A stretch of DNA of 38,640 bases. Origin: a virus. Under the pieces are notes generated by a model that did no database searches, was not told the origin of the DNA, and saw only the letters and a program-made list of their open reading frames with translations. The stretch is taken from the IMG/VR virus record IMGVR_UViG_3300044825_003787, positions 1-38,640 of that record; one strand, written 5' to 3'. The stretch's first letter is position 1, and every line of letters starts with the position of its first letter. The position numbers and the translations under genes are program-made. Shown piece after piece: positions 1-38,640 of the stretch.

Positions 1-564
1 TGCAGCGTTTCTATATCCATTTCTTAGGAATTCCAGTGCACATGCACCTTTCATAAGTGGATTTATTCCGTCAGGTCTATAATATTTCTCAAGTATTTTT
101 TCTATAGGACCTGGATCATCATATACCCTAAATCCTGATATACCTTTAATATCTATAATTCTCATACATTTAAGGTAGGGATTAAAAGTAAAACTTAATT
201 TTCCCTTGATATATTCAGGATGACCCAGAAAGGAGTCTAGTGGGTTATCCCAACAACTAAAATTACCACCAACAAATAATGGACCACCTTCCAGATCTAT
301 TAAATTATTATCAAAGCAATTAAAATAACCCATTACTCTTCTTGGAGAATATTTTATTGAGTTTAATCTGTTACCCCTAATATCAAAATATCCAGTAACC
401 TTATCAATTACAACAGGTGGTAAATACCCTAACGGTGTTGATTTTTTTAAATTTAAATTACCATTAACATTAATAACACCAGTATTGGGGGTTATTGTGT
501 AATTTCCATTTTCAACTTGATAATACTCTAGAAATACTTCTTCTATTCTTTTTATATTAAGCAT
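1..564 (-). CDS. leucine-rich-repeat-like phage protein, copy 1 (runs off the window)
   Basis: The frame is open from an ATG at 564 to the window edge, so the C-terminus is missing. The 188 visible residues are closely related, nearly residue for residue, to the next gene (570-1142). Both have short repeating strands of the type FNCxxNxLxxLEGGPLFVGGxFxC, a leucine-rich-like pattern seen in many phage proteins of unknown role. The ribosome binding site (AAGGAG) lies inside the last codons and stop of the upstream copy, so the two are translated as a pair. Function unknown; a binding or scaffold role would be a guess. No transmembrane segment or signal peptide is visible. Confidence 0.75.
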   Translation of the reverse strand, partial: MLNIKRIEEVFLEYYQVENGNYTITPNTGVINVNGNLNLKKSTPLGYLPPVVIDKVTGYFDIRGNRLNSIKYSPRRVMGYFNCFDNNLIDLEGGPLFVGGNFSCWDNPLDSFLGHPEYIKGKLSFTFNPYLKCMRIIDIKGISGFRVYDDPGPIEKILEKYYRPDGINPLMKGACALEFLRNGYRNAA

Positions 565-569
565 TATTT

Positions 570-1142
570 TTACTCCTTTGCAGCGTTTCTATATCCATTT
601 CTTAGGAATTCTAATGCACATGCACCTTTCATAAGTGGGTTAATTCCGTCAGGTCTATAATACTTCTCAAGTATTTTTTGTATAGGACCTGGATCTGCGT
701 ATACAACAAATCCTTGTATACCTTTAATATCTATAATTCTCATACATCTAAGGTTGGGATTAAAAGTAAAACTTAATGTTCCCTTAATATATTCAGGATG
801 ACCCAGAAAGGAGTCTAGTGGGTTACCGCCACAATAAAAATCATCACCGACAAATAATGGACCACCTTCCAGATCTGTTAAATTATTATCTCTGCAATTA
901 AAAGTACCCATTACTCTTCTTGGAGAATATTTTAGTGAGTTTAAATTGTAACCCCTAATATAAAAATATCCAGTAACCTTATCAATTACAACAGGTGGTA
1001 AATACCCTAGCGGTGTTGATTTTCTTAATACTACACCACCATCAACATTAATAACACCAGTATTGGGAGTTATTGTGTAATTTCCAAACCTAACTTCATA
1101 ATACTCTAGAAATACTTCTTCTATTCTTTTTATATTAAGCAT
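570..1142 (-). CDS. leucine-rich-repeat-like phage protein, copy 2
   Basis: 190 residues. It begins MLNIKRIEEVFLEYY, carries Cys/Asn/Leu-rich repeats in the middle (FNCRDNNLTDLEGGP, then FYCGGNPLDSFLGHP) and ends in a charged tail around EKYYRPDGINPLMKG. The repeat spacing resembles phage leucine-rich-like proteins, but no enzyme motif is visible. It sits directly upstream of its paralogue at 1-564, with only 5 bases between stop and start. The start has the nearby motif GGAGAATCTAA. Function not recognised; the recent duplication is the clearest fact. Confidence 0.75.
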   Translation of the reverse strand: MLNIKRIEEVFLEYYEVRFGNYTITPNTGVINVDGGVVLRKSTPLGYLPPVVIDKVTGYFYIRGYNLNSLKYSPRRVMGTFNCRDNNLTDLEGGPLFVGDDFYCGGNPLDSFLGHPEYIKGTLSFTFNPNLRCMRIIDIKGIQGFVVYADPGPIQKILEKYYRPDGINPLMKGACALEFLRNGYRNAAKE

Positions 1143-1183
1143 TTAGATTCTCCAAATGAATATTTATCTCAAGAAAAAAGATA

Positions 1184-1202
1184 AAAACTCATAGAGAGTT
1201 TT
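1184..1202 (-). terminator. candidate terminator after the ligase gene
   Basis: On the minus strand AAAACTC-TCTAT-GAGTTTT forms a 7-bp stem followed by TATCTTTTTT. It lies about 75 bases after the ligase stop codon and before the leucine-rich-like genes. The stem is AT-rich, so it may be weak. Confidence 0.4.
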
Positions 1203-1278
1203 GCAAAAGATTCACGTTTTATTCATTAATAGTGAGATAAGTTCTTGATTGCTAAATGATTTTTCATGAGCTTCTAAT

Positions 1279-2634
1279 TTAAATTTTTTGGTCTGGTTGC
1301 CATCCTCTGAACTTCATAAACACTGGAAATCTAAGGCTCCACGTATCATTATCCTGACTTTTCGTGAGTGCATCACCTTTAATCTCAACAATTCTACCTT
1401 TTACCTCTTCTTTATTTTTCCAAATTTGATCACGCAATTCTTCACTTAATCCGCTACCAACTGTTACAGATATGTTCTTACCTTGATCAGTACCTGAACA
1501 AACGATTCCACCAGTTGTATGTGAGTATTTACTGTCTGGTTTTCCTGGCTCAATATCAACAATTGTCAGGTCAACAGTGATAAACGGTTTCAATTTAAGC
1601 CAGGAGTCAGTTCTTTTTGTTTTATATGTAGAACTAGGATTTTTAATCATGATACCCTCATAACCAGCTTCTATTGCTTCTCTATTAAACTCTTTATAGT
1701 TTGTCTGACCTTGTTCTGTATCAAGATCAACCAACAATTTTGGAATGATATAAATTGTATTATTACTATATTTTTGTAAAATGTCAGTGAATTCTACAAG
1801 AGCATTATGACGCTCTGATTGAGTAAGGAAACATTCACCCGCCATAAAATCTTTAAGAGGTAAACAGTCAAATAATGCAAGTTTTGCATCTGATGTGTTG
1901 ACATTTTCTTTACGATTTAATTGTGTCATCAGGTCCTGAAAGCTCTTACTGACAACTTCACCATCAAATACCATACTTTCTTTAATGAGTGGCAATAGCT
2001 TAACTAATGACGATACAATAAGTGGAAAGTTATCATTTTGTTTACCATCTCTGCTGTACTGTATTACAGTATTTTTTTCTTTATCCAGAATGGAGATCAA
2101 TCTTACTCCATCTAATTTTATATCAAGGTATTTTTTACCTGAAATTTTAGCTGGATAATCTTCTCCATTCTTAGCTAGTTGACAAGAAAATACAGGGATA
2201 ATGTATTTTTTTGCTGATGTTCCATTTTTCAAGAGTACTTTATTTATAGTACCTTCTGTGATACCACATTTGAGGTCTTTTAAAATAATTCTACGATACC
2301 AATAATTCCATACTAATACTTGGCTATTATCTGCTGCTATTCTTAAAGCATCTCGTGCATCATTGCCTGTTAAACTTCTATTCTCTAATTTTTCTATTAA
2401 TTTTTTAAAATCATTCCATGATAAATTTCCAGTTTCATCATCTATATCTGTTATTAGAGGGACTTTTTTAATTCCAAAAGTTCTCATAGAATCATAAGCT
2501 ATAATTGATCCTTCAAAGAATTCTAGTATTTGATCATCCCATGCATGCTGAATGATGGTTTCTTTTTCAGTTCTGCTGGTAGTATTCTCAAGTGCTTTGA
2601 TAACATCAACTGGATTTTTCATATTTTTTCTCAT
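1279..2634 (-). CDS. ATP-dependent DNA ligase
   Basis: 451 residues, near the size of T4 gp30. It seals nicks in duplex DNA during phage replication and repair through an enzyme-AMP intermediate. Motif I with the adenylated lysine is IKLDGVR (K173). Motif III is MVFDGEVV, motif IV is EGIMIKN, and motif V is the SWLKLKP segment. The C-terminal part (VGSGLSEELRD onward, ending RFPVFMKFR) looks like the OB-fold domain. The ATG at 2634 is used; an in-frame ATG four codons later is possible, and neither has a strong ribosome binding site. A sigma70-like promoter lies just upstream at 2649-2677. Confident in family; T4 gp30 is the nearest familiar relative. Confidence 0.93.
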   Translation of the reverse strand: MRKNMKNPVDVIKALENTTSRTEKETIIQHAWDDQILEFFEGSIIAYDSMRTFGIKKVPLITDIDDETGNLSWNDFKKLIEKLENRSLTGNDARDALRIAADNSQVLVWNYWYRRIILKDLKCGITEGTINKVLLKNGTSAKKYIIPVFSCQLAKNGEDYPAKISGKKYLDIKLDGVRLISILDKEKNTVIQYSRDGKQNDNFPLIVSSLVKLLPLIKESMVFDGEVVSKSFQDLMTQLNRKENVNTSDAKLALFDCLPLKDFMAGECFLTQSERHNALVEFTDILQKYSNNTIYIIPKLLVDLDTEQGQTNYKEFNREAIEAGYEGIMIKNPSSTYKTKRTDSWLKLKPFITVDLTIVDIEPGKPDSKYSHTTGGIVCSGTDQGKNISVTVGSGLSEELRDQIWKNKEEVKGRIVEIKGDALTKSQDNDTWSLRFPVFMKFRGWQPDQKI

Positions 2635-2648
2635 ATTTTATTTAAATT

Positions 2649-2677
2649 ATTTTATCATCTTTTTAATAATGAGTCAA
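2649..2677 (-). promoter_or_regulatory. sigma70-like promoter for DNA ligase
   Basis: On the minus strand TTGACT, a 17-base spacer and TAAAAT sit just before the ligase start. Two boxes at optimal spacing make this a fair early-promoter candidate despite the AT-rich background. Confidence 0.5.
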
Positions 2678-2710
2678 TAATACCTATTTCTTATATAGGC
2701 TGGAGAAATA

Positions 2711-3129
2711 GATCATATCTCCCCCATTAAAGGGTAGAGATATGATCTTCTATAACCTCAAACACAGGCATGTGTCATAGATCAGTTTTCATGGTGTTAA
2801 TTGATATTAACGCTGGCGGTTGTCCTGTACCAGCATGCCATGCATATCTTGGATGTAAATCCAACAGCGGCAACTATAAATGGGCTTCTGATAACCAATT
2901 ATAATCTTGATCGTTATCATGACCGGACAGAGCGATTCTTTTTTCCTAAGCATAACTTAAGGCGATAATTTTTGCATCTATTACCTTCTTGATGCATTAT
3001 ACCGGTCTCGGGCTGGTGATTAAATATAAGATCATTGGTACAGCCGATACTTACCGGTCGTGTGTAGCGCACATTTAGTTATGCGTTCCTGACGGTGACC
3101 GTCCCTTCCGCAGATAGTATAATCTATCA
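2711..3129. ncRNA. candidate structured non-coding RNA, family unknown
   Basis: About 420 bases without a convincing ORF and clearly richer in G+C than the flanks. It holds a chain of inverted repeats: an 11-bp stem 2711-2721/2737-2747; ACACA/TGTGT 2762-2775; GCTGG/CCAGC 2812-2834; TTGGAT-GTAA-ATCCAA 2849-2864; TGATAAC/GTTATCA 2889-2919; GACCGG/CCGGTC 2921-3007 enclosing two hairpins (2945-2962 and 2974-2995); GGCT/AGCC enclosing GTGAT/ATCAT (3011-3045); GCG-GACGG-TGA-CCGTC-CGC (3083-3111); GATAG/CTATC 3114-3129. The GTAA loop is a GNRA tetraloop only on the plus strand, and one helix needs a G-U pair on that strand, so plus is slightly favoured. The hairpin at 2711-2747 would suit a terminator for a minus-strand RNA. 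No RNase P, tmRNA or group I/II core motif was recognised. Confidence 0.6.
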
Positions 3130-3292
3130 TTTCAAAGCTACTATAAGTTATATGTGATTATGGGTTAAAATTAATGATAGATGCAAATAAAAATAAGAAG
3201 ATAATTTGATTTTTTAAATATAAATTAGATATTTTTAGGTTACGATGTTTGATATATTAGTATTATAATTTTCAAAGGATTGTTTTGCAATA

Positions 3293-3913
3293 TTAATAGT
3301 CAATTTTGGGGAATAATATTTTTGTCATGAATTCTTCAGTTTTTTCAATTCCGATTAAATTAACCAGTGCTTTTCTGGTATGTGGGTTACTTTGCTGCTG
3401 GGAACAATAGTAATTTTGAGCTTGTATGATCGGCAACGGATCTGACTTGTTGCCAAGAGATTTTAAATACTTTTCCATTATTTTTAGTGATTCATCACCA
3501 ATTTGTATTAGCTCTTCTGAGCTTGGTCTGCAAGCAAGCCAGTGTTCGCTAAAAATATCACCCCATTCAGGTCTTATACGCTCACTATTAGCTGTAATGT
3601 TTATGAAAGGCTCAACAGGCATCACAGTAGGGCTTAGGTCCAGGAATAACCCTGTGACCTTATTAACCCCTGCTATAACATCAAATCCAAATATAGGGGC
3701 AGGATCTGTCGCATGTGGGAATATGCAACAATGAACAACCCCAAATTTTTCTTGTTTAAATATTTCAATATGTGCCAACCTAAACTTAGGACTTTCAAAT
3801 CTATAATTTTCCCATCCATAGTCAGGAGTGTATAAAGGATTTATTTCTTCTTGGGACTTAATAATGTTCAGCTGCGAAAATGCAATATTTTCTATTAAAT
3901 CAATGCAATTCAT
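3293..3913 (-). CDS. ferredoxin-dependent bilin reductase, PcyA/PcyX-like
   Basis: 206 residues. The family reduces biliverdin to phycobilin pigments with electrons from ferredoxin. Aligned by eye to Synechocystis PcyA, the key residues are kept: H48 and E50 (PcyA H74, E76), H61 (H88), D78 in PIFGFDVIAG (D105), the WGDIFSEHW segment, and N176 in the QQQSNPHTR segment (N219). The Asn at the last site is PcyA/PcyX-like rather than PebS-like, where an Asp is found. It is shorter than PcyA at the N-terminus. Its start overlaps the end of the heme oxygenase gene by 14 bases, so heme to biliverdin to bilin is one operon. The exact product (phycocyanobilin or phycoerythrobilin) cannot be told from sequence. 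Confidence 0.9.
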   Translation of the reverse strand: MNCIDLIENIAFSQLNIIKSQEEINPLYTPDYGWENYRFESPKFRLAHIEIFKQEKFGVVHCCIFPHATDPAPIFGFDVIAGVNKVTGLFLDLSPTVMPVEPFINITANSERIRPEWGDIFSEHWLACRPSSEELIQIGDESLKIMEKYLKSLGNKSDPLPIIQAQNYYCSQQQSNPHTRKALVNLIGIEKTEEFMTKILFPKIDY

Positions 3914-4436
3914 TCAATTCATCGTATATATCAATTATAAATTTAAATGCAATCTTTGCTTCTTCAATGTCTGTCTCATTCAAATTAATCAATATATTTG
4001 ATCTCATATATTCAACACATTGTTTGACATTTTCAAATTTCAAATGTGTTTGTGGTAAATTTATTTTCTTGGCAATCATCTGCCCACCGTATAACCATCC
4101 AAGGTAGTTAGCATATAGGTGACCCGTTATTTTATTTTTGGTGGACGTTAAATGATCAATATATTTTAACGTTGATTGACATGTATAGACTGGTGAATCG
4201 CCACATTCTACAACATCTTCTATAAAAGTATTTTTTCTTTTCAAAAACTCTGGCAATTCACTTGTACATTTATCTTCAATTGTGCGAGTAATAAGAAAAA
4301 ATTGGTAGCAGAGATTTTTCCATGAGGAGTTACTTATTGTGCCCTCTATCATAGATTGGGCTATTTTGGTTTTTTCTGCTTGATCATGAAGCTCTTGTAC
4401 TGCCAGCCTTAAAGTTTTTTGATCTACAATATTCAT
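3900..4436 (-). CDS. heme oxygenase (biliverdin-producing)
   Basis: 178 residues, shorter than typical cyanobacterial HO1 (about 240). It opens heme to biliverdin, CO and Fe2+. The proximal heme ligand is H17 in AVQELHDQAEKT. The distal helix glycine motif is YLGWLYGGQ (residues 111-119), matching YLGDLSGGQ of known heme oxygenases. It feeds the overlapping bilin reductase downstream. A TTGCAT-17-TATAAT promoter lies 32 bases upstream of the start. Heme oxygenase/bilin reductase pairs are known from cyanophages and from marine phages carrying PcyX. Strong call. Confidence 0.92.
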   Translation of the reverse strand: MNIVDQKTLRLAVQELHDQAEKTKIAQSMIEGTISNSSWKNLCYQFFLITRTIEDKCTSELPEFLKRKNTFIEDVVECGDSPVYTCQSTLKYIDHLTSTKNKITGHLYANYLGWLYGGQMIAKKINLPQTHLKFENVKQCVEYMRSNILINLNETDIEEAKIAFKFIIDIYDELNELH

Positions 4437-4467
4437 ACTGAAATATCCTTGATAAACATTTATGAAT

Positions 4468-4496
4468 ATTATATATTAAACCTATCTGCAATGCAA
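4468..4496 (-). promoter_or_regulatory. sigma70-like promoter of the heme oxygenase-bilin reductase operon
   Basis: On the minus strand TTGCAT, exactly 17 bases, then a perfect TATAAT, ending 32 bases before the heme oxygenase ATG. One of the best promoter matches in the window. Confidence 0.6.
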
Positions 4497-4533
4497 TGTA
4501 TTGTTTATAGATAATAAACCACTCAATATGTGA

Positions 4534-5097
4534 CTATTTACGTACTAATCGTAAATTCAATTGATTAAAAACTTCAAGCAACGTTTTTATTCTGTTGAAT
4601 TCAGACCTTTTGTACTTTTCTGGGAGTGAATCCCATGATCTGCAAATTGGGCTAGTTTTTAGAGTGTCATTATGTTTATTGCTGAATCTCCAACCTTCAT
4701 CCATACGTGTTTGTACCCACCTATTATGGTTCATGCGGGCTGCTTCAATAGCGATGTATTCCAGGAGGTCTTCTGAAATAGTCTGCAGTCTTGGATCATC
4801 CTGATAGCCTTGACTCCATGATACTTCATATGTATTATTAGGTTGTTTTTCCGCAAAGCTGGTAGCTAGTTTTCCAGCCTCTGTTGAGCTTAGATCTCTT
4901 GATAAACATGTAATATAACAATGTGAATTGTTTATTTTTCTGTAATAGAATTGTAGATTTTTATTTGTTGGTGGTATTTCAGTTGCTACAACGGTCCCAT
5001 CTGGACAGTTTTCCAATGAACATTTGATCCAGCACTTGACTACATCATCCGGCAGTTGGTCTTTAGATTTTAAACATATATAAGGGTGTGTAAGCAT
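4534..5097 (-). CDS. RyR-domain protein
   Basis: 187 residues. Residues about 118-175 match the RyR domain first seen in ryanodine receptors and also found in bacterial and phage proteins: an ARMNHNRW start, EGWRF, a polar stretch ending in KTSP, then WDSLPEKYK and a closing helix. The domain's role in phages is not established; ligand or nucleotide binding has been suggested for the wider family. Residues 1-110 show no motif I recognise. It is the last gene of the minus-strand glycosyltransferase block, 15 bases after the GT9 fragment. No membrane segment is visible. Confidence 0.75.
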   Translation of the reverse strand: MLTHPYICLKSKDQLPDDVVKCWIKCSLENCPDGTVVATEIPPTNKNLQFYYRKINNSHCYITCLSRDLSSTEAGKLATSFAEKQPNNTYEVSWSQGYQDDPRLQTISEDLLEYIAIEAARMNHNRWVQTRMDEGWRFSNKHNDTLKTSPICRSWDSLPEKYKRSEFNRIKTLLEVFNQLNLRLVRK

Positions 5098-5112
5098 ACC
5101 TTTATTTAGTTT

Positions 5113-5553
5113 TTAAAGTAGTTTTTTTAAGTTATCTACTACAACCTGGGGTTTTACAAATCGTTCTGGGTCATATGTTTGCTGTTCCCACATGATAAAT
5201 TGATTTTCCACTAAATGTTTTCTGTCTAATAGTAAATTTATATTTTCTGGATGCCCATAAATGACAGGGTCACTTGGTCCCCACAAAACAATACCTTTTT
5301 TTCCAACTTTCCATGCAAAATGTTGGAAAAATGTGTCAACAGATATCCATGTTTTGCATTCAAGGATCAAGTTTTTAAGATTATCCAGACTTAAATTTAC
5401 TCTCATGTCATCTACTAGTTGTTCCTCATTAGGTGTGCCAACTTGAACAATAGGCTTTGGCAGTAGGTTTACTAGTTCTTTCCAGTATGGGTAGTTTTTT
5501 GGATTATTACCACCATTTCTTAGTGCTTTGCTCCAGGGGGCTATAATTATCAT
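5113..5553 (-). CDS. GT9 (heptosyltransferase-like) C-terminal half
   Basis: 146 residues covering only the C-terminal, nucleotide-sugar-binding half of a GT-B family 9 enzyme: APWSKALR, KNYPYWKELVNLLPKPIVQVG, a SLDNLKNLILECKTWISVDT step, then HFAWKVGKKGIVLWGPSDP. The matching N-terminal half is the tail of the next gene upstream (5550-6521). The two ORFs overlap as ATGA, directly after a run of six A bases. It could be made by coupled restart, or fused to its partner by a -1 slip. Its activity as a separate chain is uncertain. It probably acts on surface polysaccharide. Confidence 0.75.
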   Translation of the reverse strand: MIIIAPWSKALRNGGNNPKNYPYWKELVNLLPKPIVQVGTPNEEQLVDDMRVNLSLDNLKNLILECKTWISVDTFFQHFAWKVGKKGIVLWGPSDPVIYGHPENINLLLDRKHLVENQFIMWEQQTYDPERFVKPQVVVDNLKKLL

Positions 5554-6521
5554 TTTTTAACTCCGTAAAGTTTACAATATGCTGCTTCTAAGCTGTCTCG
5601 CCATTTCCATTGGTCCATCTTCCTATAAATGTTATAAGAATCAATATCTCCAAATATATACTTGGCTTCTGCAATACTTTTCCCAGGGACAATTTCTGGA
5701 TAACAGCTGAACACTATGGGGTTTTTAATATATGGTAGTATTGTACTAAAAACGATATGGTCTCCCATACCACAATCAAGAACTACGATTGTATTATCTT
5801 TATACATCATATGATGGTAAAATATTCGGTCATCAGCTTCAAAATTATGCAATTCACCCGTTCTAATACCGCCTTGATTATTTTTCAAATGCCATGTGAT
5901 TGCATTTGGAACTAAAAGCATATCATAGCCTTTTTGTTTCAACCCATATGTGAACAATGTTTCTTCACGGTGTGCAACCTTTGACAGACCAAGGTTGTAA
6001 TCGTGTATTCCTGCGCGATATAGGAATGAACAATGTAAGTGGTCAACTGACACCACAGACTTAATAAAATCCCATTGAATGTTAGGTTCATGTATGTTTT
6101 CAATCTTTCCAGTACTGTTTTCAACCTTGGCAAATGGTGGCGTTAATACAGAACCTGCGATACCACCCACATTTGGCTTGATGTATGATGATAATGTCTC
6201 TAGGACGTTGGGTTCCGCAATTGTATCATCGTCCATTCTCCACACCCAATCAAACCCCATGGTGTTGGCTATTTGGTGGTTAAAATGTTGACCTTTTTTC
6301 TGTCCAAAAATCACTTGCCAGCTTAGATTTTTCATGGACATAATTTGAAAAAGATACATATAATGTTGCATTTCTCGTAGGTCTTTTGGTTCATCATTGT
6401 CATCAAAAATAACAAGATGATCTGGCAACTTTGTTTGTTGAATTATTGAATTTAATGCTAATGGTAATGTAGTATCATACCTACCACGTGTACTAATACT
6501 GCATAATATTCTTGGTTTCAT
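5550..6521 (-). CDS. GT2 glycosyltransferase with GT9 N-terminal half
   Basis: Start set at 6521 (MKPRILCSISTRGRYD), because AAAAAGG lies 8 bases upstream; a longer reading from 6575 would overlap the upstream gene by 38 bases. Residues 1 to about 230 are a GT-A fold family 2 glycosyltransferase with nucleotide-metal motif WRMDDDT. The last ~80 residues (VVLDCGMGDHIVFSTILPYI onward) look like the N-terminal Rossmann half of a GT9 enzyme, whose C-terminal half is the following ORF. The gene ends GTT-AAA-AAA-TGA, and the next ATG overlaps this stop. Predicted to build a surface glycan with its neighbours. Confidence 0.8.
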   Translation of the reverse strand: MKPRILCSISTRGRYDTTLPLALNSIIQQTKLPDHLVIFDDNDEPKDLREMQHYMYLFQIMSMKNLSWQVIFGQKKGQHFNHQIANTMGFDWVWRMDDDTIAEPNVLETLSSYIKPNVGGIAGSVLTPPFAKVENSTGKIENIHEPNIQWDFIKSVVSVDHLHCSFLYRAGIHDYNLGLSKVAHREETLFTYGLKQKGYDMLLVPNAITWHLKNNQGGIRTGELHNFEADDRIFYHHMMYKDNTIVVLDCGMGDHIVFSTILPYIKNPIVFSCYPEIVPGKSIAEAKYIFGDIDSYNIYRKMDQWKWRDSLEAAYCKLYGVKK

Positions 6522-6537
6522 ATCATTTACCTTTTTA

Positions 6538-9500
6538 TTAGTCAATTCTAGCATACTTTTCAACCCAATGTCCAACAGGTGTCATATGTCCACCATTTGT
6601 ATAAGCAACTATTGGTACAGATATTTCAACTTTATATCCTAAACTTTTGATATAATTCTGTAAGATTGTTACATCCTGATATTCTTTTTTATGGTTACAG
6701 TTTCCATGTACCTCTATGTAAATCTGAGCGAATCGTCTTATAACTTGTTTGTCAGTTGTCATAAGAATGTCCCATTCACTTCCTTCACAATCTAATTTTA
6801 AACATAAGTTGTCACCTTCAACTTTATATTTTTCTAGGATAGTGTCTAGTCTTATCGTTTTTACAGGTAGCCCAGAAGCTTCAATTTTACTTTCTGCTCC
6901 TTTGTTTGATATAAAAACATTATAATCATCATGACTATATCCAGCTAAATTGTACGCCTCAATTTGAGGATATTGTTTTACATTCTTTAACAGATTGTTC
7001 TGATATATCTCTGAATTGGCTTCAAATGCCAGTATACGACGCGCACCTCTCTCAACTGCTAATAATGAAAACATTCCAATATTTGCACCAATATCAATGA
7101 CAGTATTATTTCTAATCTCTTCATCTTTTACATCGTATCCATTTTCAATGAATAATTCATTATAGGCTGCTGGATCTTGATTTTGAAGACTTTCTCTGTT
7201 TATTACAGTGTCATATGGCTTAGTAGCCTCAACTCTAAAGTTGGGCGGTGGGTGTGGAATTTGTTCGGCACCAGTTTTTATGTCAACATATCCTGCATTC
7301 CATAAATGTTCACGAATGCTGTCAGGCCACCACCCAAATAGGTGTGGACTGGTGATATTATCTGGTCCGCCAACACCGGTTGTATTCACAGATCCATAAA
7401 TTACGTTGGTCAGACCATAACGTTCTCCAGTGCTTGCTGTTACAAACATCTTGCAGAGAGCTTCTAAATCTGGCATTTCCATAATTAATTTACCACCGGG
7501 TTTTAAAACTCTTCGCCATTCTTGTAGTATTTCTATGCTATGATATGGATTTAAGTGTTCAAACACATGGCTTGCCAGAATTTCATTTACGGAGTTATCA
7601 TCAAAATCAAGTTTTGTAATATCCATCATAATAGCTGCTCTGTGATCATGCAGGTCTACAGATAGGTATCCTGGATAGGTAATTCCGCCTGCACCTAAAT
7701 TAAGTTTGATATTTTTATGGTATCTTTTTGTGTTAATTAAACCATTTCGTTTAACAATGTAACTTCCATATTCAGGAATGTGTTTAAATGTTTGGTTATC
7801 TCTATGCCAAATTGGAAATTGTCCTACATTTGTACCGGCTTCTGGGCTGTACTGTGTTGACGTTACCTCACCGATCTTATACCCTGCCTGTATAGTTTTG
7901 ACAGAGTAATCAATATCCTCTCCACCACCGGGGGAATATATTTCATCTAGTGGACCTATTTGGTCAAGCAGGGACTTTCGTGTCATGGCACAGAAGAAAA
8001 TAATGCAGTCATGGTCTGAGTAATCATCATGCAATTTAAGTGGGCCAACAAGTCCCATTTTTGGATCTTTGAACATGTCAGCCATCATGTTTATCCATTG
8101 ATGCTTTTGCTGTGGTAAGAGCAGTGTGTCATTATTAAGGAAGATTACAAATTCTCCCTTTACTAATGGGATTCCTTGGTTTACTGCTCTGGTATAACCA
8201 GCAGCTTCGTCCATCCACACTAATTTTACAGGTTCTCCAAGACCTTCAACATATTCGCGCGTGTTATCAGTACATCCATTTGCCACTACAATAATTTCAG
8301 TTTGAGACATGTCAGTGTATTCTAAAATACTATCAATACATGGCTTAAGTAGTTCGTCACAGCGATTATATGTTGGTATAATTATGCTATATTTGACGTG
8401 GTTTTTATTCTTATAGCGGTTAATTAATGTCTGTCTATTGCGACCAACAATGTCTCCGTATTCAGAAATTTCACCGAATGTTTTGTTATTTTTATGCCAG
8501 AGTGGGAATGACCCTATCCATGTATTGTTTTCCCAACGAACATTGTCTACACATTTCCATGTTAAACCAGCAGCTTCAACTTTCATTGTAAAGTCAATGT
8601 CTTCTCCGTAACCGGGATTAAATATTTCATCAAGCAATCCTATTTTATCAAAAACTGATTTTTTAATCATTGCACAACAGAACACAATGAAGTTCTTTTG
8701 AATGTCATGATCAAACAAGGTTAATGTTCCGGTCAGTGCCATTTTTTCATCATCTTTAAATGGTTGCCATAAAGTTTCTAACCAATAATTAGTTGGTGAT
8801 TGTAATATTTCAGTGTCATTGTTCAGTAAAACAACATATTCACCAGACGCATGTTTTATTCCAAGGTTTGTTGCCTTGGTATATCCAAGGGCCTCATCTG
8901 ACCATACAAGTTTAAATTCTTTTCCAAGGCTTTCCACATATTCTTTTGTATTATCTTTACATCCATTAGCAACTACTATAATTTCTGTGTTGCTTAGGTT
9001 TGTATACTTTTGGATGCTTTCAATGCATGGCTTTAATAGGTCATTGCAGTGATTATAAGTTGGAATTATAATTGAATATTTAGGTTTATTGGACCGTCCA
9101 TGCTTAGCATATAAAAGTTCTCTATTTCTTTTAACAATCTCAATATCTTTTACTTTGTCCATAGTCTGTACATTTCCCATATGTACTACAGGAAATTGAA
9201 TTGCAAACACACCATTATGGTAATTTTTGTTTGGTTGGTATTCAGGTACTTCAACACACTTAAACCCAGCTTTCCATATTCTTGCAGAAATCTCTGGATC
9301 ACAGAAGTAACCAGGATGAAAATCTGTATCAAACTTTCCTATTTGACGTAACACATCTGTTCTGTACATGGTGCAACCTGTGTGTAATAGTAAGCCGATT
9401 CCTTCATACTCATGTGCAAATGGACTTGAACCGCCAACGGTTGGATCTTGCAGGAAAGGCTTCTTAAGAATGTTTATCCATTCATCAACAGCTTGGTGGC

Positions 9501-10482
9501 TTAAAAAGCTGTCATTATCCAGGGTGACTGTATATTTTCCATTTGCAGCATCAATTCCAGCGTTATATGGAATAATAACACCTTGTGGCTGGTCAAACCA
9601 AATGTATCTTATTTTTGATCCAAGACTATCAAGGTATTCTCTGGTTCCGTCAGTACATCCATTGGCAACCACTATAACTTCTTTATTGGATAAATCAGTG
9701 TATTTTAGTACTGCATCTAGGCAAGGGCGAAGTGCATCATCTAGATGATTATATGTTGGGATGATAATTGAGACTTCTATTTCTTTGTTGCCATATCTTT
9801 CTTTCAAAATCTCATTATTTTTTTCAATGACACTATTCTTGCTGTTGCGGTCATCATCAAACGTTCCATTTCCCTTGTGCCATATTGGGAATCCATAGTT
9901 TACTATTCCTGAATCAAAATGACCTTTAACATCGTGTGGTACACTGACAAGCTTATAGCCGCGTTTTGCCGTTTTAATACAGAAGTCACCATCTTCACCC
10001 ATTCCTGGTGAAAATATTTCATCTAACAGTCCCACTTCCAGGAATAATTTTCGTTGCATCATAACTAACCAAAATGCCATAGCTTCATATGTGTTTCCAC
10101 CACAGTTCCAGTCAAATTTTACAGGTCCTGTAATACCCACTGAATTGCCGGTTAAAAATGGCGCAGTCAGCAGATCTATCCAACAGTTTTTAGGCTGATC
10201 AACTAGCACGGTGTCATTATTCATTAGTATTATGAATTCTCCGCGACTAGCTAAAATGCCAAGATTCACAGCTTTTGGATAACCCAGGGGTTCGTCTTTC
10301 CACACATACCGCACCTTTGATCCCAGCGATTTTAAGTAATCTTTAGTATTGTCCGTGCATCCGTTAGCAACTACAACTATTTCAGTCTGAGACATATCAG
10401 TATATTTAAAAATGCTGTTCAGACATGGTTCTAGAAGATCTGTACAATGGTTATACGTGGGTATGACAATACTATATTTCAT
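6538..10482 (-). CDS. four-module GT2 glycosyltransferase with two C-terminal methyltransferases
   Basis: 1314 residues. Four tandem GT2 modules of about 230 residues start near residues 1, 234, 466 and 696. Each opens with a variant of YSIIIPTYNHC, continues with VVANGCTDNT, and has a D-x-D-like NND (DND in module 2) and a GEDxDF-type acceptor region; module 2 has CDPEISARIW there instead. From about 924 a type-11 SAM methyltransferase follows (LNLGAGG, SVDLHD, SHVFEHL). From about 1120 an FkbM-type methyltransferase follows (VIDIGANIGMFS, LKLDCEGSEWDIL). Fused arrays like this can build a repeating polysaccharide and cap it by methylation. It heads the minus-strand glycan block. The divergent repeats argue for internal duplication. 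No membrane anchor is seen. Confidence 0.9.
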   Translation of the reverse strand: MKYSIVIPTYNHCTDLLEPCLNSIFKYTDMSQTEIVVVANGCTDNTKDYLKSLGSKVRYVWKDEPLGYPKAVNLGILASRGEFIILMNNDTVLVDQPKNCWIDLLTAPFLTGNSVGITGPVKFDWNCGGNTYEAMAFWLVMMQRKLFLEVGLLDEIFSPGMGEDGDFCIKTAKRGYKLVSVPHDVKGHFDSGIVNYGFPIWHKGNGTFDDDRNSKNSVIEKNNEILKERYGNKEIEVSIIIPTYNHLDDALRPCLDAVLKYTDLSNKEVIVVANGCTDGTREYLDSLGSKIRYIWFDQPQGVIIPYNAGIDAANGKYTVTLDNDSFLSHQAVDEWINILKKPFLQDPTVGGSSPFAHEYEGIGLLLHTGCTMYRTDVLRQIGKFDTDFHPGYFCDPEISARIWKAGFKCVEVPEYQPNKNYHNGVFAIQFPVVHMGNVQTMDKVKDIEIVKRNRELLYAKHGRSNKPKYSIIIPTYNHCNDLLKPCIESIQKYTNLSNTEIIVVANGCKDNTKEYVESLGKEFKLVWSDEALGYTKATNLGIKHASGEYVVLLNNDTEILQSPTNYWLETLWQPFKDDEKMALTGTLTLFDHDIQKNFIVFCCAMIKKSVFDKIGLLDEIFNPGYGEDIDFTMKVEAAGLTWKCVDNVRWENNTWIGSFPLWHKNNKTFGEISEYGDIVGRNRQTLINRYKNKNHVKYSIIIPTYNRCDELLKPCIDSILEYTDMSQTEIIVVANGCTDNTREYVEGLGEPVKLVWMDEAAGYTRAVNQGIPLVKGEFVIFLNNDTLLLPQQKHQWINMMADMFKDPKMGLVGPLKLHDDYSDHDCIIFFCAMTRKSLLDQIGPLDEIYSPGGGEDIDYSVKTIQAGYKIGEVTSTQYSPEAGTNVGQFPIWHRDNQTFKHIPEYGSYIVKRNGLINTKRYHKNIKLNLGAGGITYPGYLSVDLHDHRAAIMMDITKLDFDDNSVNEILASHVFEHLNPYHSIEILQEWRRVLKPGGKLIMEMPDLEALCKMFVTASTGERYGLTNVIYGSVNTTGVGGPDNITSPHLFGWWPDSIREHLWNAGYVDIKTGAEQIPHPPPNFRVEATKPYDTVINRESLQNQDPAAYNELFIENGYDVKDEEIRNNTVIDIGANIGMFSLLAVERGARRILAFEANSEIYQNNLLKNVKQYPQIEAYNLAGYSHDDYNVFISNKGAESKIEASGLPVKTIRLDTILEKYKVEGDNLCLKLDCEGSEWDILMTTDKQVIRRFAQIYIEVHGNCNHKKEYQDVTILQNYIKSLGYKVEISVPIVAYTNGGHMTPVGHWVEKYARID

Positions 10483-10508
10483 ATTATAGCCTTTCTAATA
10501 ATACCATT

Positions 10509-10537
10509 ATTCTAATATAGAAAGAAAGTTTTGTCTA
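10509..10537 (-). promoter_or_regulatory. candidate promoter of the glycosyltransferase block
   Basis: On the minus strand TAGACA-17-TAGAAT upstream of the 1314-residue gene. It sits back to back with the plus-strand promoter at 10543-10572, making a divergent promoter region. Confidence 0.4.
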
Positions 10538-10542
10538 TTAAT

Positions 10543-10572
10543 TTGATTTCTTTCCGACCAATTAACTATAAT
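10543..10572 (+). promoter_or_regulatory. candidate promoter of the 10599-12719 operon
   Basis: TTGATT, an 18-base spacer and a perfect TATAAT, ending 26 bases before the first ATG of the operon. Confidence 0.5.
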
Positions 10573-10598
10573 TAATATAATTATCGGAACTAAAATAT

Positions 10599-11117
10599 AT
10601 GATGCGTGTTGACAAAGGAAAAATCGGATTTAACTGCTCGTCCTGGGATTTATTTCATGCTGGTCACGTAACCATGCTCAAGATAGAAAAAGAAATGTGC
10701 GATTATCTTATAGCAGGACTTCAAGTAGACCCAACGATAGATAGGCCAGGAATAAAAAACAAACCAGTTCAAAGTATATATGAGAGATATGCACAGCTTC
10801 AGGCATGTAAATATATTGATGAAATCTTGGTTTATGAAACTGAGTTTGATTTGTTGCAATTATTAATGACACAAAAAATACATATTCGCTTTTTAAGTGA
10901 CGAATACCTTAATCGAGATTTCACAGGAAAGCAGTGGTGTATAAGCAACGGTATTGAATTATTTTATCATCCGCGTGAACATATCTATAGCAGTAGTGAA
11001 TTGAGAAAACGTGTGTTTGATCTTGAAACACAGAAATTAAAAGAACTAAATGTCGGTAACGACGTTCCACAACACAGCACAGATTTGTTAAAAACAATTA
11101 AGAGGACAAACACATGA
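10599..11117 (+). CDS. cytidylyltransferase-like nucleotidyltransferase
   Basis: 172 residues. The fold and motif match the glycerol-3-phosphate cytidylyltransferase/RfaE family: IGFNCSSWDLFHAGHVTML with the HxGH-type signature (HAGH), and a C-terminal YSSSELRKRV that matches the family's S-S-x-x-x-R element. Such enzymes transfer CMP, or AMP in some relatives, onto a phosphorylated small molecule to make an activated precursor. The substrate is unknown. Two ATGs occur in tandem at the start; the first is used. It overlaps the next gene by ATGA, so translation is coupled. Next to glycosyltransferases, it probably makes an activated glycan building block. Confidence 0.8.
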   Translation: MMRVDKGKIGFNCSSWDLFHAGHVTMLKIEKEMCDYLIAGLQVDPTIDRPGIKNKPVQSIYERYAQLQACKYIDEILVYETEFDLLQLLMTQKIHIRFLSDEYLNRDFTGKQWCISNGIELFYHPREHIYSSSELRKRVFDLETQKLKELNVGNDVPQHSTDLLKTIKRTNT

Positions 11118-11902
11118 TTACATTAATTGGGCATGGATATATTGGTCAAGAAATCTATAAGCGCATGGAGGTTCAAAGCTACTTTCCGATAGAGTGGATT
11201 GACCATAAATCTAAAATACCGTCAGGTACTCAACTGATAATAAATGCTGCTGGCTTTACAGGCAGTCCTAATGTTGATGCATGCGAAAAATATCGAGAAG
11301 AAACCATAGATGGAAATGTCTATTGGCCCCTTAAATTAGAATTGGAAAATCATCAAACTCCAATAATACATATTTCTAGTGGATGTGTATATACCGGGTA
11401 TGAAAAAGAGTATACAGAAGAAGATGAACCAAATTTTAATTTTAATAATGGAAGTTTTTATAGTGGGTCTAAAAGTCTTGGGCAAAAACTTCTATCACCA
11501 TTCATGAATAAATCTTACTTGTTAAGAATTAGAATGCCATTTGGTTCGTTGAGACATCCAAAGAATTTTTTAACTAAATTAGAAAATTACAATAAGTTAG
11601 TGGATTTTCGTAATAGCTTAAGTAATGTAGATGACATTTCTAAGACTGTAGAGTTTTTTGCTATTAATAAACCAACACCTGGGATCTATAATCTTGTTAA
11701 TCCAGGAAGTATTACTACCAGAGAAATTGTAGATATGATGGGCCTGTCAAAAGAATGGTTTACACATGAGGAGTTTGCATCAGCCGTCATTGCACCTAGG
11801 TCAAATTGTGTGCTAAGTTCTGAAAAGCTATCAAATATAATTTCACTTAGATCTATTGATGATGCACTAACTCATACAATACAGGAATATAATAATGTTT
11901 AA
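11114..11902 (+). CDS. sugar-nucleotide reductase/epimerase-like SDR (RmlD-like)
   Basis: 262 residues. N-terminal NAD(P)-binding motif GHGYIG at residues 6-11. A substrate-side ISSGCVYTG strand and a YSGSKSLGQ segment give the short-chain dehydrogenase Y-x-x-x-K pair. The pattern fits dTDP-4-dehydrorhamnose reductase-like or NAD-dependent epimerase proteins acting on nucleotide-linked sugars. The precise substrate is not clear. It overlaps the previous gene by 4 bases and the next by 8, so all three are one transcript. Likely part of surface-sugar synthesis. Confidence 0.75.
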   Translation: MITLIGHGYIGQEIYKRMEVQSYFPIEWIDHKSKIPSGTQLIINAAGFTGSPNVDACEKYREETIDGNVYWPLKLELENHQTPIIHISSGCVYTGYEKEYTEEDEPNFNFNNGSFYSGSKSLGQKLLSPFMNKSYLLRIRMPFGSLRHPKNFLTKLENYNKLVDFRNSLSNVDDISKTVEFFAINKPTPGIYNLVNPGSITTREIVDMMGLSKEWFTHEEFASAVIAPRSNCVLSSEKLSNIISLRSIDDALTHTIQEYNNV

Positions 11903-12719
11903 AATATTTAAAAAAATAGGTGTTGTACTATTACTTTTAGTACATTCACCTTTATTATCTGCAAATGCTCAACAACCCTCACCGCGTCCTTTAATTGCCT
12001 GCAACGAATTTCTGCCATATGGATTTCCAGTATCTACCAGCAGAGATGCTACAACAATATGCAGGTCAGCGTACTTGGTTCAGCATGACAATATTGCTAA
12101 GATACCACGTTGGGTCGCATATTCAATTAATAAAGAACAGGCAATAGGCTGTGCCAGCAGAGTTAATTCATTTTCGCCTGATCAAAGTTTGAAAAAAGGC
12201 CAACGATCAGAAACTGCAGACTATGCAAATAGTGGATTTGACATGGGTCATATGGCTAGTCATGCAGATATGAGTTGGGACCAAACCGTATCTCGTGAAA
12301 GTTTTATTTTGACAAATATTGCTCCACAGGCCCCTGGATTAAACAGAGGTGTATGGAAAACTTTAGAGACAATTACTAGGTATTGGGCACTTAATAGTGA
12401 AACTGGTATTACAGTATATACCGGTCCAATATTCAACGTAGACACAGATAAAAAGATAGGAATTAATTCTGTTGTAGTGCCATCTCACTTTTACAAAATT
12501 ATTATTCATAACGATAAAAAGAAAACAGTATCATTCAAGTTTCCTAACACTAATCAAGTTAGTAATAACCTTGCTAATTATTTAATATCAATCGCTCAAC
12601 TTGAAAAAGAAACGAAAATCAAATTTCCTGTTCCTGGACGGAAAGATGATATTTGGGTGATTTGGTCATATGATTTAAGGAGTCTTACAACCGCAAAAAA
12701 ACAAGAATGCACACCTTGA
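11895..12719 (+). CDS. secreted DNA/RNA non-specific endonuclease (NUC1/EndA family)
   Basis: 274 residues. A Sec signal peptide is clear: positively charged start, hydrophobic VGVVLLLLVHSPLLS-like core and a likely cut after SANA. The beta-beta-alpha-metal nuclease centre is GFDMGHMASHAD, near residue 116, with the catalytic His kept but the usual DRGH reading DMGH. The downstream metal-binding Asn region is NIAPQAPGLNRGVWKTLE. Such enzymes degrade DNA and RNA outside the cytoplasm. In a phage this could recycle nucleotides, clear extracellular DNA at lysis or destroy incoming DNA in the periplasm. It is last in its operon and followed by a strong terminator at 12868-12906. Confidence 0.85.
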   Translation: MFKIFKKIGVVLLLLVHSPLLSANAQQPSPRPLIACNEFLPYGFPVSTSRDATTICRSAYLVQHDNIAKIPRWVAYSINKEQAIGCASRVNSFSPDQSLKKGQRSETADYANSGFDMGHMASHADMSWDQTVSRESFILTNIAPQAPGLNRGVWKTLETITRYWALNSETGITVYTGPIFNVDTDKKIGINSVVVPSHFYKIIIHNDKKKTVSFKFPNTNQVSNNLANYLISIAQLEKETKIKFPVPGRKDDIWVIWSYDLRSLTTAKKQECTP

Positions 12720-12751
12720 CTAATCACGATAAATACACTATAGTAGTACAT

Positions 12752-12811
12752 GCGTTAATGAGCTTAGTAGTCGGCAAAATATGGAGAGGTGGGTTTCTCC
12801 CCATTTAACGC
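12752..12811 (+). other. structured leader with a 16-codon ORF
   Basis: GCGTTAA (12752-12758) pairs with TTAACGC (12805-12811), enclosing a second helix 781-788/797-804 with one mismatch. An ATG at 12758 opens a 16-residue ORF (MSLVVGKIWRGGFLPI) ending inside the 3' arm, with no clear ribosome binding site. GATAAATAC lies 30 bases before that ATG. It may be a small RNA or just part of the nuclease 3' end before the terminator. Confidence 0.35.
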
Positions 12812-12867
12812 TTAAATACAAGTTAGATGATAAATAGAACAAATAATAATAAACGATAATACAAACT

Positions 12868-12906
12868 AAAAGCTACACAGTTTGCAGCGCTGTGTAGCTT
12901 TTTCTT
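12868..12906 (+). terminator. intrinsic terminator after the nuclease gene
   Basis: AAAAGCTACACAG pairs perfectly with CTGTGTAGCTTTT across a 9-base loop, then TTTC. Strong rho-independent terminator separating the nuclease operon from the spanin genes. Confidence 0.9.
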
Positions 12907-12926
12907 TAAAAGAATATAAATAAAAT

Positions 12927-13382
12927 ATGTTTGGAAGTTTTAACTTAATTCAATTCGCTGTAATTGTAACATTAATTGGTGTTGGATATGGGTATTTTAA
13001 AATAAGTCAAAACACAATTGACAATTTAAATACCGAGAATGCTAAATTAGCATCCGACATTGTAACTTTAACAAACTCTGTTAATGAGCAAAACAATACT
13101 ATAAACTCTATGCAACAAGCTATCAATAAGCAAATAGAAGAAAATGTAAGATTACGTAGAAGTCTCACACAGAGTGAAGTGACGCGGCGCGATCTTGAAA
13201 TAAAACTCAAAAATGATAATTTAGAATTTAACGCACGTCAAAATAAACGCGCAATTGAAGAGAAGATTAATAAAGATACTCAAACTCAATTTAAAAACAT
13301 TGAAGAAATAACAGGATTAGAAAAAAAATCAGAAACTGACAATAATATACAGCCTCCTCCAGCGCCACCGAAAAAATGGTGA
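12927..13382 (+). CDS. inner-membrane spanin (i-spanin), candidate
   Basis: 151 residues. One N-terminal transmembrane segment (IQFAVIVTLIGVGYGYF), then a long heptad-rich, Asn/Gln/Glu-rich coiled coil (about residues 30-125) and a proline-rich tail (PPPAPPKKW). This is the layout of an Rz-type i-spanin, which spans the periplasm to fuse inner and outer membranes in the last step of lysis. The next gene, 4 bases downstream, is a lipoprotein that would be its o-spanin partner. Called from architecture and context. Confidence 0.75.
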   Translation: MFGSFNLIQFAVIVTLIGVGYGYFKISQNTIDNLNTENAKLASDIVTLTNSVNEQNNTINSMQQAINKQIEENVRLRRSLTQSEVTRRDLEIKLKNDNLEFNARQNKRAIEEKINKDTQTQFKNIEEITGLEKKSETDNNIQPPPAPPKKW

Positions 13383-13386
13383 TATC

Positions 13387-13731
13387 ATGAATAGAATTTA
13401 CATACTTTTAAGTGCGTTTTTGACTGTGGCATGTTCAGAGTCACAGCCATTGATAATAAAGAAGGAAGAAGTAAAAATACAGATAGAACATCCGGCTGAT
13501 CCTGTCGGAGTTAGGATGCTACCTGTAAAATATAGAGTTTTGACAAGAGAAAATCTTGATGAATTTTTAACAGAAATTGAAAAAACTCAAGGAAAAAATC
13601 CTGTTTTTATTGGTATATTATTTTCAGATTATGAAAATATAACTTTGAATCTTGGTGATTTAAAAAGATATATTGAACAGCAAAAATCAATAATAGTTTA
13701 TTACAGAAACATTTCAGCTAATACAAACTAA
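13387..13731 (+). CDS. outer-membrane spanin lipoprotein (o-spanin), candidate
   Basis: 114 residues. Lipoprotein signal peptide with lipobox LTVAC, lipidated Cys at 16. The mature part has a short linker and a domain with LPVKYRVLTRENLDEF and DYENITLNLGDLKRYIEQQ, a pattern I associate with Rz1/lysis lipoproteins of T4-like marine phages. It directly follows the i-spanin, in separate rather than nested arrangement. Longer than classic Rz1. Confidence 0.75.
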   Translation: MNRIYILLSAFLTVACSESQPLIIKKEEVKIQIEHPADPVGVRMLPVKYRVLTRENLDEFLTEIEKTQGKNPVFIGILFSDYENITLNLGDLKRYIEQQKSIIVYYRNISANTN

Positions 13732-13735
13732 TAGT

Positions 13736-14053
13736 TTACTTATTGTAGTTTCCTGATTCTGTTCTGGCAAGCTTTTCCTTGGTTCTTCCATATGCTGTTA
13801 TTCCTAGAATAGCACAAAAGCTTATATGTAAAAACCCTGCTCCTTGTAAGGTTATTGGAATCCACTGATTCTCTACCTGTCCCTGTCCTAGTACTTGTAT
13901 TATACTCCAAAAAATTGGAAAAATGATAAAATCAAAAATACATATACACATGTAAACATATCCCATAAGAGGACGCCATCGTCTGTTGATCCAATCCTCT
14001 TTTGGGGGAGTTGTAGTATCTAGTTGTATTTTTGTTTTAATTTTTGGAGTCAT
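13736..14053 (-). CDS. holin of the 3TM type, candidate
   Basis: 105 residues. After a charged N-terminal tail come WRPLMGYVYMCICIFDFIIF, IFWSIIQVLG and a segment with LQGAGFLHISFCAILGITAYGR, giving two or three membrane helices, then a basic tail. This resembles the holin family used by gene transfer agents and marine myophages. It points toward the spanin genes and ends 4 bases from the o-spanin stop, forming a lysis cluster without an endolysin in this window. Confidence 0.75.
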   Translation of the reverse strand: MTPKIKTKIQLDTTTPPKEDWINRRWRPLMGYVYMCICIFDFIIFPIFWSIIQVLGQGQVENQWIPITLQGAGFLHISFCAILGITAYGRTKEKLARTESGNYNK

Positions 14054-14087
14054 GACCTATTTATTTTAAAAAATTTTATTTTAAATG

Positions 14088-14116
14088 TTGAAACCTATGT
14101 CTTTTACGCCTATATA
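14088..14116 (+). promoter_or_regulatory. sigma70-like promoter of the phage sigma factor
   Basis: TTGAAA-17-TATATA. A leader of about 80 bases follows with two inverted repeats: CAACAGA...TCTGTTG (near 14146-14176) and GGGTA-ACG-TACCC (near 14178-14192), just before the sigma gene. Confidence 0.5.
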
Positions 14117-14202
14117 CCATAAATGAGCAAAATTCTTTGCAAAAAACAACAGATTTTACTTGAATCTTCTGTTGCAACAGGGTAACGTACCCATTCTTAA
14201 AA

Positions 14203-15663
14203 ATGGAGAAATGCGTGGATATTTTTGAAGAAAAGCCTATTAAAGTCATTAAAAAGAATGAAGGATATACTGACCCAGTAAAGCTTTATTTACGAGAGGT
14301 TGGTGGATCCCCCCTACTGACACATCAGCAAGAAATTGAAATCAGTCGTCAAATTGAAAATCATAAGAAGAACATTCTTACGCATTTATTTGATATTAAA
14401 ATGACTTCTGACACGGTTGCTGGTTGGGTTGACCAAGCAGTGTCTAATCCTCTAGTTGCAAATCAGATTTTTGATGTGGAATTGAAAGAAGACGAGACTC
14501 TTCCCTCTGAATTTATTAAGACTATTCAAGAATTTAAAGCAGCGCACGATCAATACAATCTTAATAAAACGGAAGAATTGCGGAATGTCCTGGTTGAAAA
14601 GTACATGGATCTTCCAGTTAATTTAGAGAATACTGCTGAACTTCTAAAGCAGGTTCTTGCATATAATAAGACTATAATTTCAATTGATGGTCAGCTAATG
14701 AGACTTGCAATAAGCTCTGGCATATCACGCGAATCATGGCTTTCAGAGTATTATAACCATACTGATTTGTCTTGGCTTGACAATCATGCATGGGCTGGTA
14801 ATTTTGAAAAAAACAAAAACCAGTTGGATAATTTAAACAGTAACATGCAAGATATAATGCATAAAACAGGTATGGATATCAACAGTCTGCGTAAAACACT
14901 TGATTATCTAAGAAAGCAGGCAGAAGATAAAGATGCAGCTGTACAAAAAATGGTTCGTAGTAATTTGCGACTTGTGATCAGCATTGCAAAAAAGTATAAC
15001 AACAACAATCAAACAATTTTGCTGGATCTTATTCAGGAGGGTAATATAGGTCTAATTAAGAGTGTAGAAAAGTTCAAGTGGCGGCTGGGGTATCGTTTCA
15101 GCACCTATGCTACATGGTGGATCAGACAAGCAATTGTTCGTGCAGCCAATGAAACTTTCAAAACCATTCGTGTGCCTGGGCATATTCTTGAAGCTATTAA
15201 AAAGATTAATAAAGCAACACAAGAGTATGTAGACACATATGGTAAAGAACCTAGCGATGAAGAACTTGCAACCCTTCTTAAAATGGATTCTGTGAAACTA
15301 TCAAAGATTATGCAAGTATCAAAAGAACCAGTCAGCTTGGAAACACCTGTTTCTGATGATGAAGATGCAACAATCGGGAGTTATATAGAAGACGTAAATG
15401 CAATTGATGCATTTGAAAAGATAAATTCAGATGATATCAGTAAGGTTGTGGCTTCCGCTCTTTCAACACTGAATAGCAGAGAAGAACGAGTTTTACGTAT
15501 GAGATTTGGTATTGGCACTATGGATGAGCATACTCTGGATGAAATCGGTAAAAAGTTTCAGGTAACTCGGGAGCGAATCAGACAAATTGAAGCAAATGCT
15601 TTAAAGAGGCTGAAAACACCCAACAGAATTAAAGATCTTGAATCAATTATTCAGGACGCCTAA
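14203..15663 (+). CDS. RNA polymerase sigma-70 factor, RpoD-like
   Basis: 486 residues. Region 1.2 is at residues 24-55 ([17 protein letters not shown]). A non-conserved insert spans about 60-240. Region 2 is complete from about 247 ([45 protein letters not shown]). Region 3 follows, and region 4.2 has a clear helix-turn-helix near 442-470 ([20 protein letters not shown]). This is the layout of a primary sigma factor, not of small T4 gp55-like late sigmas. The -10-reading segment ([19 protein letters not shown]) differs from bacterial RpoD (IADQARTIRIP), hinting at changed promoter preference. It should recruit host RNA polymerase to phage promoters. No strong ribosome binding site precedes the ATG. 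Confidence 0.92.
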
Positions 15664-15670
15664 GAAAATA

Positions 15671-15695
15671 AAAAAGCACCTACGGGTGCTTTTTT
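15671..15695 (+). terminator. bidirectional intrinsic terminator between sigma and SOD genes
   Basis: AAAAAGCACC-TACG-GGTGCTTTTTT: a perfect stem closed by a UNCG-type loop (C-UACG-G), with A-run and T-run on both sides. It can end the sigma transcript on plus and the SOD transcript on minus. Confidence 0.9.
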
Positions 15696-16236
15696 AGTAT
15701 TTTAGATTTACTCGGTCACTAATCACATTCCAATTAATGCATTGCCATATATCACGCAAATATGATTTTTTGTCAGCAGGATAATCTAAAAAGTAACTGT
15801 GTTCCCACATATCAATTATGAGAATAATATCATTTTTTATTTCATGATTAGCAATGTTTTTTATTTTTCCTGCTATATTGAGATATGTCCATCCACTGCC
15901 TTGAATTTCCAGTGCTTTAGTTATAAAGTCAGTTTTAAACTGGTAAAAATCTTCAAAATGTTTTTCTATGAATGTAAGACTGGACCCTGTTGGTTTATTG
16001 TTTTGTTTTGGCTTTTGCAGTTGAGGCCACCAGATGTTATGTAAAAAGGCCCCTGCTTTGTTAAACGCTGCGTCGCCTTCATTTTTATTAAATTTGTCAA
16101 CGTAACCGCGACTTAATGTGTCATAATGATACTTAATATTTTTTGAACTTAAAATAGGGCTTAAGTCGTCTTGCTTGTATGGAAGGTCTACTAACATTAA
16201 TTTTTCTTTTGATTCTTTGATTTGTGACATTTTCAT
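15694..16236 (-). CDS. iron/manganese superoxide dismutase
   Basis: Start placed at the internal ATG at 16236 (MKMSQIKESKEKLMLVDLPY), where family similarity begins; an upstream extension to 16356 is hydrophobic, AT-rich and unlike SODs. The protein is about 180 residues and converts superoxide to H2O2 and O2. All four metal ligands are visible: His in IKYHYD, His in AFLHNIWW, and Asp and His in IDMWEHSYFLDY. The GSGWTYL core and the active-site Tyr (GYVDKFN) are kept, while the usual HH pair before it is replaced. Convergent with the sigma gene, sharing its terminator. Phage-encoded SOD is uncommon. Confidence 0.9.
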   Translation of the reverse strand: MKMSQIKESKEKLMLVDLPYKQDDLSPILSSKNIKYHYDTLSRGYVDKFNKNEGDAAFNKAGAFLHNIWWPQLQKPKQNNKPTGSSLTFIEKHFEDFYQFKTDFITKALEIQGSGWTYLNIAGKIKNIANHEIKNDIILIIDMWEHSYFLDYPADKKSYLRDIWQCINWNVISDRVNLKY

Positions 16237-16377
16237 GTGGAGTGACAAGCCTTCTATTATATTGACTACTAAAAAATTTAAATATATAAATATATTTATG
16301 ACAAATAGTTCAGTTGTTGAAAGACAGGTTAATGAATTATTAATAACCATAATCATAACATAGGACGAAAATATACG

Positions 16378-16599
16378 ATGGGAAGAAAATGTACAATTAT
16401 TAAGAACCGTGTATATGTAGAATGCAGTAATGAAAACAGAAAAGTAAAGGGATTTATATTATCAAAGTCGGATAATGACATTAAAGTAAAACTTCCCTCT
16501 GGATTTGTAATGAATTTAAAAAAACGTCACAAAAACGGCATATATTTGTTTCAGCTTGGAGTGTTAGAATTTTCCAGCGATGGTCATCCAGTGGCTTGA
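16378..16599 (+). CDS. small basic protein, unknown
   Basis: 73 residues, start preceded by AGGACG. The sequence alternates beta-strand-like stretches (IKNRVYVEC, VKGFILSKS, DIKVKLPSGFVMNL) and is Lys-rich, like a small SH3/KOW-type barrel, but no family is recognised. It converges with the next gene and overlaps its end by 16 bases. Codon use is like its neighbours. Confidence 0.6.
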   Translation: MGRKCTIIKNRVYVECSNENRKVKGFILSKSDNDIKVKLPSGFVMNLKKRHKNGIYLFQLGVLEFSSDGHPVA

Positions 16600-16904
16600 C
16601 CGCTAAAGATGAAAGTAGAAGTTCCGTTATTACTTTCTACTACAATGTATTCTTCAGAGTTTAGACATAGTTGTTGTAAGTAAAGACTATGTCCATAGTG
16701 TAAAGTGCTTTGATAGCATATATAACAATCATTTGTGACAGGGTTTCCAGCTGTTACAAGTGCAATACTAATTTTATCATTTTGTTCACCTCGGTTCATA
16801 CAAAACACAGTGCCTGTGCTTGTATGTCCTAAATTAGATGTATACAACGTAGTGGGTGTTACTGCTGCAGGTGCCTGCTCTCTTAGTATTGGGATATTTG
16901 TCAT
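16584..16904 (-). CDS. small virion-type protein, unknown
   Basis: 106 residues, predicted beta-rich (TPTTLYTSN, GTVFCMNRG, KISIALVTAG, EEYIVVESNNG). It follows the octapeptide-repeat protein on the same strand, 24 bases after its stop. The TLYTSN opening and the serial short strands are typical of phage tail-fibre-tip or baseplate accessory proteins in my experience, but I cannot assign a family. It contains several Cys residues. Confidence 0.6.
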   Translation of the reverse strand: MTNIPILREQAPAAVTPTTLYTSNLGHTSTGTVFCMNRGEQNDKISIALVTAGNPVTNDCYICYQSTLHYGHSLYLQQLCLNSEEYIVVESNNGTSTFIFSGQATG

Positions 16905-16928
16905 GAGATTATTTATGTTCTGAATCTG

Positions 16929-18092
16929 TTATGATAGTCCGAGTGCTGCTAATTGTTCCGGATTAAGTGCTGCCAGCTGTGGACTTGTAAATCCTGCAAC
17001 TTGTTCAGGGTTCAAAGCAGAAAGATTTGGTATAGTCCAGCTAGAACAAGAATCCACTGGTATACTTGATATTTGTGTTGCTGAAAATCCGGGCATTTGT
17101 GTTGGTATAAATGCCCCTAGTTGTGTGCCTTGCAATCCGGTGATAGCTGATGTAGAAATTGCATTTACTTGAGTAACATCCAGATTTGTAAGAGAGATTG
17201 GTACAATATTTGAAAGTTGTGCAGGATCTATTGATGAAATTTGTGGTAATGCAAATGAACCAAGCTGGCCTCCTGAAAATCCGGAAAAACTTGTTGGTAG
17301 GATTTGTGTGATCTGTGTAGGACTAAACCCAGCCAATGCAGAGTTTTGAATATTTGCAATTTGATTACTAGCAAATGCACCAACCTGTGAACTATTTAGT
17401 ATACCTAATGCACTAGGACCAAAGCCTGCCATAGAGGCTGGGCTTATGTTTGATAGTTGAGTTGGAAGCATGCTGCCTATTTGCGACGGTATCAGCGCAG
17501 CGATCTGCGTAGGATTGAACCCTGAAACAGCGGCTGGTGTGATTGCAGCAATTTGGGTCGTACTAAGTCCCGACAGTGCATCAGGTGTTAGTCCACCTAC
17601 TTGACCTGCGCTAAGTGCAGAAACTTGTGGTACTGATAGTGAGCTAACTTGTGTTGCGTTCAATCCTGCAATTGAATTAGGGTCCATAGATGCAATTTGT
17701 GTTGGACTCATACTGCTTATAAGAGATGGTGTTAAGTTTGATACCTGTGCTTTGCTTAGGGTTGACCCAACTATTCCTGAACCAGTTTGACCTGTAATGG
17801 GGGCTACCGGATTCTGTATTTCACTATTTGGGGGTAGTATAAGCGCAGCTGTGGGTGGTACAGGCACCTGTCTAAAGTCTATTAATTCCATTTTTGTTCT
17901 TATTGCATTTGGAGTAGTAACATATATTCCATCATCACCTGCTTCTAGAGTCCAGCCACCCAGAACAATTTTATTTGCGACTATTACTGCTCCACGACCT
18001 CCCCCACCACCAAACGAGTTTGCCGTGACCTGATCTGCCGTAATCTGATTAGCTTTAACTGTGTTTACTTGTAAATTATCTGGTATGTCCAT
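16929..18092 (-). CDS. octapeptide-repeat fibre-like protein
   Basis: 387 residues. The N-terminus (LQVNTVKANQITADQVTANSF) has trimeric-fibre-like heptads, then a GGGGGRGA linker and a small beta domain (IVANKIVLGGWTLEAGDDGIYV). From about residue 113 to the end lie 34 uninterrupted octapeptides of the type SPTQIASM or NPTQIAAL: hydrophobic at positions 5 and 8, often Gln at 4 and Pro at 2. This predicts a regular solenoid or rod. Most likely a tail or head fibre component, followed by a small virion-type gene. Function not known. An internal Cys-containing octet near the C-terminus breaks the pattern slightly. Confidence 0.75.
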   Translation of the reverse strand: MDIPDNLQVNTVKANQITADQVTANSFGGGGGRGAVIVANKIVLGGWTLEAGDDGIYVTTPNAIRTKMELIDFRQVPVPPTAALILPPNSEIQNPVAPITGQTGSGIVGSTLSKAQVSNLTPSLISSMSPTQIASMDPNSIAGLNATQVSSLSVPQVSALSAGQVGGLTPDALSGLSTTQIAAITPAAVSGFNPTQIAALIPSQIGSMLPTQLSNISPASMAGFGPSALGILNSSQVGAFASNQIANIQNSALAGFSPTQITQILPTSFSGFSGGQLGSFALPQISSIDPAQLSNIVPISLTNLDVTQVNAISTSAITGLQGTQLGAFIPTQMPGFSATQISSIPVDSCSSWTIPNLSALNPEQVAGFTSPQLAALNPEQLAALGLS

Positions 18093-18101
18093 AATGTATA
18101 T

Positions 18102-18524
18102 TTAAAATAACTCTGGATGTTTTTTTCCATATTTTCGTAAAATAATTCCGGCAACAGCATTGGCTTCGTTCTCAATAGAACTTCCAGTTTTTCCTGAATC
18201 GTTGTCTAACTTATTATTTAAGTCTTGCTTGTAGTGAACAAGCTCATGTGCTAGTGAACGAAGAATATCTAGTATGTGTCTATTTTTTACATAAAGTGTG
18301 ACTTCCTTATGCCCTGGATGATATGATGCAAAACTATTTGAATGATCATTTTTTATATATTGTTGAACTAGATGAATCTTGGGCAGTTTAGACAACGACA
18401 ATTCACCAGCAACAAATTTTAAAAAATTTTGTATTTCTTTCTTATGATTAGACTTGCCTATTACATCATTGATTCGCATATAGTATTTATTCAGCGTCGT
18501 CATGGAAACTATTTTGTGTTTCAT
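18102..18524 (-). CDS. small zinc metallopeptidase-like protein
   Basis: 140 residues. A zincin motif is visible: LRSLAHELVHYKQD, the HExxH pair with catalytic Glu. A later Glu in SSIENEANAVAG could be the third ligand. Small proteins of this layout occur in many marine phages and resemble ImmA/SprT-like or minimal peptidase families. The substrate is unknown; virion assembly or host-factor cleavage are possible. The longest start (18524) overlaps a small ORF by 38 bases; starts at 18503 or 18479 (MRINDVIGK) are also possible. It stops 10 bases before the start of the repeat protein. Confidence 0.7.
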   Translation of the reverse strand: MKHKIVSMTTLNKYYMRINDVIGKSNHKKEIQNFLKFVAGELSLSKLPKIHLVQQYIKNDHSNSFASYHPGHKEVTLYVKNRHILDILRSLAHELVHYKQDLNNKLDNDSGKTGSSIENEANAVAGIILRKYGKKHPELF

Positions 18525-18627
18525 CGTAATGCTGGTTTAAAATTTCAATATAAATTGGTGTATTTTCTCTTAGATCTACCGGCAACGGATTTGAAAATCC
18601 TAGCCATTCAAGAAGTTTTGACAGCAT
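18487..18627 (-). CDS. 46-residue protein, unknown
   Basis: ATG at 18627 with a good ribosome binding site (AAAAGGATTCAAAA) gives MLSKLLEWLGFSNPLP and ends in an acidic tail (FHDDAE). It sits directly upstream of, and overlaps, the zinc peptidase gene in another frame. No homologue recognised. The amphipathic start could associate with membrane or partner protein. Confidence 0.5.
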   Translation of the reverse strand: MLSKLLEWLGFSNPLPVDLRENTPIYIEILNQHYDETQNSFHDDAE

Positions 18628-18673
18628 TTTTGAATCCTTTTCAATATTTAACAAAAATATTTTATTTTTACCA

Positions 18674-18702
18674 TTGACAAGGTTCGAGCGGTATGAGATA
18701 AT
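18674..18702 (+). promoter_or_regulatory. strong sigma70-like promoter of the HTH gene
   Basis: Consensus TTGACA, exactly 17 bases, then GATAAT, 39 bases before the ATG of 18742. Together with 35785-35813 the clearest sigma70-type promoter in the window. Confidence 0.7.
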
Positions 18703-18741
18703 GCTTCATACCATAGTTCATAATCTAAAGGAGAAAAAAAC

Positions 18742-19008
18742 ATGGGTAAGACAGCTAATACAAAGACCACAAAGACCAAGACGGCAAAGACAACGGCCAC
18801 TCAGCATCAGCGCCTTCTTTCCTACCTTGCCAAGAAGCCTGGGACAACTTCTGTCACAGTCAACGAGGCACGTACTCGTTTTGGTATCACCAATCCTCGT
18901 GCACGCATCTGTGAACTTCGTGCAAATGGTCACAGCATTGAGACCACCATGCGCATGGGTAAGGATGGCGTTCGTCGTGGTCACTATACTCTGAGCAAGC
19001 TTGACTGA
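18742..19008 (+). CDS. helix-turn-helix DNA-binding protein
   Basis: 88 residues. A basic, Thr/Lys-rich tail (first ~20 residues) is followed by a compact winged-helix domain: HQRLLSYLAKK, TSVTVNEARTRFGITNPRARICELRANGHSIET, then a hairpin ending in GHYTLSKLD. This matches a small HTH family common in phages. The clear AAAGGAG site, strong promoter and strong terminator make it a single-gene transcript, likely made early and abundantly. Codons are more GC-rich than in neighbours, consistent with high expression. It could be a transcription regulator or nucleoid-like protein; the target is unknown. Confidence 0.8.
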   Translation: MGKTANTKTTKTKTAKTTATQHQRLLSYLAKKPGTTSVTVNEARTRFGITNPRARICELRANGHSIETTMRMGKDGVRRGHYTLSKLD

Positions 19009-19030
19009 TATCTGCACAAATTATGCAGTG

Positions 19031-19063
19031 AAAAAAGCTTGGATTCGTCCAAGCTTTTTTTTT
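19031..19063 (+). terminator. intrinsic terminator after the HTH gene
   Basis: AAAAAAGCTTGGA-TTCG-TCCAAGCTTTTTTTTT: a perfect stem with a UUCG tetraloop and long T-run. Confidence 0.93.
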
Positions 19064-19130
19064 GTAAAATAAATGAAAAAAATGAAAAAAAATGATATAT
19101 ACATAGATTTATCTTTTTAGGAGGTCATAC

Positions 19131-19469
19131 ATGTTTCTAGGTCATTTAGCTAAAGAAGTCATACAGGAGGAATTTCGCCAGTCTGTGAGATGTGAAGACA
19201 AAATTGAGAAAATAGTTTCTGGTATAATTTCTCGTTTGGAGTATAAACGGCAAGCAATTGTACTGACATTCCTAACAGATCAAATGTATGAAGCTATGAA
19301 AAGAATAATGCCAAACCTAGATTATACAACGGCAAATTTACTATATGTAAGCGCTATCAAACAATACAATTCAGACATTCAGGCAGAAAATCCCGCCTAT
19401 ACAAATGCAATAAAACAGTATTCCCTTGCTCTTGAATCTGCCAGATCTTCAAAAAAAATAGACGTATAG
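19131..19469 (+). CDS. 112-residue helical protein, unknown
   Basis: Excellent ribosome binding site (AGGAGGTCATAC before ATG). The protein looks all-helical (LAKEVIQEEFRQSV, IEKIVSGIISRLEY, TDQMYEAMKRIM, two similar segments SAIKQYNSDIQ and NAIKQYSLALE). The paired IKQY segments suggest a small internal repeat. No family or catalytic motif is recognised. It lies between the HTH gene and peroxiredoxin, on the same strand. Confidence 0.65.
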   Translation: MFLGHLAKEVIQEEFRQSVRCEDKIEKIVSGIISRLEYKRQAIVLTFLTDQMYEAMKRIMPNLDYTTANLLYVSAIKQYNSDIQAENPAYTNAIKQYSLALESARSSKKIDV

Positions 19470-19475
19470 TTTTCC

Positions 19476-19504
19476 TTGATTTTTTAAAGGTTTGTGAACA
19501 TACT
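19476..19504 (+). promoter_or_regulatory. candidate promoter of peroxiredoxin
   Basis: TTGATT-17-CATACT, just after the stop of the unknown gene at 19469 and before the hairpin leader of peroxiredoxin. Confidence 0.35.
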
Positions 19505-19510
19505 GGTTAA

Positions 19511-19551
19511 GTGCTGCAATTAGGCACGCATCATTATGATGCTATTTTTTA
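19511..19551 (+). promoter_or_regulatory. two-hairpin leader of peroxiredoxin, attenuator-like
   Basis: GTGC...GCAC (19511-19527) is followed by GCATCA-TTA-TGATGC (19528-19542) and TATTTTTTA. The second hairpin plus T-run looks like a short intrinsic terminator set directly before the ribosome binding site (CAGGAGAG). Confidence 0.4.
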
Positions 19552-19564
19552 TCAGGAGAGAGAT

Positions 19565-20182
19565 ATGAAAACTGTAGGCGATAAACTAAGTCCATTTGAA
19601 GTGGTCGGAGTAAAACCTGGATTTAACGAACATCAGGAAAATAATGAATCGGCTTTTATGAAAATTAACGAAACAAGTTTTAGTGGAAAATGGAAGGTAA
19701 TTTATTATTATCCAAAAGACTTTACCTTTGTTTGCCCAACTGAAATTGTTGCATTTTCAAAGCTTACGAAAGATTTTGAACTTAGAGACTGTGTATTGAT
19801 GGGTGGTTCTACAGATAATGAATTTTGTAAGCTGGCATGGAGACGTAGTCATCCAGACCTTAATCGTTTGAACCATTGGAGTTTTGCCGACACTCTATCT
19901 GAGTATGGAAAGCATGATGAAACTGTCAACGATTTTGGCGAAACAGACACAGTTTATAGAAGCAATCTAATTGACCAGCTTGGAATCAGAGATACCCGTG
20001 AGGGGGTTGCACTACGTGCCACATTTATTGTTGACCCAAATAATGTTATTCAGCATGTCAGTGTTAACAACTTGAATGTCGGTAGAAATCCAGAAGAAAT
20101 TCTGCGTATATTAGATGGACTACAGTCAGATGAACTGTGTCCATGTAATAGACAGGTTGGTGGAGCAACACTCGGTAAGTAA
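19565..20182 (+). CDS. peroxiredoxin, AhpC/TSA family
   Basis: Start at 19565 (MKTVGDKLSPFEVVG) chosen for its CAGGAGAG site; about 205 residues. It reduces H2O2 and organic peroxides. Peroxidatic Cys is in DFTFVCPTE. A C-terminal Cys pair is in ELCPCNRQVGG, as in AhpC enzymes that use resolving Cys residues near the end. Catalytic Arg/Thr elements are visible (YPKDFTF, GVALRATFIVD). It could remove the H2O2 made by the phage SOD. The leader carries two hairpins, and a terminator follows at 20194-20231. Electron donor unknown. Confidence 0.92.
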   Translation: MKTVGDKLSPFEVVGVKPGFNEHQENNESAFMKINETSFSGKWKVIYYYPKDFTFVCPTEIVAFSKLTKDFELRDCVLMGGSTDNEFCKLAWRRSHPDLNRLNHWSFADTLSEYGKHDETVNDFGETDTVYRSNLIDQLGIRDTREGVALRATFIVDPNNVIQHVSVNNLNVGRNPEEILRILDGLQSDELCPCNRQVGGATLGK

Positions 20183-20193
20183 TAAATAATTAT

Positions 20194-20231
20194 AAATGCG
20201 GGTTTATTCAAATTTAAACCCGCATTTTTTT
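20194..20231 (+). terminator. intrinsic terminator after peroxiredoxin
   Basis: AAATGCGGGTTT pairs perfectly with AAACCCGCATTT over a 10-base loop, then TTTTTGA. This argues that the following methyltransferase starts after it, at 20280, not at 20196. Confidence 0.9.
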
Positions 20232-20279
20232 GATAATTTTGACAAAATCACTTTTAAAAAAATGCGATATAGGTATAAA

Positions 20280-20846
20280 ATGACAAACTATGATCTGAAA
20301 CAAACATATGACCTAATCTACAAGGAAGTTTCCTTGTATAATCAAGAAATTTATCCAGACAAATTTAAAGTTCTGTCAAACTATATAAAAGATATTGATA
20401 AAACAGATAAAATTTTAGATATAGGATGTGGAAGGGGTCATTATTTAAAATGGCTTCAATCAATTGGTTATGAAGACATTTTGGGTATTGAATTATCTGA
20501 ATTTTGCAGTAAAAATTATTTAAAAAATCTGCCTCATAAAAACATGAACTTTTTGGATTATTCTAAAACAATTTCTGATAAATTTTATGATTTTTCATTG
20601 TGTATGGATGTAGTGGAGCATATTCCAATTGATACTATTAATTTATTTTTAGGAGAAAGTGCAAGAATATCCAAAAAAATTATTTATGGTGTTGCAAATC
20701 ATAGTGATATGTTGGGTGGCATAGAATTGCATTTGATACAAGAAAACAATGCATGGTGGAATGGTATTTTAAAAACTCATTTTAGCAGTGTAGAACTGAT
20801 ACATGAAAATTATGAAAAAACGTTTTTTATGTTTATATGCAGGTAA
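20280..20846 (+). CDS. class I SAM-dependent methyltransferase
   Basis: About 188 residues from ATG 20280 (MTNYDLKQTYDLIY), preceded by TATAGG at 7-8 bases. SAM-binding motif I is DKILDIGCGRGHYLKWL; the acidic strand is LGIELSE; motif IV/post-I is FSLCMDVVEHIP. The fold is a Rossmann methyltransferase of the type often acting on sugars, quinones or small molecules. Substrate unknown. It heads a group of one glycosyltransferase and two further methyltransferase-like genes, suggesting glycan modification. Confidence 0.8.
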   Translation: MTNYDLKQTYDLIYKEVSLYNQEIYPDKFKVLSNYIKDIDKTDKILDIGCGRGHYLKWLQSIGYEDILGIELSEFCSKNYLKNLPHKNMNFLDYSKTISDKFYDFSLCMDVVEHIPIDTINLFLGESARISKKIIYGVANHSDMLGGIELHLIQENNAWWNGILKTHFSSVELIHENYEKTFFMFICR

Positions 20847-20854
20847 TATAGACT

Positions 20855-21601
20855 ATGATTTCAATTGTAATGGCGTATACAAATCGGTTACAACAGTTAA
20901 AATACACATTACATAGTATAAGATTCTCATCTTGTAAAAATTTTGAAATCTTGATTGTTGATGACTTTAGTTCTGATCAACACTCAACTGATAATATATG
21001 TGTTGAATTCTCAGACCTGCCAATACGTATAATTAAAATGTCTGATATTTTTTCTGCAAAGACGTATTGTAATCCTTGTATTGTTTATAATACTGGATTT
21101 AAGTATTCAACTGGGGATAAAGTAATAATTCAAAACCCAGAATGTTTTCATGTTGGTGATATTTTACAATTTGTTGAAACATCATTAAACGATGATACAT
21201 ATTATGTGTTCAATTGTTATGCAACAAACAAAGAAGATTCAGAAAAAATATATAGGGGTGAATGGATATCATACAATCCAACCATTCCAGATTTAACAGG
21301 TCACTCATGCTGGTATAATCATTCAGAGATAAGACCTGTAATGTATCATTTCACAAGTGCTATAACTAAGAAAAATCTGTTGGAACTTGGTGGGTTTGAT
21401 GAGAGTTATATGTACGGAAATGGGTTTGATGACGATGAGTTTTTACATAGAGTTCGTATGAAAAAACTGAACGTGTGTAGTGTATCATCTCCTATGGTTA
21501 TTCATCAATGGCATGAACCAGCATTTGACCACAGTAATAATCACCTAGTTGAACGAAATTGGAGATTATTCAACGACATAACGTTGAATTTAAAAAATTG
21601 A
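20855..21601 (+). CDS. GT2-like glycosyltransferase
   Basis: 248 residues. N-terminal ISIVMAYTNRLQQLKYTLHSI and FEILIVDDFSSDQHS are the nucleotide-sugar-binding part of a GT-A fold. A later GGFDESYMYGNGFDDDEFLHRV is the acceptor-side motif common in N-acetylgalactosaminyl-type or capsule glycosyltransferases. The mid DxD is replaced by QNPEC-like residues, so metal binding may differ. It starts 8 bases after the methyltransferase stop. Likely target a phage or host surface glycan. Confidence 0.8.
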   Translation: MISIVMAYTNRLQQLKYTLHSIRFSSCKNFEILIVDDFSSDQHSTDNICVEFSDLPIRIIKMSDIFSAKTYCNPCIVYNTGFKYSTGDKVIIQNPECFHVGDILQFVETSLNDDTYYVFNCYATNKEDSEKIYRGEWISYNPTIPDLTGHSCWYNHSEIRPVMYHFTSAITKKNLLELGGFDESYMYGNGFDDDEFLHRVRMKKLNVCSVSSPMVIHQWHEPAFDHSNNHLVERNWRLFNDITLNLKN

Positions 21602-21602
21602 C

Positions 21603-21631
21603 TTACAAAAAATTAATAATTAAACTATATT
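21603..21631 (+). promoter_or_regulatory. candidate promoter before the methyltransferase-like pair
   Basis: TTACAA-17-TATATT just after the glycosyltransferase stop. A transcript from it would begin near 21638, favouring the ATG at 21647 over that at 21635 for the next gene. Confidence 0.35.
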
Positions 21632-21646
21632 GTTATGGAGAATCAA

Positions 21647-22186
21647 ATGTTTAATTTTAGACAGGCATTAATTGATGCATGCATCGCACCAACTGACATC
21701 AATGAGCATTTGCCATTATTTAATATTCTGGCAAAGAACTGCACCCATGTAACTGAGTTTGGTGTGAGATTTGGTACTAGTTCTTTAGCATGGCTTAATA
21801 ATGACGTAATACTACGTGCATACGACATTAAGGCATACCCAGAGGCAGTTACATTATTTGAGCATGCTGAAAAAGCAGGTAAAGATGCAAAACTGATTAT
21901 AGCAAGTACTATTGACATAGAAACTATTGAAGAAACTGATTTACTTTTTATAGACAGTAAGCACAGTTACGATCAGTGTAAAAAAGAGTTAAGATTTGCC
22001 CCACTTGTAAGGAAATATATATTATTCCATGATACAGTTTCTTTTGGACATTGTGGAGAAGATGGCGATCCTGGTTTACTTCCAGCAATATCTGAATTTC
22101 TTCAGGCAAACCAAGAGTGGATTATATTGGACCACCGTCTTAATTGTCATGGATTAATGGTTTTAACACGCAGAGATATTTTTTAA
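21647..22186 (+). CDS. methyltransferase-like protein (class I SAM fold)
   Basis: 179 residues from ATG 21647 (GGAG 6-7 bases upstream). CTHVTEFGVRFGTSSLAWL carries a glycine-rich SAM-type loop, ILRAYDIKAY the acidic strand, and TDLLFIDSKHSYDQCKKEL the post-motif helix, as in the methyltransferase-24/cephalosporin hydroxylase-like group. The later LFHDTVSFG matches the same group. Substrate unknown. It runs into a second gene of the same class 11 bases downstream. Confidence 0.75.
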   Translation: MFNFRQALIDACIAPTDINEHLPLFNILAKNCTHVTEFGVRFGTSSLAWLNNDVILRAYDIKAYPEAVTLFEHAEKAGKDAKLIIASTIDIETIEETDLLFIDSKHSYDQCKKELRFAPLVRKYILFHDTVSFGHCGEDGDPGLLPAISEFLQANQEWIILDHRLNCHGLMVLTRRDIF

Positions 22187-22197
22187 GAGGGGCAATT

Positions 22198-22851
22198 ATG
22201 ATACCGTTTGATATAGCATGTAATTATATTTCACAGCGTCCAACTGTAATTTATGGATTGAAGTATGCCCCAAGTCTTCAACCTCATGTTGATGACAATC
22301 AAGACACTCCAGCCTGGGGTTGGCCAACAGGACCAGAAATAAGTGACTGCAATTTACTTGTGGTTGGACAAGTTTTAAGCAGGTTAGGTCAAAACTGCAA
22401 AAACATTATGGAAATTGGGGTTGATCGAAACGGTGAAAAAAGTATCTCACGGGTTTTGTTAAGTTTAAGACCAGATGGTTGCAAATATTTGGGTGTAGAT
22501 CTTGATGATAAAAGTTACATGAATGACACATCCAACAATATTTGGACAATTCAATCTAACAGCCATGATCAACATAAAATTCGTAAGAAAATAGATAGTA
22601 TTGGAATGGAAAAAATAGATCTTCTTATGATAGATGGATGGCACAGCGTTAACACGTGCATAAATGACTGGTGCTATGCTGATTTATTAAGTGAAAACGG
22701 ATGCATCATTTTACATGACACTAATGCGCATCCAGGATGTATTTGTTTATTCCATGCAGTTGATGAAAATGTTTTTGAAAAAACTCGTCATTGCACCGAC
22801 ATGAATGACATGGGTATATCAACTTTTTGGCACAAATCAAAGAATGCTTGA
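22198..22851 (+). CDS. methyltransferase-24-like protein
   Basis: 217 residues from ATG 22198, with AAGAGGGG 6 bases upstream (a GTG/ATG further up would overlap the previous gene). KNIMEIGVDRNGEKSISRVLL holds the SAM-type loop, YLGVDLDDKS the acidic strand, and IDLLMIDGWHSVNTC with GCIILHDTNAH the later motifs. Same class as the preceding gene, but the two are far apart in sequence. Substrate unknown; likely part of the local sugar-modifying group. Confidence 0.75.
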   Translation: MIPFDIACNYISQRPTVIYGLKYAPSLQPHVDDNQDTPAWGWPTGPEISDCNLLVVGQVLSRLGQNCKNIMEIGVDRNGEKSISRVLLSLRPDGCKYLGVDLDDKSYMNDTSNNIWTIQSNSHDQHKIRKKIDSIGMEKIDLLMIDGWHSVNTCINDWCYADLLSENGCIILHDTNAHPGCICLFHAVDENVFEKTRHCTDMNDMGISTFWHKSKNA

Positions 22852-22871
22852 CACTATAGTCTGATGATGAT

Positions 22872-22900
22872 AGGCTACCCCTAACTGTGGAGGGTAGCCT
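22872..22900 (+). promoter_or_regulatory. hairpin that buries the ribosome binding site of 22902
   Basis: AGGCTACCC (22872-22880) pairs perfectly with GGGTAGCCT (22892-22900) over an 11-base loop. The ribosome binding site GGAGGG (22889-22894) lies in the loop edge and 3' arm, 8 bases before ATG. No T-run follows, so it is not a normal terminator. A TTGACA box lies at 22848-22853. Confidence 0.55.
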
Positions 22901-22901
22901 A

Positions 22902-23324
22902 ATGTCTTTGATGCCGTCTAGCTTCAATAGAAATCGTTCAGGAAAGCCAAAAACCCGTCTAAACGCCAAGCAGAGAAAACTGTTGGCTGAGCATGAAAAT
23001 TGGCTCCGTAGTAAGGGGTTGCATAGAGACCAGCTGTCCGTCAAGACAAAGCCTAGGGCTCGTGTGGATGCGACTAACAGCGGTTCTGACATGCCTAAAT
23101 TGAGCAACACGGTTGTTACAGGTGGGTTTAAGAAAACGATTTGGGACACTCAATGGCGAAAGACATATGAAGATGATCCTCTTATGGCAGAGCGTGAAGA
23201 AGATGCTCTGCGCCGTGCAGAGAAATACAAAGGAAGGTTGATGCCTCTTTATAACAAAGGTCCTGTACAACTTTGTACGGATTTGTCAACTCTTAAAGAA
23301 GGTAACGGCAGAGGTAGGAATTAA
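22902..23324 (+). CDS. basic hypothetical protein
   Basis: 140 residues from ATG 22902, with GGAGGG upstream; a GTG at 22887 is less likely. The N-terminal half is rich in Arg/Lys (NRNRSGKPKTRLNAKQRKLL), the middle has KKTIWDTQWRKTYEDDP and the end has LYNKGPVQLCTDLSTLKEGNGRG. Related proteins with the YNKGPxQ...TD ending occur in aquatic phages, as I recall, without known function. It could bind nucleic acid. Translation may be controlled by the hairpin overlapping its ribosome binding site. It converges with the next gene, overlapping by 4 bases. Confidence 0.7.
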   Translation: MSLMPSSFNRNRSGKPKTRLNAKQRKLLAEHENWLRSKGLHRDQLSVKTKPRARVDATNSGSDMPKLSNTVVTGGFKKTIWDTQWRKTYEDDPLMAEREEDALRRAEKYKGRLMPLYNKGPVQLCTDLSTLKEGNGRGRN

Positions 23325-24733
23325 CCTGCGGTTTTTCCTTTAGTTTTAGTGGCTGTTTTCCCTCTTGAAGTCAACCCGCGTATGGCAGTACGTGAAGAAG
23401 ATGCTTTGGGCTTTGTCAATTTTTCTTTAGTTTTAGTAGCTGTTTTTCCTTTTGAAGTCAATCCGCGTATGGCAGTGCGTGAAGAAGATGCTTTGGTCCT
23501 TGCCGATTTTCCTTTAGTTTTAGTAGCTGTTTTTGGTGTAGTGTAAGTAGCTGCGGTTGCCGCACCCTGTGCAGCAGCTTGTAAGCCATTAACCAATATT
23601 TTTATACCTTTCATAAAGGTTTTTTGTTTTTCGTCAATTGCGTTGTTGGCAGCACTAATATCAGACATTTGTTTACCTATAAAATTACCAATCCATTTTA
23701 AATATTTTTGACCATCTTCGTCAGTTGAATCATGTTGAATGATGCGAGATCCTGGTTTCCAACTGTATGATTCAATACTTTTTAATAATGATGTTGCGTT
23801 TTCAACGTCACCCTGGTCCATAAATTCTTGAATTTTATCAAATGTAGCTCTTAGTTTCTCTATTTCATCAGGATGACCTACTACTGTAAGAAACAAGTTT
23901 TTGGTTTCTGAACCAGTGTTAATTATTACAGACTGGGATAATGACTGTACCCACGTTTCTATTCTACCAGCATCGGTAGCTGCTTTGAATGATTTTATTA
24001 CTGTGTCGCCAAACATGTCAGCTAACTGTCTTATACCCATGCCTGCTATAGCACCAACAATACCTCCAACAGCTCCTTTAGCAATAGCACTGCTGGCTTT
24101 TTCTCCCATCAACATACTATTCAAAGTTTTCAAAATAAACCCAGCTACACCGCCTATTGCAGCAGCACTTGTTCCCGTTGATATACCAGATCCCACACCA
24201 ATTCCAACACTCTTTAAAAATGCTGCTTTAGCCAATCCGCCTGCTGCCGGAGTAGCAGCAAAACTGACTAGAGCAACTATTGCTGCAAGAATTAAACTTT
24301 GTTTTACAGGATTCTTTTTGCCCCACTCTATGTATTTTTCTAATAAATTTAGAGCTTTTGGGCTAGCCTTACCAAGCTTGGCCTTCATTTTGTTTAGAAG
24401 TTCTTCCGCTTTTGCATCAAAGTTTTTGACTGGTTTAGAGTCTTGGGCTGCTTGCAACAGTTTATTTTTTAATTCATTGGCACTTTTAATACCCTGCCAT
24501 GCTTTAGATATACCACCGCCTACTGCTCCAATGACATTTTTTAATACATTTTCATTTAACGATTCTTTAAATAAATTTTGCTGTTTAATTGCAATTACAT
24601 CACAAAGTTTTGAAATATCAACTTTGTTATTTGAACTTTCTTTTAAACAGTGATGTTGATACGTCAACGCCTCTATCATAACGGCTAGTTCAGACACATT
24701 TATTTTCTTTTGATGTAAATCAGACATTTTCAT
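23321..24733 (-). CDS. virion-type protein with hydrophobic core and basic repeat tail
   Basis: 470 residues. Helical N-terminus (LHQKKINVSELAVMIEAL, then SLNENVLKNVIGAVGGG). Two Gly/Ala-rich hydrophobic stretches follow, near 150-210 (SLILAAIVALVSFAATPAAGG) and 218-237 (GAVGGIVGAIAGMG), which could cross a membrane. A helical middle follows. The last ~65 residues are a basic tail made of 29-residue repeats (KASSSRTAIRGLTS, then GKTATKTK). Hydrophobic segments plus a DNA-binding-like tail fit a protein packaged with or ejected alongside DNA, but this is inference. An ATAAATA box lies upstream on this strand (near 24755-24762). Confidence 0.65.
   Translation of the reverse strand: MKMSDLHQKKINVSELAVMIEALTYQHHCLKESSNNKVDISKLCDVIAIKQQNLFKESLNENVLKNVIGAVGGGISKAWQGIKSANELKNKLLQAAQDSKPVKNFDAKAEELLNKMKAKLGKASPKALNLLEKYIEWGKKNPVKQSLILAAIVALVSFAATPAAGGLAKAAFLKSVGIGVGSGISTGTSAAAIGGVAGFILKTLNSMLMGEKASSAIAKGAVGGIVGAIAGMGIRQLADMFGDTVIKSFKAATDAGRIETWVQSLSQSVIINTGSETKNLFLTVVGHPDEIEKLRATFDKIQEFMDQGDVENATSLLKSIESYSWKPGSRIIQHDSTDEDGQKYLKWIGNFIGKQMSDISAANNAIDEKQKTFMKGIKILVNGLQAAAQGAATAATYTTPKTATKTKGKSARTKASSSRTAIRGLTSKGKTATKTKEKLTKPKASSSRTAIRGLTSRGKTATKTKGKTAG
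23332..23541 (-). repeat. 87-bp tandem coding repeat, about 2.4 copies
   Basis: Matching anchors at 23341, 23428 and 23515 are each 87 bases apart (29 codons). Copies 1 and 2 are nearly identical, and copy 3 is cut short. Keeps frame and encodes the basic C-terminal tail of the virion-type protein. Confidence 0.9.
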
Positions 24734-24850
24734 AAGATTACCTGTTTAAACTTTTATTTATCAATAAGATATAATAAAGTATGTTATATAAATCATTTGA
24801 CATTTAAGATGATTTACAGTTTCCTAACAATGTAATGGCCATGGCAGAAA

Positions 24851-25612
24851 TTAGTCCGGTATTTTTTTGATAATAGGTCGTTGTATATGAGTCGTAGGAG
24901 TTCGTGTAACTTTATCCACCTCATGTTTTTTTACTGTAAACGTTATTAAAAACTTGCGCCCTGGTAATCCTATGTCTTTACCTACATACATCATGTTACG
25001 AGATTCATCATCTACAAGTTTGGTTAAATAATAATTGCCAAAATCACTTTTATATGGTCCTAACACCTGTTTAATAGTGGCGCGAACGTTTTTAATTCGC
25101 TCTCCTATGTTTCCAATATATTCACTTTTTTCTGGTGGAGATTGAACTGGTTCAGGTTGTTGAACCGCATTTGCTTTGACATTTTCTGGTCTTTCCCAAA
25201 TTTTCCTGGTTTTACCTGGGTTTGGGATTCCTTTTGTGTAATGTAGTTTGTATTGTTTTTTAATTCCGGTATGATCTAGTACGAATACATATCCAACTGG
25301 TTGAATACTTTTTCCTCCGAGGGGACTCCATTGAACAGAGCCGTGTAGATATACATATATTTCTTCTTTGTCAGGTTTAAATGTGATGCCATACTTCACG
25401 GTGGTATCTGCAGAAGTTGCTAATTCTTGTCTGGGTTTTACATTATTAAAAATTAACTCTTTTTGTTCAGAATTACTAAAAAGTCCATTGTTTGTCTTAA
25501 TCAAATTTATAAGTGTGTTATATAGTTCTCCATCTTCATTAGAAATCCATTTAATATTTTCAAAGAGTGGTTTCAGATAAGTATTTGGTGTGACCAATTC
25601 TTGAATTAACAT
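24851..25612 (-). CDS. 253-residue protein, unknown, virion-type
   Basis: It starts MLIQELVTPNTYLKP, the style of short N-termini seen in this virion gene group. Predicted beta-rich N-terminal half (VKYGITFKPDKEEIYVYLHG, VGYVFVLDHTGIKKQYKL), a proline-rich linker (QQPEPVQSPPEKS), and a second mixed domain (GNIGERIKNVRATIKQVLG, then RKFLITFTVKKHEV). Family not recognised. It is the first gene of the minus-strand pair ahead of the hydrophobic protein and diverges from the plus-strand genes at 25650. Confidence 0.6.
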   Translation of the reverse strand: MLIQELVTPNTYLKPLFENIKWISNEDGELYNTLINLIKTNNGLFSNSEQKELIFNNVKPRQELATSADTTVKYGITFKPDKEEIYVYLHGSVQWSPLGGKSIQPVGYVFVLDHTGIKKQYKLHYTKGIPNPGKTRKIWERPENVKANAVQQPEPVQSPPEKSEYIGNIGERIKNVRATIKQVLGPYKSDFGNYYLTKLVDDESRNMMYVGKDIGLPGRKFLITFTVKKHEVDKVTRTPTTHIQRPIIKKIPD

Positions 25613-25649
25613 AAGTTTTCTCCTATACTATATTTAGTGAATATTAAAA

Positions 25650-25925
25650 ATGAAAATTAATCCAGTTCAGCCGATACCTAGTATATCCCACGATAAAAGT
25701 TGGTATTTTGATGTGAATTCTACAAGGTACACAAAGCACATTCAATTATTTTGTACAACAAAAAATAGTAGTATATTTGCAACAATAACTTTTCAGAATT
25801 CCAGAATAGTACGATTAAAACTGGAAAATGGTAGAGTAATAGATGCTACAAAGATATTTGACAGGATTGAGTTGGATTTTGATGGACTTAGGTACACGTG
25901 TCTGTTTAAAAAAAATAATAAATAA
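25650..25925 (+). CDS. 91-residue protein, unknown
   Basis: Predicted mostly beta (SWYFDVNSTRYTKHIQLFC, IFATITFQNSRIVRLKL, IELDFDGLRYTCLF). It sits 3 bases before the next gene and is probably co-transcribed. No motif recognised; the repeated short strands resemble small baseplate or head accessory proteins, but this is only an impression. Confidence 0.55.
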   Translation: MKINPVQPIPSISHDKSWYFDVNSTRYTKHIQLFCTTKNSSIFATITFQNSRIVRLKLENGRVIDATKIFDRIELDFDGLRYTCLFKKNNK

Positions 25926-25928
25926 AAG

Positions 25929-27341
25929 ATGAAGAATCTATCAGAAGAAATTAGAGAATACTTGTCCAGACTGGAAGTTTCAACCCAAGAACAAATTTCT
26001 GAAAAGTGGTCAAATAAGTATAAAAAAAGCATAAATTGTAATAATCCAAAAGGATTTAGTCAAAAAGCACATTGTGCTGCCAGGAAAAAAAGACAAAAGC
26101 ACGGGGATACGGTCAGTAAACCTGTCAACGAGTCTTTGTCAGATAGTTTACGGTCCACATATCAAACACTTCGTGAGACTGGATTGAGTGAATCTTCTGC
26201 ATACAGTATGATTATTGAAACAATTGATGAAAATTTACAAATTAGCGAAGATCTTCGTAAGTGGTTCAGAGAAAAATGGGTAAGATTTGGACCTGATGGT
26301 AAAATTCGCGGTGCATGTGCAAGAGGTAAAAAAGGAGAAGGTAAGCCTAAGTGTCTCCCTCAAGCTAAGGCCCGTGCATTAGGGAAAAAAGGTCGTGCTA
26401 GTGCCGCCAGCAGAAAACGCAGAAAAGATCCTAACCCCAATCGCAAGGGCAAGGCCAAGAATGTTGCAACGAAAGAATCAATTGAAGGACAATCAATTAT
26501 TGAGTCAAAATCTATTTTGCAACAACTTGCAGGTGACGATCAAAGAGAGCGTCATGCATATAGCAAATTTCTTCAAAATCAATCTAATGATGACTGGAAA
26601 CATGCAGCCAAGCTTTGGTCGCAAAAAAATAATAGATCCCCAGATGATATTTTTCTTGATACTCCCAGATTAAAAAAATTCATGTCTTTAAGATTTGATT
26701 TTGATAAATTTGATAGGAAAGATTGGCAAAATTATTGGATTTTATCACAGCATGCTGACAACTTTCCAATGTTTCAAAAGCATGCATTAAAAATAATAAG
26801 AAAGTACCTTGGCACCGATCATTCACATTATCGTTATCTATCTGATAGGCTTAGCAATAATAGAACTGGGAGACAACTTTTTGGTACACAAATAGGAAAA
26901 ATTGGTAATGTTGCCACCAAGGAATCTTATACACCTGAACCAAATCACGCATCACTTCCTGATTTAATAAAAGCTAAATCTGCAATCCCTCAAATTCTAC
27001 AAAAAGTACAACAAGAATATGATAATTGGGATGAAGCAAACGTAGATACATATGCAGGTGGCGGGATATGTCACATTATTGCCGATAAAATTTGCGAAGT
27101 ATTTTCTGATTTTGGTATTGAATGTGCTACAATTAGTTGTAGTCATGAGCAGCATGTTTATGTTGCAATTAAAGTACAAGAAGGTGTTTATAGTGTGGAC
27201 ATACCCTACAGTATATATGAAACAGGTGGTGGGTTTACCTGGAAAAAAATACCAGAAGTAAAATTTGAACCATCCGATGTTATATTTTACAAAATTACAT
27301 CAGACCCAGAAGAATTTGAATCTTATATAGAACCATATTAA
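25929..27341 (+). CDS. multi-domain virion-type protein with Lys/Cys-rich motifs
   Basis: 470 residues. Near the start is INCNNPKGFSQKAHCAARKK. Around residues 110-175 comes a basic motif region beginning LRKWFREKWVRFGPDGK, with spaced Cys residues (GACARG, KCLP) and RRKDPNPNRKGK. Both are motifs I know from virion-associated proteins of marine T4-like phages. A helical middle (SNDDWKHAAKLWSQ, DWQNYWILSQHADNFP) and a C-terminal alpha/beta domain (GGGICHIIADKICEVFSDFG, HEQHVYVAIKVQEGVYSVD) follow; the latter looks like a small enzyme or cysteine-protease-like fold but is not proven. NVATKES occurs twice, at domain borders. Confidence 0.65.
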   Translation: MKNLSEEIREYLSRLEVSTQEQISEKWSNKYKKSINCNNPKGFSQKAHCAARKKRQKHGDTVSKPVNESLSDSLRSTYQTLRETGLSESSAYSMIIETIDENLQISEDLRKWFREKWVRFGPDGKIRGACARGKKGEGKPKCLPQAKARALGKKGRASAASRKRRKDPNPNRKGKAKNVATKESIEGQSIIESKSILQQLAGDDQRERHAYSKFLQNQSNDDWKHAAKLWSQKNNRSPDDIFLDTPRLKKFMSLRFDFDKFDRKDWQNYWILSQHADNFPMFQKHALKIIRKYLGTDHSHYRYLSDRLSNNRTGRQLFGTQIGKIGNVATKESYTPEPNHASLPDLIKAKSAIPQILQKVQQEYDNWDEANVDTYAGGGICHIIADKICEVFSDFGIECATISCSHEQHVYVAIKVQEGVYSVDIPYSIYETGGGFTWKKIPEVKFEPSDVIFYKITSDPEEFESYIEPY

Positions 27342-27355
27342 ATTAGAGGCACATT

Positions 27356-29638
27356 ATGCGGTTGAATGATATCATATCAGAGCAAACAGTAGAAAACAGA
27401 TTGAAAAATTTTTGTGAAATTAAAGAGGGGTTCCCAGACGCTGATTTTTGGCTACAAAGAAGAGGTGATGTAAAAACAGTTGGACAGCCTCTGAAAGAGT
27501 ATAGTCCTGAAAACATAGGAATCAAGGTAACATCCACAGATATTTTAGATCCTAAATTCTTGTACTATGCAATGCTTCATCTTCATAGTCAAGGCTATTG
27601 GAGAAATAAAACAAGAGGCATTTTAAATTTAGTGCATATAAAAGTCAGTGATGTTCAAAATGTACCGGTATCTCAAAAGTTAGATGAGCAAGAAAAGAAT
27701 GGAAAGTTATCTGTAGAAGATATTCATAATTTGGCTGACTTTAAATGTGTTAAATGGGATAGTGATCCAAAGTTTTTAAAGAAGACTAAAGAACTTACAG
27801 GTAAAGAACATCTTGATGATCTTGATCAATCTGGTCTAGAAAAAATATATACATGGTTGAACAGTCTTCCAGACAAAATAAACGAAAAAAGAGATGCATG
27901 TTACTACAAAGTAAAACGCAGATACAAGATTTGGCCGAGTGCATATGCATGTGTTCCTGAAGAATCTTCAAAAGCTCTTTCCAGAACAGGTTGGAAATCA
28001 GTTGACGAGTTAGCAATAGGTGAAGAAATATTAACATATAATATGAACACGGATGTTCTTGAATTTAAACCTATCATTAATTTACATCGTTACAAAAATG
28101 CAGCAACAAGTATTATAAAAAGTGGAAACACTGGTTTTATTTTTGAATGCACTCCAGATCACAAGTGGGTCGTAAAAATGCCAACTTCTAAGTCTGTTAA
28201 AAATAACTACGAGGCAAGTGATTTGGCATTAATTGAGACGAAATCTCTGCTGAATAATAAGCGTGGAAAATCAATTGTTGTGTCTGCACCTTTTGAGGGT
28301 GGACAGAAAGTTGTAAAAAACAAAATATTTAAATACGGTGACAATTGGATAAAGTATGTTCTTGATATATCACCTGAACAACGTCAAAGCTGGCTTTTCA
28401 GTGCAATAATATATGATGGTGACCAGAAAAAACCAAAAAGAAGTGGTGAAAATCAGGGTAATAGCAGCGATTTAGATTACATCTATACTGGCAATCATGG
28501 ACGACAAAGTTTTGGATTCAAGCAAAAAGATGTTGAGCATCGTGATGCATTTTTGTTATCTGCATTTCTCAACGGTGGAACAGTAACTTGGAAACTTCAT
28601 GCAAGTGGTGATATATACAGTTGTTATTATGTCAGTAATAAACGAACAAAAAATCTTGATAATTTCAAAGTTGTTCGTGAAAACACAACAGATGTATGGT
28701 GCCCCGAGACTGAAAATAATACATGGGTGATGATGCAAGAAACCGACGAACGCGGTGTTATTACAATTACTGGAAACAGCGGTGCACTCGTAAAATGCCG
28801 TAAAAAAGGTGCAAAAAATTGGGGTAAAAGTAAAAAAAAAGTAAGTGAAGCACCACTTGCAGATTATGATTTTATTGATTTTGAATCTCCAAAACGGTTT
28901 AGTTCTGTAGATACAAAATTAGTACAACACCCAGTGACTAAACTAAAGACTGAACAGTTTTTTAGCAAAACTCCTTATAATTTTAGATTGTTTTTTGCAG
29001 GTAGTCCTGGTCTACGTAAATACGTAGAAACTGGTGTTCAAAAACCAGAGACAGTCAGACAAATTTTTAACAATGATGCAGATAAAATATTAAGGAACAG
29101 CGAAAACGCAATCACTGTGGTTTTTCTTGGTAATTCTGGTGCTGAAAAAGTGCCCATGACTTCTTGGACAATGGCTCATAGAATAGGTCATGCCATGGCA
29201 GCTTCAGAGCGTGGAACACAGGGTGGTGCATGGAAAGATGCAAGCGAATTTTTCATACAACACTCTAGATTTATTATAAATAATTATTATGGTATCCGTG
29301 GTAGTTTTTACGATAATAGAACTGTAATATCCCAACTGTTTAATAACATTGGTACACAACGCAGCAGCAGAAAAAAACTTATAAACCGTCCAAATGAGTT
29401 TTTGTATGAAATGTTTGCACAGTACATCCAAACCGGAGAAATAAAGCTGAATCCTCTCCCTGAAAAATTTACATATGGTAGAAAAGCTTGGGGTCACCCA
29501 ACTAATTATATTTCCTTAAAAAAAGAGTTTAATAATCAAAATGTAAGATATGGCGCGACTGGGGAGTTAGCATCTGAATTGATGAGTTATTTTGACCAAG
29601 TGTTAACAGACTATACGAACAAGATTTTGTTTATGTAA
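27356..29638 (+). CDS. virion-type protein interrupted by an intein
   Basis: 760 residues as translated. Residues 1-198 and 475-760 are the exteins; 199-474 is an intein (see separate entry). Spliced, the junction reads WPSAYA+SGALVKCRKKGAKNWG, a continuous motif known from phage proteins related to the gene before. The C-terminal half has PMTSWTMAHRIGHAMA, which resembles a zinc-peptidase helix (HExGHA) but with Arg in place of the catalytic Glu. The start MRLNDIISEQTVENRLK is like other genes of this block. It begins 12 bases after the previous stop. The role is probably structural. Confidence 0.75.
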   Translation: MRLNDIISEQTVENRLKNFCEIKEGFPDADFWLQRRGDVKTVGQPLKEYSPENIGIKVTSTDILDPKFLYYAMLHLHSQGYWRNKTRGILNLVHIKVSDVQNVPVSQKLDEQEKNGKLSVEDIHNLADFKCVKWDSDPKFLKKTKELTGKEHLDDLDQSGLEKIYTWLNSLPDKINEKRDACYYKVKRRYKIWPSAYACVPEESSKALSRTGWKSVDELAIGEEILTYNMNTDVLEFKPIINLHRYKNAATSIIKSGNTGFIFECTPDHKWVVKMPTSKSVKNNYEASDLALIETKSLLNNKRGKSIVVSAPFEGGQKVVKNKIFKYGDNWIKYVLDISPEQRQSWLFSAIIYDGDQKKPKRSGENQGNSSDLDYIYTGNHGRQSFGFKQKDVEHRDAFLLSAFLNGGTVTWKLHASGDIYSCYYVSNKRTKNLDNFKVVRENTTDVWCPETENNTWVMMQETDERGVITITGNSGALVKCRKKGAKNWGKSKKKVSEAPLADYDFIDFESPKRFSSVDTKLVQHPVTKLKTEQFFSKTPYNFRLFFAGSPGLRKYVETGVQKPETVRQIFNNDADKILRNSENAITVVFLGNSGAEKVPMTSWTMAHRIGHAMAASERGTQGGAWKDASEFFIQHSRFIINNYYGIRGSFYDNRTVISQLFNNIGTQRSSRKKLINRPNEFLYEMFAQYIQTGEIKLNPLPEKFTYGRKAWGHPTNYISLKKEFNNQNVRYGATGELASELMSYFDQVLTDYTNKILFM
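27950..28777 (+). mobile_element. intein (276 residues)
   Basis: Starts at Cys199 (CVPEESSKALSRTGWKSV, with ELAIGEEILTYN completing block A). Block B is FECTPDHKWVV with the TxxH. Block F is near VWCPETENNTWVMM, and it ends VITITGN before Ser475 as the +1 nucleophile. The penultimate residue is Gly rather than the common His, as in other TGN-ending phage inteins. Between blocks B and F, SWLFSAIIYDGDQ and an SFGFKQKDVEHRDAFLLSAFL-like stretch may be a decayed LAGLIDADG homing endonuclease. It inserts in a conserved host motif. Confidence 0.85.
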
Positions 29639-29643
29639 CATAA

Positions 29644-29844
29644 ATGTTTTTAAATACTCATCCAAAGTACAAAGAATTCAGAATAAAACGATTTAATTTG
29701 CAAAAGCAAAAAAATATGACACCTGACAAATTGTCATATGAGCTAAGTAACTATCTTCAAGCATACAGTACAAATCCTGAATATGGAAAGCGTCTTCGCG
29801 AAGTAATGAAGACAATTCGTCAAAACTATAAATTGACTAATTAA
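29644..29844 (+). CDS. 66-residue basic protein, unknown
   Basis: Highly charged small protein (KYKEFRIKRFNLQKQKN, SYELSNYLQAYS, YGKRLREVMKTIRQNYKL). It starts 5 bases after the preceding gene. Helical; may bind nucleic acid or a partner. No family recognised. Confidence 0.5.
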   Translation: MFLNTHPKYKEFRIKRFNLQKQKNMTPDKLSYELSNYLQAYSTNPEYGKRLREVMKTIRQNYKLTN

Positions 29845-29867
29845 CAAAAAAACAATATATTGGATTT

Positions 29868-30251
29868 ATGTTAGAAACAAGTATCATCACAGGTAGAATT
29901 CCTGTATCTGTCCCTGGAACACTAAGCACCCGTAGCTTATATGTTAAAATACTAACTGGCCAATTTGCTATGAGACCATATCGTGCAAAAAAAGCCAAAG
30001 TAGTGACTGGGGAATTGTTAATACGCTATAGCTCACGTCAATGGCCATCTAAAAAACTTGGACCAATTATTGGTAATCAAGAAATTCTTGATGGCATATC
30101 TAACTTATTAAAGGAGGTGAACCTACACCATAACAAGGATGTGAGCTATAGCGTTCAGCAACGAGAAATAAAAGATACTATAACAATTACTTTAAGTGCA
30201 AAATTAGCACAAGAAATACTTGACAGAGGCTGGGCACATTTAGAATTATGA
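29868..30251 (+). CDS. 127-residue protein, unknown
   Basis: Alpha/beta content (TSIITGRIPVSVPG, SLYVKILTGQFAMRPYRAK, VVTGELLIRYSSRQWPSKK, TITITLSAKLAQEILDRGW). No catalytic motif or family is recognised. The last gene of the plus-strand run before the Dps-like gene; an ATAAATA box (30250-30258) overlaps its stop codon. Confidence 0.55.
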   Translation: MLETSIITGRIPVSVPGTLSTRSLYVKILTGQFAMRPYRAKKAKVVTGELLIRYSSRQWPSKKLGPIIGNQEILDGISNLLKEVNLHHNKDVSYSVQQREIKDTITITLSAKLAQEILDRGWAHLEL

Positions 30252-30258
30252 TAAATAC
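30250..30258 (+). promoter_or_regulatory. ATAAATA late-promoter-like box before the Dps-like gene
   Basis: GATAAATAC starts exactly 32 bases before ATG 30282. The same spacing holds for the boxes at 31206 and 33825. The sequence resembles the T4 late promoter TATAAATA. Confidence 0.5.
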
Positions 30259-30281
30259 TCTTTATTTGAGTGGGAGTGTTT

Positions 30282-30725
30282 ATGAATAATCTTTCTGATG
30301 CATTAAAGATATTACTTGCCAGCAACTTTGTACTATATTTAAAGACACATGCTGCTCATTGGAATGTTCGTGGAATGTTTTTCTATGAATTACATAAAAT
30401 GTTTGAAGAACAATATAATGAATTATATGAAAATGTAGATATAATTGCTGAAAAAATCAGACAGTTAGACTGTGATGTGTGTCTAACTCCACAAGATCAA
30501 TTGTCTCATAGTTTTATTGAATCAAACCAGCAGGTTCTTGATGGGGTTGGTTATCTGGATACTTTATTACATGATCATGATAAAATGATTTTTTTACTCA
30601 ATAAAGTGTTTAAAGTCGCTGAATCAGAAAACAATCAGGCTGTTATGAATTATATTGCTGATCGGCTGGATAGTCATTCAAAAATGCGCTGGTTTTTAAA
30701 AGCCAGCCTAGACAAAATATCTTGA
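30282..30725 (+). CDS. Dps-like ferritin
   Basis: Start at ATG 30282, with GGGAG before it (a GTG at 30270 is less likely); about 147 residues, near the family's usual 150-190. The ferroxidase signature is plain: THAAHWNVRG, then a helix starting FFYELHKMFEEQYNEL and continuing through NVDIIAEKIRQL. Dps shells oxidise and store iron and shield DNA. It could store iron released by the phage heme oxygenase and limit Fenton chemistry. An ATAAATA box sits 32 bases upstream, so it may be expressed late with virion genes, leaving open a virion-linked role. Confidence 0.88.
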   Translation: MNNLSDALKILLASNFVLYLKTHAAHWNVRGMFFYELHKMFEEQYNELYENVDIIAEKIRQLDCDVCLTPQDQLSHSFIESNQQVLDGVGYLDTLLHDHDKMIFLLNKVFKVAESENNQAVMNYIADRLDSHSKMRWFLKASLDKIS

Positions 30726-30749
30726 CATTTTATCACAGTGTGATATACC
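30722..30749 (+). promoter_or_regulatory. sigma70-like promoter of the SpeD gene
   Basis: TTGACA-16-TATACC at the end of the Dps-like gene, 54 bases before the SpeD ATG. A GGAG site (AGGAGATGTAG) precedes the start. Confidence 0.55.
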
Positions 30750-30803
30750 TGGATAGTAATCAGAGTGTCACACAACACTCATTTGATAATTTAGGAGATG
30801 TAG

Positions 30804-31169
30804 ATGGTTGGTTTGGTAACTGAAAACGGTATTACCTACGCTGGTAAGCATCTTCTAATTGACTTTTATGAATGTCAAAACCACGGTACGCTACAGGAAA
30901 TTGAAAAAGTTATGAAAGAAAGTTGCATTGCTACTGGTGCAACTGTTCTTTTTAGTTATCTTCATCCATTTAATTCAGGTGGAGTCAGTGGTGCAATTAT
31001 ATTGGCCGAAAGTCATGAAAGTATTCATACATGGCCAGAAGAAAATTTTGTAAGTCTTGACATTTTTGTATGCGGTACTTGCGACCCATACCTTGCAATT
31101 CCCGTTCTGGAAAATTGGTTTAAACCGCAACAGAAAACAATTAAGTTGGAAATTCGGGGAACAAAGTGA
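30804..31169 (+). CDS. speD: S-adenosylmethionine decarboxylase proenzyme
   Basis: 121 residues, the usual length of the small bacterial class. It makes decarboxylated SAM, the aminopropyl donor for spermidine. Motif AESHESIHTWPE: self-cleavage before Ser70, after Glu69, would create the pyruvoyl cofactor; His in the motif and Cys in VCGTCDPY are the other catalytic residues. SpeD is also carried by cyanophages. It is transcribed on its own promoter. Polyamines may help neutralise packaged DNA. Confidence 0.93.
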   Translation: MVGLVTENGITYAGKHLLIDFYECQNHGTLQEIEKVMKESCIATGATVLFSYLHPFNSGGVSGAIILAESHESIHTWPEENFVSLDIFVCGTCDPYLAIPVLENWFKPQQKTIKLEIRGTK

Positions 31170-31205
31170 CCCCTCTCAGGGCAAAACGACCTTTTTAAAA
31201 TTTTT

Positions 31206-31214
31206 CATAAATAT
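31206..31214 (+). promoter_or_regulatory. ATAAATA late-promoter-like box before the Ig-like virion gene
   Basis: CATAAATAT starts exactly 32 bases before ATG 31238. Same spacing as at 30250 and 33825. Confidence 0.5.
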
Positions 31215-31237
31215 AAAATCAATAAGAGAGATTTTAT

Positions 31238-33790
31238 ATGGATGTGCCGTCATGGGTAACTCTATCAAATTTAGGTAATTTCAGTCAAGATTACAGCTTT
31301 GATTTAAACCCTATATATTTGTATTTTTCGGCAGGTACCGGCAGTGTAGTTACATTAATTAATGGCTCTATACCTGCCGGTTTGGAATGGAACGTCCAGA
31401 CACAATCAGTTAAAATAACTGGAGTTGCCAGACCATCTGTATCTGATATAAATTCAAGATTTACCTTTAGAATTCGTCAAACTAATGGTAACATATCAGA
31501 CAGAACTTTTTTCTTGAACTTAACAGCGTTGGCTATTGCACCCAGCTGGGAAAATCAACCAGAATTTTTGGGATACCAGGGAAATTTAGTTCCAGAAACA
31601 TATCAGTTACAAGCTGTCGCACCTTCAGGTCAACAAATCACATACTCTTTGGTTTCATTCCCATCAGGTATGAGTGTATCAACTGACAGTGGAATTTTGG
31701 TGTATGATGCAAATGCAGTAACAACAAACTCAACCATTAACTTTAACGTTGCTGCTACTACATCATCTGGTTCAAGTAATAAAACCCTTACACTTGATGT
31801 TGTCATAAGCCCATTAGCACCAAAATGGTATACTACTGCGGGATCTCTAGGTGTTTTTGCAGGGAATGATTTTTTCAATCAGCAACTAATAGCTGAAGAT
31901 GTTACTGGTGCGGCAATCACCTATACTATAACATCATTCACCGCTGGTTTCCCACTTACGTTAGATTCAGATGGTTTATTATACGGCAGATTTCAAAATC
32001 CATTTTCAGAGACTATTTTTACTTTTACAGTTTCTGCCACTAGTATCAATGGATCATCCTCTAGAACGTTCAGTGTTACAACTGTTCCAAACGAACAGAC
32101 AAGTTTGCTGTCATGGATTACTCCAAGTAATTTGGGAATTGTTGATGAAGGTCAATATTATCAATTAAAAATTGAAGCTATAACCAGACGTAATGTACCA
32201 CTAATTTATAATGTTACAGGTGGATTACTGCCACCACATTTTATGATAGATTCAACAACTGGTATTATTCAAGGTTATTGTGAATATCATGCTGTATTGA
32301 AAGAATATAATTTTAATATTACTGCAACTGATGGTTATCAGAGTATAACAAAACAGTTTAGTTTAATTGTGAATAAAGTTTATGGTAATCAATTTTTTGG
32401 TGCATCTATACCATTTACTGGTGCTCTCAGACAATCATCTGTAAATGACGTGTCCAACATAAGAATTCGCCAAGGTGGCACCAACATATTTGCTTCAGTA
32501 AAAGATATTTCAGATCCGGCGGAGTTATCAGTAATAAATGGAATTGTCACTGGATATGAAAATCCAAATCAAATTTTTGCAAATGCAAACCCATGGCTCC
32601 ATACATTAACGACACAATTAGGGGCAGTTAGTTACTCTGGAAATGTAACATTAACAGAAAATGTTCTTTATAGAAATATTGTGGATTCACAAGCTAATTC
32701 TAATGCAGTTGTTTTTAGTTCTGCAGTTTTTAATACTAATGTTGCAAGCAATGGTCTCGTATTTCCAATCTCAATTAATAACATCAGACAATCTTTAAAG
32801 CTGGGACATAATTTTGTTACGGGTGGGAGTGGAAGTGGTGCGAATTTATACGCAAACATCAACTGGGACACTGGAAATATTACAAATGTAACGGTTATTT
32901 CTTCAGGCTTGGGATATATTACCCCACCTTCAGTTACAATAACTGGTTCTGGTTCCGGTGCAAATATAAGGGCAATACTTGGTACAGACGCAGTTACAAT
33001 ATCAAGCCCTGGTCAAGGATGGGCAGTAAATGATATCATTACGATTCCAGGTATATATCAAGATCCTGCATTATTAAAAGTTGAATCTGTTGGCACTTCT
33101 GGTGGACTTGCATCTGTTAGTATTATACAAAAAGGCGATTATACGCAAGTCGCGGCTATACCCAGTTTATATGTTCAAAAACAAAATGCATATGCTTATG
33201 TTAGTCCTACATGGGGGGTGATTGGTACGGAAATTATCAATGGTGGGCAGGGATACCAGTGCGGTGCAAACTTATCAACTGCAGGTACTGAAATATTACC
33301 AGCATGGCAGAGTACTTATTTCCCAATCACTATACTAGGAAAAATTGAGACATGGGCGGCAAATAACGCAGCAAATATTCTCAACACTGAGGAAAACTCA
33401 CTGTATGGTACGTTATGGACTCCTAATTATATAGTATTTAATTGGCAAGGGTTAAAGTGGCTTGGACAAACAACGTTTGAAGAAAATTTCACAACTTTTG
33501 ATGATGATACGACTCGTTTTCACGAAGTAGAAGATGCTAAGATCACCGTTTTTGATGAAGATTTAACTATTTTTAATGAGGGCTTGACTAAGTTTGATGC
33601 TGGTAATCCAATTGCATATGATCTTCAACAGGTATGGGGTTCTACATTGATTGATGCAGGCACCACTGTTTTTGATTTGTATAGTACAATATTTGATGCA
33701 TTGCCTCCTCGACGTAAGAGTAATACGTTGTTACAAAAATGGATAAAAGTTAATAATCGCGTTTACAGTGGTAATAACTTTGTTGTATGA
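31238..33790 (+). CDS. large Ig-like-repeat virion protein
   Basis: 850 residues. Start MDVPSWVTLSNLGNFSQDY, then four cadherin/Ig-like modules of about 90 residues, each with a W-x-(T/N)-x-(S/P)-x-LG-type opening and closing strands typical of the putative Ig domain common in baseplate or tail proteins of marine phages. Later residues hold two GSGSGAN motifs and YITPPSVTITGSG. The C-terminal region repeats a TxFDxDxTxF pattern (TTFDDDTTRF, TVFDEDLTIF, TKFDAG). Likely a tail or baseplate adhesin. It is expressed from an ATAAATA box and leads into the tail fibre gene. Confidence 0.8.
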   Translation: MDVPSWVTLSNLGNFSQDYSFDLNPIYLYFSAGTGSVVTLINGSIPAGLEWNVQTQSVKITGVARPSVSDINSRFTFRIRQTNGNISDRTFFLNLTALAIAPSWENQPEFLGYQGNLVPETYQLQAVAPSGQQITYSLVSFPSGMSVSTDSGILVYDANAVTTNSTINFNVAATTSSGSSNKTLTLDVVISPLAPKWYTTAGSLGVFAGNDFFNQQLIAEDVTGAAITYTITSFTAGFPLTLDSDGLLYGRFQNPFSETIFTFTVSATSINGSSSRTFSVTTVPNEQTSLLSWITPSNLGIVDEGQYYQLKIEAITRRNVPLIYNVTGGLLPPHFMIDSTTGIIQGYCEYHAVLKEYNFNITATDGYQSITKQFSLIVNKVYGNQFFGASIPFTGALRQSSVNDVSNIRIRQGGTNIFASVKDISDPAELSVINGIVTGYENPNQIFANANPWLHTLTTQLGAVSYSGNVTLTENVLYRNIVDSQANSNAVVFSSAVFNTNVASNGLVFPISINNIRQSLKLGHNFVTGGSGSGANLYANINWDTGNITNVTVISSGLGYITPPSVTITGSGSGANIRAILGTDAVTISSPGQGWAVNDIITIPGIYQDPALLKVESVGTSGGLASVSIIQKGDYTQVAAIPSLYVQKQNAYAYVSPTWGVIGTEIINGGQGYQCGANLSTAGTEILPAWQSTYFPITILGKIETWAANNAANILNTEENSLYGTLWTPNYIVFNWQGLKWLGQTTFEENFTTFDDDTTRFHEVEDAKITVFDEDLTIFNEGLTKFDAGNPIAYDLQQVWGSTLIDAGTTVFDLYSTIFDALPPRRKSNTLLQKWIKVNNRVYSGNNFVV

Positions 33791-33824
33791 CCTACCTTTA
33801 TGAAACCAAGTAGATCATCCAGCA

Positions 33825-33833
33825 GATAAATAT
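33825..33833 (+). promoter_or_regulatory. ATAAATA late-promoter-like box before the tail-fibre gene
   Basis: GATAAATAT starts exactly 32 bases before ATG 33857, the same as at 30250 and 31206. Confidence 0.5.
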
Positions 33834-33856
33834 CTTATATTTTTTTGGAATCTTAC

Positions 33857-35782
<1,926 letters not shown>

Positions 35783-35784
35783 GC

Positions 35785-35813
35785 TTGACAATTTTTTGAA
35801 TACAAGGTATAAA
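35785..35813 (+). promoter_or_regulatory. consensus sigma70-like promoter of the NAD gene pair, upstream part
   Basis: Perfect TTGACA, 17 bases, TATAAA(T). Start would be near 35820, so the hairpin at 35822-35838 lies at the very 5' end of the mRNA. Best promoter match in the window. Confidence 0.75.
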
Positions 35814-35821
35814 TAGGATAG

Positions 35822-35838
35822 ACAAAGATAGACTTTGT
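35822..35838 (+). promoter_or_regulatory. 5' hairpin of the nadM leader (repeat of the nadV hairpin)
   Basis: ACAAAG-ATAGA-CTTTGT, with core CAAAGATAGACTTTG. It lies at the likely mRNA start, 28 bases before the ATG. The 15-base core, including the non-pairing loop ATAGA, is identical upstream of the nadV-type gene (37547-37561). Confidence 0.6.
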
Positions 35839-35866
35839 TTTTAATACGCCGCGATAGGAGTTATCA

Positions 35867-36895
35867 ATGGCAAAAGTTTATGGATTAGCCGTCTTTATCG
35901 GCAGATTTCAACCATTTCATCTTGGACATGAGTCAATTATCAAGCATGGACTTGAAGTTGCTGATTCAGTTCTTGTATTAGTAGGAAGTTCCGACAGTCC
36001 TCGGTGCCATAGAAATCCATTTCTGTTATGGGAACGTAGTTCCATGATACTTGATGTATTTAAGGGAAACGACCGCGTTTATGTTGAGCCACTTTCAGAT
36101 TCTAATTACAACGATAGCCACTGGATTACAGAGGTTCAAGAAATTGTAAGTAGATATCAAGGGGATTTAAATAATAAGCCAGTATGCTTGATTGGACATA
36201 AAAAAGATTCTACCAGTTATTACCTTAAAATGTTCCCACAATGGGAATCTGTTGACTCCCCAAACTACAAAAACATCAACAGCACAGATATTCGTGCTAG
36301 TTATTTTAGTAATATTGGTCATATGTGGATAAACGACGCACAAAGTCTAGTGCCCAAGCAGGTTAAAAATTTCTTAAAAAGATTTATGGATGAGTATTCA
36401 TATAATAAAATCAAAGATGAATATGAATTCATCGTGAAATATAAGTCTGCGTGGGCTAACAGTCCTTATCCGCCTACATTTGTAACAGTTGATGCGGTTG
36501 TTGTGCAGTCAGGCCATATACTCCTTGTCAAAAGGGGGGCTCAGCCTGGGCTTGGGCAGTGGGCGTTACCCGGTGGATTTGTAAATCAAGACGAAAGAAT
36601 TGCCGACGCAGTTATAAGAGAACTACGAGAAGAAACTGGGATTAAAGTTCCAGACCCTGTTCTGCGTGGAAGTATTGTTGCTCGTGAAGTTTTTGATGAT
36701 CCTTACCGCAGTGCTCGTGGTCGAACAATTACGCATGTTAGTTTGATTAAACTTAAGGATGACCTCACATTGCCCCGTGTAAAGGGAGGTGACGATGCTG
36801 CCAAAGCAACCTGGATCCCATTAACTGACTTGTATGCGTCTGATTTCTTTGAAGATCATTTTGCAATTATTCAAAACATGCTGGGAAGGATTTAA
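35867..36895 (+). CDS. nadM: bifunctional NMN adenylyltransferase / Nudix hydrolase
   Basis: 342 residues, with GGAG before the ATG. Residues 1 to about 180 are a nicotinamide mononucleotide adenylyltransferase: FIGRFQPFHLGHESII (HxGH at 18-21) and later NINSTDIRASYF with the second nucleotide-binding R. Residues about 190-342 are a Nudix domain: GGFVNQDERIADAV followed by IRELREETGI, the full G-x5-E-x7-REVxEExG box. The first domain makes NAD+ from NMN and ATP; the Nudix part cleaves a nucleotide diphosphate (ADP-ribose is the usual substrate of such fusions). Known in KVP40-type and other large phages. Works with the nadV-type gene at 37589. Confidence 0.94.
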   Translation: MAKVYGLAVFIGRFQPFHLGHESIIKHGLEVADSVLVLVGSSDSPRCHRNPFLLWERSSMILDVFKGNDRVYVEPLSDSNYNDSHWITEVQEIVSRYQGDLNNKPVCLIGHKKDSTSYYLKMFPQWESVDSPNYKNINSTDIRASYFSNIGHMWINDAQSLVPKQVKNFLKRFMDEYSYNKIKDEYEFIVKYKSAWANSPYPPTFVTVDAVVVQSGHILLVKRGAQPGLGQWALPGGFVNQDERIADAVIRELREETGIKVPDPVLRGSIVAREVFDDPYRSARGRTITHVSLIKLKDDLTLPRVKGGDDAAKATWIPLTDLYASDFFEDHFAIIQNMLGRI

Positions 36896-36897
36896 TT

Positions 36898-37188
36898 ATG
36901 GAAAATAAGTTAAGGGTAACATTTGAGCTTGATGTAACATCTCATGTCTCTGGTTTAGAAGATAATCTTGTACTTGCCGCAGCTAAGCAATATGCGTTTG
37001 ATTTGATCTTTCAAAGTGCACTGCTGGAAAAGCATGAAATGCTAATTAAATCTCAACAGACATATAGTGGTAACAAAGCTCTGGATGATGCAGTAAGACA
37101 TTCTCTTAGAAAAGAGATTGAAGCCATTAAAATGGCTGAAAATTCTGCCAAGTTTGAATTAATTTCAAGTAACGATCAGAATGAGTGA
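36898..37188 (+). CDS. 96-residue protein, unknown
   Basis: Begins 2 bases after the NadM-Nudix stop, so coupled to it. N-terminal beta strand (LRVTFELDVTSHVSG), then long helices (DNLVLAAAKQYAFDLIFQSAL, DAVRHSLRKEIEAIKMAENS). No family recognised. Its place between two NAD genes suggests, but does not prove, a link to NAD metabolism. Confidence 0.6.
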   Translation: MENKLRVTFELDVTSHVSGLEDNLVLAAAKQYAFDLIFQSALLEKHEMLIKSQQTYSGNKALDDAVRHSLRKEIEAIKMAENSAKFELISSNDQNE

Positions 37189-37507
37189 AGCCATGGAAAA
37201 ATATGAATTTTTCACAGATAAAATGATTTATTCCAAAAAATGGAAAACATTTGAAACGGACAATCTATTTAGATGGCTTCATCAACATTTTTCAGAAAAT
37301 ATGTTTGTTTGGGATGCCGATTGCTGTGGTACACAGGAAATCAAAATTGTTGTAAAAGATAAGAATGCAAATGAAAGCTTTTTCCTTGCAGAAAATTCTT
37401 GGTGGATTGATGAGGAATCTAACATTAAAAATGAATTTTTTCTTGAAAGGAAAGAAATCCTACAGTTTCAATATCCAAAAATTAGTAGAGAATGGTTGAT
37501 ACTTTGA
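37181..37507 (+). CDS. 108-residue protein, unknown
   Basis: Overlaps the previous gene by 8 bases. Alternative ATG at 37193. Aromatic and acidic (YEFFTDKMIYSKKWKTFE, FRWLHQHFSENMFVWDADC, ENSWWIDEESN). No motif recognised. Part of the NAD operon by position. Confidence 0.55.
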   Translation: MSEAMEKYEFFTDKMIYSKKWKTFETDNLFRWLHQHFSENMFVWDADCCGTQEIKIVVKDKNANESFFLAENSWWIDEESNIKNEFFLERKEILQFQYPKISREWLIL

Positions 37508-37543
37508 GGCTTACAACACACTAATAACATGATAAACTAACAA

Positions 37544-37564
37544 TAGCAAAGATAGACTTTGCTA
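37544..37564 (+). promoter_or_regulatory. 5' hairpin of the nadV leader (repeat of the nadM hairpin)
   Basis: TAGCAAAG-ATAGA-CTTTGCTA, a perfect 8-bp stem with the same core and loop as 35823-35837. It lies 24 bases before the ATG. A GATAAA box at 37531-37536 sits at nearly the same distance from it as the -10 box does in the nadM leader, but no good -35 is seen. Confidence 0.6.
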
Positions 37565-37588
37565 TATTAAAAACAAAGGAGATTTGTT

Positions 37589-38640
37589 ATGACATATAAT
37601 TTAATTTTAGACGTTGACTCATATAAAGTGAGTCATTTTAATCAATATCCTGCAAATACTTCACATGTATATAGCTACATTGAAAGTCGTGGCGGTAAAT
37701 TTGACCGCACAGTTTTCTTTGGGCTGCAGATTTTCATTAAAAAATATTTAATGAACCCTATCACCCGTGAAATGATTGATGAGGCTGAGGAGTTTTATCA
37801 AGTTCATGGAGAACCTTTTAACCGTCATGGTTGGGAACACATTCTGAAGCATCACAATGGTTTCCTGCCAATTCATATCAAGGCGGTAGCAGAAGGTTCC
37901 ATTATTCCCACACATAATGTGCTGGTCACGGTGGAAAATACTGACCCCAAATGTTTTTGGTTGACCAGCTATGTGGAAACAGCGCTTCTTCGTGCAGTTT
38001 GGTACCCAACTACTGTAGCCACTCTTAGCTGGCATGCCAAACAGGAAATCCTTAGCGCGCTTTATAAGAGCAGCGATGATCCGAAAGGACAAATCGGCTT
38101 TAAGCTGCATGATTTTGGGGCGCGTGGAGTTAGCAGTCTTGAAAGTGCTGGTATTGGAGGTGCAGCCCATCTTGTAAACTTCATGGGATCTGACACTGTG
38201 ACCGGCGTTTGGTATGCAAATAAGTATTATAATGCTAAAATGGCTGGTTTCAGTATTCCTGCTGCTGAACACAGTACCATTACAAGTTGGGGTCGTTCTC
38301 ACGAAGCAGATGCATACGCAAATATGGTCAACAAGTTCGGAAAACCTGGAAGTCTGGTTGCTGTTGTAAGCGATAGTTATGATCTTATGAATGCAGTTAA
38401 TAATATCTGGGGTGATCAATTAAAGCAGACAGTAGTCAACAGTGGTGCAACTGTGGTAGTTCGTCCTGATAGTGGTGACCCAACAAAAATTCCACTTGAT
38501 GTAATTGATGCACTAGGTGAGAAGTTTGGTTTTACCTTAAACTCACATGGATACAAGGTTTTGCATCCAAGTGTTCGGGTGATTCAGGGTGATGGAATAA
38601 ATCTTGAAACTATTAAAACACTTAGTAAAGACCTGCTGTC
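37589..38640 (+). CDS. nadV: nicotinamide phosphoribosyltransferase (runs off the window)
   Basis: The first 350 residues are visible; the C-terminus is beyond the window. AAAGGAG precedes ATG 37589. The enzyme joins nicotinamide and PRPP to make NMN, the substrate of NadM upstream. Family motifs: LDVDSYKVSHFNQYP, YSYIESRGGKFD, HDFGARGVSSLESAGIGG, IPAAEHSTITSWG with the catalytic His, and VVRPDSGDP, the phosphate-binding part. Together with NadM it forms a complete nicotinamide-to-NAD+ route, like that of phage KVP40. Confidence 0.94.
   Translation, partial: MTYNLILDVDSYKVSHFNQYPANTSHVYSYIESRGGKFDRTVFFGLQIFIKKYLMNPITREMIDEAEEFYQVHGEPFNRHGWEHILKHHNGFLPIHIKAVAEGSIIPTHNVLVTVENTDPKCFWLTSYVETALLRAVWYPTTVATLSWHAKQEILSALYKSSDDPKGQIGFKLHDFGARGVSSLESAGIGGAAHLVNFMGSDTVTGVWYANKYYNAKMAGFSIPAAEHSTITSWGRSHEADAYANMVNKFGKPGSLVAVVSDSYDLMNAVNNIWGDQLKQTVVNSGATVVVRPDSGDPTKIPLDVIDALGEKFGFTLNSHGYKVLHPSVRVIQGDGINLETIKTLSKDLL

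Follow-up and report, generated by a model that had tools for sequence, protein, structure and literature searches.

A structured RNA on the minus strand of an uncultured phage genome very probably belongs to a shape-selected family in large phages

What is encoded by a stretch of phage DNA that holds no gene, is dense in inverted repeats and resembles no familiar RNA? Positions 2711-3129 of the window, as the whole analysed DNA is called here (a 38.6 kb IMG/VR virus record), raise this question. They had been taken, from the letters alone, for a likely undescribed phage RNA, and this proposal is strongly supported by comparative pairing evidence and by the lack of an Rfam match. The minus strand of the region very probably contains a free-standing gene for a structured RNA, one of a family that is selected for its shape in uncultured large phages and matches no known family. 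Large noncoding RNAs with such elaborate folds are rare.

Gene context and composition confirm that the region is gene-free and richer in G+C than its surroundings (about 38-41%, against 23-30% in the flanks). It lies between a DNA ligase gene and a bilin reductase gene, both on the minus strand (Table 1). The conserved RNA core occupies 2690-3133, and its 5' end would lie near 3149 if an upstream promoter-like site is used. A gene running from about 3149 to 2690 would yield an RNA of about 445-460 nt, slightly beyond the limits of 2711-3129 first drawn for it. The predicted fold comprises 14 helices or more, among them one that closes the structure over a long range, and a pseudoknot.

Several other genes of the window deserve mention. 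The bilin reductase gene adjoins a heme oxygenase gene (together 3293-4436) and is followed by a RyR-domain gene (4534-5097), an order found again in loci L008 and L097. NAD salvage genes, for a cytidyltransferase/Nudix protein and a nicotinamide phosphoribosyltransferase (PHROGs), occupy 35867-38638. A phage sigma factor of 486 aa (14203-15663) is of primary type and nearly full-length, carrying Sigma70 regions 1.2, 2, 3 and 4 and the non-essential region. Two very similar tandem genes (MLNIKRIEEVFLEYY...) lie at 1-564 and 570-1142, the second without a Pfam match; their similarity suggests a recent duplication.

Table 1. Predicted RNA gene, its structural elements and its neighbours in the window
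Feature	Positions	Strand	Evidence
ATP-dependent DNA ligase gene, downstream neighbour	1279-2634	-	PF01068, E 1.6e-21
Promoter-like site TTGACT-17-TAAAAT between RNA and ligase	2649-2677	-	consensus 10/12
Structured RNA gene (predicted)	2690-3149	-	alignment and covariation; ends inferred
3'-terminal hairpin P14	2711-2748	-	core 93% paired; swap test p=0.0002; inverted repeat
Long-range helix P13, GAUAU 2848-2844 with AUAUC 2743-2739	2739-2848	-	96% paired against at most 61% slid
Helix P12	2796-2811	-	swap test p=0.0002, 16/21
Helix P11, conserved loop UACMGRRHAACC	2812-2834	-	96% paired; 4/6 pairs with double changes
Pseudoknot, UGU 2866-2864 with ACA 2823-2821 in P11 loop	2821-2866	-	3 pairs, 100% paired
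Helix P10	2849-2864	-	100% paired; 5/5 pairs with double changes
Helix P9, long, sequence highly variable	2873-2905	-	swap test 22.2 against 10.9, p=0.0002
Helices P8 and P8b	2910-2937	-	99-100% paired; 6/9 pairs with double changes
Helix P7	2945-2963	-	swap test p=0.0002, 21/21
Helix P6 (GCAUC/GAUGC)	2974-2995	-	swap test p=0.0002
Helix P4 enclosing P5	3002-3057	-	99-100% paired; 8/10 pairs with double changes
Helix P3	3061-3073	-	97% paired; 5/6 pairs with double changes
Helix P2, invariant purine-rich internal loop GGAAGGGA...UCAGGAAC	3083-3111	-	100% paired; both stems with compensatory changes
Helix P1	3113-3128	-	100% paired; 4/5 pairs with double changes
Ferredoxin-dependent bilin reductase gene, upstream neighbour	3293-3913	-	PF05996, E 4.4e-22

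Relatives of the region are found in other viral contigs by several routes. A search with the bilin reductase led to loci L008-L011, whose noncoding stretch downstream shares 67-69% identity with that of the window. Patterns drawn from the shared blocks were followed by a relaxed 5' motif, GGAAGGGAN{6,14}TCAGGAACNCNNA, which retrieved 47 stretches of viral contigs, and the profile confirmed most of these as true members. A second, independent motif, taken from the opposite end of the RNA, CCGCTRYTGN{30,60}GTACMGNNNAACCRC, returned largely the same set together with L316, L318 and L320. A covariance model of the 5' domain found the RNA in 24 of 50 and in 14 of 17 viral records; it matches 2998-3133 of the window at E 8.5e-27, the window being among the model's own sequences. 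Altogether, the family comprises 23 or more distinct sequences, most of which share 48-86% identity (the pairwise range among 21 aligned members), in at least 38 records of up to 453 kb, and every member comes from an uncultured metagenomic contig.

Genomes carry one to three copies of the RNA, and several records have two. The three copies of one 452,799-base record (3300032315_001715) lie about 50 to 350 kb apart and are 65-71% identical to each other (the L085 type, L307 and L308). The predicted fold, its strand, the existence of a family and a copy number of up to three per genome are all shown by comparison among relatives. In L097 (4607-4666), and likewise in L096 and L098, the first ~60 nt of the RNA are partly duplicated just upstream of a full copy.

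Beyond these contigs, four members gave no blastn match in the 50,697 records of INPHARED phages, one gave none among PLSDB plasmids, and the 5' pattern plus profile detected no member in 84,980 bacterial and archaeal genomes. The pattern by itself matched 61 times in those genomes, near the chance number estimated from pattern length and collection size, and the profile recognised among these matches only two marginal fragments of 12-13 bits; they were rejected as members. Also rejected was LR756504.1, in which only AT-rich pieces matched and the covariance model was silent. A search for ligase homologues with a single protein returned no match, and an alignment query succeeded.

The fold itself was examined by reading a consensus structure off the alignments and counting its pairs, with slid partners as the control. 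Over 19-21 sequences, pairs are canonical in 97-99.6% of the cells tested, compared with about 18-50% after sliding, and compensatory double changes occur in 40 of 57 pairs, the pseudoknot included. The search for homologues and compensating changes that had been suggested for this region has been answered positively. In the 5' domain (P1-P5, 19 sequences), 99.2% of 511 cells are canonical (29-35% slid) and 20 of 28 pairs have changed on both sides. The corresponding figures for P7, P8 and P8b (21 sequences) are 99.6%, 18-47% and 7 of 11 pairs, and for P10, P11, P14 and the pseudoknot 97.0%, 39-50% and 13 of 18 pairs; in this last set the count of further pair types equals that of shuffles (320/500). 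An alignment-free swap test, in which the 5' arm of each sequence is paired with its own 3' arm or with that of another sequence, preferred the own arm in 12 of 12 helices at p=0.0002, the minimum possible, although kinship inflates these p values, whereas the slide controls retain it.

The strand of the RNA can be read from the same pairs. G-U pairing is allowed only on the transcribed RNA strand, and when the RNA is read as the minus strand, 1113 base-pair cells hold 93 G-U and 10 A-C pairs. Because G-U pairs far outnumber A-C pairs, the RNA is assigned to the minus strand, and the plus strand, for which only 10 G-U pairs would count, was rejected. The sequence-only reading had favoured the plus strand, partly on account of a GNRA loop at 2855-2858; this tetranucleotide sits in a variable loop. 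Its claim of dense structure holds on both strands, each fold being better than all 100 shuffles (z -2.81 for plus, -3.75 for minus). No reading frame is conserved across family members, and a protein-coding or degenerate gene was rejected for this reason.

The inverted repeats named from the sequence all exist, and some are elements of the conserved fold. The GCG-GACGG-..-CCGTC-CGC repeat is helix P2 and GGCT/AGCC is helix P5 (GGCUG 3045-3041 with CAGCC 3015-3011), both kept in relatives. The proposed pairing of GACCGG (2921) with CCGGTC (3002), in contrast, is not the conserved one: ACCGG at 3006-3002 pairs instead with CCGGU at 3057-3053 to form P4, and 2921-2926 sits in the P8b loop. The hairpin at 2711-2747 had been suggested as a boundary of the RNA, and it does correspond to the 3'-terminal hairpin P14, but of a minus-strand RNA whose core reaches about 2690. 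P14 is longer in the window genome than in the family form, and P6 is missing from L215 and L186. The long-range helix P13 has the family form GAUGU with ACAUC, canonical in 96% of cells against 38-61% slid. In the pseudoknot, the family pairs CCGC-UGY with RCA of the P11 loop; the pairs are canonical in every sequence and vary in type, one position showing G-C, A-U and U-A, a second one C-G and U-A. Further invariant unpaired motifs are AAAUNAUC and GGRUSGCUCU. Such invariant unpaired blocks and the pseudoknot argue for a tertiary structure that is compact.

Comparison with described RNAs agrees with the earlier remark that no known RNA core is recognisable here. At the gathering threshold, Rfam 15 models detected only tRNAs, in L016, when applied to the window, eight relatives and four more loci, and there was no credible match at E<=1 (eight sources) or at E<=10 (the window stretch). 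GOLLD (RF02032) matched no RNA copy in 16 records, its best score being 19.5 bits against a cut-off of 150, elsewhere in two genomes. ROOL (RF03087) matched 0 of 16 records in a search whose positive control was silent too, so that the cmscan result without ROOL carries the weight. GOLLD and ROOL are large phage RNAs whose function is not known and which assemble as RNA nanocages, GOLLD as a 14-mer (PMC12286853). Like GOLLD, the RNA described here is large, multi-helix and free-standing, and occurs in phages or prophages found in metagenomes; unlike GOLLD, which is often longer than 800 nt and located close to tRNAs, it measures about 450 nt and has tRNAs nearby in one locus only. With ROOL it shares large size, a phage origin and pseudoknotting, but the Rfam model of ROOL has 574 positions, does not match, and describes an RNA often found near tRNA islands. 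No tRNA was found in 31 of 32 sources carrying the new RNA; the exception, L091, has two tRNA calls with anticodon CUA about 6 kb away. These calls are adjacent (L091 6161-6316, within the 452,799-base record), and TAG may encode an amino acid in this phage.

Vibrio phage ICP1, which lacks tRNAs, produces a noncoding RNA of ~800 nt that is its most abundant transcript (PMC7567579). It is likewise a free-standing phage RNA, but it is longer, and the INPHARED comparison above yielded no match. OLE and raiA-motif RNAs are similarly ornate and structured, but they are bacterial chromosomal RNAs, and no Rfam match to them appears here. No description of this RNA was found in the literature searched, whose scope excluded preprints and most subscription journals. 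Judged against Rfam 15 and that literature, the predicted RNA is a new class, where "new" refers to the RNA family and its fold; the broader kind, large phage RNAs without a known function, already has precedents. A further independent class, multi-copy in large phages and without a tie to a known enzyme, offers a target for asking what such RNAs do, and the covariation model makes further members easy to find.

The position of the RNA raises the possibility that it is a cis-regulatory, riboswitch-like leader of the downstream ligase mRNA. In clade I (the window, L008, L085, L086, L097, L099 and L107; 7 of 21 aligned members), it lies near the ligase on the same strand, and directly before it in most. 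In L107, a further gene separates the two; the ligase of L182 and L190 is 1.6-2.7 kb away with other genes between. Six loci (L182, L190, L201, L194, L185 and L186) have their next downstream gene on the opposite strand. Elsewhere the RNA adjoins genes for virion structural proteins, a DNA methyltransferase gene or genes without an assigned function, and no neighbour is conserved across clades. Conversely, the RNA is missing upstream of close ligase relatives (L103, L110-L117), except in L112, where it lies further upstream, and extra copies occur at other places of the same genome. The ligase genes of L086 and L142 are themselves interrupted by an apparent intein with a homing-endonuclease-like ORF (GCLSAQ... 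to ...VLVHNC).

Promoter-like sites of the TTGACA..TATAAT type, all weak consensus matches only, separate the RNA from the ligase in six clade I members (10/12 in the window, 9-11/12 in L008, L085, L086, L097 and L099) and, in L205 and L184, from the gene that follows. Weaker sites also lie 5' of the RNA in 14 members, and in 10 of these they would put its start 12-17 nt ahead of the core. In L085, L182 and L190, the RNA is preceded by hairpins with T tracts that resemble terminators. A length of 450 nt, moreover, far exceeds most known leaders, and the RNA is not consistently placed 5' of a gene with which it would be cotranscribed and which it could regulate. The leader reading is therefore largely refuted and very improbable for the family, and a cis effect on the ligase within clade I keeps a small residual probability. 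Opposite-strand neighbours, promoter-like sites, terminators and extra copies favour action in trans, and we infer a free-standing gene with its own promoter.

As to what a trans-acting RNA of this kind would do, the favoured mechanism is that it folds to a compact particle, serving as a scaffold, an RNA-only oligomer or a ribonucleoprotein core, in which the invariant unpaired motifs (the GGAAGGGA/UCAGGAAC loop, the P11 loop, AAAUNAUC and GGRUSGCUCU) would provide the docking or active sites in an infected cell. By analogy with GOLLD, ROOL and the abundant ICP1 RNA, a role as scaffold or ribonucleoprotein is preferred. This mechanism appears the most likely of those considered, at somewhat less than even confidence even if the rest of the reading holds. 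The fuller proposal, of a new class unrelated to GOLLD and ROOL that acts in large-phage infection as an RNA particle or ribonucleoprotein core and has as many as three divergent copies in a genome, is likewise put forward tentatively. A decoy or regulator bound to a machine of the host, namely RNA polymerase, the ribosome or an RNA-binding protein, would also be free-standing and could have several paralogues per genome, and some copies adjoin virion structural genes; there is, however, no resemblance to 6S, tmRNA or rRNA families, and this role seems possible but unlikely.

A new ribozyme, for instance one processing phage transcripts, would account for the compact multi-helix fold, the pseudoknot and the long invariant unpaired motifs, which recall large ribozymes. 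Yet neither group I/II introns, RNase P nor any Rfam ribozyme matches, and no cleavage site or exon junction is evident, which makes catalysis improbable. Large structured RNAs also often partner nucleases or reverse transcriptases as guides or templates (omegaRNA, reRNA, retron or DGR type), and RAGATH-18-derived RNAs with TnpB have been described (PMC11061315). A scan for the TnpB zinc-ribbon and RVT_1, with positive controls that matched, found neither in 14 records that carry the RNA, genomes of 453, 329 and 310 kb among them; TnpB and reverse transcriptase partners were rejected on this ground. As no neighbour gene is constant across clades either, a guide or template function is very improbable, and the compact particle remains the preferred reading.

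A different noncoding stretch came to light during the search for relatives. Downstream of the bilin reductase, L015 (3628-4114) and L016 (3628-4096) carry a conserved stretch that is 72.5% identical over ~500 nt and has no Rfam match; these loci were rejected as homologues of the window RNA. In L016 it lies directly before an array of 13 tRNAs, and it is a candidate for a second phage RNA.
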